Positions 1 through 64,000 of a stretch of 64,000 nucleotides of DNA are shown piece after piece. Every line of letters starts with the position of its first letter. Position 1 is the first letter of the stretch. Origin of the DNA: Blastococcus tunisiensis (GTDB lineage Bacteria > Actinomycetota > Actinomycetes > Mycobacteriales > Geodermatophilaceae); assembly GCF_900112815.1 (NCBI RefSeq), contig NZ_FOND01000009.1, positions 62,001 to 126,000 of the forward strand. Reading direction: 5' to 3'. Both the position numbers and the translations under genes were made by a program. The notes beneath the pieces were generated by a model. The model had not been told where the DNA came from. It made no database searches and saw nothing but the letters and a program-made list of their open reading frames with translations.

Positions 1-950
1 TCGGGGCGTTCGTCGACACCTTCGTCGACTCGGTGCCGGTGGACTCCGCCGACCCGTGGGTGACCCACGTCGCGGGCCACCCACCGGGTGCGCTGCTCGC
101 CTTCGTGCTCCTGGAGCGGATCGGTCTCGGCGGGCCGGGCTGGGCCGCGGTGCTGTGCATCGCCGGGGGAGCGCTGGCGGTGCCGGCCGTCCTCGTCACC
201 GTCCGTGCGGTCGCCGACGAGACCGCCGCGCGGGCGGTGGCTCCTTTCGCCGTCCTCTTCCCGGGCGCGGTGTGGGTGGCCACCAGCGCCGACGCGTTCT
301 TCGCCGGTGTCCTCGCCTGGGGGGTGGCGCTCCTCGCGCTGGCGGCGGCCCGGGGGCCGTCGAGGGCCGGGTATCTCCGGGCGGCGGCCGCCGGACTGCT
401 GCTGGGGCTGAGCCTGTTCCTGTCCTTCGGGCTGACCGCCGCCGGGCTGCTGGCCCTGGCCGTGGTGCTCGTGGGGCGGGACCGGCTGGACTGGGGCGGG
501 ACCGTGCGCCTCCTCGCGGTCGCCGCGGCGGGTGTGCTGCTGGTGTTCGTGGTGTTCACCGTCCAGGGCTACTGGTGGTTCGAGGGCATCGCGGTGGATG
601 CGCAGCGGGTCCGCGACGGCGCCGCGTACGACGACCGGGCGGCCCAGTACCCGTGGTTCCTCGCGGGCAATGTCGCCGCCGGGGCCGTCGCGGCCGGCCC
701 GGCGGTGGTCGCCGGCCTGGCCGGGCTCCGGGGCCGGCTGCGCTGGCTGCCGGTTGCGGCTCTGGCCGGGATGGCGGTGAGCGACCTCTCCGGGCTGGTG
801 CTGGGGGAGACCGAGCGGATCTGGCTGCCGTTCCTCGTCTGGCTGCTGCCCGCCACCGCCACGCTGCCGCCGGCGTCGCAGCGGTTCTGGCTGTCGCTCT
901 CGGCCGCGCTGGCGATCGTCGTGGAGGTCGTCGTCCGCACGCCCTGGTGA
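1..950 (+). CDS. Polytopic membrane protein, C-terminal part
   Basis: The frame is already open at the first base, so the N-terminus lies outside the window; about 315 residues are visible. It is a chain of hydrophobic segments separated by short Arg/Gly loops, giving roughly eight membrane helices. An HPPG motif near the visible start (HVAGHPPGALLAF) sits in a loop and resembles loops of GT-C type integral membrane glycosyltransferases; that assignment is an inference. It ends 7 bases before the convergent epimerase gene, so no room exists for a separate terminator. I do not recognise a specific family. Confidence 0.75.
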   Translation, partial: GAFVDTFVDSVPVDSADPWVTHVAGHPPGALLAFVLLERIGLGGPGWAAVLCIAGGALAVPAVLVTVRAVADETAARAVAPFAVLFPGAVWVATSADAFFAGVLAWGVALLALAAARGPSRAGYLRAAAAGLLLGLSLFLSFGLTAAGLLALAVVLVGRDRLDWGGTVRLLAVAAAGVLLVFVVFTVQGYWWFEGIAVDAQRVRDGAAYDDRAAQYPWFLAGNVAAGAVAAGPAVVAGLAGLRGRLRWLPVAALAGMAVSDLSGLVLGETERIWLPFLVWLLPATATLPPASQRFWLSLSAALAIVVEVVVRTPW

Positions 951-957
951 CGACGGG

Positions 958-2013
958 TCAGGGAGCGGGACGCAGGGGGTCGGTGGCGAAGGCGCGCATG
1001 CCGTCCTCGAAGGTGACCCGGGCGCGGAAACCGAGGTCCTCCTCGGCCAGGACCGGGCTCGCGACGACGTGCCGCACGTCGCCGATCCGGTACTCGCCGG
1101 TGACCTCCGGGTCCGGCCCGCCGAACGCCGCGGCCAGCGCCCGGGCCATGTCGCCCACGGTGTGCGGGGTTCCCGAGGCGACGTTGTAGGCGCGCAGGGA
1201 CGCCTCGGGCGGCTCGGCCTCCAGCGCCCGCAGGTTGGCGTCGGCGACGTCGGTGACGTGCACGAAGTCGCGCTGCTGCCCGCCGTCCTCGAACACCCGG
1301 GGCGCCCGCCCGGCCTCGAGCGCACTGCGGAAGATCGCGGCGACCCCGGCGTAGGGGGTGTCGCGGGGCATGTGCGGGCCGTAGACGTTGTGGTAGCGGA
1401 GGGCGACCACACCGCCGCCGGTGGACGCCGCCCAGGCCGACGCCAGGTGCTCCTGCCCCAGCTTGGTCGCGGCATAGGTGTTGCGCGGGTCGGGTGCGGC
1501 GTCCTCGGGCACCGTCGCCCAGGCCAGCTCGCGCCCGCAGTGCGGGCAGGGTGGCTCGAACCGGCCCTGCTCCAGCTCCTCGCGTCGCCGGGGGGCCGCC
1601 GGGACGACGCCGTGCTCGCGGCAGGTGTACCGGCCCTCGCCGTAGATCACCATCGAGCTGGCGAGCACCAGCCGCCCGATGCCAGCGCGCGCCATGGCGG
1701 CCAGCAGCACCGCCGTCCCGAGTTCGTTGATGCCGGCGTACTCGGGCATGTCCTGCACGTCGACGCCGAGCCCGACCATCGCCGCCTGGTGGCAGACCGC
1801 GTCGACCCCGTCCAGGGCGCGCTCCACGGTCGCGCGGTCGCGCACGTCGCCGACCAGCAGCTCGGCACCGTCCGGCATCGCGGGCTCGGCCCCGGCGCGG
1901 TGCACCGCCGGCAGCAGCGCGTCCAGGACCCGCACCTCGTGCCCCGCGTCCCGGCAGGCGCGGACGACGTGCGAGCCGATGAAGCCCGCTCCACCGGTGA
2001 CCAGGATCCGCAC
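958..2013 (-). CDS. NAD-dependent epimerase/dehydratase (extended SDR)
   Basis: A 351-residue nucleotide-sugar type epimerase. The N-terminal Rossmann motif GGAGFIGSH and the catalytic YxxxK (YAATK) are both present. Between them lies an insertion with a Cys cluster, one Cys in YTCREHG and a CPHC pair some 25-30 residues later, which looks like a small metal-binding knuckle and is unusual for sugar epimerases. The GTG start at 2013 begins exactly at the Rossmann strand and lies 2 bases after the upstream methyltransferase stop, so the two are translationally coupled. The longer open frame upstream is a shadow of the methyltransferase. Substrate unknown; probably a cell-surface or secondary-metabolite sugar. 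Confidence 0.9.
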   Translation of the reverse strand: MRILVTGGAGFIGSHVVRACRDAGHEVRVLDALLPAVHRAGAEPAMPDGAELLVGDVRDRATVERALDGVDAVCHQAAMVGLGVDVQDMPEYAGINELGTAVLLAAMARAGIGRLVLASSMVIYGEGRYTCREHGVVPAAPRRREELEQGRFEPPCPHCGRELAWATVPEDAAPDPRNTYAATKLGQEHLASAWAASTGGGVVALRYHNVYGPHMPRDTPYAGVAAIFRSALEAGRAPRVFEDGGQQRDFVHVTDVADANLRALEAEPPEASLRAYNVASGTPHTVGDMARALAAAFGGPDPEVTGEYRIGDVRHVVASPVLAEEDLGFRARVTFEDGMRAFATDPLRPAP

Positions 2014-2015
2014 GG

Positions 2016-2726
2016 TCAGGACGCCAGGTCGACGGCTGCCGCGACGCCCGTGCCGGCGGGCGGCACCAGGGCGGCGAAGGACCGGCCGCAGCGGGTCCAC
2101 GTCTCGTCGACGTGCAGACCCGCCTCCGCGGCCGGTTCCCCGACGGCGTCGGCGCCGACGTGCGCCCAGTCGAACCAGGTGCCCCGTCGGCTGCCGCATT
2201 CCAGCCGGACCCGGTCGGACCGCAGACCGGTGCCCGGCGGGTCGAGCTCCACGAGCACCCGGCCGGCGGGACCGATCAGCTCGCGGCACCGGGCCAGGAG
2301 GACCGACGGGTCGCCGCCGATCCCGATGTTGCCGTCGGCCAGCAGGACGGTGTCCCAGCCCCCCTCGCCCGGCACCGGCTCGAAGATCGAGCGGACCAGC
2401 GCCGTCGCGCCGGCGCTCCGGGCCAGCCGCACGGCCGTCCGGGAGGTGTCCACCCCTGCGGCGTCGCGTCCTTGACGGGCCAGCTCGGCGACCAGCCGGC
2501 CGGGACCGCAGCCGGCGTCGAGCACGGCGCCGTCGGCGTGGTCGAGCAGGTCGCGATCGGTGGGGTCGGCGCCGCCGCACCACCGGCGCAGTGACTCGGC
2601 CAGCGGGTGGCGGGTGCCCCCCTCGTAGCGCGCGTACCAGTGGCGGTGCCCGTCGGGCTGGTCCATGGAACTCAGCGCGACCGCGTACAGGTCAGTCGTC
2701 GGCAGCTCGGTGGTCGCGCGGCTCAT
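2016..2726 (-). CDS. Class I SAM-dependent methyltransferase
   Basis: A 236-residue protein with the SAM-binding motif I LDAGCGPGRLVAEL followed by an acidic end of strand 2 (AAGVD), and a conserved DGNIGIGGDP stretch in the place of motif IV. The ATG start has only a modest ribosome site. It is the first gene of a two-gene unit with the epimerase (2-base gap). Related methyltransferase/epimerase pairs occur in actinobacterial clusters with a molybdopterin oxidoreductase and glycosyltransferases (recollection). The methyl acceptor cannot be read from the sequence. Confidence 0.88.
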   Translation of the reverse strand: MSRATTELPTTDLYAVALSSMDQPDGHRHWYARYEGGTRHPLAESLRRWCGGADPTDRDLLDHADGAVLDAGCGPGRLVAELARQGRDAAGVDTSRTAVRLARSAGATALVRSIFEPVPGEGGWDTVLLADGNIGIGGDPSVLLARCRELIGPAGRVLVELDPPGTGLRSDRVRLECGSRRGTWFDWAHVGADAVGEPAAEAGLHVDETWTRCGRSFAALVPPAGTGVAAAVDLAS

Positions 2727-2744
2727 CGGCGCCGCCCCGTCCCC

Positions 2745-2882
2745 TCAGCGGTCGAGGGGCGGCATCCGGGGCCTCCGTGCGTCGTCGCAGAACCCCGTCG
2801 GCATGGCCGAGCCGTTCGGTTCGTCGTCCTCGTACCCACCCGGTCCGTCCTGTCGCTGGCTCTGCGTGCGGATCCAGGGCAT
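2745..2882 (-). CDS. Candidate 45-residue small protein
   Basis: The 305-base gap 2727-3031 holds no large gene. On the minus strand it contains this short frame starting at ATG (2882), with a purine-rich stretch containing GGAGG about 12 bases upstream. The peptide is rich in Gln, Asp, Gly and Pro and includes GGYEDDEPNGSAMPTGF and one Cys. Third codon positions are mostly G or C, but that is also true of noncoding DNA here. Same strand and order as the lipoprotein and methyltransferase. It may be a real small gene or chance; nothing recognised. Confidence 0.25.
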   Translation of the reverse strand: MPWIRTQSQRQDGPGGYEDDEPNGSAMPTGFCDDARRPRMPPLDR

Positions 2883-3031
2883 GCCCCTGCGCCGCCTCCG
2901 GCAACCGTCGGCGACCCGAAAACACCTCGGCCAACCCGATTGCCCGCCATCGGTCGACGGCGGGCGCCGGCTCCGGCAGGAGTGACGGGTCCGTGGTGCC
3001 CGTGCCGGTCCGGTCCTGCCGGCCGGCGCCG

Positions 3032-3577
3032 TCACGCAGGCGCGGGTGCGCCGTCCGGGGTGACGACGAGCCAGCGGCCGCCGTTCTCCACCACGTCGTG
3101 GCAGAGCACCTGCCCCGGGCCCTCGTGGGCGTAGTAGTAGAGCGGGTGGCCGCCGTAGGTGACCTGGGTCGAGCCGTCGTCCCGGGCCACCGTGCCCAGC
3201 AGAACGGCCCGTGCGTCGCCGGTCGCCTGCGGCGCCCCGGTGGTGAGCACCGGGGGCCACGCGACGGCGCACTCGCCGTAGCACGCGGGGCGGCCGTCCG
3301 TCTCGATCTCGAACAGGTAGACGGCCTGGCCCGGCTCGTCGAACAGCATCGGGCCGAACTCGCTGTCGCCGACGGTGACGGGTGTCCCGGCCGCGACCGG
3401 TGGCGCCGCCGGCGGGGATGCCTCGCTCGGGGCGGGAGCCGGCGAGGACGTCGTCGTCCCCGCTGCCGGCGCCACCCCCGGGTCGTCGGCGGCGGGGCTG
3501 CCGCAGGCGGACACGGCCAGGACGGCCACCGCGCCGACGACGAGGCGGCGAGAGGCCCGGGCGGGTGCGTCGCTCAC
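3032..3577 (-). CDS. Secreted-repeat lipoprotein (Lipoprotein_15/COG4315 type)
   Basis: A 181-residue lipoprotein. A basic n-region, a hydrophobic stretch and the lipobox LAVSAC give a lipidated Cys near residue 25. A Pro/Ala/Ser/Thr linker follows, then two copies of the family's YLFxxD / YYYAHE type repeat with the surrounding CYGECAVAWPP and GGHPLYYY motifs, typical of PF03640 'secreted repeat of unknown function'. GTG 3577 is preferred over ATG 3613 because it gives a normal-length signal peptide; the ATG adds 12 residues. Function unknown in the family; some members sit beside respiratory or molybdo-enzymes. Confidence 0.85.
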   Translation of the reverse strand: MSDAPARASRRLVVGAVAVLAVSACGSPAADDPGVAPAAGTTTSSPAPAPSEASPPAAPPVAAGTPVTVGDSEFGPMLFDEPGQAVYLFEIETDGRPACYGECAVAWPPVLTTGAPQATGDARAVLLGTVARDDGSTQVTYGGHPLYYYAHEGPGQVLCHDVVENGGRWLVVTPDGAPAPA

Positions 3578-3680
3578 GGGGTCCGCCAGGTGGTCTCGGG
3601 GTCGGGGTTCCATCGTGGACCGCGGTCGCGCCCTGTCAATGGGGCGGGCGGAGTCCGCCCCTCGCTAGGCTCCCGGCCAC

Positions 3681-3728
3681 ATGAGTGCGATCGGGCAGGG
3701 GCGGACGTCGGCGGGTGGTCCCCGGTGA
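3681..3728 (+). CDS. Short upstream ORF overlapping cobU
   Basis: A 15-codon frame starting with ATG at 3681 and ending in TGA at 3726-3728. That TGA overlaps the cobU GTG (3725-3727) in the 4-base GTGA arrangement used for coupled translation in this window. A -10-like TAGGCT lies at 3666-3671, 9 bases before the ATG. cobU itself has no good ribosome site, so reinitiation from this short frame is plausible. The coding status is an inference. Confidence 0.35.
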   Translation: MSAIGQGRTSAGGPR

Positions 3729-4270
3729 TCGGACGCCCCCGGCGCCGGGTGCTCGTGCTCGGCGGCGCGCGGTCGGGCAAGTCCTCCTACGCCGAGGGGC
3801 TGCTGAGCCGCGAGCGCTCGGTCGACTACGTGGCCTGCGGCCTCCGGCCGGACGACGACGACCCCGAGTGGGCCGACCGGGTCGCCCGGCACCGGGCCCG
3901 CCGTCCCGCGTCCTGGACCACCGTCGAGACCATCGACCTGCTCGACGTGCTGGGCAGTCCCGGACCGCCGGTGCTCGTCGACTGCCTGACCACCTGGCTG
4001 GCCCGGGTCATGGACGAGTGCGCGGTGTGGACCGGCGACCCCGGTTCGGACGCGCGGCTGGCCGCGGCCGTCGACGACGTCGTCGGCGCCTGGGCGAGCA
4101 CCCGCCGGCGGGTCATCGGCGTCAGCAACGAGGTCGGCTCCGGGATCGTCCCGGCCACGCCGTCGGGACGGCGGTTCCGCGACGAGCTGGGCGTGCTCAA
4201 CGCCCGGATCGCCGCGGCGTCGGACCGGGTGTGGCTGGTGACCGCCGGTCTGCCGCAGCGGCTGCGGTGA
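3725..4270 (+). CDS. cobU: Adenosylcobinamide kinase / guanylyltransferase
   Basis: A 181-residue enzyme of cobalamin nucleotide-loop assembly: it phosphorylates adenosylcobinamide and transfers GMP to it. Visible are the P-loop GGARSGKSSYAE near the N-terminus, the central VDCLTTW strand, and the C-terminal NEVGSGIVP motif typical of CobU. GTG 3725 is the only start that precedes the P-loop closely; the longer open frame is a shadow of other genes. cobS and cobT are not adjacent, so the pathway is split in this genome. Convergent with the next gene, with only 3 bases between the stops. Confidence 0.93.
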   Translation: MIGRPRRRVLVLGGARSGKSSYAEGLLSRERSVDYVACGLRPDDDDPEWADRVARHRARRPASWTTVETIDLLDVLGSPGPPVLVDCLTTWLARVMDECAVWTGDPGSDARLAAAVDDVVGAWASTRRRVIGVSNEVGSGIVPATPSGRRFRDELGVLNARIAAASDRVWLVTAGLPQRLR

Positions 4271-4273
4271 GGT

Positions 4274-5347
4274 TCAGAGCCTGACCACGCCGCCGTCGGT
4301 GGCGCTGCGGCGGGCCGCGTCCAGCACGGTCATCGACGCGACGGCGTCCTCCGGCTCGACCGGCACCGGCCCGAGGCCGCGTACCGCACGGGCGAAGGCC
4401 GGGTAGAAGGAGTCCCAGGCGCCGTTCTCGGTGGGCACGGTCTGCCCGTCGGCACCGCGGTAGACCTTGCCCCACCGATCGGCCGGCTCGGCTCCCCAGT
4501 CGGCACCAAGCGACGCCGGTGTCCGCCCGTCCAGCAGCAGCTCCTCCTGGGCGTCCATGAGGGTGCGGTTGACGTAGCCGCCTGCGGTGCCCGACACCCG
4601 GTACCGCGGGCCCGGAGCGCTCTGGCTCCAGCTGCCCCAGAGGTGCGACCGGGCACCGCCGGCGTGCGTGAGGGAGACGAAGACGTCGTCGTCGAGCCCG
4701 TCCTCCCGCAACCGCCACTCGGCGTACACCGACGCGACCGGCCCCAGCAGGACCAGCGCCTGGTCGACCAGGTGGCTGCCGAAGTCGAGCAGCGTGCCAC
4801 CGCCGGAAGCTCCGGGCCCGGTCCCGGGGGCCATCCGCTCGAAGCGGGACTCGAAGCGCACGACCTCGCCCAGCTCGCCGTCGGCGACGAGCCGCCGGAC
4901 GGTCAGGAAGTCGGAATCCCACCGCCGGTTCTGGTACGGCGACAGCGGCAGGTCGAGCCGGCGGGCCAGGTCCACGGTGCTCCGCGCCGCCGCGGCGTCG
5001 AGGGCGAAGGGCTTGTCGCAGACGACCGCGAGCCCGAGCTCCAGCGCCCGGTCGGTCAGCTCGCTGTGCGTCGTGGCGGGCGTGGAGATGGCCACCGCCT
5101 CCGCGCCGGCGGCGGCGAGCTCCTCGAGCGAGCCGAAGGTGCCGCGGCCGGGGGAGTCCTCCGCCACCAGCGCGCGCCGCTCGTCGGAGGACGTCACGAC
5201 CCCCAGGAACTCGCACTCCGGCGCGGCACCGATCAGCGGCGCGTGGAACCACCGCCCGCCGAAGCCGTAGCCGACGAGGCCGAAGCGGACGGGCGGGGAG
5301 GGGACGGCGGGGCTGGTGGTCATCGACCGATTCTCGCCGACGCTCAT
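4274..5347 (-). CDS. Gfo/Idh/MocA family oxidoreductase
   Basis: A 357-residue NAD(P)-dependent dehydrogenase. The Rossmann motif GLVGYGFGGRWFHAPL is followed by the family's CDKPFALD motif (EKP-like lysine) and the C-terminal domain with GSHLVDQAL. The ATG at 5347 overlaps the upstream permease stop as ATGA, favouring coupled translation; ATG 5323 (eight residues shorter) is an alternative with a weak ribosome site. Pairing with an amino-acid/amine permease suggests a catabolic or uptake-linked role, but the substrate is not evident. Confidence 0.9.
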   Translation of the reverse strand: MSVGENRSMTTSPAVPSPPVRFGLVGYGFGGRWFHAPLIGAAPECEFLGVVTSSDERRALVAEDSPGRGTFGSLEELAAAGAEAVAISTPATTHSELTDRALELGLAVVCDKPFALDAAAARSTVDLARRLDLPLSPYQNRRWDSDFLTVRRLVADGELGEVVRFESRFERMAPGTGPGASGGGTLLDFGSHLVDQALVLLGPVASVYAEWRLREDGLDDDVFVSLTHAGGARSHLWGSWSQSAPGPRYRVSGTAGGYVNRTLMDAQEELLLDGRTPASLGADWGAEPADRWGKVYRGADGQTVPTENGAWDSFYPAFARAVRGLGPVPVEPEDAVASMTVLDAARRSATDGGVVRL

Positions 5348-6597
5348 GGCGCCAGGCGCAGGCGCAGGACGCGGTACAGCGCGCCGACGAGCAGGACGAC
5401 GACGCCGGCGAGCACCGACTGCCAAGGCAGGGTCGCGGCGAGCACGAGACAGCCCGCCGCACCGGCCACTTGGAGGGCCCGGGGCCAGCGCCGGTGCTCG
5501 GCGGTCTGGGTGAACGCGGCCGCGTTGGCGACGAGGTAGTAGAGGAGCACGCCGAAGGACGAGAACCCGATGACCGCGCGCAGGTCGACGACCAGGACCA
5601 GCAGGCAGACCAGCCCGCCGAGGACGAGCTCCGCGTGGTGCGGCACCCGGTGGCGCGGGTGCACCGCGGCCAGCCACCGCGGGAGGTCCCCGGTGCGGGC
5701 CATGGCCAGACCGGTCCGGCCGACCCCCGCGACGAGGCCGAGCAGGGCGCCCAGCGCAGCGGCCGTCGCCCCGACTCGGACGACGGGGGAGGCCCAGTCC
5801 CACGGGCCCGCGGCCACGGCGTCGGCCAGCGGGGCGGCCGAGCCGGCGATCCGGTCCGGTCCGAGGGCGACCAGCAGGGTGACGGCGACGACGGCGTAGA
5901 CGACGACCGCGAGGCCCAGGGCCAGGGGGATGGCGCGGGGGATGGTCCGCGCCGGATCCCGCACCTCCTCGCCCATGGTGGCGATGCGCGCGTAGCCGGC
6001 GAAGGCGAAGAAGAGCAGGCCGGCCGACTGCAGGACGCCGTACCAGCCCAGCTCGCCGGCGGTCCAGGTCAGGAGCCGGTCGCCGTCGGCCCCGCTGCCG
6101 ACCAGGCTCGCGACGACGGCGACGGCCAGCGCGCACAGGACGACGGTGACCAGGACGCGGGTGACCCCGGCGGTCCGCGTGACCCCGCGGTAGTTGACCG
6201 CGACCAGGGCGACGACCGCGGCGACGGCGACCGGGCGCTGCCAGGCGGCCGGGACGGCGTAGGCGGCGACCGTCAGCGCCATCGCCGCGCAGCTCGCGGT
6301 CTTGCCGACGACGAACGACCACCCGGCGAGGAACCCCCACCACGGCCCGAGCCGCTCGCGGCCGTAGAGGTAGGTGCCGCCGGACTCCGGGTACTGCGCC
6401 GCCAGCTGCGCGGACGCCGTGGCGTTGCAGTACGCGACGGCGGCGGCGAGCGCCAGGCCGATCAGCAGGCCGGTGCCGGCGGCCCGCGCGGCCGGTCCGA
6501 AGGCGGCGAAGACCCCGGCGCCGATCATCGAGCCGAGCCCGATGACGACGGCGTCCGTGGTGCCCAGCCGGCGGGCCAGCCCGGGGCTGCTGGTCAT
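5344..6597 (-). CDS. APC-superfamily amino acid/amine permease
   Basis: A 417-residue transporter with about 12 hydrophobic helices. The N-terminal GLGSMIGAGVFAAFGPAA is the canonical unwound helix-1 motif of LeuT-fold amino-acid permeases that contacts the substrate backbone. GEEVRDPARTIPRA in the middle is the conserved loop of the family. First gene of a coupled pair with the Gfo/Idh/MocA oxidoreductase (4-base overlap). Substrate not predictable. Confidence 0.92.
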   Translation of the reverse strand: MTSSPGLARRLGTTDAVVIGLGSMIGAGVFAAFGPAARAAGTGLLIGLALAAAVAYCNATASAQLAAQYPESGGTYLYGRERLGPWWGFLAGWSFVVGKTASCAAMALTVAAYAVPAAWQRPVAVAAVVALVAVNYRGVTRTAGVTRVLVTVVLCALAVAVVASLVGSGADGDRLLTWTAGELGWYGVLQSAGLLFFAFAGYARIATMGEEVRDPARTIPRAIPLALGLAVVVYAVVAVTLLVALGPDRIAGSAAPLADAVAAGPWDWASPVVRVGATAAALGALLGLVAGVGRTGLAMARTGDLPRWLAAVHPRHRVPHHAELVLGGLVCLLVLVVDLRAVIGFSSFGVLLYYLVANAAAFTQTAEHRRWPRALQVAGAAGCLVLAATLPWQSVLAGVVVLLVGALYRVLRLRLAP

Positions 6598-6677
6598 GTC
6601 CCCCCTCGGTCGTCCGTGCCCTGCGACCTCATCACACCGTCGCCGCCTCCCGGGGCGGTGCGGGCGGCTGTGCCAGG

Positions 6678-7376
6678 GTGACCGCCGTGTCCGTGCTCCC
6701 CGCCGTCGTCCTGGGCGTCGCCGGGGTCCTCGTCGGGGGCGTCGTAGGCATCCTCGTCAACCGGGCCGCGGGCCGGTTCCCCTGGCCTCCTGCGCCGAGC
6801 ATCGGCCTCCTGGTCGAACGCGGGGCGACCGCCGTGCGGCCACCGGCCGTCGAGCTGGTGTCCGCCGGGCTCTTCGCCCTGCTGGGCCTCCGGTTCGGCT
6901 GGTCGTCGGACCTGGCCGCGTGGGCCTGGTTCCTCGCGGTCGCCCTGCTGCTGGCCGTCGTCGACCTGCGCGAGCAGCTGCTGCCCAACCGGATCCTGCT
7001 GCCCGGCGGCATCGGGTCGGCCGTCCTCCTGGTGCTCGCCGCGGCGCTCGACGACGGCTGGCCGGACCTGCTGCGCGCGGCCGTCGCCGCCGCGATCTGC
7101 TTCGCCGTCCTGCTCGTCATGGCCCTGCTCGCCCCCGCCGGCCTCGGCATGGGGGACGTGAAGCTGGCCGGTCTGCTGGGGCTGATGCTCGGCTGGCTGG
7201 GCTGGCCGGCCGTCCTGCTCGGCTTCTTCGCCGGGTTCCTCCTCCAGGCCCTCGTGGGGCTCGTCCTGCTGGTGCTCCGGCGGGCCGGGCGGCGGACCGA
7301 GCTGCCCTTCGGACCCGCCCTGCTCGCCGGCACGTTCGCCGCGGCGCTCGCGTCCGGGGGCTGGGCCGCGCTGTAA
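6678..7376 (+). CDS. tadV: Prepilin peptidase, A24 family
   Basis: A 232-residue integral membrane aspartyl protease that trims prepilins. The two catalytic aspartates lie in VDLREQLLPNR and in GMGDVKLAGLLG (the GxGD motif). Six or more hydrophobic helices are visible. The N-terminal zinc/methyltransferase domain of classical PilD is absent, as usual for Tad-type enzymes. GTG 6678 is taken as start. It precedes the Tad pilus locus on the same strand but is separated from flp by 238 bases with an inverted repeat, so it is probably transcribed separately. Confidence 0.9.
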   Translation: MTAVSVLPAVVLGVAGVLVGGVVGILVNRAAGRFPWPPAPSIGLLVERGATAVRPPAVELVSAGLFALLGLRFGWSSDLAAWAWFLAVALLLAVVDLREQLLPNRILLPGGIGSAVLLVLAAALDDGWPDLLRAAVAAAICFAVLLVMALLAPAGLGMGDVKLAGLLGLMLGWLGWPAVLLGFFAGFLLQALVGLVLLVLRRAGRRTELPFGPALLAGTFAAALASGGWAAL

Positions 7377-7396
7377 CGCACCTCTCACGCTCGGAC

Positions 7397-7434
7397 GTCA
7401 CACTCCGTCACCGTGTCGAGCGACGGAGTGTCAC
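7397..7434. terminator. Inverted repeat after the prepilin peptidase gene
   Basis: Arms of 13 bases at 7397-7409 and 7422-7434 pair at 12 of 13 positions around a 12-base loop. It lies 20 bases after the peptidase stop and about 180 bases before flp. No T-run follows. A transcription terminator or processing site is likely; a regulator site for flp is possible. Confidence 0.45.
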
Positions 7435-7614
7435 CGGTTCGGGTCCCGGATCAGCGGTTCTGACGCACCGTGACGCCGTCCGGGGGTCCCCCTTCCGGGT
7501 GACGGCACTGACCGTAGGACTCCCGTTACTGCTGGTGAGCCCCGATCTTGGGGGAGCCGCGACCCAGGTCACCACGACCCGATCAGTCGACGGCGGACCT
7601 CTGAGGAGATCACC

Positions 7615-7812
7615 GTGCTCAACCTCTTCACCGCCCTGCAGACCCTGGCCTTCACCGTCTCCGACCGCCTCAAGTCGGAGGAGAAGGGCGCCAGCGCCGT
7701 CGAGTACGCGCTGCTCGTCGCCGGCATCTCCGCCGTGCTCGTCATCGCCATCGCCGCCTTCGGCGACAAGCTCTCGGCCCTGTTCAGCAGCATCAACATC
7801 AGCGGTAAGTGA
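7615..7812 (+). CDS. flp: Flp/Fap-type type IVb pilin
   Basis: A 65-residue pilin, the structural subunit of the Tad pilus. The motif GASAVEYALLVAGISAVLV shows the class IVb cleavage site (after Gly, with Glu at +5 and Tyr at +6) at the start of a single hydrophobic helix. GTG 7615 follows the ribosome site GAGGAG. It heads the Tad gene cluster, and a strong hairpin directly follows it, consistent with higher expression of pilin than of the assembly genes. Confidence 0.93.
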   Translation: MLNLFTALQTLAFTVSDRLKSEEKGASAVEYALLVAGISAVLVIAIAAFGDKLSALFSSINISGK

Positions 7813-7848
7813 CCACTCCCGTCCGTTGACCGACGCGGGTCGTGGTCG

Positions 7849-7877
7849 GGCGGCACGGTCCACGGGACCGTGCCGCC
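7849..7877 (+). terminator. Strong hairpin between flp and tadE
   Basis: A perfect 13-base-pair GC-rich stem (7849-7861 with 7865-7877) with a 3-base loop, 36 bases after the flp stop and 47 bases before tadE. No T-tract. Position suggests partial termination or a 3' stabilising structure for the pilin mRNA. Confidence 0.6.
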
Positions 7878-7924
7878 GGACACCGCCGGCACCCCCCACA
7901 GATTCCTGGAAGGAGGAACGCGAG

Positions 7925-8341
7925 ATGTCTGCACGTCGGAACCGTCCCATCCACCGCCTCGGCGGCGAGCGCGGCGCAGTCGCGGTCGAGTTCGCCCTCG
8001 TCGTGCCGCTCCTGCTCGTCCTCCTGTTCAGCATCGTGTCGGTCAGCCGGGCCTTCCAGGTCCAGGCCACCCTGTCCGGTGCCGCCCGCGAGGCGGCCCG
8101 CGCCATGGCCATCCAGAACGACTCCGGCGCAGCGCGCTCGGCGGCTGTCTTCGCCGCTTCCGCGGCGTCCGTTCCGTTGACGGCAGGGCAGGTCTCCATC
8201 TCGCCCTCGACCTGCACCGGCGCGTCGCCGAAGACGAACGTCGTCGTCACCATCACCTACCAGTTCAAGCCCACCGGTTCCTTCGCCGGAGGCGTGGCGT
8301 TCCCGATCACCAGCAAGGCGGTCCTCCGGTGCGGCGGCTGA
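7925..8341 (+). CDS. tadE: TadE-like pseudopilin
   Basis: A 138-residue minor pilin. The N-terminal GERGAVAVEFALVVPLLLVLL is the TadE motif: prepilin-like cleavage region with Glu at +5, then one membrane helix. An excellent ribosome site (GGAAGGAGG) precedes ATG 7925. The C-terminal extracytoplasmic part has two Cys. Its stop overlaps the GTG of the following TadG-like gene by 13 bases. Confidence 0.9.
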   Translation: MSARRNRPIHRLGGERGAVAVEFALVVPLLLVLLFSIVSVSRAFQVQATLSGAAREAARAMAIQNDSGAARSAAVFAASAASVPLTAGQVSISPSTCTGASPKTNVVVTITYQFKPTGSFAGGVAFPITSKAVLRCGG

Positions 8342-9279
8342 GCCCCGGCCGACCGGCCCGTCTGTCCCGGGGCCGGCTCGCCCGGCTGCGGGAGGAACGC
8401 GGCGGCATCGCCGTGATGCTCGCCCTGCTGATGCCGCTCCTCTTCGGGGCGGCCGCGCTCGGCATCGACATGGCTGCGGTGTGGTCCGCACGCCAGCAGG
8501 TCCAGACCGGCGCCGACGCCGCCGTTATCGCGGTCGCCATGGACTGCGCGCGGGGGGACTGCGGCAACATCAAGCAGACCGCCGAGGATGCCTTCTGGGC
8601 CAACGACGAGGCGGCCAAGCTGTCCAACCTCGGGCCCGGGGAGGGCTGGATCCGCGTCAACGGGCGTGAGGTCAGCGCGACGCAGAAGAAGGCCTGGCTC
8701 GTGAACCACTTCTTCGCCGGCGCCCTCGGCGAGGACACCGGCGAGCTGTCGGTCTCCTCGTACGCCGAGTGGGCGCCGTTCACCGAGGCGCGCTCGGAGC
8801 TCCCCTTCGCCATCTCGTACTGCACCTACAAGTCCCACGCGGCCTCGCTCGGCAGCAAGAACGTCGTGACGCTCGGTTCCGGGACGCCCGGGGGCAGCTG
8901 CTACACGCCTCAGGGCGAGCACGTGAACGGCGTGGGCATCAACTTCACCCGGCCCGACAGCGGCGAGTGCGGGACCACCACGGTGTGGAAGAGCACCTAC
9001 CGGTTCCAGAACGGATCCCTGCCCAGCGAGTGCTCCCAGGCCTACATCAGCTCGCTCGTGGGCCGGGACGTCGTCATCCCCGTCTGGGACGCCTCGCACG
9101 GCCAGGACTTCCGGGTCTACGGCTATGCCGCCTTCCGGGTGACCGGCTTCAGCACCACCGGCGGTGGGCGACTCACCGGCTACTTCACCTACTCCGCCCG
9201 CCAGGTCGACGACACCACGCCGCCTCCGAGGAACGCGCCCGACCTGGGTGCCCGAGCCGTCTTCCTGACCGACAAGTAA
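8329..9279 (+). CDS. TadG-like pilus protein (TadE/G family, large)
   Basis: A 316-residue protein with the N-terminal EERGGIAVMLALLMPLLFGAA segment, the membrane anchor of Flp pilus-assembly TadG proteins, then GADAAVIAVAMDCARG and a long secreted domain with about ten Cys, likely disulfide-linked. The GTG at 8329 lies inside the end of tadE; no ribosome site is obvious, so coupling to tadE is likely. It probably caps or initiates the pilus or binds a surface. The extracellular domain is not recognised. Confidence 0.85.
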   Translation: MRRLSPGRPARLSRGRLARLREERGGIAVMLALLMPLLFGAAALGIDMAAVWSARQQVQTGADAAVIAVAMDCARGDCGNIKQTAEDAFWANDEAAKLSNLGPGEGWIRVNGREVSATQKKAWLVNHFFAGALGEDTGELSVSSYAEWAPFTEARSELPFAISYCTYKSHAASLGSKNVVTLGSGTPGGSCYTPQGEHVNGVGINFTRPDSGECGTTTVWKSTYRFQNGSLPSECSQAYISSLVGRDVVIPVWDASHGQDFRVYGYAAFRVTGFSTTGGGRLTGYFTYSARQVDDTTPPPRNAPDLGARAVFLTDK

Positions 9280-9289
9280 AGGACTCGAC

Positions 9290-10012
9290 ATGACACGCCG
9301 ACTCATCGCCGCGGCAGCGGCCGTCCTCCTCGCCGTCCTGGGCGCCGTGGTCCTCATCGACTGGGTGCGCGACGCGGATGCCCGGGCCCAGGCCGACGAA
9401 CAGCTCGTCGACGTGCTCGTCATCGACAGCGAGGTGGCGGCGGGCACGCGCGCCGACGACCTCGGCAACCGCGTGTCCGTCGAGCAGGTGCCCGAGCGCC
9501 TGGTGGCCCCAGGCGCCGTGACCGCCCTCTCCGAGGTCACCGGCCAGATCGCCACCGCGTCGCTGCTGCCGGGCGAGCAGCTCGTCACCGGCCGCTTCGC
9601 CGAGCCGGCCGCGCTGGCGCCGGCAGGCACCGTGCCCGCCCCGGAGGGCACGGTGGAGGTCACCGTGGCGCTCGATGCCCAGCGGGCCGTCGGCGGGGTG
9701 CTCGAGGCCGGCGACAAGGTCGGCGTCCAGCTCACCAACGAGACGGCCGCCGACGGCGGCGTCACGGCCTACAGCGTCTACGAGGTGATGGACGGCGTGC
9801 TCGTGACCCGTGTCGTCGCCCCGGCCGACGACGACGACCCGGCCGCCACCCACCTCATCACCCTCGCCCTCGAGCCCCAGCAGGCTCAGCGATTCGTCCT
9901 GGGCACCTCGTCGCAGGCCATCTGGCTGTCGCTGCAGGAGGCCTCGCCGGTCTCCGGCGGCGTCGCCACCGTCGACACCTCCACCACCGTCACCCTGGGA
10001 GACGACCAGTGA
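9290..10012 (+). CDS. cpaB: Flp pilus assembly protein CpaB/RcpC (SAF domain)
   Basis: A 240-residue protein with one N-terminal membrane helix followed by a SAF domain (AAGTRADDL...) and an RcpC/CpaB domain. In diderms CpaB supports the secretin channel; no secretin gene is present here, as expected for a monoderm, so it likely stabilises the pilus across the cell wall. Its stop overlaps the next gene's GTG by 4 bases. Confidence 0.88.
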   Translation: MTRRLIAAAAAVLLAVLGAVVLIDWVRDADARAQADEQLVDVLVIDSEVAAGTRADDLGNRVSVEQVPERLVAPGAVTALSEVTGQIATASLLPGEQLVTGRFAEPAALAPAGTVPAPEGTVEVTVALDAQRAVGGVLEAGDKVGVQLTNETAADGGVTAYSVYEVMDGVLVTRVVAPADDDDPAATHLITLALEPQQAQRFVLGTSSQAIWLSLQEASPVSGGVATVDTSTTVTLGDDQ

Positions 10013-11217
10013 GCACCGTCCTGACCGTCGGCGTCCCCGCCGACCTCGTCCAGCAGCTGGAAGCCGCGCACACCGGGAAGCTCCACAGCCTCGAGCCCGC
10101 GGTCGTCGCGACGGGAGGCCTGCTGCGCAGGATCCAGGCCGCCGAATCGCCACTGGCCGTCGTCCTCGGCCCCGACGTCCGGCTCGACCGCGCCTTCGAG
10201 CTGGCCGGCCGGCTCGACGTCGCGGCCGCCACGAGCGTGGTCCTGGTCGTCGCGGACGCCGACCCCGAGCTCTGGATGGCTGCCATGCGTGCCGGGGTGC
10301 GGGACGTCCTCAGCCCCGACGCATCAGCGCAGGACGTCGCGGCGGTCCTGGCGCGTGCCACCGAGCTGGCCCGCGCCCGCCGGGACATGGCCCAGGCCGA
10401 TCCCGGCGCGGCCCGGGCCGACCACCGCGTCATCGTCGTCGCCTCCCCCAAGGGTGGCGTCGGCAAGACGACGGTCTCGACGAACCTCGCGGTAGGGCTT
10501 GCCCGGTCCGGTCATGGGTCGACGGTGATCGTCGACCTGGACGTGCAGTTCGGGGACGTGGCCAGCGCGCTGGCGATGGCTCCGGAGTACACGCTGCCCG
10601 ACACCGTCCACGGCGCGGCCAGCAACGACCCGCTGGCCCTGAAGACCTTCCTCGGCCGGCACGCCAGCGGTCTGTTCGTCGTCGCCGGGAGCGACTCCCC
10701 GGCAGCGGGCGACGCGGTGACCGCCGCGCAGGTCGCCCAGCTGATCGACACGTTGTCCCGGGAGTTCCGCCACGTCGTCATCGACACCGCACCCGGGCTG
10801 GCCGACCACACGCTCGTGGCGCTGGAGCGGGCCACCGATCTCGTCCTGGTCAGCAGCATGGACGTGCCCGGGGTCCGGGGCATGCGCAAGGAGCTGAACG
10901 TGCTCGAGGAGCTCTCCCTCGTGCCGGCCGGCCGGCACCTCGTCCTCAACATGGCCGACTCCGCCGGCGCGCTGTCGATGGCCGACGTCACCACGACGAT
11001 CGGCGCCCCGCTGGACGTCGTCCTGCCCCGCAGCACCGCGGTGCCGTTGTCCACCAACACCGGGATCCCGCTGCTGGAGAGCGACGCCCGCGACGCGGTC
11101 ACCCGCGGCCTCCAGGTACTCCTGGAGCGCATGGTCCCCGAGCACTCCGACGGTGCTCCCACCGGGGGGGCCGGTCTGTCCGGCCTGCTCGGCCGGCTCA
11201 AGGCGGGTGGCCGGTGA
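10009..11217 (+). CDS. cpaE: CpaE/TadZ-like MinD-family ATPase
   Basis: A 402-residue protein. About 130 N-terminal residues form a receiver-like domain lacking a clear phospho-acceptor pattern, followed by a MinD/ParA ATPase domain with the deviant Walker A SPKGGVGKTTVSTNLA and IVDLDVQFGD. TadZ/CpaE proteins localise the Tad machine in the cell. Starts at GTG overlapping the cpaB stop (GTGA) and overlaps cpaF in the same way, showing a tight operon. Confidence 0.9.
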   Translation: MSTVLTVGVPADLVQQLEAAHTGKLHSLEPAVVATGGLLRRIQAAESPLAVVLGPDVRLDRAFELAGRLDVAAATSVVLVVADADPELWMAAMRAGVRDVLSPDASAQDVAAVLARATELARARRDMAQADPGAARADHRVIVVASPKGGVGKTTVSTNLAVGLARSGHGSTVIVDLDVQFGDVASALAMAPEYTLPDTVHGAASNDPLALKTFLGRHASGLFVVAGSDSPAAGDAVTAAQVAQLIDTLSREFRHVVIDTAPGLADHTLVALERATDLVLVSSMDVPGVRGMRKELNVLEELSLVPAGRHLVLNMADSAGALSMADVTTTIGAPLDVVLPRSTAVPLSTNTGIPLLESDARDAVTRGLQVLLERMVPEHSDGAPTGGAGLSGLLGRLKAGGR

Positions 11218-12692
11218 ACCTCAGCGAGCGCCTGTCGCAGGCGCGCGGGGAGGAAGCCCTCAGCACCGATCCGGTGCCCCCTGCCACGGCCGACGCCGGC
11301 CGTCTGGCGACCCGGGTGGCCACGGTGGTGGCGAGCTCGGAGGACAAGCCGGCCGCGCGGGCGGCGGCGCCCGAGGCGGCGGCGATGCCCGTCGACGGGC
11401 TCGCCCGGCTCAAGGCCCGGGCCAGCCAGGCGCTCTTCGACCGCCTCGGGGCCAAGCTCTCCGACCCGGATCTCCCCGAGGAGCAGCTGCACGGCCTGGT
11501 GCGCACCGAGCTGCAGCGGGTCATCGCCAACGAGCAGGGCAGCGCCCTCTCGGTCGAGGACCGCCGTCGGCTGATCGCCGAGATCACCGACGAGGTGCTC
11601 GGGCACGGTCCGCTGCAGCCCTACCTCGACGACCCCACCGTGAGCGAGATCATGGTGAACGGACCCGAGCTCGTCTACGTCGAGCGCTCGGGGCGCCTGG
11701 TCCGCACGGGCACGTCCTTCACCTCCGAGACGCACCTGCGCCGGGTGATCGAGCGGATCGTGTCCCGGGTCGGACGCCGCATCGACGAGAGCTCTCCGCT
11801 GGTGGACGCCCGGCTGTCGGACGGCTCCCGGGTGAACGCGATCATCCCCCCGCTGGCTTTCGGCGGGTCCTCGCTCACCATCCGCAAGTTCAGCAGCACG
11901 CCGTTCGAGGTCAGTGACCTGATCGGGTTCGGGACCATGACCCCGGAGATGGCCGAGCTGCTGCGGGCCTGCGTCGAAGCGCGGCTGAACATCATCGTGT
12001 CGGGCGGCACGGGCACGGGCAAGACGACGCTGCTCAACGTGCTGTCGTCGTTCATCCCCGACTACGAGCGCATCATCACCATCGAGGACGCCGTCGAGCT
12101 GCAGCTCCAGCAGGAGCACGTCGTCCGGCTGGAGTCCCGCCCGCCGAACATCGAGGGGAAGGGCGCGGTCTCCATCCGCGACCTGGTGCGCAACTCGCTG
12201 CGCATGCGCCCCGACCGCATCGTCGTCGGCGAGGTCCGTGGCGGAGAGAGCCTGGACATGCTGCAGGCGATGAACACCGGGCACGACGGCTCCCTGTCGA
12301 CGGTGCACGCGAACAACCCCCGGGACGCCATCGCACGCCTGGAGACGCTGGTGCTCATGGCGGGGATGGATCTGCCTCTGCGCGCCGTGCGCGAGCAGGT
12401 CGCCTCGGCGGTGGACGTCGTCGTCCAGGTCTCCCGGATGCGGGACGGCACCCGCCGGATCACCCACGTGACCGAGGTCCAGGGGGTCGAGGGGGAGACC
12501 GTGACCATGCAGGACGCCTTCACCTTCGACTACTCGGCCGGCACCGACCTCAACGGCCGGTTGCTGGGCAGGGCCGTGCCCACGGGCGTGCGGCCGCGCT
12601 TCACCGAGCGGTTCGCCGAGCTCGGCATCGCGCTCTCGCCACGGGTCTTCGGCCACGCGGCGACGCGGGAGCCGGCCGGGAAGCGGTCGTGA
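11214..12692 (+). CDS. cpaF: Type II/IV secretion ATPase CpaF/TadA
   Basis: A 492-residue hexameric ATPase that powers pilus extension (and retraction in Tad systems). Visible are the Walker [13 protein letters not shown], the Asp box around [12 protein letters not shown], Walker B region [16 protein letters not shown] and the His box [11 protein letters not shown]. The start is GTG 11214, overlapping the cpaE stop; a longer open frame upstream is a shadow of cpaE. The N-terminal 100 residues are Ala-rich and poorly conserved. Confidence 0.95.
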
Positions 12693-13630
12693 TGTCCGGT
12701 CTCGTGTGGGTCGCGCTGCTCGCCTGCGCCGCCTCCATCGCCCTCGTCGTGCTCGCGGTCGCCTCTCCTGGGCGTGCCACGGTGCCGCTGAGCCGGCTCG
12801 ACCCGAGCGCCACCCCGGCGCGCAGCCGGCTGGCGGGAGCGGCGGAGGACACCACCGCCCTGGCCGACCGGCTGCTCGGGAGGACGGGCCGGACCGGTCA
12901 GCTCCAGGAAGTCCTGGAGCAGGCCGGCATCCAGACCCGCCCGGCGGAGCTGCTGGTCATCACCGGGGGCGTCGCGCTCGGCGCCGGCGTCGTGGGCCTG
13001 GCGACCGGCGGCGCCGCCATCGGGCTGCTGCTGGTGGTTCTCGCGCCGCTCGGCGTAGCGGCCGTCATCAGCGTCCGCCGCACCCGGCGCCAGGCAGCGT
13101 TCATGGCTCAGCTGGACGAGTCGCTGCAGCTCATGGCCAGCAGCCTGCGCGCCGGGCACAGCGTGCTCCGGGCCCTCGACGCCGTTTCTCGCGACTCCGA
13201 GTCACCCACCGCCGAGGAGTTCTCCCGCGTGGTCAACGAGACAAGGGTCGGTCGGGACGTCAAGGAGGCACTGGAGGAGGTGGCCCAGCGCACCGGCAGC
13301 GAGGACTTCTCCTGGGTCGTGCAGGCCATCGCCATCCACCGTGAGGTGGGCGGCAACCTCGCCGAGGTGCTCGACGGCGTCGGGACGACCATCCGCGAGC
13401 GCAACGAGTTGCGCCGCCAGGCCCGGGTGCTGTCCGCCGAGGGGCGGGCGTCGGGCGTCGTGCTGTTCACTCTTCCGCTCGTCGTGAGCGGGCTGCTCGC
13501 CGTTGTCGCGCCCGACTACATGGGCGCGCTCGTGCGGTCCTCGACCGGCCTCGTCATGCTCGCCACCGCGGCGGCGTTGATGGTCGTCGGCACGCTGTGG
13601 CTGCGCACGATCGTGAAGGTGAGGTTCTGA
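12689..13630 (+). CDS. tadB: Tad inner-membrane platform protein TadB
   Basis: A 313-residue type II secretion F-domain protein. A hydrophobic N-terminal segment is followed by paired helices, the F domain (LDESLQLMASSLRAGHS and HREVGGNLAEVLD motifs) and two C-terminal membrane helices. GTG 12689 overlaps the cpaF stop; ATG 12692 is a near-identical alternative. It works with TadC as the membrane platform turned by CpaF. Confidence 0.93.
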   Translation: MMSGLVWVALLACAASIALVVLAVASPGRATVPLSRLDPSATPARSRLAGAAEDTTALADRLLGRTGRTGQLQEVLEQAGIQTRPAELLVITGGVALGAGVVGLATGGAAIGLLLVVLAPLGVAAVISVRRTRRQAAFMAQLDESLQLMASSLRAGHSVLRALDAVSRDSESPTAEEFSRVVNETRVGRDVKEALEEVAQRTGSEDFSWVVQAIAIHREVGGNLAEVLDGVGTTIRERNELRRQARVLSAEGRASGVVLFTLPLVVSGLLAVVAPDYMGALVRSSTGLVMLATAAALMVVGTLWLRTIVKVRF

Positions 13631-14517
13631 TGACCCCGGTCGTGCTCCTCGGTGTGGTGGCGGTCGCCGGCGCGGTCGGGTGCCTCACGTACACGGTCGT
13701 GGGCCACTCGGGCCGGGCGCTGGGCATCGCCCGCCGCAACCTCACCCGTGGCCTGGCCACCACCACGGTGGAGGTCGGCTCGCTGGAGTCACGCGGGTCG
13801 GGTGCCACGGCACTGCTGCGGGTCATCACCCCGGACTCCGAGGCGCGACGCGCCCGTCGGCTGCTCGAGGTGGCCGGGTACCCCCGTTCGCTGACCCTCA
13901 CCAGGGTGCTGTGGGCCAAGCTCGCGCTCGCGGGGATGGCCGCACTGATCGGTCTCACCCTCCTCGCGACGGGGGCGGGCACGCTTGCGTGGGTGCTTGT
14001 GCCGGTCGCGGTGCTCGGTGCCTACCGGCTGCCCGAGGCCGTCCTCTGGAGTCGTGGCGAGGAGCGGCAGAAGGCCATCACACACGAGCTGCCTGACGTG
14101 CTGGACCAGATGACGGTCGCCGTGGCGGCAGGGCTCGGCTTCGAGGCGGCCCTCTCGCGGGCGGCCGCCAACGGCAAGGGGCCGCTGGCCGACGAGCTCT
14201 CGCGGACCTTGCACGACGTCGCCGTCGGGCGACCGCGCCGGGAGGCGTACAACGCCCTGGTCGGCCGGACGAAGGTGCCGGACCTCAAGCGTTTCGTGGC
14301 CGCGGTCAACCAGGCCGACGCCTACGGCATCGCCATCGCCGACGTGCTCAAGTCACAGGCGCAGGAGATGCGCGTCAAGCGGCGCCAGCGCGCCGAGGAG
14401 CAGGCGATGAAGGTCCCCGTCAAGGTCACCCTGCCACTGATGCTGTGCTTCCTGCCGGCCCTCCTGATCGCCGTGGTAGGCCCCGCCATCCTGGGGATCA
14501 TGGGCAACCTCGGTTAG
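13630..14517 (+). CDS. tadC: Tad inner-membrane platform protein TadC
   Basis: A 295-residue F-domain protein with N-terminal membrane helices, the LPDVLDQMTVAVAAGLGFEAAL motif region and a C-terminal pair of helices ending in VGPAILGIMGNLG. ATG 13630 shares one base with the tadB stop. Last gene of the pilus operon, followed by the repeats and hairpin at 14530-14648. Confidence 0.93.
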   Translation: MTPVVLLGVVAVAGAVGCLTYTVVGHSGRALGIARRNLTRGLATTTVEVGSLESRGSGATALLRVITPDSEARRARRLLEVAGYPRSLTLTRVLWAKLALAGMAALIGLTLLATGAGTLAWVLVPVAVLGAYRLPEAVLWSRGEERQKAITHELPDVLDQMTVAVAAGLGFEAALSRAAANGKGPLADELSRTLHDVAVGRPRREAYNALVGRTKVPDLKRFVAAVNQADAYGIAIADVLKSQAQEMRVKRRQRAEEQAMKVPVKVTLPLMLCFLPALLIAVVGPAILGIMGNLG

Positions 14518-14529
14518 CCGACCCGTGGG

Positions 14530-14594
14530 TGCGGCCATCGGCTGCAGCGCGGCAACCCCCGCTGCGGCCATCGGCTGCAGCGCGGCAACCCCCG
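14530..14594. repeat. Two-copy 33-base tandem repeat
   Basis: A 32-base unit beginning TGCGGCCATCGG and containing the PstI-like palindrome CTGCAG occurs at 14530-14561 and identically at 14563-14594, a period of 33 bases. It lies between tadC and the hairpin that follows. No coding role is evident. Confidence 0.85.
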
Positions 14595-14648
14595 AATGCG
14601 ACGAACTCGTGGTCATCGAAGGCTGATGGCCACGAGTTCGTCGCATTC
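14594..14648. terminator. Long hairpin between convergent genes
   Basis: Arms 14594-14616 and 14626-14648 (23 bases each) pair at 22 positions, the last being a G:U pair on the plus-strand RNA, around a 9-base loop. It lies between the convergent tadC and 14658-14990 genes and probably terminates both. No T-run. The arm sequence is lower in GC than its surroundings and may be one copy of a dispersed palindromic repeat. Confidence 0.7.
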
Positions 14649-14657
14649 GCTGGTCGG

Positions 14658-14990
14658 TCAGCGGGGCTGGGCCGGGTTGGTCGGGTCGCCCTGGGACGGC
14701 GGGTTGACCGGCGGCCCGGTCGTCGCCTCCGACACCGGCGAGCCGCCCGCCGCCGGCGGCGGTGCGTCGGCACCCGTCGCCGCCGGGTCCCCGCCGGACG
14801 GCTGTGCGCCGTTCGCCAGCCCGGAAAGCCGGTGCTCCATCGCGCTCACCACCTGCATCCGGTTGGCGTGGGAGCGCTCGTAGGCCAGCAGCGTCTTCAG
14901 GTCGTCGGAACCCAGGGTCCGGATCCGGGTGGTCAGCGATCCCACGGGCAGGTGGTCGTAGTCCTTCAGCGGCAGATCGCGCTCGGGCAC
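14658..14990 (-). CDS. Small actinobacterial helical protein
   Basis: A 110-residue protein. The N-terminal half (DLPLKDYDHLPVGSLTTRIR, then TLLAYERSHANRMQVVSAME) is predicted helical and resembles a conserved actinobacterial domain that I cannot name with certainty. The C-terminal third is Pro/Ala/Gly rich and probably disordered. GTG 14990 has a good ribosome site (GAGAGGA). Function unknown. Confidence 0.75.
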   Translation of the reverse strand: MPERDLPLKDYDHLPVGSLTTRIRTLGSDDLKTLLAYERSHANRMQVVSAMEHRLSGLANGAQPSGGDPAATGADAPPPAAGGSPVSEATTGPPVNPPSQGDPTNPAQPR

Positions 14991-15150
14991 GTCTCGTCCT
15001 CTCGACGGTCTCGGGATCGGTCCCGACGCGCCTACCCCTGCCGGCTGCCCGCGACACCGGGTGTGAGGCCCCGGCCGGTGGGTAGGCGGCGACGGCAAGG
15101 GTGTCCAGCGCAGGGCACCGACCGATCGACCGAGGAGTTGTCCCATCGCC

Positions 15151-16281
15151 ATGGACGTGTCCTTCCTGGAGCCCGTCTTCGCCGCCTCCGGCCCGTTCGC
15201 CACCGTCTGCGCCGACGTCACGCACACCACCGAGAACGCCGACGCCGAACTGGAGCTGCGCGTGCGCGCGCTCGCCGAGCGGCTGACCGCACAGGGAGCG
15301 CCGGACACGGTGGTCGACGCCGTCCGCGGCCGCCTGCTCGAGGGCAACGACGGCGGGCAGGCCGGCACCCTGCGCGGGCGCGCCGTGGTGGTCGCCGCCG
15401 ACGGGTCGGTCGTGCTCGACGAGGCGCTCGCGGACTCTCCCCGGCAGGAGCTGTGCGAGTGGTCGCCCCAGCCGGCGCTGCTGCCGGTGCTCGGCCAGCT
15501 CGCCGGCCGGGTCCCGCACCTGGTCGTCATCGCCGACCGGGTGGGCGCCGACATCTCCGTGGTCGGCCCGGCCGGCCGCGAGGAGGAGGAGAAGCAGGTG
15601 GAGGGCGACACCTTCCACATGCGCAAGGTGAAGGTCGGTGGCTGGGCGCACAACGTCTACATGCACACCGCCGAGAACCAGTGGACCGAGAACGCCGACC
15701 AGGTGGCCGAGGAGATCTCCTCGCTGGCCCGGCGGCTCCCGCTCGGCTTCGTCCTCGTCGCCGGCGACGTCCGCGCCCGCCAGATCCTCACCGACCGGGC
15801 CTCCGACTCGTGGTCGGACCTGGTCGTCTCCATGGACGAGGGCGGCCGGGCAGCCGGCGCCGACCGCGAGCCGGTGCAGCGCCGCGCGGCCGAGCTGGTC
15901 GCCGAGCACGAGGCCCGGGCGATCGCCGAGGCCCTCGAGCAGATCCAGGCCGCCGGGGCGCACGGGTTGTCGGCCACCGGCACCGAGCAGGTCGTCGAGG
16001 CGCTGCGCAAGGGGCAGGTCGAGACGCTGGTGCTCGCCGACGACCACGGGGACGACACCCTGCTGGTCGGCGGCTCGCCGGCCGAGCTGGGCGTGAACCA
16101 GCACGACATGGACGCGCTCGGCATCCACGGCGAGGTCGTGCCCGCCGACCGCGCCCTGCTCGCGGCCGCCGTCGCCGGCGCGGCAGGCGTCGTCGTCGTA
16201 CCCCGGTCGGCCATGCCGGACGGCATCCCCGTGGCCGCCGTCCTGCGCTACACCGACGCCTCGACGGCGTCCGCGTCCTGA
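15151..16281 (+). CDS. Rv2629/Vms1-like protein (baeRF family)
   Basis: A 376-residue protein resembling Mycobacterium Rv2629 and the bacterial/archaeal eRF1-like 'baeRF' families, relatives of the Vms1/ANKZF1 peptidyl-tRNA hydrolases of ribosome quality control. Visible are strands FATVCADVTHTTENAD at the N-terminus, a central VEGDTFHMRKVKVGGWAHN motif, a helix-rich stretch, and a C-terminal domain with TLVLADDHGDDTLLVGG. ATG 15151 is preceded by AGGAG about 12 bases away. Rv2629 is linked to hypoxia/dormancy. First of a co-directional set with a DUF2795 protein. Confidence 0.82.
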   Translation: MDVSFLEPVFAASGPFATVCADVTHTTENADAELELRVRALAERLTAQGAPDTVVDAVRGRLLEGNDGGQAGTLRGRAVVVAADGSVVLDEALADSPRQELCEWSPQPALLPVLGQLAGRVPHLVVIADRVGADISVVGPAGREEEEKQVEGDTFHMRKVKVGGWAHNVYMHTAENQWTENADQVAEEISSLARRLPLGFVLVAGDVRARQILTDRASDSWSDLVVSMDEGGRAAGADREPVQRRAAELVAEHEARAIAEALEQIQAAGAHGLSATGTEQVVEALRKGQVETLVLADDHGDDTLLVGGSPAELGVNQHDMDALGIHGEVVPADRALLAAAVAGAAGVVVVPRSAMPDGIPVAAVLRYTDASTASAS

Positions 16282-16330
16282 TCCCCCGGTTGCACCAAGC
16301 CCCTCAGTTGCACGAAGGAGAGCGTTTCCC

Positions 16331-16588
16331 GTGAGCGACCCGCACCAGCCCGCCACACCGCCCGGCACCGACGAGCGGGACATCGAGCGCCGCGCAGCGC
16401 TGTCCGAGGTCCTCGGCAAGGAGGTGTGGCCGGCCGACCGCGACACCCTGCTGGCCAAGGCGCAGGAGGGCAATGCGACCGACAGCATCATCGGCCAGCT
16501 GCGCCGCCTCCCGGAGGGGCAGCGGTTCGACAACGTGCAGGACGTCGCCCGGGCCCTGGGTCTCGGCACCGAGCAGCAGCGGTTCTGA
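16331..16588 (+). CDS. DUF2795-type small protein
   Basis: An 85-residue protein starting at GTG 16331 after the ribosome site AAGGAGAG. The C-terminal part (GNATDSIIGQLRRLPEGQRF and FDNVQDVARALG) matches the compact helical DUF2795 fold as I recall it. It follows the Rv2629-like gene by 49 bases and is 1 base from the next small gene. Function unknown; frequent neighbour of stress genes. Confidence 0.75.
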   Translation: MSDPHQPATPPGTDERDIERRAALSEVLGKEVWPADRDTLLAKAQEGNATDSIIGQLRRLPEGQRFDNVQDVARALGLGTEQQRF

Positions 16589-16589
16589 C

Positions 16590-16841
16590 ATGCCGTCGAT
16601 GAAGGAGCCCACGCCCGAGGCCGTCGCCAACGTGACCGAGGGGAACGTGGAGACGCGGGCCCAGCTGCTGCCGGAGGAGGTGGCCGTGGAGGGCCACCCG
16701 GACCCGGCACAGGGCGACCTCGACCCCAAGGTGCAGGCGGCGGTCATCCTGGCCGAGTCCGAGGAACGGACCGTCCACGCCGACCCGGACGACGCGCAGG
16801 GTGGGCACCGCCAGTCGGCGGAGACCGCCGACCAGCCCTGA
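16590..16841 (+). CDS. Small acidic hypothetical protein
   Basis: An 83-residue, strongly acidic protein (many Glu/Asp, including VTEGNVETRAQLLPEE) with no hydrophobic segment; probably disordered or a small partner of the adjacent DUF2795 protein. ATG 16590 is 2 bases after the previous stop, and the thioesterase GTG lies 1 base beyond its own stop, so it is embedded in an operon. No family recognised. Confidence 0.65.
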   Translation: MPSMKEPTPEAVANVTEGNVETRAQLLPEEVAVEGHPDPAQGDLDPKVQAAVILAESEERTVHADPDDAQGGHRQSAETADQP

Positions 16842-16842
16842 C

Positions 16843-17226
16843 GTGCGGCACGAGCACCAGGTCCAGCTGCGCTGGTCGGATCCGGACATGCTGGGGCACG
16901 TCAACCACGCCCGTGCCCTGAGCCTCCTCGAGGACGCCCGGCTGGCCATGGTCGACCGGCAGCCCGGCGGGTCGATGATCCTGGCGCGGCTGGAGGTCGA
17001 CTACCTGCGGCAGCTCTACTACCGGGTCGCCGAGCCGCTCTGCGTGTCCAGCTGGGTGACCCGCTTGGGCACGAAGTCGCTGACGCTGCGGCAGGAACTG
17101 GTGCAGGACGGCGAGGTGGCCATCCGGGCGGACGTCGTCCTGGTGATGTTCGACTTCGCCGGCGACGTCAGCCGGGCGCTCACCGACGAGGAACGGCGGC
17201 ACTGGTCGGGTTACGTGGAGAGCTGA
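16843..17226 (+). CDS. Hotdog-fold acyl-CoA thioesterase (4HBT)
   Basis: A 127-residue protein with the 4-hydroxybenzoyl-CoA thioesterase signature: LRWSDPDMLGHVNHARALS, where the Asp/His pair belongs to the active site and the following helix carries EDARLAM. Acts on a cytosolic acyl-CoA. GTG 16843 follows directly on the preceding stop. The hydrolase gene starts 3 bases after its stop, so the two are coupled. Confidence 0.88.
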   Translation: MRHEHQVQLRWSDPDMLGHVNHARALSLLEDARLAMVDRQPGGSMILARLEVDYLRQLYYRVAEPLCVSSWVTRLGTKSLTLRQELVQDGEVAIRADVVLVMFDFAGDVSRALTDEERRHWSGYVES

Positions 17227-17229
17227 GGG

Positions 17230-18114
17230 GTGGGGTTCTTCGACGGGTTCGAGGAGTCGCGGGTCGACGTCGGCGACGGCGTCGTCCTGCGGGTGCGCAC
17301 GGGTGGGGCCGGCCCGCCGGTCGTCCTGCTGCACGGCCATCCCCGCACCCACACGACCTGGCACCGGGTGGCGCCGCTGCTCGTCGCGGCGGGGCACACC
17401 GTGGTGTGCCCGGACCTGCGCGGCTACGGCCGGTCCTCGAAGCCGCCGACGGCCGAGGACCACGCGCCCTACTCCAAGCGCGCCATGGCCGGCGACGTCG
17501 TCGCGCTCATGCGGGCCCTCGGCCATCCGCGGTTCGCGCTCGTCGGGCACGACCGCGGCAGCTACGTGGCCATGCGGACGGCGCTGGACCATCCCGACAC
17601 CGTCACCCACCTGGCCGTGGTCGACTGCATCCCCGTCGTCGAGCACCTCGAGCGGGCGGACGTCCGGTTCGCCACGGCGTGGTGGCACTGGTTCTTCTTC
17701 GCCCAGCCGGACAAGCCCGAGCGGGCGATCTCCGCCGATCCCGAGGGCTGGTACGGCTCCCTCGCCCCGGGCCGGGCCGAGGCGATGGGGGAGGAGAACC
17801 ACGCCGACCACCTGGCCGCGATCCGCGACCCGGCGACCGTGCACGCCATGCTCGAGGACTACCGCGCCGGACTGGGCGTCGACCGTGCCGCCGACGAGGC
17901 CGACCGGGCAGCCGGGCGCCGGATCGGCTGCCCGACGCTGGTCCTGTGGTCGGCGCGCGACGACCTGGCGGAGTTGTACGGCGATCCCCGGGCGATCTGG
18001 GCCGGCTGGGCCACCGACCTGCGCGGCGGCGGGCCGATCGACAGCGGCCACCACATGGCCGAGGAGGCACCGGACGAGCTGGCCGCGGCCCTGCTGCCGT
18101 TCCTGATCGGGTGA
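17230..18114 (+). CDS. Alpha/beta hydrolase, haloacetate-dehalogenase-like
   Basis: A 294-residue hydrolase. HGHPRTHTTWHRVAP is the oxyanion-hole region; the nucleophile elbow is VGHDRGSYVAMR, with Asp (about residue 108) in place of Ser, as in haloalkane/haloacetate dehalogenases and epoxide hydrolases. The cap has WWHWFFFAQPDKPER, matching fluoroacetate dehalogenases, and the catalytic His is in SGHHMAEE. The second substrate-binding Arg after the elbow (GHDRGAR in the characterised enzyme, from memory) is replaced by Tyr, so the substrate may differ. Confidence 0.85.
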   Translation: MGFFDGFEESRVDVGDGVVLRVRTGGAGPPVVLLHGHPRTHTTWHRVAPLLVAAGHTVVCPDLRGYGRSSKPPTAEDHAPYSKRAMAGDVVALMRALGHPRFALVGHDRGSYVAMRTALDHPDTVTHLAVVDCIPVVEHLERADVRFATAWWHWFFFAQPDKPERAISADPEGWYGSLAPGRAEAMGEENHADHLAAIRDPATVHAMLEDYRAGLGVDRAADEADRAAGRRIGCPTLVLWSARDDLAELYGDPRAIWAGWATDLRGGGPIDSGHHMAEEAPDELAAALLPFLIG

Positions 18115-18178
18115 CCCCGATGTGATCATCTCCGCCGCCCGGGGTAGGGCCGTCGGGACGACGACGAAGGGAGACGTC

Positions 18179-18622
18179 ATGCCGAAGACGACGAAGAGCG
18201 GCAAGGCCAAGAAGGACGAACTGCCCAGCACGCTGCAGCGCTCACCGAAGAAGGCCCAGCGCACGTTCGCGAAGGCCCACGACTCGGCCGCCGGCGAGTA
18301 CGGCGACGAGCGGCGCGCCAACCAGGTCGCGTGGGCCGCGGTCAAGCACAGCTTCGAGAAGGTCGGCGACCACTGGGAGAAGAAGGCCGGCGGCAAGAAG
18401 GGCCCCTCCGACGACCAGGCCAAGGGTGGTCGGGACACGAACAGGAAGACCAAGGGCGGGGTCGACGCCAACGCGTCGAAGTCCCACCTCTACGACCTGG
18501 CCAAGAAGCTGGACATCTCCGGCCGCTCGACGATGAAGAAGAAGCAGCTGGTGAATGCGATCCAGAAGGCCAGCGACAAGAAGACGGCCGACTCCCGCAC
18601 GAAGAAGAACGGGAAGAAGTAG
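18179..18622 (+). CDS. ChaB domain / Rho_N domain fusion
   Basis: A 147-residue very basic protein. An N-terminal ChaB-like domain (LPSTLQRSPKKAQRTFAKAH and DERRANQVAWAAVKHSFEKV) is joined by a Lys/Gly linker to a C-terminal Rho N-terminal-like SAP helix pair (LYDLAKKLDISGRSTMKKKQ). A good ribosome site (GAAGGGAG) precedes the ATG. The combination suggests nucleic-acid binding. The 3' hairpin at 18628-18650 follows 5 bases later. Confidence 0.88.
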   Translation: MPKTTKSGKAKKDELPSTLQRSPKKAQRTFAKAHDSAAGEYGDERRANQVAWAAVKHSFEKVGDHWEKKAGGKKGPSDDQAKGGRDTNRKTKGGVDANASKSHLYDLAKKLDISGRSTMKKKQLVNAIQKASDKKTADSRTKKNGKK

Positions 18623-18627
18623 CCCGC

Positions 18628-18650
18628 AGCGGGGCCGTCCCGGCCCCGCT
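18628..18650. terminator. Bidirectional hairpin terminator
   Basis: A perfect 10-base-pair GC stem (18628-18637 with 18641-18650) with a 3-base loop sits between the convergent ChaB and M24 peptidase genes; its last base is the first base of the peptidase stop triplet on this strand. Confidence 0.75.
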
Positions 18651-19960
18651 CAGCCCGGCGGGATCAGGATGAGCTCGGTCTGCCGGCCGTCGAGGTACTC
18701 GACGCCGTCCCGGGTGAGCGCGATGCCCTCCTCCAGCGCCATCCGCACGCACTGCCCGGCCCACTCCGGCACCGGGAGCCGCACGGCGAGCTCGAGGGCG
18801 TACGCCGTGTCCGGGTGCACCGGGTAGTCGCCGGCGCCGGGGACGCCACCCTGCTCGTCCCACCTGCCGATGGCCGGCCCCGCCCCGTGCCCGTGGGAGC
18901 CGATCGGGTGGGAGTAGACGTCCCCGTCGATGCCCTCGGCGGCCGCGGTGGCACGGGCGCGGGCGAGCACCTCGTTCCCGGTCCGGCCGAGGGCCAGCGC
19001 CTCGACGGTCAGGTCCTGCATCCGGTTGCCCACGTGCAGCGCCGCCCGCAGTCCCGCGGGTGCGGCGGTCTCGCCGTCCCGCAGCACGTACCCGTTGCGC
19101 TGGGTGTCGGTGCGCAGCCCCAGGCTGGAGGACCCGACGTCGCAGTGCACGAGGTCGCCGGGCTGGATGACGGCGTCGTAGGCCACGGCGGGCAGCAGCG
19201 TCCCGCGCTCCCGGGCGAGCGGGACGCCGGCACGCTGCACCGCGACGCTCGGGTGGAACCACGGCTCGACCCCGAGGTCGTGCAGGCGCTGGCGGATCCA
19301 CCAGGCCAGGTCCGTCGCCCGCGTCGTCCCCGGCACGAGGGCGGCGGGGGAGTAGGCCTCGGCGATGACCTCGTGGACGAGGGCGTTGGCGGCGTGCAGT
19401 GCCCGGATCTCCTCGGGCAGGCGCGTCTCCAGCCAGCCCACGACCAGGTCCTCGGCGGGCACCAGCCGGTCGGCGTAGGGACCGAGCGCCGTCACCAGCA
19501 GCCGGTGCTCGGTGTGCGAGAGCCCGTCGGCGAGGGCGAAGCTCTCGGAGACGTCGATGCCGATGCGGCGCGGATCGGCCTGCTCCACGATCCGGCGCAC
19601 CTCGGCCCACTGCGACTCCTCGGCGGGCGGCCCGCCGGCATCCTCGGGGGACCAGGCCGGCAGGAACTGGCCCACCGGGTAGCGGGACACCGCCGCCGCG
19701 GTGACGCCGTCGTCGCTGCGGTGCAGGGCCAGGATCGTGCGCCGGCGCGCCGACAGCCACGTCGCGGGGAGCAACGTGGCCAGCACCGGGTCCTCGTTGT
19801 ACTCGCGGCCGATGACCAGCCAGAGGTCGATGTCCGCGCGGTCCATGAGCCCGGGCAGCACGTCCAGCAGGCGCTGGGTCAGCCACCGGTCGCGGACGTC
19901 GGCCTGCTCCCGCAACGACAGCGGTGCCGAGCGGGCGGGGTCGGGCGCCACCAGCGTCAT
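18650..19960 (-). CDS. M24 family metallopeptidase (Xaa-Pro peptidase-like)
   Basis: A 436-residue protein with an N-terminal creatinase-like domain and a C-terminal pita-bread metallopeptidase fold. The five metal ligands can be traced: Asp in VHCDVGSSSLGLRTD (two), His in HPIGSHGHGAGP, Glu in ALELAVRLP and Glu in ALEEGIALT. Likely cleaves N-terminal residues before proline, but the subgroup is distant from classic PepP/PepQ. No ribosome site stands out at ATG 19960; this start was chosen from length. Confidence 0.87.
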   Translation of the reverse strand: MTLVAPDPARSAPLSLREQADVRDRWLTQRLLDVLPGLMDRADIDLWLVIGREYNEDPVLATLLPATWLSARRRTILALHRSDDGVTAAAVSRYPVGQFLPAWSPEDAGGPPAEESQWAEVRRIVEQADPRRIGIDVSESFALADGLSHTEHRLLVTALGPYADRLVPAEDLVVGWLETRLPEEIRALHAANALVHEVIAEAYSPAALVPGTTRATDLAWWIRQRLHDLGVEPWFHPSVAVQRAGVPLARERGTLLPAVAYDAVIQPGDLVHCDVGSSSLGLRTDTQRNGYVLRDGETAAPAGLRAALHVGNRMQDLTVEALALGRTGNEVLARARATAAAEGIDGDVYSHPIGSHGHGAGPAIGRWDEQGGVPGAGDYPVHPDTAYALELAVRLPVPEWAGQCVRMALEEGIALTRDGVEYLDGRQTELILIPPG

Positions 19961-20021
19961 GCCTGACAGCGAAACAGAGAACGGACGTCCCTGCTCCCCG
20001 TGCCCGCGGGCGGGGGAGAGC

Positions 20022-21164
20022 TCAGCCGGCGTCGCCGCGGCTCGGGACGAGCCCGCCGGCGAGGGGGGTCCTGGCGCGGGGCACCCAGAGGGAGACGACC
20101 CGGTCGCGGCCCTGCTGCTTGGCCTCGTACATCGCCGCGTCCGCCCGGTCGACCAGCCGCCACAGCTCGTCGGTGGGGTCCTGCCCGTCCACTGGTCGGG
20201 CCAGGGCGACGCCGACGGACGCGGTGATGGCGTGCCCGTCGGGAGTGACGCTGCCGGCCACCGCTGCGCGGAGCCGCTCGGCGAGGTGGAGGGCCTCGTC
20301 GGGGTCGGCCACCTGCCCGAGCACGAGCAGTTCCTCCCCGCCGGTCCGCGCCAGGACGTCGCTGGGCCGGACGGCGGCGGCCAGGGCCGCCGCCACCTCC
20401 CGCAGGACGGCGTCGCCGGCGGCGTGCCCGTACGCGTCGTTGAGCCGCTTGAAGTGGTCGAGGTCGAGCACCATCGCGGCCAGCCGGCTGCCGTCGCGGC
20501 GGGCCTGGCGCCACATCCGCGGGCTGTGCTCGACCAGGTAGCGGCGGTTGAACAGCCCGGTGAGCGGGTCGAGCCGGGTGAGCGTCTCGGTCGCCACCAG
20601 CAGCCGCTGCACGCGCCGGCGCAGCACGAAGACCCCCAGAGCGCCGGTGTTCAGCATGCCGGCGCTGACCCCGACCTGGACGGCGAGGCCGACGGCGTTC
20701 TCGTAGCTGGGCCACAGGCCCACAAGGCAGGCGACGGTCGTCGCGACCATGTTGACGCCGAGCTCCCACGGGCCGAGGAACCAGGCGGCGACGAAGGCGG
20801 GGAACAGCAGCATCAGCGGGGTGGCGTACCGCAGGGGGTCGTCGACGCACAGGACGACGACCACGTAGATGAGATCCCCGAGCAGCACCAGCGCGAACAT
20901 GTGCCACCGGTCGGCCCGCTGCCGGACGAGCAGGGGAACCGCCATGAGGAGGAGGGCGACCATCGTGGCGCCGTAGACCCAGCGGCCGGTGCCTTCGGTG
21001 AGCACCCCGTCGACGAGGAGGTTGATCCCGCCCATCAGCGCACCCAGGACCAGCATGCCGGCGAGGGTCAACGCGCCCACCCGGTGTTCGGTGCTGGGGT
21101 CGCCCTCAGCGGTGCCGAGCGGCGGGATGCCGCGGTCCAGATCGGGCTGCCAGCGGCCGGTCAT
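20022..21164 (-). CDS. Membrane-anchored diguanylate cyclase (GGDEF)
   Basis: A 380-residue protein with about six N-terminal membrane helices and a C-terminal GGDEF domain whose signature is GGEEL, the active variant, preceded by LDLDHFKRLNDAYGHAAGD. It makes cyclic di-GMP. No RxxD inhibitory site is obvious just upstream of the signature. The ATG at 21164 sits before the first membrane block; longer open frame upstream overlaps the divergent cupin gene. Ends 61 bases before the M24 gene start on the same strand. Confidence 0.9.
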   Translation of the reverse strand: MTGRWQPDLDRGIPPLGTAEGDPSTEHRVGALTLAGMLVLGALMGGINLLVDGVLTEGTGRWVYGATMVALLLMAVPLLVRQRADRWHMFALVLLGDLIYVVVVLCVDDPLRYATPLMLLFPAFVAAWFLGPWELGVNMVATTVACLVGLWPSYENAVGLAVQVGVSAGMLNTGALGVFVLRRRVQRLLVATETLTRLDPLTGLFNRRYLVEHSPRMWRQARRDGSRLAAMVLDLDHFKRLNDAYGHAAGDAVLREVAAALAAAVRPSDVLARTGGEELLVLGQVADPDEALHLAERLRAAVAGSVTPDGHAITASVGVALARPVDGQDPTDELWRLVDRADAAMYEAKQQGRDRVVSLWVPRARTPLAGGLVPSRGDAG

Positions 21165-21287
21165 GACCGAAGGATGCCGTACCGGTGCCGTTCTGTAACC
21201 GGTCGGCCCCGCGTTCTTTTCGCGAGCCGCCCGGCGGACGTCGCCGGGGAGGGTGACGCGCACCCGCCTGGCTGCCAGGCTGGGCGC

Positions 21288-21761
21288 ATGTCCCACGTCG
21301 ATCCGGCGCTCGTCGACGTCCGGACGCTCGCCGCCCACCCCCTGGTGTCCAACGGCGAGAGCAGCCGGCTGCGCATGGTGGCCCCGGGCTCGGTGACGGC
21401 CGGGCGCTACGGGCTCGTCGAGTACCACCTGGCCCCGCACAGCCCCGGGGCCGCCCCGCACGTGCACCGGACGTTCTCGGAGTCGTTCTACGTGCTCTCG
21501 GGGGAACTGACGGTCCACCACGCGGGATCCTGGGACCCGCTCGCGCCGGGGGACTTCGCACTGGTGCACGAGGGCGGGGCGCACGGCTTCCGCAACGACG
21601 GCGACGAGTGGGCCACCTTCCTCATCCTGTTCGCCCCCGGTATCGCCCGGGAGCGGTTCTTCCTGGAGCTGGCCGAGCTGCGGCGCAGCGGCCGGACGCT
21701 CACCCCCGAGCAGATGACCGCCTTCTACGCCCGCCACGACCAGGAGATGGTCGACGGCTGA
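21288..21761 (+). CDS. Cupin-domain protein
   Basis: A 157-residue single cupin. Metal-binding motif 1 is recognisable as PHVHRTFSESFYVLSGELTV (two His, Glu) and motif 2 as PGDFALVHEGGAHGFRN (His). Probably a small mononuclear metal enzyme or sensor. ATG 21288 follows CAGGCT by exactly 6 bases and has no ribosome site, suggesting a leaderless transcript. Divergent from the diguanylate cyclase gene across 123 bases. Confidence 0.85.
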   Translation: MSHVDPALVDVRTLAAHPLVSNGESSRLRMVAPGSVTAGRYGLVEYHLAPHSPGAAPHVHRTFSESFYVLSGELTVHHAGSWDPLAPGDFALVHEGGAHGFRNDGDEWATFLILFAPGIARERFFLELAELRRSGRTLTPEQMTAFYARHDQEMVDG

Positions 21762-21835
21762 GCGGCCTCACCCGGCCGGTGGAAGGGTGGACCCGGCGGA
21801 GACGGCCGCCACCGACGCCGACCGAGGAGGCACGC

Positions 21836-22018
21836 ATGGCCGAGGGACCCTGGTTCTTCTGTCTCAAGCACCACACCGTGGAGTCCCGCGACGGCTGCGC
21901 GGAGCGTCACCGGCTGGGTCCCTACGACACCCGCGAGGAGGCCGAGCACGCGCTGCAGTCGGTCGCCGAGCGCAACGAGCAGCTCGACGCGGAGGACCGG
22001 CGGTGGGAAGGCGCCTGA
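21836..22018 (+). CDS. Conserved small actinobacterial protein
   Basis: A 60-residue protein: WFFCLKHHTVESRDGC followed by RLGPYDTREEAEHAL, a pattern I recognise as common in actinobacteria and resembling the core of SPOR-like folds, with two Cys and two His that could bind a metal. ATG has a strong ribosome site (GAGGAGG). Function unknown. Confidence 0.75.
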   Translation: MAEGPWFFCLKHHTVESRDGCAERHRLGPYDTREEAEHALQSVAERNEQLDAEDRRWEGA

Positions 22019-22122
22019 CCGCGTTCACCGGCTGACCCCGCCCGGGTGCGGGGGACGTCGTCCGCGCGGGGGATGATCGCCGGGTGGCCCGGGGCGGGCC
22101 GGGGCCGATGGAGGGGACTTTC

Positions 22123-22818
22123 GTGTCTGACGGGCGCACTGTGGAGGAACTGGTCATCGGGGTGCTGGGTGGCACCGGGCCGCAGGGGCGCGGGCTGGCC
22201 GTCCGGCTGGCCGCCGCCGGACAGCGGATCCTGCTGGGCAGCCGGGACGCCGAGCGCGCGTCCGAGGTGGCCGCCGAGGTCGCGGAGCGGGCCACCACCG
22301 CCGCCGGCGGGGGAGAGGTCTCCGTGCAGGGCGGGTCGAACGTCGACGTCGCCGGCGCCGCCGACCTGGTGATCGTGGCCGTGCCCTACGCCGGTCACGC
22401 CGCCACGCTCGCCGAGCTGGCCACCCCGCTGGCCGGGAAGATCGTCGTCGACTGCGTCGTCCCCATGGGCTTCGACGAGCTCGGCGCCTACGTCCTCGAC
22501 GTCGAGGAGGGCAGCGTCGCCCAGCAGGCCGCCGCACTGCTGCCCGACAGCCACGTCGTCGGGGCGTTCCACCACCTGTCGGCCGTCCTGCTCGAGGACC
22601 TGTCCCGGCCGACGCTGGACGGCGACGTCATGGTCGTCGGCGACGACCGCACCTCGATGGACACCGTCCAGGCGCTGGCCAGCCGGCTGCCGGGCATGCG
22701 GGGGATCTACGCCGGCCGGCTGCGCAACGCCCGCCAGGTGGAGGCCCTCACGGTCAACCTCGTGTCGGTGAACCGCCGGTACAAGGTCCACGCCGGCGTG
22801 CGGATCACCGACGTATAG
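22123..22818 (+). CDS. npdG: F420-dependent NADPH reductase (NpdG/Fno type)
   Basis: A 231-residue enzyme moving hydride between NADPH and cofactor F420. The motif IGVLGGTGPQGRGLAVRLA is the NADPH-binding loop of F420:NADPH oxidoreductases, and LLGSRDAERA supplies the phosphate-binding Ser/Arg. GTG 22123 has an ideal ribosome site (GGAGGGG, 6 bases upstream). An in-frame GTG at 22084 follows GATGAT by 6 bases and may be the transcription start or a leaderless alternative. Partners with F420 enzymes such as the LLM oxidoreductase at 57617. Confidence 0.9.
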   Translation: MSDGRTVEELVIGVLGGTGPQGRGLAVRLAAAGQRILLGSRDAERASEVAAEVAERATTAAGGGEVSVQGGSNVDVAGAADLVIVAVPYAGHAATLAELATPLAGKIVVDCVVPMGFDELGAYVLDVEEGSVAQQAAALLPDSHVVGAFHHLSAVLLEDLSRPTLDGDVMVVGDDRTSMDTVQALASRLPGMRGIYAGRLRNARQVEALTVNLVSVNRRYKVHAGVRITDV

Positions 22819-22822
22819 GCAC

Positions 22823-23566
22823 GTCGACGACCGGGGGACGGCGTACGGGGGCCCGCCTCCGCGGCGGGTCGTCTGCCTCGTCCCGTCGCTGACCGAGGCC
22901 ATCGCCGCCACCGACGGCACGCTCCTCGCCGGTGCCACCGACTGGTGCACCCATCCCGCGGGTCTGGACGTGCCCCGGGTCGGCGGCACCAAGTGGCCCG
23001 ACGTGCCCGCAGTGGTCGCGCTGCGACCGGACCTCGTCGTCGCCAACGCGGAGGAGAACCGCGAGGAGGACGTCACCGCGCTGCGGAGCGCGGGCATCCC
23101 GGTCTGGATGACGGCCCCGGCCACGGTCGGGCAGGCGCTGGACTCGCTCGGCCGGTTGTGCGCCGTCCTCGACCGGCCCGACCCGGCCTGGCTGGTGCGC
23201 GCGCGGGAGGTGTGGGCCGATCCGCCCCGCCTGCCGGAGGTGCGTGCCGTGGTCCCGGTCTGGCGCCGTCCCTGGATGGTGCTGGGGCGCGACACCTTCG
23301 CCGGTGACCTGCTGGCCCGCCTCGGTGTGCGCAACGTGCTCGCCGACGCGCCGGACCGCTACCCGACGCTCGCGCCGGCGGACCTGGCATCCGTCGCCGC
23401 CGAGCTGGTGGTGTTCCCCGACGAGCCGTACGCCTTCACCCCGGACGACGGTCCGGAGGCGTGGCCGCAGGCGCGTCCGGTGTTCGTCAGCGGCCGCCAC
23501 CTCACCTGGTACGGGCCCTCCCTGGTCGAGGCGCCGGAGATCCTGCTGGCCCAGCTCCGGGCCTGA
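22823..23566 (+). CDS. Helical-backbone metal receptor, BtuF-like, start unclear
   Basis: A periplasmic-binding-protein type domain of the BtuF/cobalamin group without a signal peptide. The conserved N-terminus (RRVVCLVPSLTEAIAATDG, then GATDWCTHP) is coded in the open frame from about 22823, but no ATG, GTG or TTG exists in that frame between the stop at 22769 and GTG 22970. Starting at 22970 would remove about 30 conserved residues. Either a non-standard start codon is used, or a start was lost by mutation or assembly error. It follows npdG directly. Confidence 0.7.
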   Translation, partial: VDDRGTAYGGPPPRRVVCLVPSLTEAIAATDGTLLAGATDWCTHPAGLDVPRVGGTKWPDVPAVVALRPDLVVANAEENREEDVTALRSAGIPVWMTAPATVGQALDSLGRLCAVLDRPDPAWLVRAREVWADPPRLPEVRAVVPVWRRPWMVLGRDTFAGDLLARLGVRNVLADAPDRYPTLAPADLASVAAELVVFPDEPYAFTPDDGPEAWPQARPVFVSGRHLTWYGPSLVEAPEILLAQLRA

Positions 23567-23596
23567 CCGCGACGCCGCGGTGGGACACTCGGGAGC

Positions 23597-23992
23597 GTGC
23601 TGCTGCTCGCGGACGCGGTGGCCGTCCTGCACGCGGGCGCCGTCCTGTTCATGCTGACCGGCTCGCTGCTGGCGCTGCGCCGGCCGGGCCTGCTGTGGCT
23701 GCACGTCCCCGTCGCGCTGGTGGTCCTCGGCCTGTACCTGACCGGGTCGGACTGCCCGCTGACCACCTGGGAGCTGGCGCTGCGGGAGCGGGCCGGCGCG
23801 CCCGGCTACGACGGCGGCTTCATCGGGCACTACATCACCGATCCGCTGGGCTTCCCGATCGGGGCGACGTCGACGCAGGTGGGCGTCCTCGTCATCGCCG
23901 TCCTGCCGAACCTGGCCGGCTACGGGCTGCTCGTCCTGCGGTCGCGGCGCCCCCGCGAGCATCCGCTCCGGTCACCGGCGACTTCCCGCTAG
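23597..23992 (+). CDS. DUF2784 membrane protein
   Basis: A 131-residue protein with three or four membrane helices and the family's invariant loop LTGSDCPLTTWELALRERAG and GHYITDPLGFP. GTG 23597 has no ribosome site but GACACT ends 7 bases upstream, a leaderless-type arrangement. Its stop overlaps the convergent NTF2-like gene by 4 bases. Function unknown. Confidence 0.87.
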   Translation: MLLLADAVAVLHAGAVLFMLTGSLLALRRPGLLWLHVPVALVVLGLYLTGSDCPLTTWELALRERAGAPGYDGGFIGHYITDPLGFPIGATSTQVGVLVIAVLPNLAGYGLLVLRSRRPREHPLRSPATSR

Positions 23993-24426
23993 CTGTCCGC
24001 GGGAACGAGGTCGCGACCCATCTGGTGCAGCAGCCAGACGACGTCCTCGTTGCGCCACCACTCGGCGACCTTGCCGTCGGACAGCCGGTACGTGTCCGTC
24101 CCGCCCCAGGCCACCCGCCGCCCCGTCGGCTCGATCCCGGCGAACGGGCCGGAGTGGGTGCCGCTCGCCGTCCAGCGGAGGCTGACCAGGTCGCCCTCGG
24201 CGACGAACTGCTCGGGCGTGACGCGGAGGTCCGGGAAGGTCGTCCGGAAGCCGGCGAAGGCCCGACGCAGTGCATCCACGCCCTCGGTGTCCGGCGCTGT
24301 GCCCGGACTCCCCGGGTGGACCCGCACGTCCGCGGCCACGAACTGCTCGAGCAGCTCGGCACGGTGGGTGTTCACGCAGTCCTCGACGAGCCGGCGGACG
24401 ACGCCCTTGCTCTCCTCGATGCCCAT
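23989..24426 (-). CDS. SnoaL-like ester cyclase (NTF2 fold)
   Basis: A 145-residue cone-shaped NTF2-fold protein. The pattern GVDALRRAFAGFRTTFPDLR, VSLRWTASGTHSGPFAGIEP and KVAEWWRNEDVVWLLHQMG is typical of SnoaL-type polyketide cyclase relatives, mostly of unknown substrate. Upstream of panB on the same strand with 47 bases between; ends overlapping DUF2784 gene. Confidence 0.82.
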   Translation of the reverse strand: MGIEESKGVVRRLVEDCVNTHRAELLEQFVAADVRVHPGSPGTAPDTEGVDALRRAFAGFRTTFPDLRVTPEQFVAEGDLVSLRWTASGTHSGPFAGIEPTGRRVAWGGTDTYRLSDGKVAEWWRNEDVVWLLHQMGRDLVPADS

Positions 24427-24473
24427 GGACCACGGTCCCGTCCGTGCGACGGTCCCACCAGGGGCCGGCGGCC

Positions 24474-25304
24474 CTACTCGAAGGAGTGCTCGGGGCCGGG
24501 GAAGACGCCGCTGTGCACCTCGTCGGCGAACTCCCGGGTGGCCCGCAGGAGCTCCCCGCGCAGGTCGGCGTACTTCTTCACGAACGTCGGCACCCGGCCG
24601 CCGCCCAGCCCGGCCATGTCCGGCCAGACCAGCACCTGGGCGTCGCAGCCCACGCCGGCGCCGATGCCGATCGTCGGGATCGACAGCTCCTCGGTCACCT
24701 GGCCGGCGATCGCGGCCGGCACCATCTCCAGCACCACCGCGAACGCCCCGGCCTCCTGGACGGCGCGGGCGTCGGCGAGCAGCTGCTCCGCACCGGCGCC
24801 ACGGCCCTGCACCCGGAAGCCGCCGAGCGCGTGCTCGCTCTGCGGCGTGAAGCCGATGTGCGCCATCACCGGGATGCCGGCGTCCACCAGCAGCCTGATC
24901 TGGGGGGCGACCCGCGCGCCGCCCTCGAGCTTGACCGCCTGCGCGCCGCCCTCCTTCAGGAACCGGACGGCGCTGTCGAACGCCTGCTGCGGGCCCGACT
25001 CGTAGCTGCCGAAGGGCAGGTCGGCGACGATGAGTGCCCGCTTCGTCGAGCGGGTCACCGCCTTGGTCATGACCAGCAGGTCGTCGACCGTGACCGGGAC
25101 GGTGCTGCTGTAGCCGAGGACGACGTTGCCCGACGAGTCGCCCACCAGCAGCACCGGGATGCCGGCCTCCTCGAAGATGCCCGCGCTGAAGGTGTCGTAG
25201 GCGGTGAGCATCGCCCACTTCTCGCCCCGCTGCTTGGCCTGCTGCAGGTGGTGGATGCGCACGCGCGCGGAGGACTGCCCGCCGTAGACGACCGACTCGC
25301 TCAC
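24474..25304 (-). CDS. panB: Ketopantoate hydroxymethyltransferase
   Basis: A 276-residue TIM-barrel enzyme making ketopantoate for pantothenate and CoA. Conserved Mg-binding and substrate motifs are [57 protein letters not shown] and [15 protein letters not shown]. The GTG start at 25304 overlaps the nadE stop in GTGA form, indicating coupled translation. Confidence 0.97.
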
Positions 25305-27148
25305 TGGATGTGCGCTCCTTCGCGGACGGTGGGCAGGGTCTCCCGCCACCGGCTGGTGATGGGCAGGCGCCGGTCCCGGCCGAACGCCTTGAGGCTGATC
25401 TTGGTACCAGGTGCCGACTGGCGGCGCTTGAACTCCGCGGCGTCCACCAGGCGGAGGACGCGGGCGACGACGTCCGGGTCGTGCCCGCGCTCGAGCAGCT
25501 CGGCCATCCCGAGGTCGCGGTCGACGTAGTCGGCGACGACGGCGTCGAGCTCCTCGTAGGAGGGGAGCGAGTCGCTGTCCTGCTGGCCCGGGGCGAGCTC
25601 GGCCGACGGCGGCTTGTCGATGGAGCGCTGGGGGATGGGCTCCACCTCCCCGCGCGAGCGCGCGTGCTCGTTGCGCCAGCGGGCGAGATCCCACACCAGG
25701 GTCTTCAGCACGTCCTTGATCGGCGCGAAACCGCCGGCGGAGTCGCCGTAGAGGGTGGAGTACCCGACGGCGACCTCGCTCTTGTTGCCGGTGGTGAGCA
25801 GCAGGTGCCCGTGCTGGTTGGACAGCGCCATCAGCAGCGTGCCGCGCACCCGTGCCTGGAGGTTCTCCGCCGCGAGGCCGGTCAGCTCGGTCGCCCCGTG
25901 GAAGGCGTCGACCATCGGGGCGATCGGCACCACCGACCAGTGCAGGCCGATCCGCGTCGCGAGGTCCTCGGCGTCGGCGAGGGAGTGGTCGCTGGACCAC
26001 TTCGACGGCAGCCCCACCCCGTGCACCCGGTCGGCACCGAGCGCGTCGGCGGCCAGCGCCGCGACCACCGCGGAGTCGATGCCGCCCGAGAGGCCCAGCA
26101 CCACCGAGGGGAAGCCGTTCTTGTCGATGAAGTCGCGCAGGCCGAGGACCAGCGCCCGCCACACCTCCTCGCAGTCGGCCAGCGGCTCCGCGACCGTGCC
26201 GGGGCGCGGGGGGAAGGCAGGCACCGGCTGGTCGGAGACCGTGTGCCGGGTGACCGTCATCGGGCCGAGCCGGCCGTCGCGGCGATCGCTCACCGCAGCG
26301 GGGTCGACGGCGAGGTCCACGGTGAGCAGGTGCTCGACGAACTGCGGCGCCCGGGCCAGCAGCGTCCCGTCCGCGGCGACCACCATGGAGTCGCCGTCGA
26401 AGACCAGTTCGTCCTGCCCGCCGACCTGGTTGCAGTAGACGATCGGGGCCCCCGCCTCGGCCGCCCGCCGGCGCACCATCGGCAGCCGCAGATCGTCCTT
26501 GGCGCGCTCGTAGGGCGAGGCGTTCGGGGAGACGACGAGATCGACGCCGGCGCGGCCCGCGACCCCGCACGGACCGCCCTCGACCCACAGGTCCTCGCAG
26601 ATGGTCAGCGCGACGTCCACGCCGTGCAGCCGGACGACCGGCAGCTCGGTGCCCGGGACGAAGTGCCGCGCCTCGTCGAAGACGCCGTAGTTCGGCAGGT
26701 GCCGCTTGTAGTAGTGGGCCACCACCCGCCCGCCGTGCAGCAGGGCGGCGGCGTTGCGGGGCGTGCCGGTGCGGGGGTTGGCGTCGCCCGGCAGCTCGGC
26801 GTCGTCCTCCCGCTCCCCGCCCTGCGCCGCGGCCGCCGGGCCCGGGGCGCCGTCCGCGCTGTGCGCCAGGTAGCCGACGACGACGGCGACCTCCGCCAGG
26901 CCCTGCTCGGCCAGCGTGCCGGCGAGCTCGGCGACCGCGCGCTCGCTGGCCTGGCCGAACGACTCGCGGAGCACCAGGTCCTCGGCCGGGTACCCGGTCA
27001 GCGTCATCTCCGGGAAGACCACGAGGTGCACGCCGTCCGCGGCGGCCCTCGCCGTCCAGGTGGTCACCAGGTCGGCGTTGCCCGCCAGATCCCCGACCCG
27101 GGTGTCGATCTGGGCCAGGGCCACGCGCAGCTGCAGCTGATCGCTCAC
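25301..27148 (-). CDS. nadE: Glutamine-dependent NAD+ synthetase
   Basis: A 615-residue two-domain enzyme. The N-terminal glutaminase (nitrilase fold) has its triad in [10 protein letters not shown] (Glu), [14 protein letters not shown] (Lys) and [12 protein letters not shown] (Cys). The C-terminal synthetase has the ATP-pyrophosphatase P-loop [15 protein letters not shown] and [14 protein letters not shown]. An Ala/Gly/Glu-rich insert of about 30 residues lies in the glutaminase domain. GTG 27148 was chosen as the start of the first strand; CAGACT lies 7 bases upstream. Coupled to panB, linking CoA and NAD synthesis in one transcript. Confidence 0.96.
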
Positions 27149-27266
27149 GGCGACCAGTCTGGTCGTCCGGTGGAGCACTCGCCCAGGCGGGGCGGGGATG
27201 CCCGTTCCCGGCCGACCGGCGGCGAGCGGGCTGCCGGCCGCGCGTCGACCCCGGGGCCCTCGCGCG

Positions 27267-28286
27267 CTAGCGACTGCGCGGCGTGTTCCGGTGAGGGGCG
27301 AGGGCTCCGCGCGGCACGATCGCGATGGGCCCTGCGGCGCCGGCCAGCAGGGTCCGGCTGATCGAGGGGAGAGCTGCCCCGAGGGCCCTCCCGCGCATCC
27401 GAGACCCCACGACGACCAGTGCGGCACCGGGGGAGCCCAGGATCAGCGCCGACGCCGGGTCGCATGGCACCACCTCGGTCTGCACGGGGACGTCCGGGTA
27501 GAGCGCTCGCCAGGGGGCGACCACGGCCTCCGTGAGCGCGCGGGCGCACGCCTCGCTCGTCGGGGCGGGCGCGCACATCCCTTCCAGGTCCGCAGGGTGG
27601 TCCGCGGTCCACGCGTGGACCGCGGTGACGCCGACGTGGCGCCGGCGGGCGGCCCGGAATGCGAAGGCGACGGCGGCCTCGGACCTGTCGGTGCCGTCGA
27701 CGCCGACGACGACCGGAGGCGGTCGACCGTCGTGGTGGTCGGCCGGTGCGCCGTCGTGGATCACCGCCACCGGGCAGTGCGCCGAGGCGGTGAGTCGCGA
27801 CGGGACCGAGCCCTGCACCAGGCGGCGGATCCCGGTCCACGACGGGCCGGGCGCGCCCAGCACCAGCAACCGGGCGTGCGTGCTCTCCCGGCGCAGCACG
27901 TGGCTCGCGGGCCCCGGGAGCAGGCAGGCGGACACCTCGAGAGCGGGGGACGTGCGACGGGCCCGCGCCGCGGCGGCGTCGAGGATCTCGGCGGCCGCCT
28001 GGTGCAGGTGGGCCGCCGGATCGCCCGGGACGACGCCGAAGAGGTCCGGCGTGACCGGGTACCGGACGACGTGGACGAGGCGCAGCATGCTGCCCATGGC
28101 CGCGGCCTCGGCGGCGGCCCACTCGACGGCGGCCGGGGCGCCGTCGTTCCCCACCCCCACGAGCACGGGGCAGGACAGGGTCTGCAGTCCGGACATCGAC
28201 GGGTGGATCGAGCGGGCGAAGGCGGCGTCGGAGAGCAGGTCCGCCTCGAGCTGGGAGGCGGTGCGGCGTTCGGCATCACTGAGCAC
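27267..28286 (-). CDS. Tandem universal stress protein
   Basis: A 339-residue protein with two UspA domains. The first (VLVGVGNDGAPAAVEWAAAEA ... VLGAPGPSWTGIRRLVQGSV) keeps most of the ATP-binding GxxG...GS pattern; in the second (VVVGVDGTDRSEAAVAFAFR ... VVGSRMRGRALGAALPSIS) the final Gly-Ser is lost, so only one domain may bind ATP. GTG 28286 is preferred because GGGGAGG lies 6 bases upstream; GTG 28292 overlaps that site. Divergent from a MarR regulator across about 96 bases, which may control it. Confidence 0.88.
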   Translation of the reverse strand: MLSDAERRTASQLEADLLSDAAFARSIHPSMSGLQTLSCPVLVGVGNDGAPAAVEWAAAEAAAMGSMLRLVHVVRYPVTPDLFGVVPGDPAAHLHQAAAEILDAAAARARRTSPALEVSACLLPGPASHVLRRESTHARLLVLGAPGPSWTGIRRLVQGSVPSRLTASAHCPVAVIHDGAPADHHDGRPPPVVVGVDGTDRSEAAVAFAFRAARRRHVGVTAVHAWTADHPADLEGMCAPAPTSEACARALTEAVVAPWRALYPDVPVQTEVVPCDPASALILGSPGAALVVVGSRMRGRALGAALPSISRTLLAGAAGPIAIVPRGALAPHRNTPRSR

Positions 28287-28324
28287 GAGCACCCTCCCCA
28301 GCGCGGCACCGTCGAATGCATGCG

Positions 28325-28339
28325 TATCGTAACCCGATA
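28325..28339. promoter_or_regulatory. Candidate MarR operator
   Basis: A perfect 5-base inverted repeat, TATCG-N5-CGATA, lies in the most AT-rich part of the divergent region between the universal stress gene and the MarR gene. Autoregulation and control of the stress gene is inferred. Confidence 0.4.
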
Positions 28340-28382
28340 TTTCGACGTCATCAGGGTCCTCCGTCCGTGGTCTGATGGCGTT

Positions 28383-28814
28383 GTGGCACTCGACGACCCC
28401 TCGGCCGGCGTGCCGCTCGGCAAGCAGGACTTCGAGGCGCTGGCCCGCTTCCGGTTCGGCATCCGCCGCTACCTGCGCTTCAGCGAGGAGACCGTCCGTC
28501 GGCACGGGCTGACCCCGCAGCAGTACCAGCTGCTGCTGGCCCTCAAGGGTTTCCCGGAGAGGGACTGGGCGACGGTGGGGGAGCTGGCCGACCGTCTGCA
28601 ACTGCGGCACCACAGCGTCGTCGAGCTGGTCGACCGGGCGCAGGGTCAGGGCCTCGTGCAGCGAGCGCCCGACCCCGCCGACGCCCGGGTCGTGCGCGTC
28701 CTCCTGACCACCCAGGGCGAGCAGATGCTCGGACGGCTCAGCGCGCTGCACCGCGACGAGCTGCGCCGGCTGGACACGGCACTGGTCCCGCCGACCTGGC
28801 GTGCGCCGGACTGA
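28383..28814 (+). CDS. MarR-family transcriptional regulator
   Basis: A 143-residue winged helix protein. Helix PQQYQLLLALKGFPERDW, the recognition region VGELADRLQLRHHSVVELVDR and the wing DPADARVVRVLLTTQGEQML are typical. GTG 28383 is chosen; ATG 28320 would extend the protein across the operator-like repeat with non-homologous residues. MarR proteins usually sense small aromatic or oxidative signals and repress a divergent gene, here the tandem universal stress gene. Confidence 0.87.
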   Translation: MALDDPSAGVPLGKQDFEALARFRFGIRRYLRFSEETVRRHGLTPQQYQLLLALKGFPERDWATVGELADRLQLRHHSVVELVDRAQGQGLVQRAPDPADARVVRVLLTTQGEQMLGRLSALHRDELRRLDTALVPPTWRAPD

Positions 28815-28846
28815 TCAGCGAGGGAACCCGTGCGGGGCTGTTTCGG

Positions 28847-28868
28847 CAACTCTTGTTGGTTCTAGACT
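28847..28868 (+). promoter_or_regulatory. Promoter and operator-like site of the SufR-like gene
   Basis: The 20-base stretch 28847-28866 contains CAAC-N4-GTTG and ends in TTGGTTCTAGA. The same pattern recurs at 29600-29619. TAGACT at 28863-28868 is a TANNNT -10 element exactly 6 bases before the ATG at 28875, implying a leaderless mRNA and a site overlapping the -10, consistent with autorepression. Confidence 0.55.
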
Positions 28869-28874
28869 CGAGGC

Positions 28875-29558
28875 ATGGAGGAGGACCGTCGCTCGGCGGG
28901 CGTCGCGGCGGTGGCCGCGCTCGCCGAACCGACCCGGCGGCGGCTCTACGACCACGTGGTCCGCCAGGCGTCTCCCGTCGGCCGGGACGCCGTGGCGGAG
29001 GCGCTGGACGTGCCGCGGGCGACGGCCGCGTTCCATCTCGACCGGCTGGTCAGCGAGGGTCTGCTGGACGTCTCCTTCGAACGGCGCTCGGGCCGCACCG
29101 GCCCCGGGGCCGGCCGACCCGCCAAGCTGTACCGGCGGTCGGAGTGCTCGGTGACGGTGTCCCTGCCCGGGCGCAGCTACGACCTGGCCGGTGACCTCCT
29201 GGCGGCCGCGCTCGTCGAGGCGGAGCGTTCGGGCGAACGTCCCGCCGCGGTCCTGCACCGCGAGGCGTTCACGCGTGGTCGGGAGCTCTCGGCGGGCGCC
29301 TCGGGCGGTGGCCGGGACGCCGTGCTCCGGATGCTCGAGCTCCACGGGTTCGAGCCCCGCGACGAACGTGGCGCGGTCGCGCTGGCCAACTGCCCTTTCC
29401 ACGCTCTGGCGCAGCAGCACACCGAACTCGTCTGCGGGATGAACCTGCGGCTCCTCGAGGGGGTCCTGGACGGCGCCGGCGACATCGGGCTGACCGCCGA
29501 GCTGCGGCCCGAGCCGGGCCGGTGCTGCGTGCGTCTGGAGCCGGCCGTCCGGGCGTGA
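28875..29558 (+). CDS. SufR-like winged-helix regulator with Cys cluster
   Basis: A 227-residue regulator. The N-terminal winged helix (AALAEPTRRRLYDHVVRQ, DAVAEALDVPRATAAFHLDR) resembles SufR/ArsR-type proteins. The C-terminal part has Cys173, Cys187, Cys217 and Cys218 (NCPFHALAQQH, LVCGMN, GRCCVRL), a spacing close to the Fe-S ligands of SufR, so an oxygen-, NO- or iron-sensitive cluster is likely. The start is ATG 28875, 6 bases after a -10 element. Upstream of the DoxX-folE-reductase operon, with a shared operator-like sequence. Confidence 0.85.
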   Translation: MEEDRRSAGVAAVAALAEPTRRRLYDHVVRQASPVGRDAVAEALDVPRATAAFHLDRLVSEGLLDVSFERRSGRTGPGAGRPAKLYRRSECSVTVSLPGRSYDLAGDLLAAALVEAERSGERPAAVLHREAFTRGRELSAGASGGGRDAVLRMLELHGFEPRDERGAVALANCPFHALAQQHTELVCGMNLRLLEGVLDGAGDIGLTAELRPEPGRCCVRLEPAVRA

Positions 29559-29568
29559 CGCCGCGGTG

Positions 29569-29619
29569 TTGACAGCAGGGTGACGCAGGTCTCTACTTCT
29601 AACCATCATTGGTTTTAGA
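29569..29619 (+). promoter_or_regulatory. Promoter with overlapping operator, doxX-folE operon
   Basis: A consensus -35 TTGACA (29569-29574), a 17-base spacer and TCTACT (29592-29597) form a strong housekeeping-type promoter. The expected start point falls inside 29600-29619, which contains AACCA-N4-TGGTT and matches the site before the SufR-like gene at 13 of 20 positions, including an identical TTGGTT. Binding there would block transcription. Confidence 0.6.
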
Positions 29620-29630
29620 AGGAGCCCATC

Positions 29631-30083
29631 ATGACGATCCACCTGAACCGTTCCCGGCCACCGTCCGGACGTGCACCCACCGCCGCGGACCCGGCTCACC
29701 AGGCGTTCGTCCTGCTGCGGACGGTCTTCACCGTGGCGCCGATCGCCTTCGGCCTGGACAAGTTCACCGGCCTGCTCGCCGACTGGCCGCTGTTCCTGGC
29801 GCCCTGGCTCGACGAGCTGGTCCCCGGCACCGCGCAGCAGGCGATGTACGCGGTCGGCGTCGTCGAGGTCCTGGCGGGCGTCGCCGTCGCCGTCGTCCCC
29901 CGGTTCGGTGGCTGGCTGGTGGCTGCCTGGCTCGGCGGGATCATCCTGAACCTGCTGACGATCCCGGGCTTCCACGACGTCGCGCTGCGGGACTTCGGCC
30001 TGCTGGTCGCGGCCGTCGCCCTCGCCCGCCTGGCGGTCCGCTACTCGCCCGGCGCTCGCACCGATACCGCCCCGCGCGCATGA
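29631..30083 (+). CDS. DoxX-like membrane protein
   Basis: A 150-residue protein with four predicted membrane helices (LLRTVFTVAPIAFGLDKFTG, VVEVLAGVAVAVV, LVAAWLGGIILNLLTI, LLVAAVALARLAV), matching DoxX/DUF417-type families that take part in redox or thiol-stress complexes. Ribosome site AAGGAG before ATG. Its stop overlaps folE in the ATGA arrangement, so it is the first gene of a three-gene operon. Confidence 0.83.
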   Translation: MTIHLNRSRPPSGRAPTAADPAHQAFVLLRTVFTVAPIAFGLDKFTGLLADWPLFLAPWLDELVPGTAQQAMYAVGVVEVLAGVAVAVVPRFGGWLVAAWLGGIILNLLTIPGFHDVALRDFGLLVAAVALARLAVRYSPGARTDTAPRA

Positions 30084-30700
30084 CCGCGGCGCAGTCGCTC
30101 ACGGCGCCGACCACCGGCCGGTTCCGCGTCCTCCGGGACCGCACCGCCGTGGACGTGCCGGCCGCGGAACGAGCGGTGGCCGACCTGCTGCGGGCGCTGG
30201 GCCGAGATCCGGAGGGTCCGCACCTGACCGGAACCCCGCGCCGCGTGGCGGCGGCCTTCACCGAACTGCTCAGCGCTCCGCACTTCGACCTGACGACCTT
30301 CCCGAACGACGAGGGCTACGACGAGCTGGTCCTCGCCACGGCGATCCCCGTCCAGTCGCTCTGCGAGCACCATCTCCTGCCCTTCTCCGGAGTGGCCCAC
30401 ATCGGCTACCTCCCCGGTGACCGCATCCTCGGGCTGTCCAAGCTCGTCCGGGTCCTGGACCTCTTCGCCCGCGACCTCCAGGTGCAGGAGCGGCTCACCC
30501 GGCAGGTCGCGGACTGGCTGCAGGAGAACCTCGCCCCCCGAGGTGTGGGGGTCGTGATCGAGGCGGAGCACCTCTGCATGTCCCTGCGCGGAGTTCGGGC
30601 CCGTGGCGCCCGGACGACGACGTCGGCACTGCACGGGCTGCTCCGGGACGACGGTCGCTCGCGGCAGGAGTTCTTCGCACTGACCGGGATCGGAGGGTGA
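30080..30700 (+). CDS. folE: GTP cyclohydrolase I
   Basis: A 206-residue type I enzyme converting GTP to dihydroneopterin triphosphate. The Zn ligands are visible in QSLCEHHLLPFSG (Cys, His) and AEHLCMSLRG (Cys), and the GTP-contacting HIGYLPGDRILGLSKLVR is intact. It is out of place here: no other folate genes are nearby and it sits in a redox-type operon under a SufR-like regulator, so it may be a second, stress-induced copy. ATG overlaps the DoxX stop. Confidence 0.95.
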   Translation: MTAAQSLTAPTTGRFRVLRDRTAVDVPAAERAVADLLRALGRDPEGPHLTGTPRRVAAAFTELLSAPHFDLTTFPNDEGYDELVLATAIPVQSLCEHHLLPFSGVAHIGYLPGDRILGLSKLVRVLDLFARDLQVQERLTRQVADWLQENLAPRGVGVVIEAEHLCMSLRGVRARGARTTTSALHGLLRDDGRSRQEFFALTGIGG

Positions 30701-30705
30701 CCGCG

Positions 30706-31935
30706 ATGTCCGGATCCGAACCGTTCGTGATCGTCGGCGGTGGGCTGGCCGGCGCGAAGGCCGCCGAGACCCTGCGCGCCGAGGGCTTCGACGGGCATGT
30801 GGTGCTCGTCGCCGCCGAGGCGGAGAACCCCTACGAGCGGCCACCGTTGTCGAAGGGCTACCTGCTCGGTGCCGAGGACAGGGACGAGGCGCGGGTGCAC
30901 GACAGCGGCTGGTACGAGGCGCACGACGTCGACCTGAGGACCGGCGTCCGGGCCACGCGGCTCGACGCCGCCGGGCACCGTCTGGAGCTCGAGGCGGGGC
31001 AGGGGCTGAGCTACGCGAAGCTGCTGCTGGCCACCGGGTCCTCCGCGCGCCGGCTCCCCGTGCCCGGCGCAGACCTCGAGGGGGTCGGCTACCTGCGCAC
31101 GCTCGCCGACGCCGACCGGCTCCTCGCCGACCTCTCCGGCGGCGGCCGGCAGGTCGTGGTCGTCGGCGCCGGCTGGATAGGCCTCGAGGTGGCCGCCGCC
31201 GCGCGCCATCACGGGAACGCGGTCACCGTCGTCGAGCCGCAGCCCACCCCGCTGCACGCGGTGCTGGGGCCGGAGATGGGCGCCGTGTTCGCCCGGCTGC
31301 ACCGCGACCGGGGCGTCGACCTGTTCACCGACACGACGGTGCGCGAGTTCCGGGGGACCGGCGGCCGCGTCACCAACGTGGTCACCGACCGCCATGCCGG
31401 GCTGCCCGCCGACGTGGTCGTCGTCGGCATCGGCGCCGTCCCGAACGTCGAGCTCGCCGCCGCTGCGGGACTGGAGGTGGACAACGGCGTCGTCACCGAC
31501 CACGCCCTGCGGACGTCCGCACCGGACGTCTTCTCGGCGGGTGACGTCGCCTCGGCCTTCCACCGCCGCTACGGCCGGTACGTCCGGGTGGAGCACTGGG
31601 CGAACGCGCTCCACCAGGGGCCGGCCGCTGCCCGGTCGATGCTCGGCCAGGCCGTGGACTACGACCGCGTGCCGTACTTCTTCACCGATCAGTACGACCT
31701 GGGCATGGAGTACTCGGGCGTGGGCGGTCCGGGCGACGAGGTGGTCTGCCGCGGGAACGTCGAGGGGCGGGAGTTCATCGCGTTCTGGCTGCAGGACGGC
31801 CGGATCACCGCGGGGATGAACGTGAACGTCTGGGACGTCACCGAGCCGATCCAGCAGCTCATCCGGGCGCGCCGGCACGTACCGGTCGCCGCCCTCACGG
31901 ATCCGGACACGCCCCTGGACCGGCTCGCGGCCTGA
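30706..31935 (+). CDS. FAD/NAD(P)-dependent ferredoxin reductase
   Basis: A 409-residue reductase of the BphA4/rubredoxin reductase group: FAD motif IVGGGLAGAKAAETLRAEGF, NAD(P) motif VVVGAGWIGLEVAAAARHHG, second FAD motif DVFSAGDVASAFH, and the C-terminal reductase domain. ENPYERPPLSKGYL is the family hallmark near the flavin. ATG 30706 has GGAGGG 8 bases upstream; GTG 30697 overlaps the folE stop. No ferredoxin gene is adjacent, so the electron acceptor is unknown. Confidence 0.92.
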   Translation: MSGSEPFVIVGGGLAGAKAAETLRAEGFDGHVVLVAAEAENPYERPPLSKGYLLGAEDRDEARVHDSGWYEAHDVDLRTGVRATRLDAAGHRLELEAGQGLSYAKLLLATGSSARRLPVPGADLEGVGYLRTLADADRLLADLSGGGRQVVVVGAGWIGLEVAAAARHHGNAVTVVEPQPTPLHAVLGPEMGAVFARLHRDRGVDLFTDTTVREFRGTGGRVTNVVTDRHAGLPADVVVVGIGAVPNVELAAAAGLEVDNGVVTDHALRTSAPDVFSAGDVASAFHRRYGRYVRVEHWANALHQGPAAARSMLGQAVDYDRVPYFFTDQYDLGMEYSGVGGPGDEVVCRGNVEGREFIAFWLQDGRITAGMNVNVWDVTEPIQQLIRARRHVPVAALTDPDTPLDRLAA

Positions 31936-32038
31936 CAGCCGGGCGGCCCCACGCCCACGCCGCACGGGACACGCCGCCCATGGGAAGTGGTGTGCTCCTC
32001 GCCCGGAAGGGGCAGGCTTGGGGCTCCCAGAAGGCGCT

Positions 32039-32054
32039 GTCACATCCCGGAAAC
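32039..32054 (+). promoter_or_regulatory. Half GlnR box before glnA2
   Basis: GTCAC-N6-GAAAC (32039-32043 and 32050-32054) matches the two-site GlnR half box exactly. It lies only 24 bases before the glnA2 ATG, so it would overlap the start of transcription. The neighbouring 11-base steps do not match. Confidence 0.4.
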
Positions 32055-32077
32055 GAGCGGACGCGATCATGCCGAGC

Positions 32078-33418
32078 ATGGACCGACAGCAGGAGTTCGT
32101 CCTGCGGACCCTGGAAGAGCGCGACATCCGGTTCGTCCGGCTGTGGTTCACCGACGTCTCCGGCTACCTCAAGGCCGTCGCGGTGGCACCGGCCGAGATC
32201 GAGGCGGCGTTCGCCGAAGGCATCGGCTTCGACGGCTCGGCGATCGAGGGCTTCGCCCGGGTCTACGAGTCCGACATGCTCGCCAAGCCCGACCCGGGCA
32301 CGTTCCAGGTGATGCCCGCCCCCAAGGGCAGTCCCAGCGACACCGCGCGGATGTTCTGCGACATCACCCTGCCCGACGGCTCGCCCGCCTGGGCCGACCC
32401 CCGGCACGTGCTGCGGCGGACGCTGGCCAAGGCCGCCGACATGGGCTTCACCTTCTACACCCATCCCGAGGTCGAGTTCTTCCTGCTGAAGAACCTGCCC
32501 GCGGACGGCTCGCCCCCGGAGCCGGCCGACACCGGCGGCTACTTCGACCTGTCCACGCACAACGTGGCGCACGACTTCCGGCGCGAGGCGGTGTTCGCGC
32601 TGGAGGCGATGGGCATCTCGGTGGAGTTCAGCCACCACGAGGTCGCCCCGGGCCAGCAGGAGATCGACCTGCGCTACGCCGACGCGCTGTCGATGGCCGA
32701 CAACATCATGACGCTGCGGCACGTGGTCCGGGAGGTGGCGCTCACCCAGGGCGTGCACGCGACGTTCATGCCCAAGCCGTTCACCGAGCTGGCCGGCTCG
32801 GCGATGCACACCCACCTGTCGCTGTTCGAGGGCGACCGCAACGCCTTCCACGACGCCGCGGACCCCATGCGGCTGTCGACGACCGGCAAGCAGTTCATCG
32901 CCGGGCTGCTCACCCACGCCCGCGAGTACACCGCCGTGACCAACCAGACGGTGAACTCCTACCGGCGGCTGCTGGCCGGCACCGAGGCGCCGACCGCGGC
33001 GACCTGGGGGCGGGCCAACCGGTCGGCGCTGGTCCGGCTGCCCTCCTACAAGCCCAGCAAGGCGCAGTCGGCCCGCGTCGAGGTGCGGTCGCCGGACTCC
33101 GCATGCAACCCGTACCTGACCTTCGCCGTCCTGCTCGCCGCGGGCCTGCGGGGGATCGAGAAGGGCTACGACCTGCCGCCGGAGGCCGAGGACGACGTGT
33201 GGTCGCTCACCGACACCGAGCGGCGCGCGGCCGGGTACGAGGACCTGCCGGTGTCCCTCGGGGAGGCGCTCACCGCGATGCAGGGCAGCGAGCTGGTCGC
33301 CGAGACGCTCGGGGAGCACGTCTTCGAGCACTTCCTGCGGAACAAGTGGGAGGAGTTCAACTCCTACCGCCAGAACGTCACGCCGTTCGAGCTGCGCCGC
33401 TACCTGCCGGGCCTGTAG
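32078..33418 (+). CDS. glnA2: Glutamine synthetase, GlnA2 type
   Basis: A 446-residue class I synthetase. It begins MDRQQEFVLRTLEERDIRFV and has the same length as mycobacterial GlnA2, which supports ATG 32078 over ATG 32069. Metal and substrate motifs are seen: GFDGSAIEGF, PEVEFFL, GSAMHTHLS, NSYRRLL and the C-terminal KGYDLPPEAED carrying the adenylylation Tyr. It forms a set with the amidotransferase and glnE that follow; GlnE would adenylylate that Tyr. Whether it makes free glutamine or another gamma-glutamyl product is not evident. Confidence 0.95.
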   Translation: MDRQQEFVLRTLEERDIRFVRLWFTDVSGYLKAVAVAPAEIEAAFAEGIGFDGSAIEGFARVYESDMLAKPDPGTFQVMPAPKGSPSDTARMFCDITLPDGSPAWADPRHVLRRTLAKAADMGFTFYTHPEVEFFLLKNLPADGSPPEPADTGGYFDLSTHNVAHDFRREAVFALEAMGISVEFSHHEVAPGQQEIDLRYADALSMADNIMTLRHVVREVALTQGVHATFMPKPFTELAGSAMHTHLSLFEGDRNAFHDAADPMRLSTTGKQFIAGLLTHAREYTAVTNQTVNSYRRLLAGTEAPTAATWGRANRSALVRLPSYKPSKAQSARVEVRSPDSACNPYLTFAVLLAAGLRGIEKGYDLPPEAEDDVWSLTDTERRAAGYEDLPVSLGEALTAMQGSELVAETLGEHVFEHFLRNKWEEFNSYRQNVTPFELRRYLPGL

Positions 33419-33497
33419 CGGGACCGGCGTCGCCGGGGCGAGCCCGGCGCGGACCCCTGCGACGGGGCCGTCCCGGTCGCGTGCCGGCAGCGCTCAC

Positions 33498-33503
33498 TAC
33501 GCT
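33498..33503 (+). promoter_or_regulatory. TANNNT element, leaderless start
   Basis: TACGCT lies exactly 6 bases before the GTG start at 33510, the spacing seen at five other starts in this window. It implies a transcript beginning at or next to the start codon. Confidence 0.55.
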
Positions 33504-33509
33504 GCGGAC

Positions 33510-34241
33510 GTGACCCGCCTGCTCGTCGTCGTCCCCAGTGAGACCGATCCACCGGCCCGGCTCGGGAGCTGGCTGCGCACGGCCGGCCTCGACCTGGACG
33601 AGCGGCACCTCGGCGCCGGTGACGAGCTGCCCGCGGGCCTGGACGGGTACGACGGCCTGGTCCTCCTCGGGGGTCCGCAGTCGTCGACGGACGACGCCGC
33701 GACGAGCCCGGAACTGGTCGGCGTCCGCGCCCTGCTGGGCCAGGCGCTGGCGGCGGACCTGCCCACGCTCGCCATCTGCCTCGGCGCGCAGCTGCTCGCC
33801 CAGGTCGGCGGGGGCCGCACCCGGGTCGGGGTGGACGGCCCCGAGGTGGGCGCCACCCTGGTCGCCAAGCGCGACGCCGCGGACGCCGACCCGCTCTTCC
33901 GCCCGCTGCCGCTGTCGCCGGACGTCATCCAGTGGCACCACGACGAGATCTCCGAACTGCCCCCCGGCGCCACCCTGCTGGCCGGCAACCCGCACTACCC
34001 GCACCAGGCCTACCGGGTCGGGCGGCACGTCTACGGCCTGCAGTTCCACATCGAGACGACGCCGGAGATGGTCCGGGCCTGGGCCGCCTCCGACCCCGTC
34101 GGGATCGCCGCGAGCCCGCACGACCTGGAGACCGTCTGCCTGCGGGCCGAAGCGGTCCACCCGGACGTCGAGGAGGTCTGGGAGCCCTTCGCCGGCCGGT
34201 TCGCCGAGCTGGTCCGCGCCCGCGCCAGGCAGGCGGCATGA
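33510..34241 (+). CDS. Class I glutamine amidotransferase
   Basis: A 243-residue amidotransferase with Cys90 in LAICLGAQLLA and His180/Glu182 in GLQFHIETTPEM, so the catalytic triad is intact. GMP-synthase-like, acceptor domain absent. GTG 33510 has no ribosome site but a leaderless -10 element. Its stop overlaps glnE (ATGA), so it is cotranscribed with the adenylyltransferase and could affect the glutamine pool GlnE senses (inference). Confidence 0.9.
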   Translation: MTRLLVVVPSETDPPARLGSWLRTAGLDLDERHLGAGDELPAGLDGYDGLVLLGGPQSSTDDAATSPELVGVRALLGQALAADLPTLAICLGAQLLAQVGGGRTRVGVDGPEVGATLVAKRDAADADPLFRPLPLSPDVIQWHHDEISELPPGATLLAGNPHYPHQAYRVGRHVYGLQFHIETTPEMVRAWAASDPVGIAASPHDLETVCLRAEAVHPDVEEVWEPFAGRFAELVRARARQAA

Positions 34242-37200
34242 CCGCGGCCGAGGCCGAGGTCCCGCGGCGCGCGGTCGTCCGGCTGGCCCGGTTCGGGTTC
34301 GAGGACGGCGCCCGGGCGGCGGTGTTCCTGTCCGACCCGTCCCTGGGGCTCTGGGACCTCGAGCGCAACGAGCCCGCGGACCCCGAGGCCGGCCCGGTGG
34401 TGGCCGCGCTGGCCCGGGCGGGCGACCCCGATCTCGCGCTGCGGTCGCTGCACCGCCTGGTGGAGGCGCTGGACTCCGCCGATGCCTCCGGGGAGGCCGC
34501 CGCCGCGCTGCTGGCCCACCTCCGGGGTTCCGGCCTGCTGCGCAGCCGGCTGCTGTCGGTCCTGGGCGCCAGCTCGGGGCTGGCCGACCACCTGGCCGCC
34601 CACCCGGCCGACTGGACGGCGCTCGAGGATGAGGGCGAGGGCATCTTCCGCGGGTCGTCGGGCCCCTCGGCCGACGAACTGCAGCGCCGGATGCTGGCCG
34701 CCGTGGGTGCCGACCCCGACGATCCGCCGTGGGGGGTGCGCCTCGGGAAGGGCGCCCCCGACGCCTCACCGGAGCGGATCCGGGCGCTCCGCCTGGCCTA
34801 CCGCCGCGCCATCCTGTCCCTGGCCGGACGGGACCTGGGGGAGGGGCTGCCGGCCGAGGAGGCCGCGGCCGAGCTCGCCGACATCGCCGGCGCCGTGCTG
34901 ACCGCCGGCCTGGCGCTGGCGGTGGCGGAGCAACCGGCGTCGGCCGCTCCGTGCCGGCTGGCCGTCATCGCCCTCGGCAAGACCGGCGGCCGCGAGCTGA
35001 ACTACGTCAGCGACGTCGACGTGGTGTTCGTCGCCGAACCGGTCGACCCCAGCGATCCCGAGAGCGCCGCCCTGTCCAGCGCCACCCGGGTGGCGGCGGC
35101 GCTGATGCGGATCTGCCACGAGGCGGCGTGGGAGGTCGACGCTGCACTGCGCCCGGAGGGAAAGGCCGGGGCCCTGGTGCGGACGGTTGCCGGGCACCAG
35201 GCGTACTACGAGCAGTGGGCCAGCACCTGGGAGTTCCAGGCGCTGCTGAAGATGCGGCCGGCCGCCGGGGACCCCGACCTCGGGCGGGCCTACGTCGACG
35301 CGCTCTGGCCGCTGGTGTGGCGGGCCGGTGACCGCCCCGGGTTCGTCGGCGAGGTGCAGGCCATGCGCCGGCGGGTGGAGGCCAACATCCCGCCCGCCCA
35401 GGCCGAGCGGGAGCTCAAGCTCGGCCGCGGCGGGCTGCGCGACGTCGAGTTCGCCGTCCAGCTGCTGCAGATGGTCCACGGCCGGGTCGACGAGTCGCTG
35501 CGGGTCGGCGGCACGTTGCCGGCGCTGCAGGCGCTCTCGGCGGGGGGCTACGTGGGGCGGGAGGACGCCGCGACCCTGATCGCGTCGTACCGTTTCCTGC
35601 GCACCGTCGAGCACCGCCTCCAGCTGCTCCGGCTGCGCCGCACCCACCTGCTGCCCACCGACGAGCAGCAGCTGCGCTGGCTGGCGAAGTCGCTGGGGTA
35701 CAAGCCCGACCACCGCGGCGAGGCGGTGGACGTCCTGGACGCCGAGCTGACCCTGCACACCCGCGAGGTGCGCCGGTTGCACGAGAAGCTCTTCTACCGG
35801 CCGCTGCTCTCGGCGGTCGCCCGGGTGCCCGGCGAGCACCTGCACCTCGGCTCGAAGGCGGCGGGGGACTGGCTGCGCGCCCTCGGCTTCGCCGACCCCG
35901 ACGGTGCCCTGCGCCACCTGGCGGCGCTCAGCAGCGGGGTGTCCCGATCGGCGTCGATGCAGAAGTACCTGCTGCCGGTGCTGCTCCAGACCTTCGCGTC
36001 GTGCCCCAACCCGGACGCCGGGCTGCTGGCCTACCGGCAGGTCAGCGAGGCGCTGGGCGGGAACCAGTGGTACCTGCGCCTGCTGCGGGACGAGGGCCAG
36101 GTCGCCGAGCGGCTCGCGCAGCTGCTCGGCTCCAGCCAGTTCGTCGCGTCGCTGCTGACCCGTACCCCCGAGGCGCTGCGGCTCCTGGCCGACGACGAGC
36201 AGCTCGAGCCCCGGGCCGCGGCGACGCTGGCCGGTGCGTGGCGGCAGGCCGCCGGACGCGCCCCCGACCCGCAGGCCGGCATCCGCGTGCTGCGCGGGCT
36301 GCGCCGCCAGGAGCTGCTGCGGGTGGCGGCGGCGGACCTGCTCGGCCGGCTCGACGTCGTCCGGCTGGGCCACGCCCTGACCGACATCGCGGCCGCCACC
36401 CTGCAGGTCGGCCTGGACGTCGCGGTCCGCGCGCACGCCGCCGACGCCGGCCTGGACCCCGCCGACATGCCGATGGACCTGGCCGTCATCGGGATGGGCC
36501 GGCTCGGCGGGCGCGAGCTGGGCTTCGGCTCGGACGCCGACGTGCTGTTCGTCCACCGGCCGCGCGACGGCGTCGACGAGGCCAAGGCGACCGCCGCGGC
36601 CAACGCCGTCGCGCACACCCTCCGGCGGCTGCTGAGCGAGCCCGCCCCCGACCCGGCGTTCGAGGTGGACGCCGACCTGCGTCCCGAGGGCCGGCAGGGC
36701 GCCCTGGTCCGCAGCCTGTCCGCCTTCCGGGAGTACTACGAGCGCTGGGTGTCGGTCTGGGAGGTGCAGGCGCTGCTCCGCGCCGTGCCGGTCGCCGGTG
36801 ACCCGCAGCTGGGCGCCGACTTCGTCGCCATGATCGACGCCATCCGGTACCCGGCGGGCGGGCTGAGCGACGATCAGGTCGCCGAGATCCGCCGGATCAA
36901 GGCCCGGGTGGAGCGGGAGCGGCTGCCCCGGGGCGCCGATCCGGCCACCCACACGAAGCTCGGCCGGGGCGGACTGGCCGACGTCGAGTGGACCGCCCAG
37001 CTCCTACAGCTGCAGCACGCCGACGACCTGCCGGCGCTGCGCGTGCAGCCGACCGTCGACGCGCTGCACGCCCTGGCCGACGCCGACCTGCTCGGGCGGG
37101 AGGACGTCGAGGCGCTGTGCGCCGCGTGGGAGCTGGCCACCCGTGCCCGCAACGCGATCTTCCTGGTGCGCGGCCGGGCCAGTGACCAGCTGCCCCGTCC

Positions 37201-37354
37201 GGGGCTGGAGCTGGCCGGTGTCGCCCGTGCCTGCGGCTACGGCCCCGACCAGGACCCCGGGCAGTTCCTCGACGACTACCGGCGCACCTCCCGGCACGCC
37301 CGCACCGTCGTCGAGCGGGTGTTCTACGGGCAGCCGTCGGCCGGACGGAGCTGA
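34238..37354 (+). CDS. glnE: Glutamine synthetase adenylyltransferase/deadenylase
   Basis: A 1038-residue bifunctional enzyme that adds and removes AMP on glutamine synthetase. Two nucleotidyltransferase cores are visible: VIALGKTGGRELNYVSDVDVVF (adenylyl-removing half, near residue 245) and VIGMGRLGGRELGFGSDADVLF (adenylyl-transferring half, near residue 750), each with the GS-x(n)-DxD metal motif and each followed by KLGRGGL(R/A)DVE. ATG 34238 overlaps the amidotransferase stop. Essential partner of glnA1 and glnA2. Confidence 0.97.
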   Translation: MTAAEAEVPRRAVVRLARFGFEDGARAAVFLSDPSLGLWDLERNEPADPEAGPVVAALARAGDPDLALRSLHRLVEALDSADASGEAAAALLAHLRGSGLLRSRLLSVLGASSGLADHLAAHPADWTALEDEGEGIFRGSSGPSADELQRRMLAAVGADPDDPPWGVRLGKGAPDASPERIRALRLAYRRAILSLAGRDLGEGLPAEEAAAELADIAGAVLTAGLALAVAEQPASAAPCRLAVIALGKTGGRELNYVSDVDVVFVAEPVDPSDPESAALSSATRVAAALMRICHEAAWEVDAALRPEGKAGALVRTVAGHQAYYEQWASTWEFQALLKMRPAAGDPDLGRAYVDALWPLVWRAGDRPGFVGEVQAMRRRVEANIPPAQAERELKLGRGGLRDVEFAVQLLQMVHGRVDESLRVGGTLPALQALSAGGYVGREDAATLIASYRFLRTVEHRLQLLRLRRTHLLPTDEQQLRWLAKSLGYKPDHRGEAVDVLDAELTLHTREVRRLHEKLFYRPLLSAVARVPGEHLHLGSKAAGDWLRALGFADPDGALRHLAALSSGVSRSASMQKYLLPVLLQTFASCPNPDAGLLAYRQVSEALGGNQWYLRLLRDEGQVAERLAQLLGSSQFVASLLTRTPEALRLLADDEQLEPRAAATLAGAWRQAAGRAPDPQAGIRVLRGLRRQELLRVAAADLLGRLDVVRLGHALTDIAAATLQVGLDVAVRAHAADAGLDPADMPMDLAVIGMGRLGGRELGFGSDADVLFVHRPRDGVDEAKATAAANAVAHTLRRLLSEPAPDPAFEVDADLRPEGRQGALVRSLSAFREYYERWVSVWEVQALLRAVPVAGDPQLGADFVAMIDAIRYPAGGLSDDQVAEIRRIKARVERERLPRGADPATHTKLGRGGLADVEWTAQLLQLQHADDLPALRVQPTVDALHALADADLLGREDVEALCAAWELATRARNAIFLVRGRASDQLPRPGLELAGVARACGYGPDQDPGQFLDDYRRTSRHARTVVERVFYGQPSAGRS

Positions 37355-37488
37355 GCCGCGCCCCTTCCCCCGACCGGCCGGCCGCACATGACGATCGGGT
37401 GTCGTCGGGCCGGGGCACGTTCGCGCGGACGACCGCCGGAAAGGGCAGGGAGCGACGTGTTCTGCGATCCCGAAGGCAGGTGACTCGG

Positions 37489-39036
37489 ATGCGACGGCTC
37501 GCCGCAGGAATCTGCGCGACCCTGCTCCTCGCCGCATGCACCGGCGAGGACCGGCCATCGAGCGACAGCGACGGCGGGGCGAGCCCTTCCACGGGCGCCG
37601 GGCCGAGCGACGAGCAGGCCCTGGAGCCGGTGGGCGATCCGGACACCGCCGCGGTCCAGGGCGGTGGCTTCCCCGGCGAGGGGCCGCCCGTCGCCCACCT
37701 CACCGATGTGCGGGTGGCCGGTCACGACGGGTTCGACCGCGTGGTCCTGGAGTTCGAGGGCGAGCAGGTGCCCAGCTACCGGGTGTCCTACGTCCAGCCG
37801 CCGCTGACCGAGGACGCCTCCGGCCGGCCGGTCGACGTGGCGGGCTCGGCGTTCCTGGAGCTGCGGGCCTCGCCGGCCAGTGCCGTGGACCTCTCCGGTG
37901 AGCAGCCCGAGCAGACCTACGACGGGCCCGACCGCATCGAGCCACCGGAGGGCGGCGTGGTCACCGACCTGGTGTCGACCGGTGACGTCGAGGCGAACCT
38001 CGCCTGGACGGTCGGCCTGGCCGACCGGGTGCCGTTCGGCGTCGCCGCGCTCGCCGACCCGTCCCGCCTGGTGGTCGACCTGCTGCACGCCCCGGACGCC
38101 CCGGGCGGCCTCGAGCCGGTCGCCGACGGCGACACGGCGGAGTCCATCGCCGCGGGGGACGGGCCGCCGGTCGCGCTCACCGACGTGCGCCTCGGTGCGC
38201 ACGCGGGGTTCGACCGGATCGTGTTCGAGCTGGCCGGCGAGGGCGAGGCGGGCTGGCAGGTCGGGTACACCGACGAACCGCAGGCCCAGGGCTCGGGTGC
38301 CCCGGTCGAGGTCCCCGGCGAGGCCGTCCTGGGCATCACGCTCACCAACATCGCGCTCCCGGGCGATGCGCCGGAGGGCGTGTCCACCTGGGAGGGGCCG
38401 GACCGGCAGGCCATCGCCGGCGCCACCGTGCTCGACACCCTCGTGGAGGACACCCTCTTCGAGGGGCGCCACACCTTCTTCGCGGGGCTGGACGGACGGC
38501 GACCGTTCGCGGTGGGACTGCTGACCGATCCGCAGCGGATCGTGGTCGACGTCCTCGCGGAGGAACCGGCGGCGCCGGAGCCGCTCTCCCAGCGCTGCGA
38601 GAGCCCCGAGGGCTTCTCCATCGCCTATCCGGAGTCGTGGTCGGTGAACAGCGGCGAGACCGTCCCGGAGTGCACGCGGTTCGCCCCGGAGCAGTTCACG
38701 GTGCCCCCGAACACCGACGCCCGCGTGGGCGCGGTCACGGCGTCGGTCGAGCCCGTCCCCTTCGACCGGGTCACGGCCCCCGGGCCCGGCCAGGAGCTCA
38801 GCCGCACGGAGACGACCGTGGACGGCCGCGCGGCGGTGCGGACGGAGCGGGTATCCGCCGGCGAGGGCCTCTACCCCGAAGGCGTCCGGACGACCTCCTA
38901 CGCGGTGGACCTGCCCGCGGGCGACGACGGTCCGCGGACGCTGGTGGTGAACACGATCGGGCTGCCGCAGTTCGACTACGCCCGCAACGTGCCGGTCCTG
39001 GACCGCATGATCGGGACGGTGACCATCACCCCCTGA
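37489..39036 (+). CDS. Lipoprotein: two AMIN-like domains plus C-terminal Cys domain
   Basis: A 515-residue lipoprotein. Signal peptide with lipobox LLLAAC (Cys near 17) and an acidic Ser/Gly linker. Two related AMIN-like domains follow (about 60-205 and 215-360), each with a DGFDR/AGFDR motif, a (P/L)FGVAALADPSRLVVDLL-like end and a similar length, an internal duplication. From about 369 to the end is a separate domain with two Cys (CESPEGFSIAYPESW, VPECTRF) that is paralogous to the lipoprotein at 48543. AMIN domains target peptidoglycan or envelope complexes. Preceded by 134 bases of noncoding DNA. Confidence 0.85.
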   Translation: MRRLAAGICATLLLAACTGEDRPSSDSDGGASPSTGAGPSDEQALEPVGDPDTAAVQGGGFPGEGPPVAHLTDVRVAGHDGFDRVVLEFEGEQVPSYRVSYVQPPLTEDASGRPVDVAGSAFLELRASPASAVDLSGEQPEQTYDGPDRIEPPEGGVVTDLVSTGDVEANLAWTVGLADRVPFGVAALADPSRLVVDLLHAPDAPGGLEPVADGDTAESIAAGDGPPVALTDVRLGAHAGFDRIVFELAGEGEAGWQVGYTDEPQAQGSGAPVEVPGEAVLGITLTNIALPGDAPEGVSTWEGPDRQAIAGATVLDTLVEDTLFEGRHTFFAGLDGRRPFAVGLLTDPQRIVVDVLAEEPAAPEPLSQRCESPEGFSIAYPESWSVNSGETVPECTRFAPEQFTVPPNTDARVGAVTASVEPVPFDRVTAPGPGQELSRTETTVDGRAAVRTERVSAGEGLYPEGVRTTSYAVDLPAGDDGPRTLVVNTIGLPQFDYARNVPVLDRMIGTVTITP

Positions 39037-39083
39037 TCGGGCGGGTCGCGGTGCCGGCGGGTTCACGCCCCCGGCATCGGGGC

Positions 39084-39416
39084 ATGCTGGGCGACGTGTC
39101 GCGATCACTGTCGGTCGAACCCGACCTGCCCGAGGACGCCGGCGAACCTGGCGGCGGACAGGGGGAGGGGGCGACGATCACCCCGTACCGGGACGGGCCG
39201 CTGATCGTGCGCGGCGACTTCCGCCTCCTCGACCAGGACGGCAACGAGATCGATCCGGGCCGGGAGACGATCGCGCTCTGCCGGTGCGGGAAGTCGGGCA
39301 TCAAGCCCTTCTGCGACGGCACGCACAAGCGGTCCGGCTTCTCGGCGCCGAGCGCGCCGAGCCGGCCGCGCCCCGCGGCCCAGCTCCTGCGCGAGGGGCG
39401 CCGCCCGGACGCGTGA
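39084..39416 (+). CDS. CDGSH iron-sulfur protein
   Basis: A 110-residue protein with the CDGSH-type 2Fe-2S motif CRCGKSGIKPFCDGTHKRSGF (three Cys, one His), preceded by a beta-rich DGPLIVRGDF segment. Such proteins hold a labile cluster and take part in redox or iron handling. ATG 39084 is used; GTG 39096 would shorten it by four residues. Acidic N-terminal tail of about 30 residues is probably disordered. Confidence 0.9.
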   Translation: MLGDVSRSLSVEPDLPEDAGEPGGGQGEGATITPYRDGPLIVRGDFRLLDQDGNEIDPGRETIALCRCGKSGIKPFCDGTHKRSGFSAPSAPSRPRPAAQLLREGRRPDA

Positions 39417-39539
39417 TCCCGGCGGCGCGTTCACCCGGGCGTGTCCGGCGGTCGGAAACCGCACCGCGATGACGCAGGATGCACGGGACGTCCTGGCGGG
39501 ACCGCACCCGTGGGGCCCGCTTCCTGATCGGAGGGTTCC

Positions 39540-40430
39540 GTGGATTCGCCGCTCGCCACCGTCCTGCTGCCCGCGGCCCTCGCCATCGTGATGCTCGGCC
39601 TCGGGCTCTCCCTGACCGTGGGCGACTTCGCCCGGGTGGGGCGCCAGCCCAGGGCAGTGGTGATCGCGCTGCTGCTGCAGCTGCTGGTCCTCCCGGCGGT
39701 CTGCTTCGGGCTGGTGCTCGCCTTCGACCTGCCGCCGCTGCTGGCCGTCGGCATGCTCCTGCTGGCGGCCTCTCCCGGGGGTACGACCGCCAACCTCTTC
39801 AGCCACCTGTTCCGGGGCGACGTCGCCCTGAACATCACGCTGACCGCGGTCAACTCGCTGATCGCCGTCCTCACCCTGCCGGTGATCACCAACCTGGCCA
39901 TCTCCTGGTTCGATCCGGCGGGGGCGGGATCCCTCGGCCTGCAGTTCGGCAAGACGGTCCAGGTCTTCGCCGTCGTCCTGGTCCCGGTGGCGGTCGGCAT
40001 GCTGGTGCGACGGCGCGCTCCCGGGTTCGCCGACCGCATGGACAGGCCGGTGCGGGTGCTCTCCGCCGTCGTCCTCGCCCTGGTGATCGTGGGCACGATG
40101 GTCGCCGAACGGGAGAACATCAGCGGGTACCTGCGCGACATCGGGCTGCCCGCCGTGCTGTTCTGCGTGCTCAGCCTGTCCGTGGGGTTCCTGGTGCCGC
40201 GCGCCCTCGGGGTCGTGGAGCGGCAGGCGATCGCCAGCTCGTTCGAGATCGGCATCCACAACAGCACCCTCGCGATCGCGGTGGCGATCAGCGTCCTCGG
40301 CAGCATCGAGCTCGCCGTGCCCGCCGCGGTCTACGGGGTCCTGATGTTCCCGGTGGCGGCGGCCTTCGGCTGGGCGATCACCCGGTCCTCGCGGAACCCG
40401 GCCGCCGCGGGGACCACGGCCGGCGGCTGA
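39540..40430 (+). CDS. Bile acid:sodium symporter family transporter
   Basis: A 296-residue membrane protein of the BASS family with nine or ten helices. LLLAASPGGTTANLFSHLFRGD is the conserved crossing region with the unwound helix that binds sodium, and SFEIGIHNSTLAIAVAISVLG is its counterpart in the second repeat. GTG 39540 follows CGGAGGG. Substrate not known; bacterial members move keto acids, pantothenate or other organic anions. Confidence 0.9.
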   Translation: MDSPLATVLLPAALAIVMLGLGLSLTVGDFARVGRQPRAVVIALLLQLLVLPAVCFGLVLAFDLPPLLAVGMLLLAASPGGTTANLFSHLFRGDVALNITLTAVNSLIAVLTLPVITNLAISWFDPAGAGSLGLQFGKTVQVFAVVLVPVAVGMLVRRRAPGFADRMDRPVRVLSAVVLALVIVGTMVAERENISGYLRDIGLPAVLFCVLSLSVGFLVPRALGVVERQAIASSFEIGIHNSTLAIAVAISVLGSIELAVPAAVYGVLMFPVAAAFGWAITRSSRNPAAAGTTAGG

Positions 40431-40454
40431 CCCGGCGGGCCGGCCGCCGGGTCA
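40428..40454. terminator. Palindromic terminator containing both stop codons
   Basis: A perfect 11-base-pair stem (40428-40438 with 40444-40454) with loop GCCGG. The plus-strand stop of the BASS gene (40428-40430) and the minus-strand stop of the chemoreceptor (40452-40454) are the outermost bases of the arms, so one short element ends both genes and probably both transcripts. Confidence 0.75.
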
Positions 40455-42005
40455 GCGCCCGGTGTCGAACGCCTTCGCCATCTCCACCTGCTCCTCGAGC
40501 ACCTCACCGATGCGGGCCTGGACGGCGTCGAGCTCCCCGATGACCTCGCTGGTGGCGTGGATCCCGGCCGAGACCGAGCGGCTGCTGGTCTGGATGCCGG
40601 CGATCTGCTCGGACACCCGCTGGGTGGCGCCGGCCGTCTCGCGGGCGAGGTCCTTCACCTCGCTGGCGACCACGGCGAAGCCACGGCCGAGCTCACCGGC
40701 CCGCGCCGCCTCGATGGTCGCGTTGAGCGCCAGCAGGTTGGTCTGGTCGGCGATGGCACCGATGATGCGGATGACGTCGTCCACGGCGGCCGAGGCGGTG
40801 CCGAGCGCCTCGACCTCGACGGTCATGGACGACGCCTGGGAGACCGCCTTCTCCGCCACCCGGCCGGCGTCGTCGGCCGCCTGCCGCAGCCGGTCGACGG
40901 TCTCCAGCAGGGCGCGGGAGTTGACCGCGTCGGCCTCGGCGCGCCGGAGGATGTCCAGTCGCTGCGACACCAGCTGGGCGACGTTGCGCAACGCCGAGGC
41001 CCGTGACTCGGACAGGTCGATCGTCTCGGTGACGAAGAAGTCCATGGTGCCGATGACGCGGCCACCGGCGGTGACGGGGAAGCAGACGCCCGAGCGGACA
41101 CCGGCGCGCTGCGCGGCCGGGGCGCGCACGCAGTCGGTCACCTCGGCGAGGTCGGGGACGAAGACGAGGTCGCGCTGCCGCCAGGCGCGGCCGGACAGGC
41201 CGACGCCCTCGGCGAAGCTGGCGCTCAGCGTGACCCGACGGAACTCCTCACCGGCCGACCCGGACTCCACGTCGAAGCGGAGCACGTCCTCGGTCTCGTC
41301 CAGCGCCCAGAAGGAGCCGTAGGCCCAGCCGAACGCCGTCCGCACGGTCTCGAGCGCGGTCCGCAGGGCGGTGGCCTCGTCGCGCGCCTCACCGACCTCG
41401 GCGACGACGGTGGTGACGGCGTTGCGGTCGTCCAGGTTCTCCCGCAGCTGCGCGGTGGTGAGCGCGCTGCGCCGGGCGTGCGCCACCAGCCGGCCGATGG
41501 CCGCCCACTTCTCCGCCCGGCCGCCGAAGAACGGCAGCTCGCGCCGGCTGTAGTACTCGAGGACGGCGGTGACCCGGCCGTCCTCGACCACCGGGAGGAA
41601 GCAGCCCTGGCGTGCCCCGGCCGCGGCGGCGGTGGCCCACCGGGGGCACGACGACGTGCGCGACGAGCCGTCCATCAGGACCGGTCGCTGCTCGCGCAGC
41701 GCCTGCCCGCCGTACCCGGCGCCGCTGACCATCGCGGTGCCGGGCGTCCAGGCCGCGGCCATGGTGCGGTCCAGGTCGCCCTGGGTCACGCGCAGCACGA
41801 AGTCCCCCGAGCGGTCCGGCAGCCAGGCGGCGCCGTAGGCGAGGTCGAGGGACTCGACCAGGCTGTGCAGGATCCGCTCGTGGGCGACGACCTCGTCGCT
41901 GACGTCGGCGCCGAGGGCGGCGATCACCGCCTCCAGCGCCTCGACGTCCCGCGGGGCGGGCCCTCCGGGTCCGAGGGTTCCGGCAGTGCCCTGACGACCC
42001 CACAT
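40452..42005 (-). CDS. Soluble methyl-accepting chemotaxis protein with GAF domains
   Basis: A 517-residue chemoreceptor without membrane helices. Two GAF-like domains (about 30-185 and 215-340) precede a signalling domain with the hairpin motif [41 protein letters not shown]. The first GAF has a Cys-containing SRTSSCPRW loop. Cytoplasmic sensor; no chemotaxis genes are in the window. In a pilus-bearing organism it may feed a Tad or c-di-GMP output (inference). ATG 42005 precedes the first domain; a longer frame upstream has a non-conserved sequence. Confidence 0.9.
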
Positions 42006-42110
42006 GCGCGCACTCCCGCTGTTCCGATACGGCCGGTTCCGGTGATCTGTTCGGCATCGGCGGCGCGGACTCCAGTCGGGCACAACACGTTTCTGCGTCG
42101 GCCCCGGGGA

Positions 42111-43124
42111 TCAGGCGGCGAGCGGTGGCTGCCCGCGCAGCGCCGAGCGCCCGGCCTCCCAGGCGCCCAGCAGGTGGGCGGCGGCCAGCCCGTCCATGGC
42201 CAGGGAGCACGCGGCCCCGAAGAGCACGTCCTCGGCGAGCTCCGGTTCTCCGGAGACCAGCGACCCGCACATGTCCACCGAGGCGATCTGCTCGTGCACC
42301 GCGTCGGCCTCCACGTGCTCGTCGTAGAAGACGGTGACCCGCTCGTCGAACCCGAGCCGGCGCAGGCCCGCCGAGTAGCGCCGGCTCGGCTCCGACGAGG
42401 TCATCTCGACGGCCGTCAGGTGGCCCAGGGCGGCGCCCCGCCACCGGCGGTGCAGCCCGAACAGCGACATGGTGTTCACGGAGGCGAAGGCGACGGCGGG
42501 CGCCTCGTCCCACAGCGCGCCGTAGCCGGCGTCGAGGCCGAGCGAGCGCAGCAGCCCGGCGAACAGCTCGCTGTGCATCCTGGCCACCGAGCCGCCGCCG
42601 TACTCGTCGGCCTGGATCTCCACCATGGCGGCCTTGGCCCGGCCGGACAGCCGGGGGATCGCGAACGTGTGCGGGTCGGCCTCCTTGAGGTGGTAGACCG
42701 ACCGCAGGGTCAGGTACTCACGCCACTGCTCCACCGTGCCCTGCTTGGCCATGTAGGACGACAGGGACGGGCCGTCGTCGGCCGCGACGAGCGCGCCGAG
42801 CCGGCGGTCGACGGGCTCGTCGGTGACCGCGATCGGCCCGGTGAGCTCGCGCAGCGCGGCCACGTGCCGGCGCTCGAGCCCGGCCCGCAGCCCCAGGAGG
42901 GCGGGATCCCACTCCCACTCCTCCGGCACGCCGTCGAACCCCCGGTAGTGCAGCTCGTAGAGGACGGCGAGAGCGATCTGCAGGTCCTCGTCCGTCAGCG
43001 CGCCGGGGCCGGCGGACGACACCCGGTCGCCCTGCGCGATCGTCGCGGCGGAGAGGGTGGGGGAGGTGGCCAGGTCGCGGCAGAGCGCCTCGCTCAGCGG
43101 ACCGCGCGGCTCGGGCAGGTGCAT
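42111..43124 (-). CDS. Iron-containing redox enzyme (haem-oxygenase-like diiron fold)
   Basis: A protein of about 337 residues resembling the haem-oxygenase-like diiron oxidase group: helix pairs with LYELHYRGFDGVPEEWEW, MVEIQADEYGGG and VEADAVHEQIA that supply Glu/His ligands. These enzymes do N-oxygenation or oxidative C-C cleavage. Four in-frame ATGs exist (43124, 43136, 43142, 43169); 43124 gives MHLPEPRGPLSEAL, which fits the family start, while 43169 has a better ribosome site (GGGGGA). Divergent from an SDR gene. Confidence 0.78.
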   Translation of the reverse strand: MHLPEPRGPLSEALCRDLATSPTLSAATIAQGDRVSSAGPGALTDEDLQIALAVLYELHYRGFDGVPEEWEWDPALLGLRAGLERRHVAALRELTGPIAVTDEPVDRRLGALVAADDGPSLSSYMAKQGTVEQWREYLTLRSVYHLKEADPHTFAIPRLSGRAKAAMVEIQADEYGGGSVARMHSELFAGLLRSLGLDAGYGALWDEAPAVAFASVNTMSLFGLHRRWRGAALGHLTAVEMTSSEPSRRYSAGLRRLGFDERVTVFYDEHVEADAVHEQIASVDMCGSLVSGEPELAEDVLFGAACSLAMDGLAAAHLLGAWEAGRSALRGQPPLAA

Positions 43125-43198
43125 GGACCCGATCATGCCCATCGGCCCGGAAACGATGCGCGCGGGCATGTGATGTCCCCCGCGGGTAGTACGCGGGC

Positions 43199-44044
43199 AT
43201 GACCCCACGTTCCGATCGCGTCGTCCTGGTCACCGGCGGCAGTGCCGGGATCGGCCGCGCCGCGGTGCAGCGGCTGGCCGGGGAGGGTCTGCGCGTCGTC
43301 ACCTGTGCGCGGGACGGGCAGCGGCTGGCGGAGGCGGTCGACGGGCTCGACGGTGTCTCGGGCGTGGTCGCCGACGTCGCCGACCCGGCCGACCGGGCCC
43401 GCCTCGTCGACGGCGTCGTCGCCGAGCACGGCCGGCTGGACGCGGTGGTGCTCAACGCGGGAGTCGGCTGGGCCGGTCTGCTCGAGGACATGCCCGGCGA
43501 GGCGGTGCAGACCGTCGTCGCCGTCAACCTCACCGGTGCGGTGGACCTCACGAGGCTCGCGCTGCCGCACCTGCTCGCGGCCGCCCGCGAGCACGGCCGG
43601 GCCGACGTCGTGGCGGTGTCGTCGGTGGCCGCCTGGTCGCAGGTCCCGCCGCTGACGGTCTACTCGGCGACCAAGGCGGGCCTGCAGGGCTTCGTGACCG
43701 GGCTCCGCCGGGAGGTGACCGCCCGGGGCGTGCGGGTGCACACCGTCAACCCGTTCTTCGTCGAGACGGAGTGGCTGGCCCGCGGGCACGGCCGGCCACC
43801 CGCATCGGACGCCGACGCCGCGGGCCGGCTCTCCCGCGGCATCGACCCGGGTCGCGTCGCGGAGCAGATCGTGCGCTGCCTCGGGGCGCGGGCGCCGCGC
43901 ACCGTCGCCGTCCCCCGGTGGGCCGGCCTGGCACGGCTGGGCGAGCTGCCGCCGGTCGCCCGCGCACTGGACCGGGGCCTGTCGGCGCGGGCGGCGGCGA
44001 TCCGTCGCCTGGCGGCCCGGTCGGTCCGGCGCCGCACCGGTTGA
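43199..44044 (+). CDS. Short-chain dehydrogenase/reductase
   Basis: A 281-residue classical SDR: cofactor motif LVTGGSAGIGRAAV, NAG motif (LNAGVGWAG), catalytic Ser in VSSVAAW and YSATK. The C-terminal 60 residues are Arg/Ala-rich and extend beyond the usual fold. Divergent from the diiron-type enzyme with 30 to 75 bases between starts, so the two may be coregulated. Substrate unknown. Confidence 0.9.
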   Translation: MTPRSDRVVLVTGGSAGIGRAAVQRLAGEGLRVVTCARDGQRLAEAVDGLDGVSGVVADVADPADRARLVDGVVAEHGRLDAVVLNAGVGWAGLLEDMPGEAVQTVVAVNLTGAVDLTRLALPHLLAAAREHGRADVVAVSSVAAWSQVPPLTVYSATKAGLQGFVTGLRREVTARGVRVHTVNPFFVETEWLARGHGRPPASDADAAGRLSRGIDPGRVAEQIVRCLGARAPRTVAVPRWAGLARLGELPPVARALDRGLSARAAAIRRLAARSVRRRTG

Positions 44045-44192
44045 CCGGTGCCGCGACCAGCGGGGGACACCGGCGTCGCACGTGCGGGCAGGTCGCTCCC
44101 GGTCCGGGAACGGAGGAGGCGGCGCCCTTGCCACGTCCGGCCCGGCGGAGTTGTCTCCGGGAAGACGTCCGGTGGATCGGCGAGAGGTAGCG

Positions 44193-45092
44193 ATGGACTT
44201 CCTGCAACCGAGGTCGTGGGCCGACGCTCTCGCGGCCCGGGCCGAGCGGCCCGACGCCGTCCCGATCGCCGGTGGCACCGACCTGATGGTGGACCTGAAC
44301 TTCGACCGCCGGCGTCCCGGTGCCCTCCTCGATCTCGGCCGGGTCGCCGAGCTGCGGGAGTGGTCCGTCGGGGACGGCGCCGGTGGGGGCAGGACGGTGC
44401 GGCTGGGCGCCGGCGTCCCCTACGCCCGGATCGTCGACGAGCTCGGCGACCGGCTGCCGGGGCTGGCGATGGCCGCGCGGACCGTGGGTTCGCCGCAGAT
44501 CCGGGTCCGCGGCACCGTCGGCGGCAACCTGGGCTCCGCCTCGCCGGCCGGCGACGCGCACCCGCCGCTGCTCGCGGTGGGGGCGGTGATCGAGGTCGAG
44601 TCCGCCGCCCGCGGTGCGCGCCGGATCCCCGCGGCGGACTTCTACACCGGCGTGAAGCGCAGCGCGCTCGCCGAGGACGAGCTGATCGCGGCGGTGCTGC
44701 TGCCCGAGGCGGCCGGCCCGCAGCAGTTCTGCAAGGTCGGCACCCGCAATGCCATGGTCATCGCGGTGTCCGCGTTCGCGTGCGCCCTGCACCCCGACCG
44801 GAAGGCCGTCGGCACGGGCATCGGCTCGGCGGCGCCCACGCCGCGGCGGGCGCCCGAGGCGGAGGAGTTCCTCGCCGGGGAGCTCGACTCCGCGGGGCTC
44901 TGGGACTCCCGCGGCGAGCTCCCCGAGACGCTGGCGCGGGCCTTCGGGGAGCGGGTCGCGGCCGCGGCGTCCCCGATCGACGACGTCCGGGGGAGCGCGG
45001 CCTACCGGCGGCACTCCCTGTCGGTGATGGCCCGGCGCTCCGTCCTGTGGGCGTGGACCCAGTACCAGCACGACCTGCGGAAGGCGGCCTGA
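44193..45092 (+). CDS. Molybdenum hydroxylase, FAD subunit
   Basis: A 299-residue medium subunit of a xanthine dehydrogenase/CO dehydrogenase-type enzyme. The FAD-binding motifs PIAGGTDLMVDLN and TVGSPQIRVRGTVGGNLGSAS (with GDAHPPLLA) are clear. The ribosome site GAGAGG is present. The iron-sulfur subunit starts 2 bases after its stop. It passes electrons from the 2Fe-2S subunit to NAD or quinone. Confidence 0.93.
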   Translation: MDFLQPRSWADALAARAERPDAVPIAGGTDLMVDLNFDRRRPGALLDLGRVAELREWSVGDGAGGGRTVRLGAGVPYARIVDELGDRLPGLAMAARTVGSPQIRVRGTVGGNLGSASPAGDAHPPLLAVGAVIEVESAARGARRIPAADFYTGVKRSALAEDELIAAVLLPEAAGPQQFCKVGTRNAMVIAVSAFACALHPDRKAVGTGIGSAAPTPRRAPEAEEFLAGELDSAGLWDSRGELPETLARAFGERVAAAASPIDDVRGSAAYRRHSLSVMARRSVLWAWTQYQHDLRKAA

Positions 45093-45094
45093 CC

Positions 45095-45565
45095 GTGCGC
45101 ATCACCACCACCGTCAATGGGACCCGGCACGACGTCGACGACGTCTGGCCGGGCGAGAGCCTGCTGTACGTGCTGCGCGAGCGCATGGGGCTGCCCGGCT
45201 CGAAGAACGCCTGCGAGCAGGGGGAGTGCGGCTCGTGCACCGTCTACCTCGACGGCGAACCGGTCTGCGCCTGCCTGGTGGCGGCCGGCCAGGCGATCGA
45301 CCGCGAGATCACCACCGTCGAGGGGCTGGCCACCGGCGAGGGGCTGCACCCGGTCCAGGAGGCGTTCGTCGAGGCCGGCGCCGTGCAGTGCGGGTTCTGC
45401 ACGCCCGGTCTGCTCGTCGCCGCCCACGACCTCCTCGAGCGGGTGCCCGACCCGTCCGACCTCGAGATCCGGGAGGCGCTGGCGGGCAACCTCTGCCGGT
45501 GCACCGGCTACGAGAAGATCCTCGACGCGGTCCGGCTGGCCGCCTCGCGGCAGGCGCGGGCATGA
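45095..45565 (+). CDS. Molybdenum hydroxylase, 2Fe-2S subunit
   Basis: A 156-residue small subunit. The plant-type cluster motif CEQGECGSCTVYLDGEPVC (four Cys) lies in the N-terminal domain and the second cluster motifs CGFCTPG and LCRCTGYEKI in the helical C-terminal domain. GTG start. Its stop overlaps the large-subunit ATG by 4 bases, so all three are translated together. Confidence 0.95.
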   Translation: MRITTTVNGTRHDVDDVWPGESLLYVLRERMGLPGSKNACEQGECGSCTVYLDGEPVCACLVAAGQAIDREITTVEGLATGEGLHPVQEAFVEAGAVQCGFCTPGLLVAAHDLLERVPDPSDLEIREALAGNLCRCTGYEKILDAVRLAASRQARA

Positions 45566-47859
45566 GCACCGAGGCCGGCACGCGGACGACCGCGACGAGC
45601 TCGCCCGGACGGGTGGGTGACAGCCCGCTCCGCCCCGACGGGACGCTGAAGGTGACCGGTGAGTTCGCCTATGCCAGCGACCTGTGGCACGACGACATGG
45701 TGTGGGGGGTGACCCTGCGCAGCCCGCACCCGCACGCGCGGATCCGGGGGATCGACCTCACCGGGGCGCTGACCGTCCCCGGGGTGACCGCGGTGCTCAC
45801 CGCCGACGACGTCCCGGGGGAGAACGCGGTCGGGCTCGAGCACGCCGACCAGCCGGTGCTGGCCTCGGAGTTCGTCCGGTACGAGGGCGAGCCGGTGGCC
45901 CTGGTGGCGGCCGACCACCCCGAGACCGCGCGTCGCGCCGCGGCCCGCATCCGGGTCGACTACGAGGTGCTGCCCGCCGTCACCGATCCGCGGAGGGCGA
46001 TGGACGAGGACGCGCCCGCGGTGCACCGGCCGGGGAACCTGGTCCGGCACCTGCGGCTGCGGCGGGGCGACCCGTCAGTCACGGCGCCGGTCGTCGTCTC
46101 GCTCGACGTCGAGGTCGGCATGCAGGACCAGGCCTTCCTGGGGCCGGAGTCCGGGCTCGCCGTGCCGGCGGAGGACGGCGGGGTCGACCTGTACGTCGCC
46201 ACCCAGTGGCTGCACGTCGACCAGCGGCAGATGTGCCTGGCTCTCGGGATGCCCGCCGACAAGGTCCGGCTGCACCTGGCGGGTGTCGGCGGGGCGTTCG
46301 GCGGCCGGGAGGACCTGTCGGTGCACGTGCACGCCTGCCTGCTGGCCCTGCGCACCGGCAGGCCGGTGAAGATGAGCTACGGGCGCGAGGAGTCGTTCTT
46401 CGGCCACGTGCACCGCCATCCCGCCTGGCTGACCTACGAGTTCGGGGCCGAGCGGGACGGCACCCTGGTCTACGCGCGGGCGACGGTGCTCCTGGACGGC
46501 GGCGCGTACGCGTCCTCGACCGCGGCCGTCGTGGGAAACGCCGGCACCCTGGGTCTGGGCCCGTACCGGATCCCGAACGTGGCCGTCGACGCCTACGGGG
46601 TGTTCACCAACAACCCGCCGTGCGGGGCCATGCGCGGTTTCGGCTGCGTGCAGGCAGCGTTCGCCCACGAGGCGCTGATGGACGAGCTGGCCGACGCGGT
46701 GGAGCTGGACCGGGTGGCGATCCGGCAGCTCAACGGCATGCGGGAGGGTGACCGCAACATCACCGGGCAGGTCATCGACTCGGCCGCGCCGGTCGCCGAG
46801 CTGCTGCAGATCGTCTCCGAGCTGCCGCTGCCCCCCGCCCGGGAGGACGGCGCCGACCTGCGCTCGCTGCCGGGGTCGGTGGGCAACACCACCCACGGCG
46901 AGGGCGTCGTCCGCGGGATCGGGTATGCGGTCACCTACAAGAACGTCGCGTTCTCCGAGGGGTTCGACGACTACTCGACCGCCCGGGTCCGCCTGGAGAT
47001 GACCGGCGGCGAGGCGGTGGCCACCGTGCACACCGCGGCCGCGGAGGTCGGCCAGGGGCTGATCACCGTCGAGCAGCAGATCTGCCGCACCGAGCTGGGC
47101 GTCGAGCGGGTCGTCGTCCACCCCAAGGACACCACCGTCGGCTCGGGCGGGTCGACGTCGGCGTCCCGGCAGACCTACGTGACGGGGGGAGCGGTCCAGG
47201 CCGCCTGCGCGGCGGTGCGGACCGTCGTCCTGGAGCGGGCGGCACGCATCCTCGACCGGGCGGCCGCGGACCTGCGGCTCGACGGCGAGAAGATCGTCGG
47301 GGCCTCGGGCGAGGTGCTCACCGGCCTGTCCGACGTGCTGGGGGAGGACGCGGTGGAGGAGACCGCCGAGTACCGGCACCGGCCCACCCACGCGATCGAC
47401 CCGCAGACCGGCCAGGGGGACGCGCACGTGCAGTTCGCCTTCTCCGCGCACCGGGCGGTGGTGGACGTCGACGTGGAGCTCGGGCTGGTGAAGGTGGTCG
47501 CGCTGGACACCGCGCAGGACGTGGGGCGGGCGATCAACCCCGACGCCGTCGTTGGCCAGATCCACGGCGGATCGGCGCAGGGCATGGGCCTGGCGCTGAT
47601 GGAGGAGATCGTGGTGACCGACGGCCACGTGCGGAACCCGTCGTTCACCGACTACCTCATCCCGACGATCCTCGACATGCCGCCGATGCAGGTGAAGGTG
47701 CTGGAGTACGCCGACCCGCACGCGCCCTACGGCGTGCGGGGGGTGGGGGAGCCGCCGACCATCTCCTCGGGGCCGGCGGTCGCCGCGGCCGTCCGCGCCG
47801 CCTGCGGCAAGCCGCTGCGCCGCGTGCCGATCCGCCCGGAGCACATCACCGGTACCTGA
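45562..47859 (+). CDS. Molybdenum hydroxylase, molybdopterin subunit
   Basis: A 765-residue catalytic subunit. Molybdopterin contacts are seen in GVGGAFGGREDL, CGAMRGFGCVQAAFAHE and GSGGSTSASRQTY; the catalytic Glu is in GVGEPPTISSG. The CO dehydrogenase loop with Cys (VAYRCSFR-type) is not found, so it is not form I CO dehydrogenase; xanthine dehydrogenase (PucD-like) or another purine/heterocycle hydroxylase is more likely. No XdhC/CoxI-type maturation or cofactor-synthesis gene is near, so these lie elsewhere. Confidence 0.93.
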   Translation: MSTEAGTRTTATSSPGRVGDSPLRPDGTLKVTGEFAYASDLWHDDMVWGVTLRSPHPHARIRGIDLTGALTVPGVTAVLTADDVPGENAVGLEHADQPVLASEFVRYEGEPVALVAADHPETARRAAARIRVDYEVLPAVTDPRRAMDEDAPAVHRPGNLVRHLRLRRGDPSVTAPVVVSLDVEVGMQDQAFLGPESGLAVPAEDGGVDLYVATQWLHVDQRQMCLALGMPADKVRLHLAGVGGAFGGREDLSVHVHACLLALRTGRPVKMSYGREESFFGHVHRHPAWLTYEFGAERDGTLVYARATVLLDGGAYASSTAAVVGNAGTLGLGPYRIPNVAVDAYGVFTNNPPCGAMRGFGCVQAAFAHEALMDELADAVELDRVAIRQLNGMREGDRNITGQVIDSAAPVAELLQIVSELPLPPAREDGADLRSLPGSVGNTTHGEGVVRGIGYAVTYKNVAFSEGFDDYSTARVRLEMTGGEAVATVHTAAAEVGQGLITVEQQICRTELGVERVVVHPKDTTVGSGGSTSASRQTYVTGGAVQAACAAVRTVVLERAARILDRAAADLRLDGEKIVGASGEVLTGLSDVLGEDAVEETAEYRHRPTHAIDPQTGQGDAHVQFAFSAHRAVVDVDVELGLVKVVALDTAQDVGRAINPDAVVGQIHGGSAQGMGLALMEEIVVTDGHVRNPSFTDYLIPTILDMPPMQVKVLEYADPHAPYGVRGVGEPPTISSGPAVAAAVRAACGKPLRRVPIRPEHITGT

Positions 47860-47907
47860 CGCCCGCGGCCGGCGGGCGGATCCGGTACGGGTGACGCAGG
47901 GTGGGGC

Positions 47908-48444
47908 GTGCCTTTCGCCACGGGGACCGTGACCGTACGCAGCCTGGACGCCGACACCTGGGAGCTCGTCGACGAGCTGGTCTACCAGGGGCGATGGCAG
48001 GTGTTCGTCGTCCCGAAGGGGTTCGAGACCGACTTCGCGACGGTGCCCCGGCTGGTCACCTGGCTGGTCCCGCGGTTCGGCGCCTACACGCGCGCGGCCG
48101 TCCTGCACGACTGGCTGTGCACGGCGGGCATCGAGTCGGGGGCCGTCACGTCGCGCGAGGCCGACGGCATCTTCCGGCGGGTGCTGCGGGAGAGCGGCGT
48201 CCCGGTGCTCCGGCGCTGGCTGATGTGGGCCGGCGTCCGGTGGGGTGCGCTGGCGAGTGCGCGCCGGCGGGCCGGCTGGGCGGCGAGCGCGCCGGGGGTG
48301 CTCGCGATCTCCGCGGTCGCCGCACCGCTGGTGCTGCCGCCCGCGGTGGTCATCGTCCCCGGCCTGGTGGTCTACCTGCTGGCGGAACGGCTGATCGCGC
48401 TGGTGGCTCCCGCACGGCCGCAGGAGTGGGTGCACAGGATGTGA
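47908..48444 (+). CDS. DUF1353 protein with C-terminal membrane segment
   Basis: A 178-residue protein. The N-terminal two thirds match DUF1353 (FVVPKGFETDFATVPRLVTW, RAAVLHDWLC, EADGIFRRVLRESG), a family found in phages and chromosomes. A hydrophobic stretch near the end (APLVLPPAVVIVPGLVVYLL) suggests a membrane anchor. GTG start, no strong ribosome site. No other phage gene is nearby. The stop codon lies in the left arm of the hairpin that follows. Confidence 0.8.
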   Translation: MPFATGTVTVRSLDADTWELVDELVYQGRWQVFVVPKGFETDFATVPRLVTWLVPRFGAYTRAAVLHDWLCTAGIESGAVTSREADGIFRRVLRESGVPVLRRWLMWAGVRWGALASARRRAGWAASAPGVLAISAVAAPLVLPPAVVIVPGLVVYLLAERLIALVAPARPQEWVHRM

Positions 48445-48471
48445 CGATCCCGTTGCCTTGCGGATCGTCAC
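48441..48471 (+). terminator. Hairpin overlapping the DUF1353 stop
   Basis: A perfect 10-base-pair stem (48441-48450 with 48462-48471) around an 11-base loop. The DUF1353 stop codon is in the left arm. It lies 72 bases before the next gene on the same strand, so it is either a terminator or an operator for that gene. Confidence 0.5.
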
Positions 48472-48542
48472 GTTCCGGAGCGGTGCGAACGGGATAGGTG
48501 CAGCCGGACCGAGCGCTGCCGACCGGAAGCAGGGACCGCCGC

Positions 48543-49118
48543 ATGCGTCACCTCCTCACCGGAGCGTGCTCACTGCTCCTCCTCACCGCCTGCGGGGGCA
48601 CGGTGGCCTCCCCGTCGAGCAGCTTCGACCCGGCGACCGGCCGGGCAGAGGTGGCGGCAGGGGTCGAGACGACGAGCTGCGCCAGCCCGGAGGGCTTCCG
48701 CATCGAGCACCCGGCCGACTGGGCGGTGAACCCGGGCGACGTCCTGCCGGCCTGCAGTGCCTTCTCCGCGGAGCCCTTCGCCGTGCCCGAGGCCTCGGAC
48801 GTGCGGATCGCGGAGATCACGCTGTCGGTGCAGCCGGGGGGCGGGCCGTCGGTGTCCTGGCCGGACGAGACCGCACGCAGCACCGTCGAGGTCGGTGGCC
48901 GACCGGCTCTGCGCGTGGAGCAGGTGGCCGGCCCCGGCTTCTACCCCGAGGGCACGCCGATCACGACGTACGTCGTCGATCTGGGCCCGGCCCGGGACGA
49001 CGGCGCGGTCCTCGTGGCGGACACGGTCGGACTGCCCGGGTACGACCACGACTCCAACGTCGAGGTGCTCGACGCGATGATGGCCTCGCTCGTCCTGGAC
49101 CCCGCCGGACGGATCTGA
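48543..49118 (+). CDS. Lipoprotein with the same Cys domain as the 37489 gene
   Basis: A 191-residue lipoprotein: signal peptide with lipobox LLLTAC (Cys near 18), short linker, then one domain with CASPEGFRIEHPADWAVNPG, LPACSAF, FYPEGTPITTYVVDL and GLPGYDHDSNVEVLDAMM. This matches the last 145 residues of the AMIN-like lipoprotein at 37489 throughout, including both Cys. The paired Cys probably form a disulfide. No known family recognised; likely an envelope protein. Confidence 0.82.
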   Translation: MRHLLTGACSLLLLTACGGTVASPSSSFDPATGRAEVAAGVETTSCASPEGFRIEHPADWAVNPGDVLPACSAFSAEPFAVPEASDVRIAEITLSVQPGGGPSVSWPDETARSTVEVGGRPALRVEQVAGPGFYPEGTPITTYVVDLGPARDDGAVLVADTVGLPGYDHDSNVEVLDAMMASLVLDPAGRI

Positions 49119-49170
49119 GCGGGCCACCCGAGGGCTGCGTGCGCGGAGCGGATGGGCCAAGCTGCCAGGC

Positions 49171-50295
49171 ATGACCGATACCTCTGGCCCGCCCTTCCGC
49201 GCCGACCACGTCGGCAGCCTGCTCCGCCCGGAGAACCTGCTCGAGGCCCGCAGCCGGCACGCTGCCGGCGAGATCGACGACGCGGAACTGCGCGGGGTCG
49301 AGGACGAGGCGATCGCCGACGCCGTCGCGATGCAGCGGGACGTCGGCCTGCGGACGGCGACGGACGGCGAGTTCCGGCGCAGCACCTGGCACATGGACTT
49401 CATCTACGCCATCGACGGCATCACCAAGGTGGAGGGCGAGGGCCGCACGGTCAGGTTCCACAACGCGGACGGCACGGTCGAGTGGGCCCCGGCGGGGCTG
49501 CACGTCGACGGCCCGCTGCGGATCGACGAGCCGATCTTCGGGCGCGACTTCGACTACCTGCGGTCGGTGGTGGGGGAGGGGCAGACGCCGAAGCTCACGA
49601 TCCCGTCCCCGTCGATGGTCCACTACCGCGGCGGGGCGGCGGCGATCGACCCGGCGGTCTATCCCGACGAGGACGCCTTCTGGGACGCGTTGTCGGCTGC
49701 CTACGCGCAGCAGGTGCGGGGGATCGCCGCCCGGGGCTGCAGCTACCTGCAGTTCGACGACACCAGCCTGGCCTACCTCAACGATCCGCAGCAGCGCGCC
49801 GAGCTGGCCGCGCAGGGTCGCGACGCCGAGCACCTGCACGAGCGCTACATCCGGCAGATCAACCGGGCCCTGGCGGGCCGGCCCCCGGGGCTGACCATCA
49901 CCACCCACCTGTGCCGGGGCAACTTCCGTTCCTCGTGGGTCGCCGAGGGCGGCTACGACTTCGTCGCCGAGGCGCTGTTCGCCGAGCTGGACGTCGACGG
50001 GTTCTTCCTCGAGTACGACGACGCCCGCTCGGGCGGTTTCGAGCCGCTGCGCTTCGTGCCGCCGGGCAAGCGGGTCGTCCTCGGCCTGGTGACGACGAAG
50101 CATCCGGAGCTGGAGCGGAAGGACGACCTGAAGCGGCGGATCGACGAGGCGGCGAGGTACGTCCCGCTGGACCAGCTGGCGCTCTCCGGGCAGTGCGGCT
50201 TCTCCTCGACCGTCGAGGGCAACGCCCTCACCCGGGACGAGCAGATCGCCAAGCTGGCCCTCGTCGTGGAGACGGCGGAGGAGGTCTGGGGCTGA
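49171..50295 (+). CDS. MetE C-terminal-like methyltransferase
   Basis: A 374-residue protein of the cobalamin-independent methionine synthase catalytic-domain family. Zn-binding residues appear in TTHLCRGNFRSSW (His, Cys) and GQCGFSST (Cys), with DGEFRRSTWHMDF and FDDTSLAYL supplying substrate contacts. Short stand-alone relatives use unusual thiol acceptors or methyl donors; the true substrates cannot be read. CAAGCT ends 7 bases before ATG 49171, a possible leaderless start. Confidence 0.9.
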   Translation: MTDTSGPPFRADHVGSLLRPENLLEARSRHAAGEIDDAELRGVEDEAIADAVAMQRDVGLRTATDGEFRRSTWHMDFIYAIDGITKVEGEGRTVRFHNADGTVEWAPAGLHVDGPLRIDEPIFGRDFDYLRSVVGEGQTPKLTIPSPSMVHYRGGAAAIDPAVYPDEDAFWDALSAAYAQQVRGIAARGCSYLQFDDTSLAYLNDPQQRAELAAQGRDAEHLHERYIRQINRALAGRPPGLTITTHLCRGNFRSSWVAEGGYDFVAEALFAELDVDGFFLEYDDARSGGFEPLRFVPPGKRVVLGLVTTKHPELERKDDLKRRIDEAARYVPLDQLALSGQCGFSSTVEGNALTRDEQIAKLALVVETAEEVWG

Positions 50296-50315
50296 CGCCG
50301 GTGCGGGCCGGCCGG

Positions 50316-50594
50316 TCAGGGGAGGGGGACTCCCGACCGGAGCGGCCGGTGCGGTGGTGGCACCGCGCGGTGGATCTCGTAGCCGGGGAACGGGGGGATC
50401 TCGTCGTCGACGACCAGGGGGATGCCCAGGACCGCGTCCTGCTCGTCTCCCGGACGCGCCGGCCGGCACATGCGCGCGTGGATCTCCGGGCGGACCCGGA
50501 TCAGCACCGGCTTCCCGGCGTCGGGCCGGACGGCCTCGTCGAGGATGTCGGTCCGCATGTCGTGCACTGGCGATGGTCCGCCGCTGCTGCTCAT
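50316..50594 (-). CDS. Small hypothetical protein
   Basis: A 92-residue protein. The centre (MRTDILDEAVRPDAGKPVLI, then RVRPEIHARMCRPARPGDEQ) is compact and looks like a genuine fold; the C-terminus is Pro-rich. ATG 50594 has GGAGGA about 10 bases upstream. Convergent with the MetE-like gene, 20 bases between stops. Not recognised. Confidence 0.6.
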   Translation of the reverse strand: MSSSGGPSPVHDMRTDILDEAVRPDAGKPVLIRVRPEIHARMCRPARPGDEQDAVLGIPLVVDDEIPPFPGYEIHRAVPPPHRPLRSGVPLP

Positions 50595-50801
50595 GGGCGT
50601 GAGCTCCTCCGTCTGCGGCCGCTGCGGTGCGGCTCGCGGGATCAGGCTGGCTCCACCGTGCCCCCGGCAGGAGCGGGGCATCCGTGTCGTGACCGATTCG
50701 ACCGAGGATCGTCACGCCCTCGCAGTGATCTGGCTCACTGCCGGTCCGTACGCGGATCCGGGCTCCGTCGTCCGCGCCGGGACCGGACCGGGGCGGCGCC
50801 C

Positions 50802-50807
50802 TAGGAT
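50802..50807 (+). promoter_or_regulatory. TANNNT element, leaderless start
   Basis: TAGGAT lies exactly 6 bases before the GTG start at 50814, which has no ribosome site. Confidence 0.55.
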
Positions 50808-50813
50808 CCGGCC

Positions 50814-51545
50814 GTGCGGCCCTTCCTCCTGCTCTCCTCGCGCGCCGAGGACCTGGCTGCCGACGGCGAGTACGAGGCATTCCTGCGGTTCACCGGGCTG
50901 CCGCCGGAGCGGCTGCTGCGGATCCGCATGGAGGCGGGACCGCTGCCGGACCTCGACCTGGACCGGTACGCCGGTGTCCTCGTGGGCGGGGGGCCGTTCA
51001 ACTCCAGCGACCCCCCGTCGGAGAAGTCGGCGGTCCAGCACCGGGTGGAGCGCGAGCTGTCGGCGCTGCTCGACGAGATCGTCGCGCGGGACTTCCCCTT
51101 CTTCGGTGCCTGCTACGGCGTGGGCACGCTGGGGGTGCACCAGGGCGGCACCATCGACCGCAGGTACGCCGAGCCCGTCTCCGCCGTCCGGATCCGGCTC
51201 ACCGACGCGGGGCGGGCGGATCCGCTGCTGGCCGGGATGGCCCCGGAGTTCGACGCCTTCGTCGGGCACAAGGAGGCCTGCAGCGAGCTCCCGCCGGGAG
51301 CGGTCCTGCTGGCCGGATCGGACGCCTGCCCGGTGCAGATGTTCCGGATCAAGCAGAACCTGTACGCCACCCAGTTCCACCCGGAGCTCGACGTGGCGGG
51401 CATCGTCACGCGGGTGCACGTCTACCAGCACGCCGGTTACTTCCCGCCGGAGGAGCGCGACGACCTCGTCGCCCGCCTGAGGCCCGCGTCGATCACCGAG
51501 CCCGGGCGGATGCTGGCCGCGTTCGCGGCCCGGTACGGGGCCTAG
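50814..51545 (+). CDS. Class I glutamine amidotransferase
   Basis: A 243-residue GMP-synthase-like amidotransferase with Cys100 in FFGACYGVGTLG and His189/Glu191 in YATQFHPELD. Annotated relatives are often called 'glutamine amidotransferase' without a known acceptor. A second, different class I amidotransferase lies at 33510; both use the same type of leaderless start. Its stop overlaps the convergent small gene by 4 bases. Confidence 0.9.
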   Translation: MRPFLLLSSRAEDLAADGEYEAFLRFTGLPPERLLRIRMEAGPLPDLDLDRYAGVLVGGGPFNSSDPPSEKSAVQHRVERELSALLDEIVARDFPFFGACYGVGTLGVHQGGTIDRRYAEPVSAVRIRLTDAGRADPLLAGMAPEFDAFVGHKEACSELPPGAVLLAGSDACPVQMFRIKQNLYATQFHPELDVAGIVTRVHVYQHAGYFPPEERDDLVARLRPASITEPGRMLAAFAARYGA

Positions 51546-51859
51546 CGCGCGAAACGCTGCAGGGAGGTCCGGGTCAGCCGCCTCAGCCGGGCCGGCCGCC
51601 GGGTGCCCGGGGCGTGTCCCGCTCCGCGACGGCCGGGGGAGCGCAGGCCGGCGGACTCCGCGGTGAAGGTCTCGGACAGCTCGGGGACGAGGTCGTCGCG
51701 TCCCGCCTCGACGAGCGAGTTCACCTTGGTCAGGTAGGCGGAGTGCATCCGGACCAGGCGCTCGCCGGCGCCGGGCGTCGGGGTGCCGGTGTGCGGCCGG
51801 ACGGCGCCGGGGAACCGGTCGCCGTGGTCGTCGCTGAGCGTAGGTCGTACTGACGTCAT
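51542..51859 (-). CDS. Small hypothetical protein
   Basis: A 105-residue protein with a central helix MHSAYLTKVNSLVEAGRDDL followed by VPELSETFTAES and an Arg-rich tail. The central segment resembles short helical domains I associate with actinobacteria but cannot name. ATG 51859 has AGAGGA 10 bases upstream. Ends overlapping the convergent amidotransferase gene by 4 bases. Confidence 0.6.
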   Translation of the reverse strand: MTSVRPTLSDDHGDRFPGAVRPHTGTPTPGAGERLVRMHSAYLTKVNSLVEAGRDDLVPELSETFTAESAGLRSPGRRGAGHAPGTRRPARLRRLTRTSLQRFAR

Positions 51860-52121
51860 GATGACTTGTCCTCTGCGGGTTCGCGGGATGGTGGTCCGGT
51901 GGGGTGGGGGCGACGGCGTCTCGGCGCGCGGTCGCCGATCTGCTCGCGACGATGCGAGCCGGCGTCTGCCGGGACCGGCTGTCGTGCGACGCCCACCTCG
52001 GCGGTGCGCGGTCGGCCGACCGGTCCGTGCCCGACGGGCACCTCTCCACCGTAGGAGCAGGAGCCCGGGGCGTGGGTGTACGCGCGGAGAAGTCGCGGTG
52101 ACGTTCGTCGCCCCGGACGCA
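51860..52121. other. Noncoding region between small gene and glnA1 terminator
   Basis: With the terminator and glnA1 trailer this makes a 314-base gap without a convincing gene. It must contain the promoter of the 51542-51859 gene (transcribed leftwards). No repeats, tRNA or long inverted repeat were noticed here; short open frames are Arg-rich shadows. Confidence 0.5.
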
Positions 52122-52158
52122 CCGCGGCCCCCGACCTGGCGCAGGTCGGGGGCCGCGG
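52122..52158 (-). terminator. Terminator of glnA1
   Basis: A perfect 16-base-pair GC-rich stem (52122-52137 with 52143-52158) with a 5-base loop, beginning 15 bases past the glnA1 stop. No T-tract, which is common for actinobacterial terminators. Confidence 0.8.
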
Positions 52159-52173
52159 CGGACGCAGGCGGGC

Positions 52174-53607
52174 TCAGATGTCGTAGTACATCGCGAACTC
52201 GTGCGGGTGCGGGCGCAGGCGGATCGGGTCGATCTCGTTCTCCCGCTTGTACTCGATCCACGTCTCGATCAGGTCGGGGGTGAACACCCCGCCGTCGATG
52301 AGGTACTCGTGGTCGACCTCGAGCCGGTCGAGGACGGCGTCCAGCGACGCGGGCACCTTCTCGATGCCCAGGGCCTCCTCGGGCGGGAGCTCGTAGAGGT
52401 CCTTGTCCACCGGCGCCGGCGGCTCGATCTTGTTCTTCACGCCGTCCAGGCCGGCCATCAGCATCGCTGAGAAGGCGAGGTAGGGGTTGGCCGACGGGTC
52501 GGGCACGCGGAACTCGATGCGCTTGGCCTTGGGGCTGTCACCCGAGATCGGGATGCGGGTGCACGCCGAACGGTTGCGCGCGGAGTAGACCAGGTTGATC
52601 GGCGCCTCGTAGCCGGGCACCAGGCGGTGGTAGCTGTTGACCGTTGGGTTGGTGAACGCCAGCAGCGACGGGGCGTGCTTGAGCAGGCCGCCGATGTAGT
52701 GCCGGGCCATGTCCGACAGGCCCGCGTAGCCGGTCTCGGCGTGGAAGAGCGGCTCGCCGCCCAGCCAGAGGCTCTGGTGGCAGTGCATGCCGGAGCCGTT
52801 GTCGCCGAAGAGCGGCTTGGGCATGAAGGTGGCGGACTTGCCGTGGGCCCACGCGGTGTTCTTGATGATGTACTTGAACAGCATCAGGCTGTCCGCCGAG
52901 CGGAGCAGGGTGTCGAACTTGTAGTTGATCTCGGCCTGGCCGCCGGTGCCGACCTCGTGGTGCCCGCGCTCGAGCTCGAGCCCGGCGTTGGTCAGGTTCG
53001 TCATCATCGTCGCGCGCAGGTCGCTGTAGTGGTCGTAGGGCTCGACCGGGAAGTAGCCGCCCTTCGCCCGCGTCTTGTAGCCCAGGTTGGGGCCGCCGTT
53101 CTCGCCGGCCAGCGCACCGGAGTTCCAGGAGCCCTCGACCGAGTCGATGTGGTAGTAGCCCTCGTTGATCCCGGTGGAGTGCCGGATCGAGTCGAAGATG
53201 TAGAACTCCGCCTCGGCGCCGAAGTAGGCGGTGTCGGCGATGCCGCTGCTGGCCAGGTAGGCCTCGGCCTTCTTCGCCACGTTGCGCGGGTCGCGGCTGT
53301 AGGCCTCGCGCGTGATCGGGTCGTGGATGAAGAAGTTGACGTTCAGCGTCTTGTGCGTCCGGAACGGGTCCAGGAAGGCGCTGTTGGCGTCGGGGAGCAG
53401 CAGCATGTCCGACTCGTTGATCGCCTGGAAGCCACGGATCGAGGACCCGTCGAAGCCCAGGCCTTCGGAGAAGGTGTCCTCGCCGAAGGTCGACGCCGGG
53501 ATGGTGAAGTGCTGCATGACGCCGGGGAGATCGCAGAAGCGGACGTCGACGTACTCGACGTCGTTGTCGCGGATGTAGGCGGCGACCTCGTCGGGGCTGG
53601 TGAACAT
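52174..53607 (-). CDS. glnA: Glutamine synthetase, type I (GlnA1)
   Basis: A 477-residue class I-beta synthetase, the main ammonium-assimilating enzyme. Motifs: [62 protein letters not shown] and the adenylylation loop [10 protein letters not shown] with its Tyr. ATG 53607 follows the ribosome site GGAGG. Upstream is a four-site GlnR box, so expression should rise on nitrogen limitation; activity should be modified by GlnE (34238). Confidence 0.98.
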
Positions 53608-53657
53608 CGATCCTCCGGGATTGGGCGAACTGCCGAACCGCAAGTTACGAGGGGGGA

Positions 53658-53695
53658 GTTGCCCCCCGGTGTCCCGAGTGTTTCCGGGCGGTAAC
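53658..53695 (-). promoter_or_regulatory. GlnR box upstream of glnA
   Basis: On the minus strand the four sites GTTAC, GAAAC, GACAC and GCAAC are each separated by exactly 6 bases. This is the gTnAC-N6-GaAAC-N6-gTnAC-N6-GaAAC architecture known for actinobacterial GlnR, with the first pair perfect and the second pair degenerate by one base each. It ends 50 bases before the glnA start, a normal activator position. Confidence 0.85.
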
Positions 53696-53783
53696 AACGG
53701 TCCTGGCGTGTCGGGTTCGCGGTCGGCCCCCTGCAGGGTCCCGCCGCGAGCGTGCGAGTGGTGGGGGCAGGGGGTCATCTCAC

Positions 53784-53789
53784 TACGCT
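53784..53789 (+). promoter_or_regulatory. TANNNT element, leaderless start
   Basis: TACGCT lies exactly 6 bases before ATG 53796; no ribosome site is present. Confidence 0.55.
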
Positions 53790-53795
53790 GGCCGC

Positions 53796-54215
53796 ATGGT
53801 CAGCGATGTGCAGCCACCTTCTCAGGACCGCGTGCGCGGCGCCTCTCTGGGGCTGCCCGCGGAGGGGCCGGGGTCGCTGGCCCCCTTCGGTACGCGGGTC
53901 GGGGCCTTCTGCGTGGACGCCTTCGGGTCCGCGCTCGTCGCCGGCCTCTTCACCGCGCCGGACCTCCCGGGTAACTGGGCCCTGGTGGCGTTCGCGGCGG
54001 TCACCGTGGTCACGCTGGTGGTCTCCGGTCAGACCCCGGGCATGCGGCTGCTCGGCCTGCGGCTGGCCCATCCCCGGCCGGGCCAGCGGCTGGCCCCGTG
54101 GCGTGCCGTCGTCCGCACCGCGCTGCTCTGCCTGCTGGTGCCGGCGCTGGTCGTGGACGCCGACGGCCGCGGACTGCACGACCGCCTCACCGACACCGCC
54201 GTCGTCAAGGACTGA
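53796..54215 (+). CDS. RDD family membrane protein
   Basis: A 139-residue protein with three hydrophobic helices and the family pattern: [20 protein letters not shown] (Arg-Asp positions of the first helix), [17 protein letters not shown] and [13 protein letters not shown]. Next to glnA and DUF4191, an arrangement common in actinobacteria. Role unknown. The cloverleaf hairpin follows 12 bases after the stop. Confidence 0.9.
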
Positions 54216-54227
54216 CCCCAGGCCCGT

Positions 54228-54315
54228 CGATGATCAGCCCACCTGATCATCGGGCGTCCTCCCTCACCGTGGGACGTGAGGGAGGACGCTCCACGATCAG
54301 GTGGGCTGATCGTGG
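54228..54315. terminator. Cloverleaf palindrome between convergent genes
   Basis: An 88-base near-palindrome with 40-base arms (54228-54267 and 54276-54315) matching at 35 positions. Its centre is a perfect 14-base-pair stem (54254-54267 with 54276-54289). Each outer part is itself a hairpin: a 9-base-pair stem at 54228-54236/54244-54252 and another at 54291-54299/54307-54315, both with 7-base loops. It sits between convergent RDD and DUF4191 genes and probably terminates both. Confidence 0.8.
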
Positions 54316-54383
54316 ATGCCGGTGCCAGGACGCCGGGAGCCCCGCACCTGTGGGTACGGGGCTCCCGGCGGTCGGGCGTGCGC

Positions 54384-55217
54384 TCAGCTGCGGCGGCGCA
54401 CCTGGCGCTGGCTGATCGACATCTGCCGTCCGCCCGGGAGCGGACCGCCGGGCACCGGCATGCGGGCCCCGCCCAGGGCGCTCATCCGGCGGCCCAGGGC
54501 GTTCACCTCGGCCGCGCTGAGGTTGCGCGGCAGCTTCATCACGTGCGCGCTGAGCTTGCGGAGCGGGATCTGTCCCTCGTCGTCGCCGACCACGATGTCG
54601 TAGATGGGCGCGTCGCCCACGACCCGGGCGACCTTCTTCTTCTCCTGGGCGAGCAGGCCGCGCACCCGCGCCGGCACCCCTTCGGCGACCAGGATCACGC
54701 CGGGCCGGCCGAGCACGCGGTGCACGGCGTCCATCTGCTGCGTGCCCGCCACACCGGAGGTGACCCGCCAGTCGCCACGCATGCCCTCGAGCACCCAGGC
54801 GGCCGCGCCGGGCTGTCCCTCGACCTGGCGGTAGGCCGACCCCTGCGCCCGCCGGCCGAACACGATCAGCGCGGCCAGGGCACCGGTGACCAGCGCGAGC
54901 GGGATGAAGAGGAACGGCGCGTTGAACAGGATGCCGACCAGCTCGACCGCCGCGGCGACGGCCACGAACCAGATCAGCAGGATCCACGGCAGCCGGGGGT
55001 CGTTCTTGCGGGTCAGCGTGTAGGCCTGCTTGATCATGCGGGCCTGACCGGCGAGCTTCTTCAGCCGCCGCTTCTTCGGCTGGCCCTTCCGGTTGAGCTT
55101 GACCGGCTCGGCGCCGGACGCCGTGGCACCGGAGCCGCGCCCGCGCCCACCGCCCCCGGGACCGCGGCCGGCCTTGCCGCTCGGAGCGGTCGCGTCTGTG
55201 GGCTTGCTGCGTGCCAT
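54384..55217 (-). CDS. DUF4191 membrane protein
   Basis: A 277-residue protein matching DUF4191 (mycobacterial Rv2219 type). A basic, Gly-rich N-terminus, the helix QARMIKQAYTLTRKNDPRLP, two membrane helices, then a cytoplasmic domain with GMRGDWRVTSGVAGTQQMDA and AHVMKLPRNLSAAEVNALGR. It lies directly downstream of lipA in the same direction (74-base gap), the same order as in mycobacteria. Function unknown. Confidence 0.9.
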   Translation of the reverse strand: MARSKPTDATAPSGKAGRGPGGGGRGRGSGATASGAEPVKLNRKGQPKKRRLKKLAGQARMIKQAYTLTRKNDPRLPWILLIWFVAVAAAVELVGILFNAPFLFIPLALVTGALAALIVFGRRAQGSAYRQVEGQPGAAAWVLEGMRGDWRVTSGVAGTQQMDAVHRVLGRPGVILVAEGVPARVRGLLAQEKKKVARVVGDAPIYDIVVGDDEGQIPLRKLSAHVMKLPRNLSAAEVNALGRRMSALGGARMPVPGGPLPGGRQMSISQRQVRRRS

Positions 55218-55291
55218 GCCGCCAGTCTAGGGACCCGCTGCCCACCGCCACTCGCAAGCTCGCGGCGGGCCCCGCAGCGGGCCGGATGCGG

Positions 55292-56266
55292 TCAGGGCGC
55301 CGGTGCGAGCCCGCGGGCTTCGATCGCCTGCTGGTAGAGCCGCCCGGCGCGGTAGGAGCTGCGCACCAGGGGCCCGGCGAGGACGCCCGGGAAGCCGATC
55401 TCCTCGGCGTCCTCCTGGAACTGGACGAACTCCTCGGGCTTCACCCAGCGGACGACGGGGTGGTGGCGGGGCGAGGGGCGCAGGTACTGGGTGATGGTGA
55501 GCAGGTCGCAGCCGGCGTCGTGGAGGGCCTGCATGGTCTCGATGACCTCGTGGGGTTCCTCGCCCATGCCGAGGATCAGGTTCGACTTGGTGACCAGGCC
55601 GGCCTCGCGCGCGGCGGTGAGCACGGCCAGCGACCGGTCGAAGCGGAAGCCGGGCCGGATGCGCTTGAAGATCCGCGGCACCGTCTCCACGTTGTGCGCG
55701 AGGACCTCGGGGCGGGAGGAGAAGACCTCGGCCAGCTGCGCGGGGTCGGCGTTGAAGTCGGGGATGAGCAGCTCGACGCCGCAGCCGGGCAGCTGGGCGT
55801 GGATCTGGCGGACGGTCTCCGCGTACAGCCACGCGCCGCCGTCGGGCAGGTCGTCGCGGGCGACACCGGTGATCGTGGCGTACCGCAGGCCCATCGTCGC
55901 GACGCTCTCGGCGACGCGGCGCGGCTCGTCGGCGTCGAAGTCGGCGGGCTTGCCGGTGTCGATCTGGCAGAAGTCGCAGCGGCGGGTGCACTGGTCGCCG
56001 CCGATGAGGAAGGTGGCCTCGCGGTCCTCCCAGCACTCGTAGATGTTGGGGCAGCCGGCCTCCTCGCAGACCGTGTGCAGCCCCTCGCGGCGGACCAGCG
56101 ACTTCAGCTCCGTGTACTCGGGGCCGGTCTTGAGGCGGGTCTTGATCCACTCGGGCTTGCGCTCGATGGGGACTTGGCTGTTGCGGACCTCGAGGCGGAG
56201 GAGTTTGCGGCCCGCCGGCTCGATCGTCGATCCGTTCGAGGTCGTCGGTACGGCCGGCTCACTCAT
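55292..56266 (-). CDS. lipA: Lipoyl synthase
   Basis: A 324-residue radical SAM enzyme inserting sulfur into octanoyl groups. The auxiliary cluster motif [12 protein letters not shown] (CX4CX5C) and the radical SAM motif CTRRCDFC (CX3CX2C) are intact, as is the C-terminal RSSYRAG that donates a Ser ligand. ATG 56266 is the first start before the conserved [20 protein letters not shown]. lipB is not adjacent within this window. Confidence 0.97.
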
Positions 56267-56308
56267 GATCTGCACGGTACTCCGGCTGCGCCGCGCCCCC
56301 GGACGAGC

Positions 56309-56342
56309 GACGCCCCCGCTGCTCGGGAGCAGCGGGGGCGTC
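56309..56342 (-). terminator. Terminator upstream of lipA
   Basis: A stem of 15-16 perfectly matched bases (56309-56324 with 56327-56342) with a minimal loop, lying 19 bases past the stop of the helical-repeat gene and 43 bases before lipA, both on the minus strand. It separates the two transcripts. Confidence 0.8.
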
Positions 56343-56361
56343 GGTGCAGCGAGGAACTCGG

Positions 56362-57504
56362 TCAGACCTGCTTGTCCGCCGGGCCGGCCGTGGGGCCCTC
56401 GTCGGCCCCGCCACCGGAGGTGAACGGCTCGGGCTTGTCCGCGGCCGGGTCGGTGGCGTCGTCCGGGCCGTCGCCGTCGGCGAGCTGGGCGTCGCGCAGG
56501 CCCATGTCGGACTCCGCGGGCGTCGAGTCGGTGGTCTGCGACGCCGTGGAGACGGTCTTGCCGGAGGTGCTGTCGGAGCTGGGCACGGGGTCCTCTCGGT
56601 AGCTGGGCACCGGACCGTCCCCGGTGGGGGCGGGGGTCCAGGCGTCGTCCTTCCTGCGGCGCAGCAGGACGAACGCGGCGGTACCCACGGCGAAGGCGAG
56701 GAACACCCACGGCCAGCGGCGACGGGGCTCGGGCTCGACGCCGACCTTGCGCTTCACCGTCTTCGCCGTCGCGAGCGCGGCCTTCTCGAACTCCCGGTGC
56801 TTCTTGCCGGCGGTCTTGCGCGCCTTCTTCGCCGTCCTGCGCGCCTTCCGGCCCGACTCGGCCGCGGCCGCGGCCAGCTCGGCCCGGCGCGCGTCGAGCT
56901 CGCTGCGCGCGCTGTCCATCCCCGCGGCCAGCGTCTCGCGGGCGCTCTCCAGGGCCGGCGTCACGGCCTCGCGTGCGGCGGCGACGCGGGGGGTGGCGTA
57001 GGCCAGCGCAGCGACCTGGGCGGCCTCGAGCCGGGGGACGACGTCGTCGTGCAGCGCCTTCTGCGCGGCCTTCTGCGCCGCCTCCACCCGCGGAGCCAGG
57101 TCGGCGGCCGCCTTCGCGGCCGCGGCCTGGGCGGCCGCGACACGGGGAGCGGCTGCCTCACGGGCGGCCTCCACCCGCGGGGTCAGTGCGTCCCGGGCGG
57201 CTTCCACCCGGGGGCCGATGGCGTCGCGGGCGGCATCCACGCGGGGGCCGAGGGTGTCGCGGGCGGTGGCCACGGCCGGGGCGGCGGCGGCCACCGCGGC
57301 GGCGACCTTGGGGGCCACCTTCACGGCGGCGGCCTTCTGCGCGGCGTCGAACGCGGGAGCGGCCGCCTCGCGGGCCGCGGCCACCCGCGGCCCCAGCTGC
57401 TCGGCGGCGAGGCGCCCGGCCTCGGTGGCCGCCACCCCGATGTGGGCGAAACCCTCCTGGAGCTCGGCACCGATGACCTGACCATGCGTCTTCTTGCGGG
57501 ACAC
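56362..57504 (-). CDS. Membrane protein with amphipathic 11-residue repeats
   Basis: A 380-residue protein. From about residue 35 to 190 it is a run of near 11-residue amphipathic repeats, e.g. [44 protein letters not shown], like apolipoprotein or late-embryogenesis-type helices. A Lys/Arg-rich stretch (about 225-260) precedes a single membrane helix [18 protein letters not shown] and an acidic disordered tail of about 90 residues. GTG 57504 has GGAGG 8 bases upstream. Similar proteins bind membranes or lipid surfaces; exact role unknown. Confidence 0.82.
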
Positions 57505-57604
57505 GAGCTGCACCTCCGAGTTGATCGTCTGGCGATCATCCTGCCCGGTCCGGGCGATGAGCACACCCCGGAGGGGCCGGGGAGCGGATCCGGCCGGCCC
57601 TGGC

Positions 57605-57610
57605 TAGCGT
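57605..57610 (+). promoter_or_regulatory. TANNNT element, leaderless start
   Basis: TAGCGT lies exactly 6 bases before the GTG start at 57617; no ribosome site is present. Confidence 0.55.
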
Positions 57611-57616
57611 CGTGGC

Positions 57617-58546
57617 GTGCAGCTGCGAGTCTTCACCGAGCCCCAGATGGGCGCCACGTACGACGACCTGCTGGCCGTCGCCCGGCGCACCGAGGAGACC
57701 GGCTTCGACGCCTTCTTCCGGTCCGACCACTACCTGACGATGGGCGGCGACGGACTGCCCGGGCCCACCGACGCCTGGGTCACGCTCGCCGGCCTGGCCC
57801 GGGAGACCACCCGGATCCGGCTGGGCACCCTGATGACCGCGGGCACCTTCCGGCTGCCCGGACCACTGGCGATCTCGGTCGCCCAGGTCGACCAGATGAG
57901 CGGCGGGCGGGTGGAGCTCGGCCTCGGGTCGGGCTGGTTCGAGCAGGAGCACACCGCGTACGGGATCCCCTTCCCGGCGCTGGGCGAGCGCTTCGACCGC
58001 TACGAGGAGCAGCTCGCCGTCGTCACCGGGCTCTGGAACACCCCGCCGGGGGAGACCTTCACCTTCGAGGGGCAGCACTACCGGCTGTCGGACTCCCCGG
58101 CCCTGCCCAAGCCCGTCCAGGAGGGTGGCATCCCGGTCCTGGTGGGCGGCGCGGGCAGGAAGCGGACGCCGCGGCTGGCCGCCCGCTACGCCAGCGAGTT
58201 CAACGTGCCGTTCATGTCCGCCGACGACAACGCCCGGCTCTTCGCCGGTGTGCGGGAGGCCTGCGAGCAGGCCGGCCGGGACCCGAGGTCCATGGTCTAC
58301 AGCTCGGCGCTGGTGCTCTGCGTCGGCCGGGACGAGGCCGAGCTCGCCCGCCGTGCCGCCGCCATCGGGCGGGAGGTGGACGAGCTGCGCGAGCACGGTG
58401 TCGCGGGCACGCCGGCCGAGGCCGTGGACGTGATCGGCCGCTACGCCGAGGCCGGCTCCCAGCGGATCTACCTGCAGGTCCTCGACCTCGCCGATCTCGA
58501 CCACCTGGACCTGGTGGCGAGCGAGGTGGCGCCGCAGCTCGGCTGA
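57617..58546 (+). CDS. LLM-class F420-dependent oxidoreductase
   Basis: A 309-residue luciferase-like TIM barrel. AFFRSDHYLTMGG, IRLGTLMTAGTFRLPG and the GGRVELGLGSGWFEQEHTAY motif fit the F420-using branch of the family, and VLVGGAGRKRTPRLAARYA contacts the cofactor phosphate. The reduced F420 could come from the NpdG at 22123. Substrate unknown. GTG start with a leaderless -10 element. Confidence 0.9.
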   Translation: MQLRVFTEPQMGATYDDLLAVARRTEETGFDAFFRSDHYLTMGGDGLPGPTDAWVTLAGLARETTRIRLGTLMTAGTFRLPGPLAISVAQVDQMSGGRVELGLGSGWFEQEHTAYGIPFPALGERFDRYEEQLAVVTGLWNTPPGETFTFEGQHYRLSDSPALPKPVQEGGIPVLVGGAGRKRTPRLAARYASEFNVPFMSADDNARLFAGVREACEQAGRDPRSMVYSSALVLCVGRDEAELARRAAAIGREVDELREHGVAGTPAEAVDVIGRYAEAGSQRIYLQVLDLADLDHLDLVASEVAPQLG

Positions 58547-58558
58547 GCGACCCGGCGG

Positions 58559-60871
58559 TCAGCGCCGGACCAAGCGCTCCGGGTCCAGCAGCGGGTGCTC
58601 CGGGGAGGCGAGCCACCGCAGGAAGTCGGGTACCGGCATCGGCCGGGCGATGGCGTACCCCTGCGCGACGTCGCACCCGAGCCGGGCCAGGGCGGCGCAG
58701 CTCGCGGCGTCCTCGACCCCCTCGACCACCAGGCGCAGCCCGAGGTCGTGCGCCAGCGCCACGGTGTGCCGGACGATCGCGGCGGCGCGCCGGTCGCCGA
58801 CCACGTCGGCGGTCAGGCTCCGGTCGAGCTTGAGCTCGTCGGCGGGCAGGTGCCGCAGGTAGGCCAGGGAGCTGTAGCCGGTGCCGTAGTCGTCGATCGA
58901 GGTGCGGACGCCGAGCCGGCGCAGCTCCCCGAGGATCTGGCGGCCGCGCTCGGGGTCGGCCATGAGGGTGTCCTCGACCAGCTCCAGGGTCAGTGCGTCC
59001 GCCGGCAGCCCGTGCCGGTCCAGCGCCGCGGCGACCTTGCCGGGCAGGTCGACGTCGTTCACGTTCGCGGCGGAGAGGTTCACCGACACCGGGACGGGAT
59101 CGGTGCCCCACCAGAGCTCGGCAGCCGTGAGCGCCAGCTCGAGCACCGTGTCGGCGAGCGGCCGGAGCAGGCCGGCCTGCTCCGCGGCCGGCAGCAGGTC
59201 GGCGGGTGAGAGGAGGCCGCGGACCGGGTGCTGCCAGCGGACGAGGGCCTCCACGCCCACGACGCGGCCGTCGGCGAAGCCGACCTGGGGCTGCAGGTGG
59301 ACGAGCAGCTCGTCGCCGTCCAGGGCGGTGCGCAGCTCCTCCATCGTGCGCAGCCGGTCGCCGCTGCCGCCGTGCGGGTCGGGCACGTAGACGTGCACGC
59401 CCTCGCGCGCGGACTTCGCGGCGTACATCGCGACGTCGGCGCAGCGCAGCATCTCCTGCACCGTCGCGGCGGGCACGGGCGCGGTGGCCACGCCGACGCT
59501 CACCCCGACGTGCAGGCGGATGTCCTCCACCGGGAACGGCTGGAGCATCAGCTTGCGCAGCCGGTCGGCCCGCTCCTGGGCCTGGTCGAGGGAGGCGTTC
59601 GGCAGCAGGACGGCGAACTCGTCGCCGCCCAGCCGGGCCAGCACCTCATCCGGAGCCAGCGCCGGGAGCAGGCGCGGCCCGATCTGGCCCAGCAGCTGGT
59701 CCCCGGCGGTGTGGCCGAGGCTGTCGTTGACCTCCTTGAAGCCGTCGAGGTCGAGCAGCAGCAGTGCCGCCGGACGCCGTGCCGAGGCGGTGGCCAGGAC
59801 CTGCCCGGCACGCTCCAGCAGGGCCCGGCGGTTGGGCAGGCCGGTCAGCTCGTCGGTCCGTGCCTGCTGCTGCACCTCGTTGAACGCGCGCACCTCCCGG
59901 AAGGTGATCGCCGTCCGGGCCATGGTGGCCAGCGCACAGCCGATGGCCAGCCAGGCCGCGGCGGGTGGCATCGAGTCGCCCCAGCCGAGGGCGAGCACGG
60001 CCAGGCTGGCCACGTTCGCGGTCAGGGGGAGGGCCAGCAGTCGCCAGCCGAGGCGCGTCCTCGCCACGCCGGGGTCGTCGACGGGGACCGGCCGGGGCCG
60101 GGCCAGGAAGGCGGCGAGCGCGACCAGCACGATCCCGCTCAGCCAGGTCAGCTCGAGTGCGCTCCCGTCGACGTAGCTGCCGTCCACGGTGCGTGAGAAG
60201 AGGAGCACGTCACCGACCAGGATGCAGCCCAGGGCGGCGGTCATGAGGAGCAGGGTGCGGTCGAGGCGCACCCCCAGGATCGAGCCCAGCGCGACCAGGA
60301 GCGCCAGCAGCAGCACGTCGGTGGTGGGCAGGGCCAGCTGCACCAGCGGGAGCGGGACCCTGCCCTCTCCCGGGATCAGGTAGGGGCCGAGCAGGAGGGC
60401 GACGCCGACGGCCGCGGTGCCGAACGCGCCGATGATGCCGTCCAGCCACATGCTGGGGTGGAAGCGGGGGACACGGGCCCGCACGAGGCCGACCAGCGTG
60501 ATCCACATCGTCAGGTAGGCGCCCAGCGACAGGAGATCCACGGCGAGCACCGAGGACGTCCCGGCGCCGTCGGCACCCGCGACGAGGGTCCGGACGACGT
60601 TCGCGGCCGCGTTCAGCAGCAGCGAGACGCCGAGCGCCCGCCACGCGACGCCCTCCCGGGGGACCCGGCCGGCGGCCCGCAGGCAGAGCAGCGCCGCGGG
60701 CAGGTACGCGAGGTTGTAGAGGACGACGTCGTAGGTGACGTCCCAGGTCATGCCGCCCGGCCGTGGGCCCACGCCGCTCGCGTAGGCCAGGAAGGAGGCG
60801 GCGGTCAACCAGAGCAGCACCCGGGACGAGGGCAGGCGCGTATGCCCACCCGGTGGCCGATGCTGTTCCAC
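58559..60871 (-). CDS. Membrane GGDEF-EAL cyclic di-GMP protein
   Basis: A 770-residue protein with about nine N-terminal membrane helices (to about residue 315), a GGDEF domain with intact RLGGDEFAVLL and LDLDGFKEVNDSLGHTAGD, and an EAL domain with VEALVRWQHP, NLSAANVND, LELVEDTLM and DDYGTGYSSLAYLRHLP. Both the synthase and the phosphodiesterase signatures look intact. With the cyclase at 20022 and the Tad pilus it suggests c-di-GMP-controlled surface behaviour (inference). GTG 60871 start; weak ribosome site. Confidence 0.93.
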   Translation of the reverse strand: MEQHRPPGGHTRLPSSRVLLWLTAASFLAYASGVGPRPGGMTWDVTYDVVLYNLAYLPAALLCLRAAGRVPREGVAWRALGVSLLLNAAANVVRTLVAGADGAGTSSVLAVDLLSLGAYLTMWITLVGLVRARVPRFHPSMWLDGIIGAFGTAAVGVALLLGPYLIPGEGRVPLPLVQLALPTTDVLLLALLVALGSILGVRLDRTLLLMTAALGCILVGDVLLFSRTVDGSYVDGSALELTWLSGIVLVALAAFLARPRPVPVDDPGVARTRLGWRLLALPLTANVASLAVLALGWGDSMPPAAAWLAIGCALATMARTAITFREVRAFNEVQQQARTDELTGLPNRRALLERAGQVLATASARRPAALLLLDLDGFKEVNDSLGHTAGDQLLGQIGPRLLPALAPDEVLARLGGDEFAVLLPNASLDQAQERADRLRKLMLQPFPVEDIRLHVGVSVGVATAPVPAATVQEMLRCADVAMYAAKSAREGVHVYVPDPHGGSGDRLRTMEELRTALDGDELLVHLQPQVGFADGRVVGVEALVRWQHPVRGLLSPADLLPAAEQAGLLRPLADTVLELALTAAELWWGTDPVPVSVNLSAANVNDVDLPGKVAAALDRHGLPADALTLELVEDTLMADPERGRQILGELRRLGVRTSIDDYGTGYSSLAYLRHLPADELKLDRSLTADVVGDRRAAAIVRHTVALAHDLGLRLVVEGVEDAASCAALARLGCDVAQGYAIARPMPVPDFLRWLASPEHPLLDPERLVRR

Positions 60872-60997
60872 GGGATTCCCATCGGCTCGCCGGCCCCCGA
60901 TCCGCAGCCGAACGGCATCCCGATCCGGCTCGTACGGGTGAGAGGCCGCTCACGGGTCGCTGCCCGCCCGGCGGGCCGGCCGCGGGGCCGCACGCGG

Positions 60998-61003
60998 TAG
61001 GCT
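60998..61003 (+). promoter_or_regulatory. TANNNT element of the leuS leader
   Basis: TAGGCT lies exactly 6 bases before the leader-peptide GTG at 61010, so the leuS transcript probably begins with that GTG. Confidence 0.55.
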
Positions 61004-61009
61004 GGGGGC

Positions 61010-61045
61010 GTGACCGGGCGGTTCCTGCTTCACCGGCCGTGCTGA
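61010..61045 (+). CDS. Leader peptide of leuS
   Basis: An 11-codon frame (VTGRFLLHRPC) starting at a GTG 6 bases after a TANNNT element, with no ribosome site, hence probably leaderless. It contains adjacent Leu codons CTG and CTT; CTT is a rare codon at this base composition. Its stop lies in the left arm of the first leader hairpin. Length, codons and position are those of an attenuation peptide sensing charged leucyl-tRNA. No peptide evidence. Confidence 0.6.
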   Translation: MTGRFLLHRPC

Positions 61046-61098
61046 CCTGAGACCCTCGGACAGCACGGCGACCCCTCCTGCGTGAGGGGTTTCTTCAT
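61036..61098 (+). promoter_or_regulatory. leuS attenuator
   Basis: Two hairpins lie between the leader peptide and leuS. The first is a perfect 9-base-pair stem (61036-61044 with 61061-61069) with a 16-base loop. The second (61071-61077 with 61084-61090) is a 7-base-pair GC stem followed by TTCTTC, an intrinsic terminator. Ribosome position on the leader could decide whether the first hairpin forms and so whether termination happens. It lacks a T-box consensus. Confidence 0.6.
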
Positions 61099-61144
61099 GT
61101 CTGCCGCCGGTACCAGCACTTGCGATGACCCGGGAGCACCAGCG

Positions 61145-64000
61145 ATGAGCCAGACCGCCGACCAGCCGCACGTCGAGCCGACGTCCGGTGACGTGCCGCC
61201 GCACCGCTACACGCCCGCGCTGGCCCAGCAGATCGAGCTCGCCTGGCAGGACCGGTGGGAGGCCGACGGCACCTTCCACACCCCCAACCCGAGCGGACGG
61301 CTGAGCGCGGGCTTCGAGCGGGTGGCCGACCGGCCGAAGTACTTCCTGATGGACATGTTCCCGTACCCCTCGGGGGCAGGCCTGCACGTGGGGCACCCGC
61401 TGGGCTACCTGGGTACCGACGTGACCAGCCGGTTCCGCCGCATGGACGGCGACAACGTGCTGCACCCCATGGGCTACGACGCCTTCGGCCTGCCCGCGGA
61501 GCAGTTCGCCGTCCAGACCGGGCAGCACCCGCGGGTCACCACCGAGGCCAACATCGCGGCCATCAGGGCCCAGCTGCGCCGGCTGGGCGTCGACCACGAC
61601 GACCGCCGCAGCTTCGCCACGATCGACCCGGGCTACTACAAGTGGACCCAGTGGATCTTCCTGCAGTTGTTCGGCGCCTGGTTCGACGAGTCGGCCGGCA
61701 GGGCGCGCCCGATCGAGGAGCTGGTGGCCGAGCTGGACGCCGGGGCGCGCACGCCGGCCCCGGGGACGAACCCCTCCGGTCTGCCGTGGTCCGAGCTGGA
61801 CGAGGTGTCGCGCCGCAAGGTCGTCGACGCGCACCGGCTGGCCTACCTGCACGAGGCGCCGGTGAACTGGTGCCCGGGCCTGGGCACCGTGCTCTCCAAC
61901 GAGGAGGTCACCGCCGACGGCCGCTCCGAGCGGGGCAACTTCCCGGTGTTCCGGCGTCCGCTCAAGCAGTGGATGATGCGGATCACCGCCTACGCCGACC
62001 GGCTGATCGACGACCTGGACCGGCTGGACTGGTCCGACTCCCTGAAGCTGATGCAGCGCAACTGGATCGGCCGCTCCACCGGGGCGAAGGTCCGGTTCGC
62101 CGCCGGTCAGGAGACGGTCGAGGTCTTCACCACCCGCCCCGACACGCTGTTCGGCGCCACCTACATGGTGCTGGCGCCCGAGCACCCGCTGGTCGGCGCA
62201 CTGACGGCCGAGGCGTGGCCGGACGGCACCAACGAGCGCTGGACCGGGGGAGCGGGCACGCCCGCGGAGGCGGTGCGCGACTACCAGCGGCAGGCGTCCC
62301 GCCGCTCGGAGCTGGACCGCCAGGACGCCGGCCGCGAGAAGACCGGCGTGTGGCTGGGCGTCACCGCCGTCAACCCGGTCAACGGCCGCGAGCTGCCCGT
62401 CTTCATCGCCGACTACGTGCTCACCGGGTACGGCACCGGCGCGATCATGGCCGTGCCGGGGGAGGACACCCGGGACTTCGACTTCGCGGAGGCGTTCGGG
62501 CTGCCGGTCGTGCGCACCGTCCAGCCACCGGCGGACTTCGCGGGCGGTGCGTACACCGGCAGCGGCCCGATGATCAACTCGTCCAACGACGAGATCTCGC
62601 TGGACGGCCTGGAGAAGGCCGAGGCCATCGCCCGCATCACCGAGTGGCTCGTGCAGCACGGGCACGGCGAGGCGACCACCACCTACAAGCTGCGCGACTG
62701 GCTGTTCAGCCGGCAGCGCTACTGGGGCGAGCCGTTCCCGATCGTCTACGACGAGGACGACCTGCCGGTCGCCGTCCCGACGTCGATGCTGCCCGTCCTG
62801 CTGCCCGAGGTGGACGACTACTCGCCGAAGACCTTCGCCGACGACGACGCCGACTCCGCGCCCGAGCCCCCGCTCTCCCGGGCCACCGACTGGACGACGG
62901 TCGAGCTGGACCTGGGCGACGGCCCGAAGAAGTACCGCCGGGAGACCAACACGATGCCCAACTGGGCCGGCTCGTGCTGGTACTACCTGCGCTATCTGGA
63001 CCCCGCCGACGACGAGCGGATGGTCGACCCCGCGCTGGAGGAGTACTGGCTGGGCCCCCGGGAGCCCGGCGACGTCGGCGGCGTGGACCTCTACGTCGGC
63101 GGCGTCGAGCACGCCGTCCTGCACCTGCTGTACGCCCGCTTCTGGCACAAGGTCCTGCACGACCTCGGCCACGTGTCCAGCGAGGAGCCGTTCCGCCGGC
63201 TGGTCAACCAGGGCTACATCTCCGCCTTCGCCTACACCGACGAGCGCGGCTTCTACGTGCCCGCCGCCGACGTGGAGGAGAAGGACGGCCGCTTCTTCTA
63301 CGAGGGGAGTCCGGTCAACCGCGAGTACGGCAAGATCGGCAAGAGCCTCAAGAACATGGTCACGCCGGACGAGATGATCGGCGCGTACGGCGCGGACACC
63401 TTCCGGGTCTACGAGATGTCGACCGGTCCGCTGGACCAGTCGCGCCCCTGGGAGACGAAGGCCGTCGTCGGCTCGCAGCGGCTGCTGCAGCGGATCTGGC
63501 GCGTCGTGGTCGACGAGGTCTCCGGGGCCGTGCGGGCCTCCGACGACGTGGCGGCGAGCGAGGAGACGCTGCGGGCGCTGCACCGCACCATCGCCGGCGT
63601 TCGGGACGGGTTCTCGACGCTGCGGTTCAACATCGCGATCGCCCGCATCACCGAGCTGACCAACCACCTGACCCAGGCCTACGGGGCGTCGTCGCCGCTG
63701 CCCCGGTCGGTCGTCGAGCCGCTGGTGCTGCTGGTCGCGCCGCTGGCCCCGCACCTGGCCGACGAGCTGTGGACCCGGCTGGGTCACGACGGCTCCTCGG
63801 CGTGGACCCCGTTCCCGGTCGCGGACGAGCGCTGGCTGGTCGAGGACACCGTGCAGGTCGCCGTGCAGGTCAACGGCAAGGTGCGGTCGCAGGTCAGCGT
63901 GCCGGCCGACGCCGACGCCGCGGCCCTGGAGGCGGCGGCGCGGGCCGACGACAAGATCGCCGGCTACCTGGACGGCGCCACCGTGCGGCGCGTCGTCGCC
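61145..64000 (+). CDS. leuS: Leucyl-tRNA synthetase, C-terminus cut off
   Basis: 952 codons are visible and the frame is still open at the window end; only a short C-terminal piece is missing. The class I signatures are [12 protein letters not shown] (HIGH) and KIGKSLKNM (KMSKS). The editing domain has [19 protein letters not shown] and [32 protein letters not shown] and the C-terminal [17 protein letters not shown] are typical. ATG 61145 follows CGGGAGCACCAGCG with a weak ribosome site (GGGAG). Expression is probably controlled by the leader attenuator. Confidence 0.97.

Follow-up and report, generated by a model that had tools for sequence, protein, structure and literature searches.

A cysteine-rich predicted repressor and its conserved operator in a modular gene unit with a DoxX-like protein, a second GTP cyclohydrolase I and a flavoprotein reductase

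Analysis of a 64,000-nucleotide stretch of the Blastococcus tunisiensis genome (referred to here as the window) revealed a gene for a predicted autoregulated repressor with four invariant C-terminal cysteines (REG), followed by genes for a DoxX-like membrane protein, a second GTP cyclohydrolase I (folE) of a separate subfamily and a flavoprotein reductase. The linkage of these genes is kept in related genomes, as is a 28-bp operator-like element in front of DoxX, and the gene set resembles a stress unit set off by redox changes or nitric oxide.

Organization of the locus

All four genes lie on the forward strand. REG (28875..29558; 227 aa) consists of a winged helix-turn-helix and a C-terminal cysteine domain and has a near-leaderless start. 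It precedes the genes for the four-helix DoxX-like membrane protein of 150 aa (29631..30083), the second GTP cyclohydrolase I, which is of the zinc (IA) type (30080..30700), and a FAD/NAD ferredoxin-reductase-type flavoprotein (30706..31935). The last 4 bases of DoxX (ATGA) are also the first 4 of folE, whereas folE and the reductase gene overlap by 4 bases if the latter starts at the alternative GTG (30697) and are separated by 5 bases if it starts at the ATG (30706), which is the start that we prefer. The claim of the first-pass annotation that folE is locked by such overlaps therefore holds on the DoxX side and, on the reductase side, only with the GTG start. The promoter described ahead of DoxX, TTGACA-N17-TCTACT, is present on the forward strand, with the -35 box TTGACA at 29569..29574 and the -10 box TCTACT 17 bases after it, at 29592-29597; a TTGAC-like box also stands before the operator in most of the relatives examined.

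The main predicted operator, O2 (TCTACTTCTAACCATCATTGGTTTTAGA; 29592..29619), has the -10 box as its left arm, and its right arm reaches the ribosome-binding site of DoxX. A degenerate counterpart, O1 (28839..28866), is found at the REG promoter and has the form TGTT-N20-TAGA, with an inner CAA-N6-TTG; its left arm is poor and its right arm begins the presumed -10 box of REG (TAGACT, 28863-28868), while the sequence CAACTCTTGTTG begins at 28847. When O1 and O2 are compared as in-register 28-mers, 16 of 28 bases are identical by hand count, including 14 of the last 20, so that the 20-base pattern initially reported (13 of 20 identical) is a genuine match, slightly undercounted and part of a longer element. 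In all 20 co-directional sequences examined, window included, TAGA stands 8-9 bases before the REG start. CAAC-N4-GTTG, which the -10 box of REG had been said to overlap and which had been taken for the operator, is just the inner part of the 28-bp TCTA-N20-TAGA element and was rejected as the operator itself. The idea of an operator shared by the two promoters thus survives, with a weaker copy at REG, in a different frame.

Conservation of the operator

Of the 82 loci with an adjacent REG gene, 74 have the exact TCTA-N20-TAGA element upstream of DoxX, as opposed to 1 of the 19 loci without one. The sample is non-random, its 101 loci combining the best 80 of 402 candidates with hits in 22 of 396 genomes; the 74 sites represent 67 distinct sequences, and the counts ignore kinship. 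Four loci (L116-L119) were omitted from this count because one is a weak match and the others are second hits in genomes that were represented by then. L033, which carries REG fragments only, was counted here as lacking REG, yet it is included among the 67 REG loci of the linkage analysis described below. In L060 just 160 bases are available upstream of DoxX, so the absence of REG there is uninformative, and L050 and L010 represent the same genome (proteins 99-100% identical). No other arm spacing from 10 to 30 occurred in more than 6 of the 82 REG loci, and 200 single-base shuffles that kept the base composition yielded the element in 0.115 of the 82 loci on average and never in more than 2. 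The exact element is missing from 8 of the 82 loci with REG and from L164.

A second sample, anchored on REG (30 loci from 72 places, with the genome of the window left out and some overlap with the other samples, for instance in G083 and G208), contained the element in 21 of 29 loci (0.02 in shuffles). In four REG-folE-reductase loci of the family that have no DoxX, it precedes folE instead, exactly in L160, L161 and L162 and with one mismatch in L159. The summed pairing between the two arms exceeds that of column shuffles, although 5 of the 10 inner pairs are not above shuffles and one of these five is below. A wide regulon was considered and rejected: the genome has four full TCTA-N20-TAGA sites, compared with seven for the reversed control. 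Of these four, only the O2 site carries AA and TT in the inner positions of its arms.

Conserved linkage and modularity

Gene presence in the loci was judged by tblastn; the gene caller misplaced some starts and missed some genes. Among 80 DoxX loci, folE was found near DoxX in 25 of the 67 with REG and in none of the 13 without it, and exactly the same counts (25/67 and 0/13) were obtained for the reductase; folE was absent from the other 42 REG-DoxX loci. Conversely, folE and the reductase gene stand beside REG without DoxX in 5 of 29 REG-anchored loci, and also in L159-L162. Across 61 genomes, REG or a relative of it adjoins 17 of 18 operon-type folE genes, the relatives that stand in for REG in this count being 41% (G055) and 39% (G060) identical to it. 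These 18 genes were chosen by a score band of 203-215 bits and only some of them are in the tree (see below); the set leaves out G044 (queuosine-type by context), G009 (broken), G042 (deleted) and fragments, and G045 and G046 were left untyped. Thus, the unit is modular, with REG accompanied by DoxX, folE and the reductase in varying combinations. Within the genus, the DoxX-like protein of the operon occurs in only 7 of 16 genomes. Some loci depart from the pattern: L098 has the reductase beside DoxX with no REG within 3.4 kb, L089 has a reductase-like gene ~4.6 kb from a DoxX without REG, and L165 has an operon-type folE without REG.

The encoded proteins

REG matches the HTH_20 domain (PF12840; 37.7 bits against a cut-off of 27). 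Among solved structures it comes closest in sequence to ArsR-type repressors, in the HTH part only; a fold search with the structure model (pLDDT 90.3, pTM 0.64) returned nothing below E 0.001, and the matches above that value include ArsR, SmtB and CzrA. Cysteines C173, C187, C217 and C218 form a cluster-like set and are invariant in 11/11 and 39/39 aligned rows; C91 is not. Counted from the first of the four, the spacing is +14, +44, +45 in 70 of 82 REG proteins; in 11 the CC pair is moved by no more than 3 positions and the remaining sequence is cut off. The nearest REG paralog in the same genome (L121) lies upstream of genes that by eye resemble ferredoxin and narGHJI/narK and has the spacing +14, +48.

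The DoxX-like protein had no Pfam or NCBIfam match at 0.001, and its Pfam DoxX score is 9.5 bits against a cut-off of 23.6. Eight of the 11 members in the alignment, that of the window among them, gave weak DoxX matches (E up to 10, best 0.00091), and 8 of the 11 weakly match TMEM_230_134 (E up to 10). The best fold match of the predicted structure is NACHO/TMEM35A (Foldseek probability 1.00, TM 0.55/0.61, albeit with E 0.15), and we take TMEM35A to be a DoxX-like protein itself. The original designation as DoxX therefore falls below the Pfam cut-off, although the predicted fold leans towards that type. No relative was found in viral contigs. In four loci without REG (L049, L058, L079 and L089), DoxX stands beside a sigma-like gene and a gene for a small Cys/His protein, both named by eye, the latter reading like a zinc anti-sigma factor.

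The reductase contains the Pyr_redox_2 (PF07992) and Reductase_C (PF14759) domains, and among solved structures it is nearest in sequence to 3lxd and to putidaredoxin reductase (1q1r). No ferredoxin partner was seen by eye among the called genes of 26001-36000, a region in which short genes may escape calling.

The operon FolE scores 205.6 bits against PF01227 and passes the cut-offs of the NCBIfam subfamily models NF006826 and NF006825 but not the equivalog cut-offs of TIGR00063 (179.6 vs 181.6) and NF006824 (137.2 vs 202). It keeps C95, H98 and C166, which, by analogy with Escherichia coli FolE, we take to be the zinc ligands, and H97, S120, K121, Q136, H164 and R170, presumably catalytic. 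All nine residues are present in 27 of 29 operon-type FolE proteins, window included, the exceptions being L022, where the gene is split over two frames, and L050, where it has a deletion. In the tree, operon folE is separated from the clade of housekeeping folE with support 100/100. The housekeeping copy of this genome (G000:C27:187228) is flanked by ftsH-like and folP/folB/folK-like genes (identified by eye), so the operon unit is not the folate operon. This bears out the earlier suggestion, for which a second, housekeeping folE had been named as a supporting finding. Searches of the same genome for PTPS (PF01242) and for pterin-dependent hydroxylases (PF00351) gave no match, while the controls matched in 9 and in 1 of the 14 genomes used, respectively; this leaves folate as the only known pterin outlet found among the routes covered.

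Comparison with known systems

ArnR of Corynebacterium glutamicum represses narKGHJI and hmp and senses NO through a [4Fe-4S] cluster; its cysteines are Cys179/193/223, and its dinitrosyl form loses DNA binding (PMC12343034). Like REG, this actinobacterial protein combines a winged helix-turn-helix with a C-terminal cysteine domain and, judging from its published cysteine positions, has the spacing +14, +44; it has three conserved cysteines and no fourth, whereas REG has an invariant CC pair, and its neighbours are nar/hmp rather than DoxX, folE and reductase genes. The spacing +14, +48 of the nar-side paralog means that ArnR-like spacing alone does not imply NO sensing.

SufR also has an N-terminal HTH and a C-terminal cysteine domain, but the cysteines of Rv1460 (C203/C216/C244; PMC6034842) are spaced +13, +41. 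The genome has its own SufR-type gene (L171:1497-2228), likewise with +13, +41 by hand count, which lies directly upstream of sufB on contig C39, while REG is on C33, away from suf. We therefore rejected the identification of REG as SufR; of the SufR-like cysteines first attributed to it, the four residues stand and the spacing is of the ArnR type.

Several FolE_I isozymes, each required under different stresses, are described in Cupriavidus metallidurans, where the zinc-dependent IA enzyme is needed with hydrogen peroxide and the metal-promiscuous IB type is also treated (PMC10882993). The present genome resembles that organism in having multiple GTP cyclohydrolases I, but the two extra FolE proteins of Cupriavidus are metal-promiscuous IB enzymes, whereas here the extra FolE has zinc ligands and a cysteine-rich regulator. 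In the open-licence literature we found no description of the REG-DoxX-folE-reductase unit; the available part of PMC9973013 contains nothing on it and that of PMC12161575 concerns a different DoxX.

Proposed mechanism and alternatives

We infer the following mechanism, which is probably, though by no means certainly, correct: an Fe-S-type REG repressor would free a local stress operon upon NO or redox damage, with folE as a spare isozyme. REG would be a winged-helix repressor akin to SufR and ArnR, acting as a dimer and probably binding a [4Fe-4S] cluster through C173, C187 and the C217/C218 pair. On the DNA, REG would occupy O2, covering the -10 box and the start of the DoxX-folE-reductase promoter, and bind O1 at its own promoter more weakly. 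Nitrosylation or loss of the cluster, brought about most likely by NO and less likely by iron shortage or redox damage of another kind, would release REG from DNA and allow expression of the operon. Redox repair, at the membrane or in electron transfer, may be the task of the DoxX-like protein and the reductase, and folE may supply GTP cyclohydrolase I under its own control when damage affects the folate pool or the constitutive enzyme. Since the operon FolE retains its zinc ligands, it may be no less vulnerable than the constitutive enzyme for which it would stand in.

The four invariant cysteines could equally bind zinc or form a thiol switch, and REG might then be a zinc or thiol-redox sensor, with the operon answering zinc loss or electrophile/hypochlorite-type stress. 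The ArsR-like HTH, the fold matches to ArsR, SmtB and CzrA and the zinc anti-sigma-like protein near REG-less DoxX point in this direction; nevertheless, we regard it as rather unlikely, given that REG shares its spacing with ArnR, a proven Fe-S regulator, and that the operon FolE has kept its zinc ligands. The folE paralogs called upon when zinc runs short are, as a rule, metal-promiscuous enzymes of the IB type.

The suggestion that a reduced pterin made by the operon acts as a redox cofactor alongside the membrane protein and the FAD reductase fits the retained catalytic residues, the co-occurrence of folE and reductase beside REG in loci without DoxX and the fact that a reductase could recycle a dihydropterin. 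It is nonetheless very improbable, given the lack of PTPS or biopterin-hydroxylase matches in the genome, the 42 REG-DoxX loci without folE and the failure to see, by eye, any pterin-modifying gene in the unit. We consider it just as improbable that the operon is a plain extra folate supply under a nutritional cue, with its neighbours there by chance: the sequence of its FolE is that of an ordinary GTP cyclohydrolase I, but REG or a relative adjoins nearly all operon-type folE genes, and the housekeeping copies group in a separate clade. Marginally less remote, though still a long shot, is a new NO/redox-inducible module in which an Fe-S repressor forming a subfamily of its own governs interchangeable parts (a DoxX-type membrane protein, a dedicated FolE and a ferredoxin-type reductase) and the FolE product feeds a membrane-linked pterin/folate redox reaction that detoxifies the signal.

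With these data, a DoxX-type membrane protein without a known role gains a regulator, a testable signal and a conserved operator of 28 bp, and a separate folE subfamily is linked with a cysteine-rich regulator in several families of actinobacteria. Should REG prove to be an Fe-S repressor, the entry into folate synthesis would come under direct redox or NO control.

Gene order and modularity of the unit

The regulator REG (28875–29558, HTH_20 domain), a DoxX-like protein (29631–30083, without a Pfam/NCBIfam model at 0.001), folE (30080–30700) and a reductase (30706–31935, Pyr_redox_2 and Reductase_C domains) are encoded by four consecutive plus-strand genes of the 5.04 Mb genome. The 4-base DoxX/folE overlap described in the first-pass annotation is present. 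Upstream of REG lie a MarR-type gene (28383–28814) and, before it on the minus strand, a universal-stress-protein gene (27267–28280); a glutamine synthetase gene (32069–33418) follows the unit.

A DoxX search of 61 genomes, including the window's own, recovered 12 loci, and in 11 of them REG and folE adjoin DoxX, so that the gene order recurs in related genomes, a check proposed in the first-pass annotation; the twelfth is a weak match, and in G042, which is among the 11, folE carries a deletion. Scanning GTDB genomes turned up 402 candidate DoxX loci. Among the best 80, which were analysed, REG was adjacent to DoxX in 67; the best-scoring named relatives of the region were from Blastococcus and other Geodermatophilaceae were frequent. 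These 80 comprised REG-DoxX (37), all four genes (20), REG-DoxX-folE (5), REG-DoxX-reductase (5) and DoxX alone (13). Within the distances used, neither folE nor the reductase (0/13 each) accompanied DoxX where REG was missing; a reductase-like gene lies ∼ 4.6 kb from the REG-less DoxX of L089. At L098, which is not among the 80, the same kind of reductase adjoins DoxX and there is no REG across its 3.4 kb; thus, the reductase can associate with DoxX independently of REG.

Of 197 genomes searched within the class, 59 had REG at 1e-30. In a REG-anchored sample of 29 loci, 24 had at least one cargo gene within ∼ 1.5 kb, 12 had folE, and five combined folE and the reductase without DoxX. REG-folE-reductase lacking DoxX also occurs at L159–L162, four loci from separate genomes within the window's family. 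Given these varied combinations, the unit consists of a regulator whose cargo can be exchanged.

Judged by eye, four DoxX loci without REG (L049, L058, L079 and L089) have upstream of DoxX a sigma-like gene in divergent orientation, together with a small Cys/His protein that looks like a zinc anti-sigma factor; three of the four are named Thermoleophilaceae or Solirubrobacterales. By the same inspection, the usual reductase after folE is replaced in L051 (7113–9572) and L080 (4909–7365) by two membrane proteins, one whose C-terminus is Rieske-like and one that is flavin reductase-like.

AlphaFold predicts four long helices plus one short helix for the DoxX-like protein (pLDDT 87.7). Among solved structures NACHO/TMEM35A matches this model best, at probability 1.00 but with an E value of 0.15; the charged residues R30, D43, K44, E79, R91, D116, R120 and D121 are invariant in 39/39 rows. 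The closest solved sequence relatives of the reductase are 3lxd and putidaredoxin reductase, and no ferredoxin gene was seen beside it among the called genes inspected by eye.

The operator

The operator proposed in the first-pass annotation also recurs in related genomes, as a 28-mer, TCTA-N20-TAGA, found upstream of DoxX in 74 of 82 loci with an adjacent REG vs 1 of 19 without it. In the window this main operator (O2) spans 29592–29619, with a left arm that is the -10 box and a right arm extending up to the ribosome-binding site. Arm sequences depend on the lineage and tend to covary: over 67 distinct sites, the summed complementarity of the ten inner pairs was 4.40, vs a mean of 3.61 and a maximum of 4.06 in 1000 column shuffles that ignore kinship. 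Half of these pairs (9, 11, 12, 13 and 14) did not exceed chance at the one-in-twenty level, and pair 13–16 fell below chance.

At the REG promoter, the degenerate counterpart O1 (28839–28866) keeps the right arm and an inner CAA-N6-TTG and has a poor left arm. TAGA stands 8–9 bases 5' of the REG start in all 20 co-directional sequences compared, and a second exact site on the REG side occurs in 3 of the 74 operator-bearing loci. Where DoxX is missing, the exact operator precedes folE in L160–L162, with one mismatch in L159; TCTA-N20-TAGA was not found at DoxX-less L164. There (4065–6113), folE of the operon type comes after a different small membrane protein, from which a REG relative bearing the four-cysteine pattern diverges. 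A genome search returned no site with inner AA and TT besides O2, so that the regulon looks local.

A second, separately placed folE

The first-pass annotation held that this folE was not part of a folate operon, and the copy count agrees: the genome has two, the other (on G000:C27) lying in a cluster of genes named by eye as ftsH-like and folP/folB/folK-like. In a 66-sequence tree, 30 housekeeping FolE rows form one side of a 100/100 branch and the operon-type rows lie opposite; the bootstrap had not converged completely, and several of the operon-type rows are long. REG or a relative adjoins 17 of the 18 operon-type folE genes picked by score band in the 61 genomes, all but L165.

The full set of nine zinc and catalytic residues is present in 27 of 29 operon-type FolE, which makes it an active-looking zinc-type enzyme rather than a metal-independent substitute. 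One exception is split over two frames (L022, 6447–6886, Kribbella catacumbae). The other, from G042 (seen as both L010 and L050), is without the stretch holding S120, K121, R124 and Q136; a PF01227 search of that genome found no other folE, and the deletion may be either an assembly error or lost activity. In G009 (L168, ∼ 3890–4476) an operon-type folE is fragmented over different frames and lies near a reductase and the sigma-like/Cys-His gene pair. The window's genome had no match to PTPS or biopterin hydroxylase (controls positive in 9/14 and 1/14 genomes, respectively).

The regulator and its likely signal

Cysteines at C, +14, +44 and +45 are found in 70 of 82 REG proteins examined; in 11 the CC pair is shifted to between +43 and +48, and one protein is cut by a contig end. 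The +14, +44 spacing is shared with ArnR (Cys179, 193 and 223), to which REG adds +45, and differs from the +13, +41 of SufR Rv1460 (C203, C216 and C244) (PMC12343034; PMC6034842). A SufR-type gene lies directly upstream of sufB in the window's genome, and the REG profile at 0.001 did not match its product. It did match L122, a short ArsR-like HTH protein (E 5.8e-5), and L121 (E 7.5e-17; cysteines +14, +48). The latter, the closest paralog of REG (locus L123, G000:C26:20000–34000), lies upstream of genes that by eye are a ferredoxin gene and narGHJI/narK-like, and is a candidate NO/nitrate regulator; a cupin-like gene, also named by eye, is divergent to it. L121-like regulators (>36% identity, our own cut) lie within ∼ 4.5 kb of DoxX in 12 of the best 80 of the 402 loci, 10 of them from Mycobacterium and four with the same ferredoxin, a context that indirectly favours NO or nitrate/hypoxia physiology.

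Beyond the computed linkage, operator, cysteines and folE subfamily, we infer repression, a cluster, its signal and the cargo roles. Most likely, REG would repress its own gene and the operon via O1 and O2 and let go when its cysteine-bound cluster is hit. ArnR carries an NO-reactive [4Fe-4S] cluster whose dinitrosyl form loses DNA binding (PMC12343034). Given the ArnR-type spacing and the nearby nar genes of L121, NO would be the first-guess signal for REG. The main rival is that the same cysteines make REG a zinc or thiol switch.

The weakest point of the reading is why a spare folE would encode a zinc-cysteine enzyme, although it is the zinc IA enzyme that Cupriavidus needs in the presence of hydrogen peroxide (PMC10882993). 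Taken together, the cargo fits a unit for redox stress, in which folE would provide a spare enzyme for entry into folate synthesis under a switch of its own.
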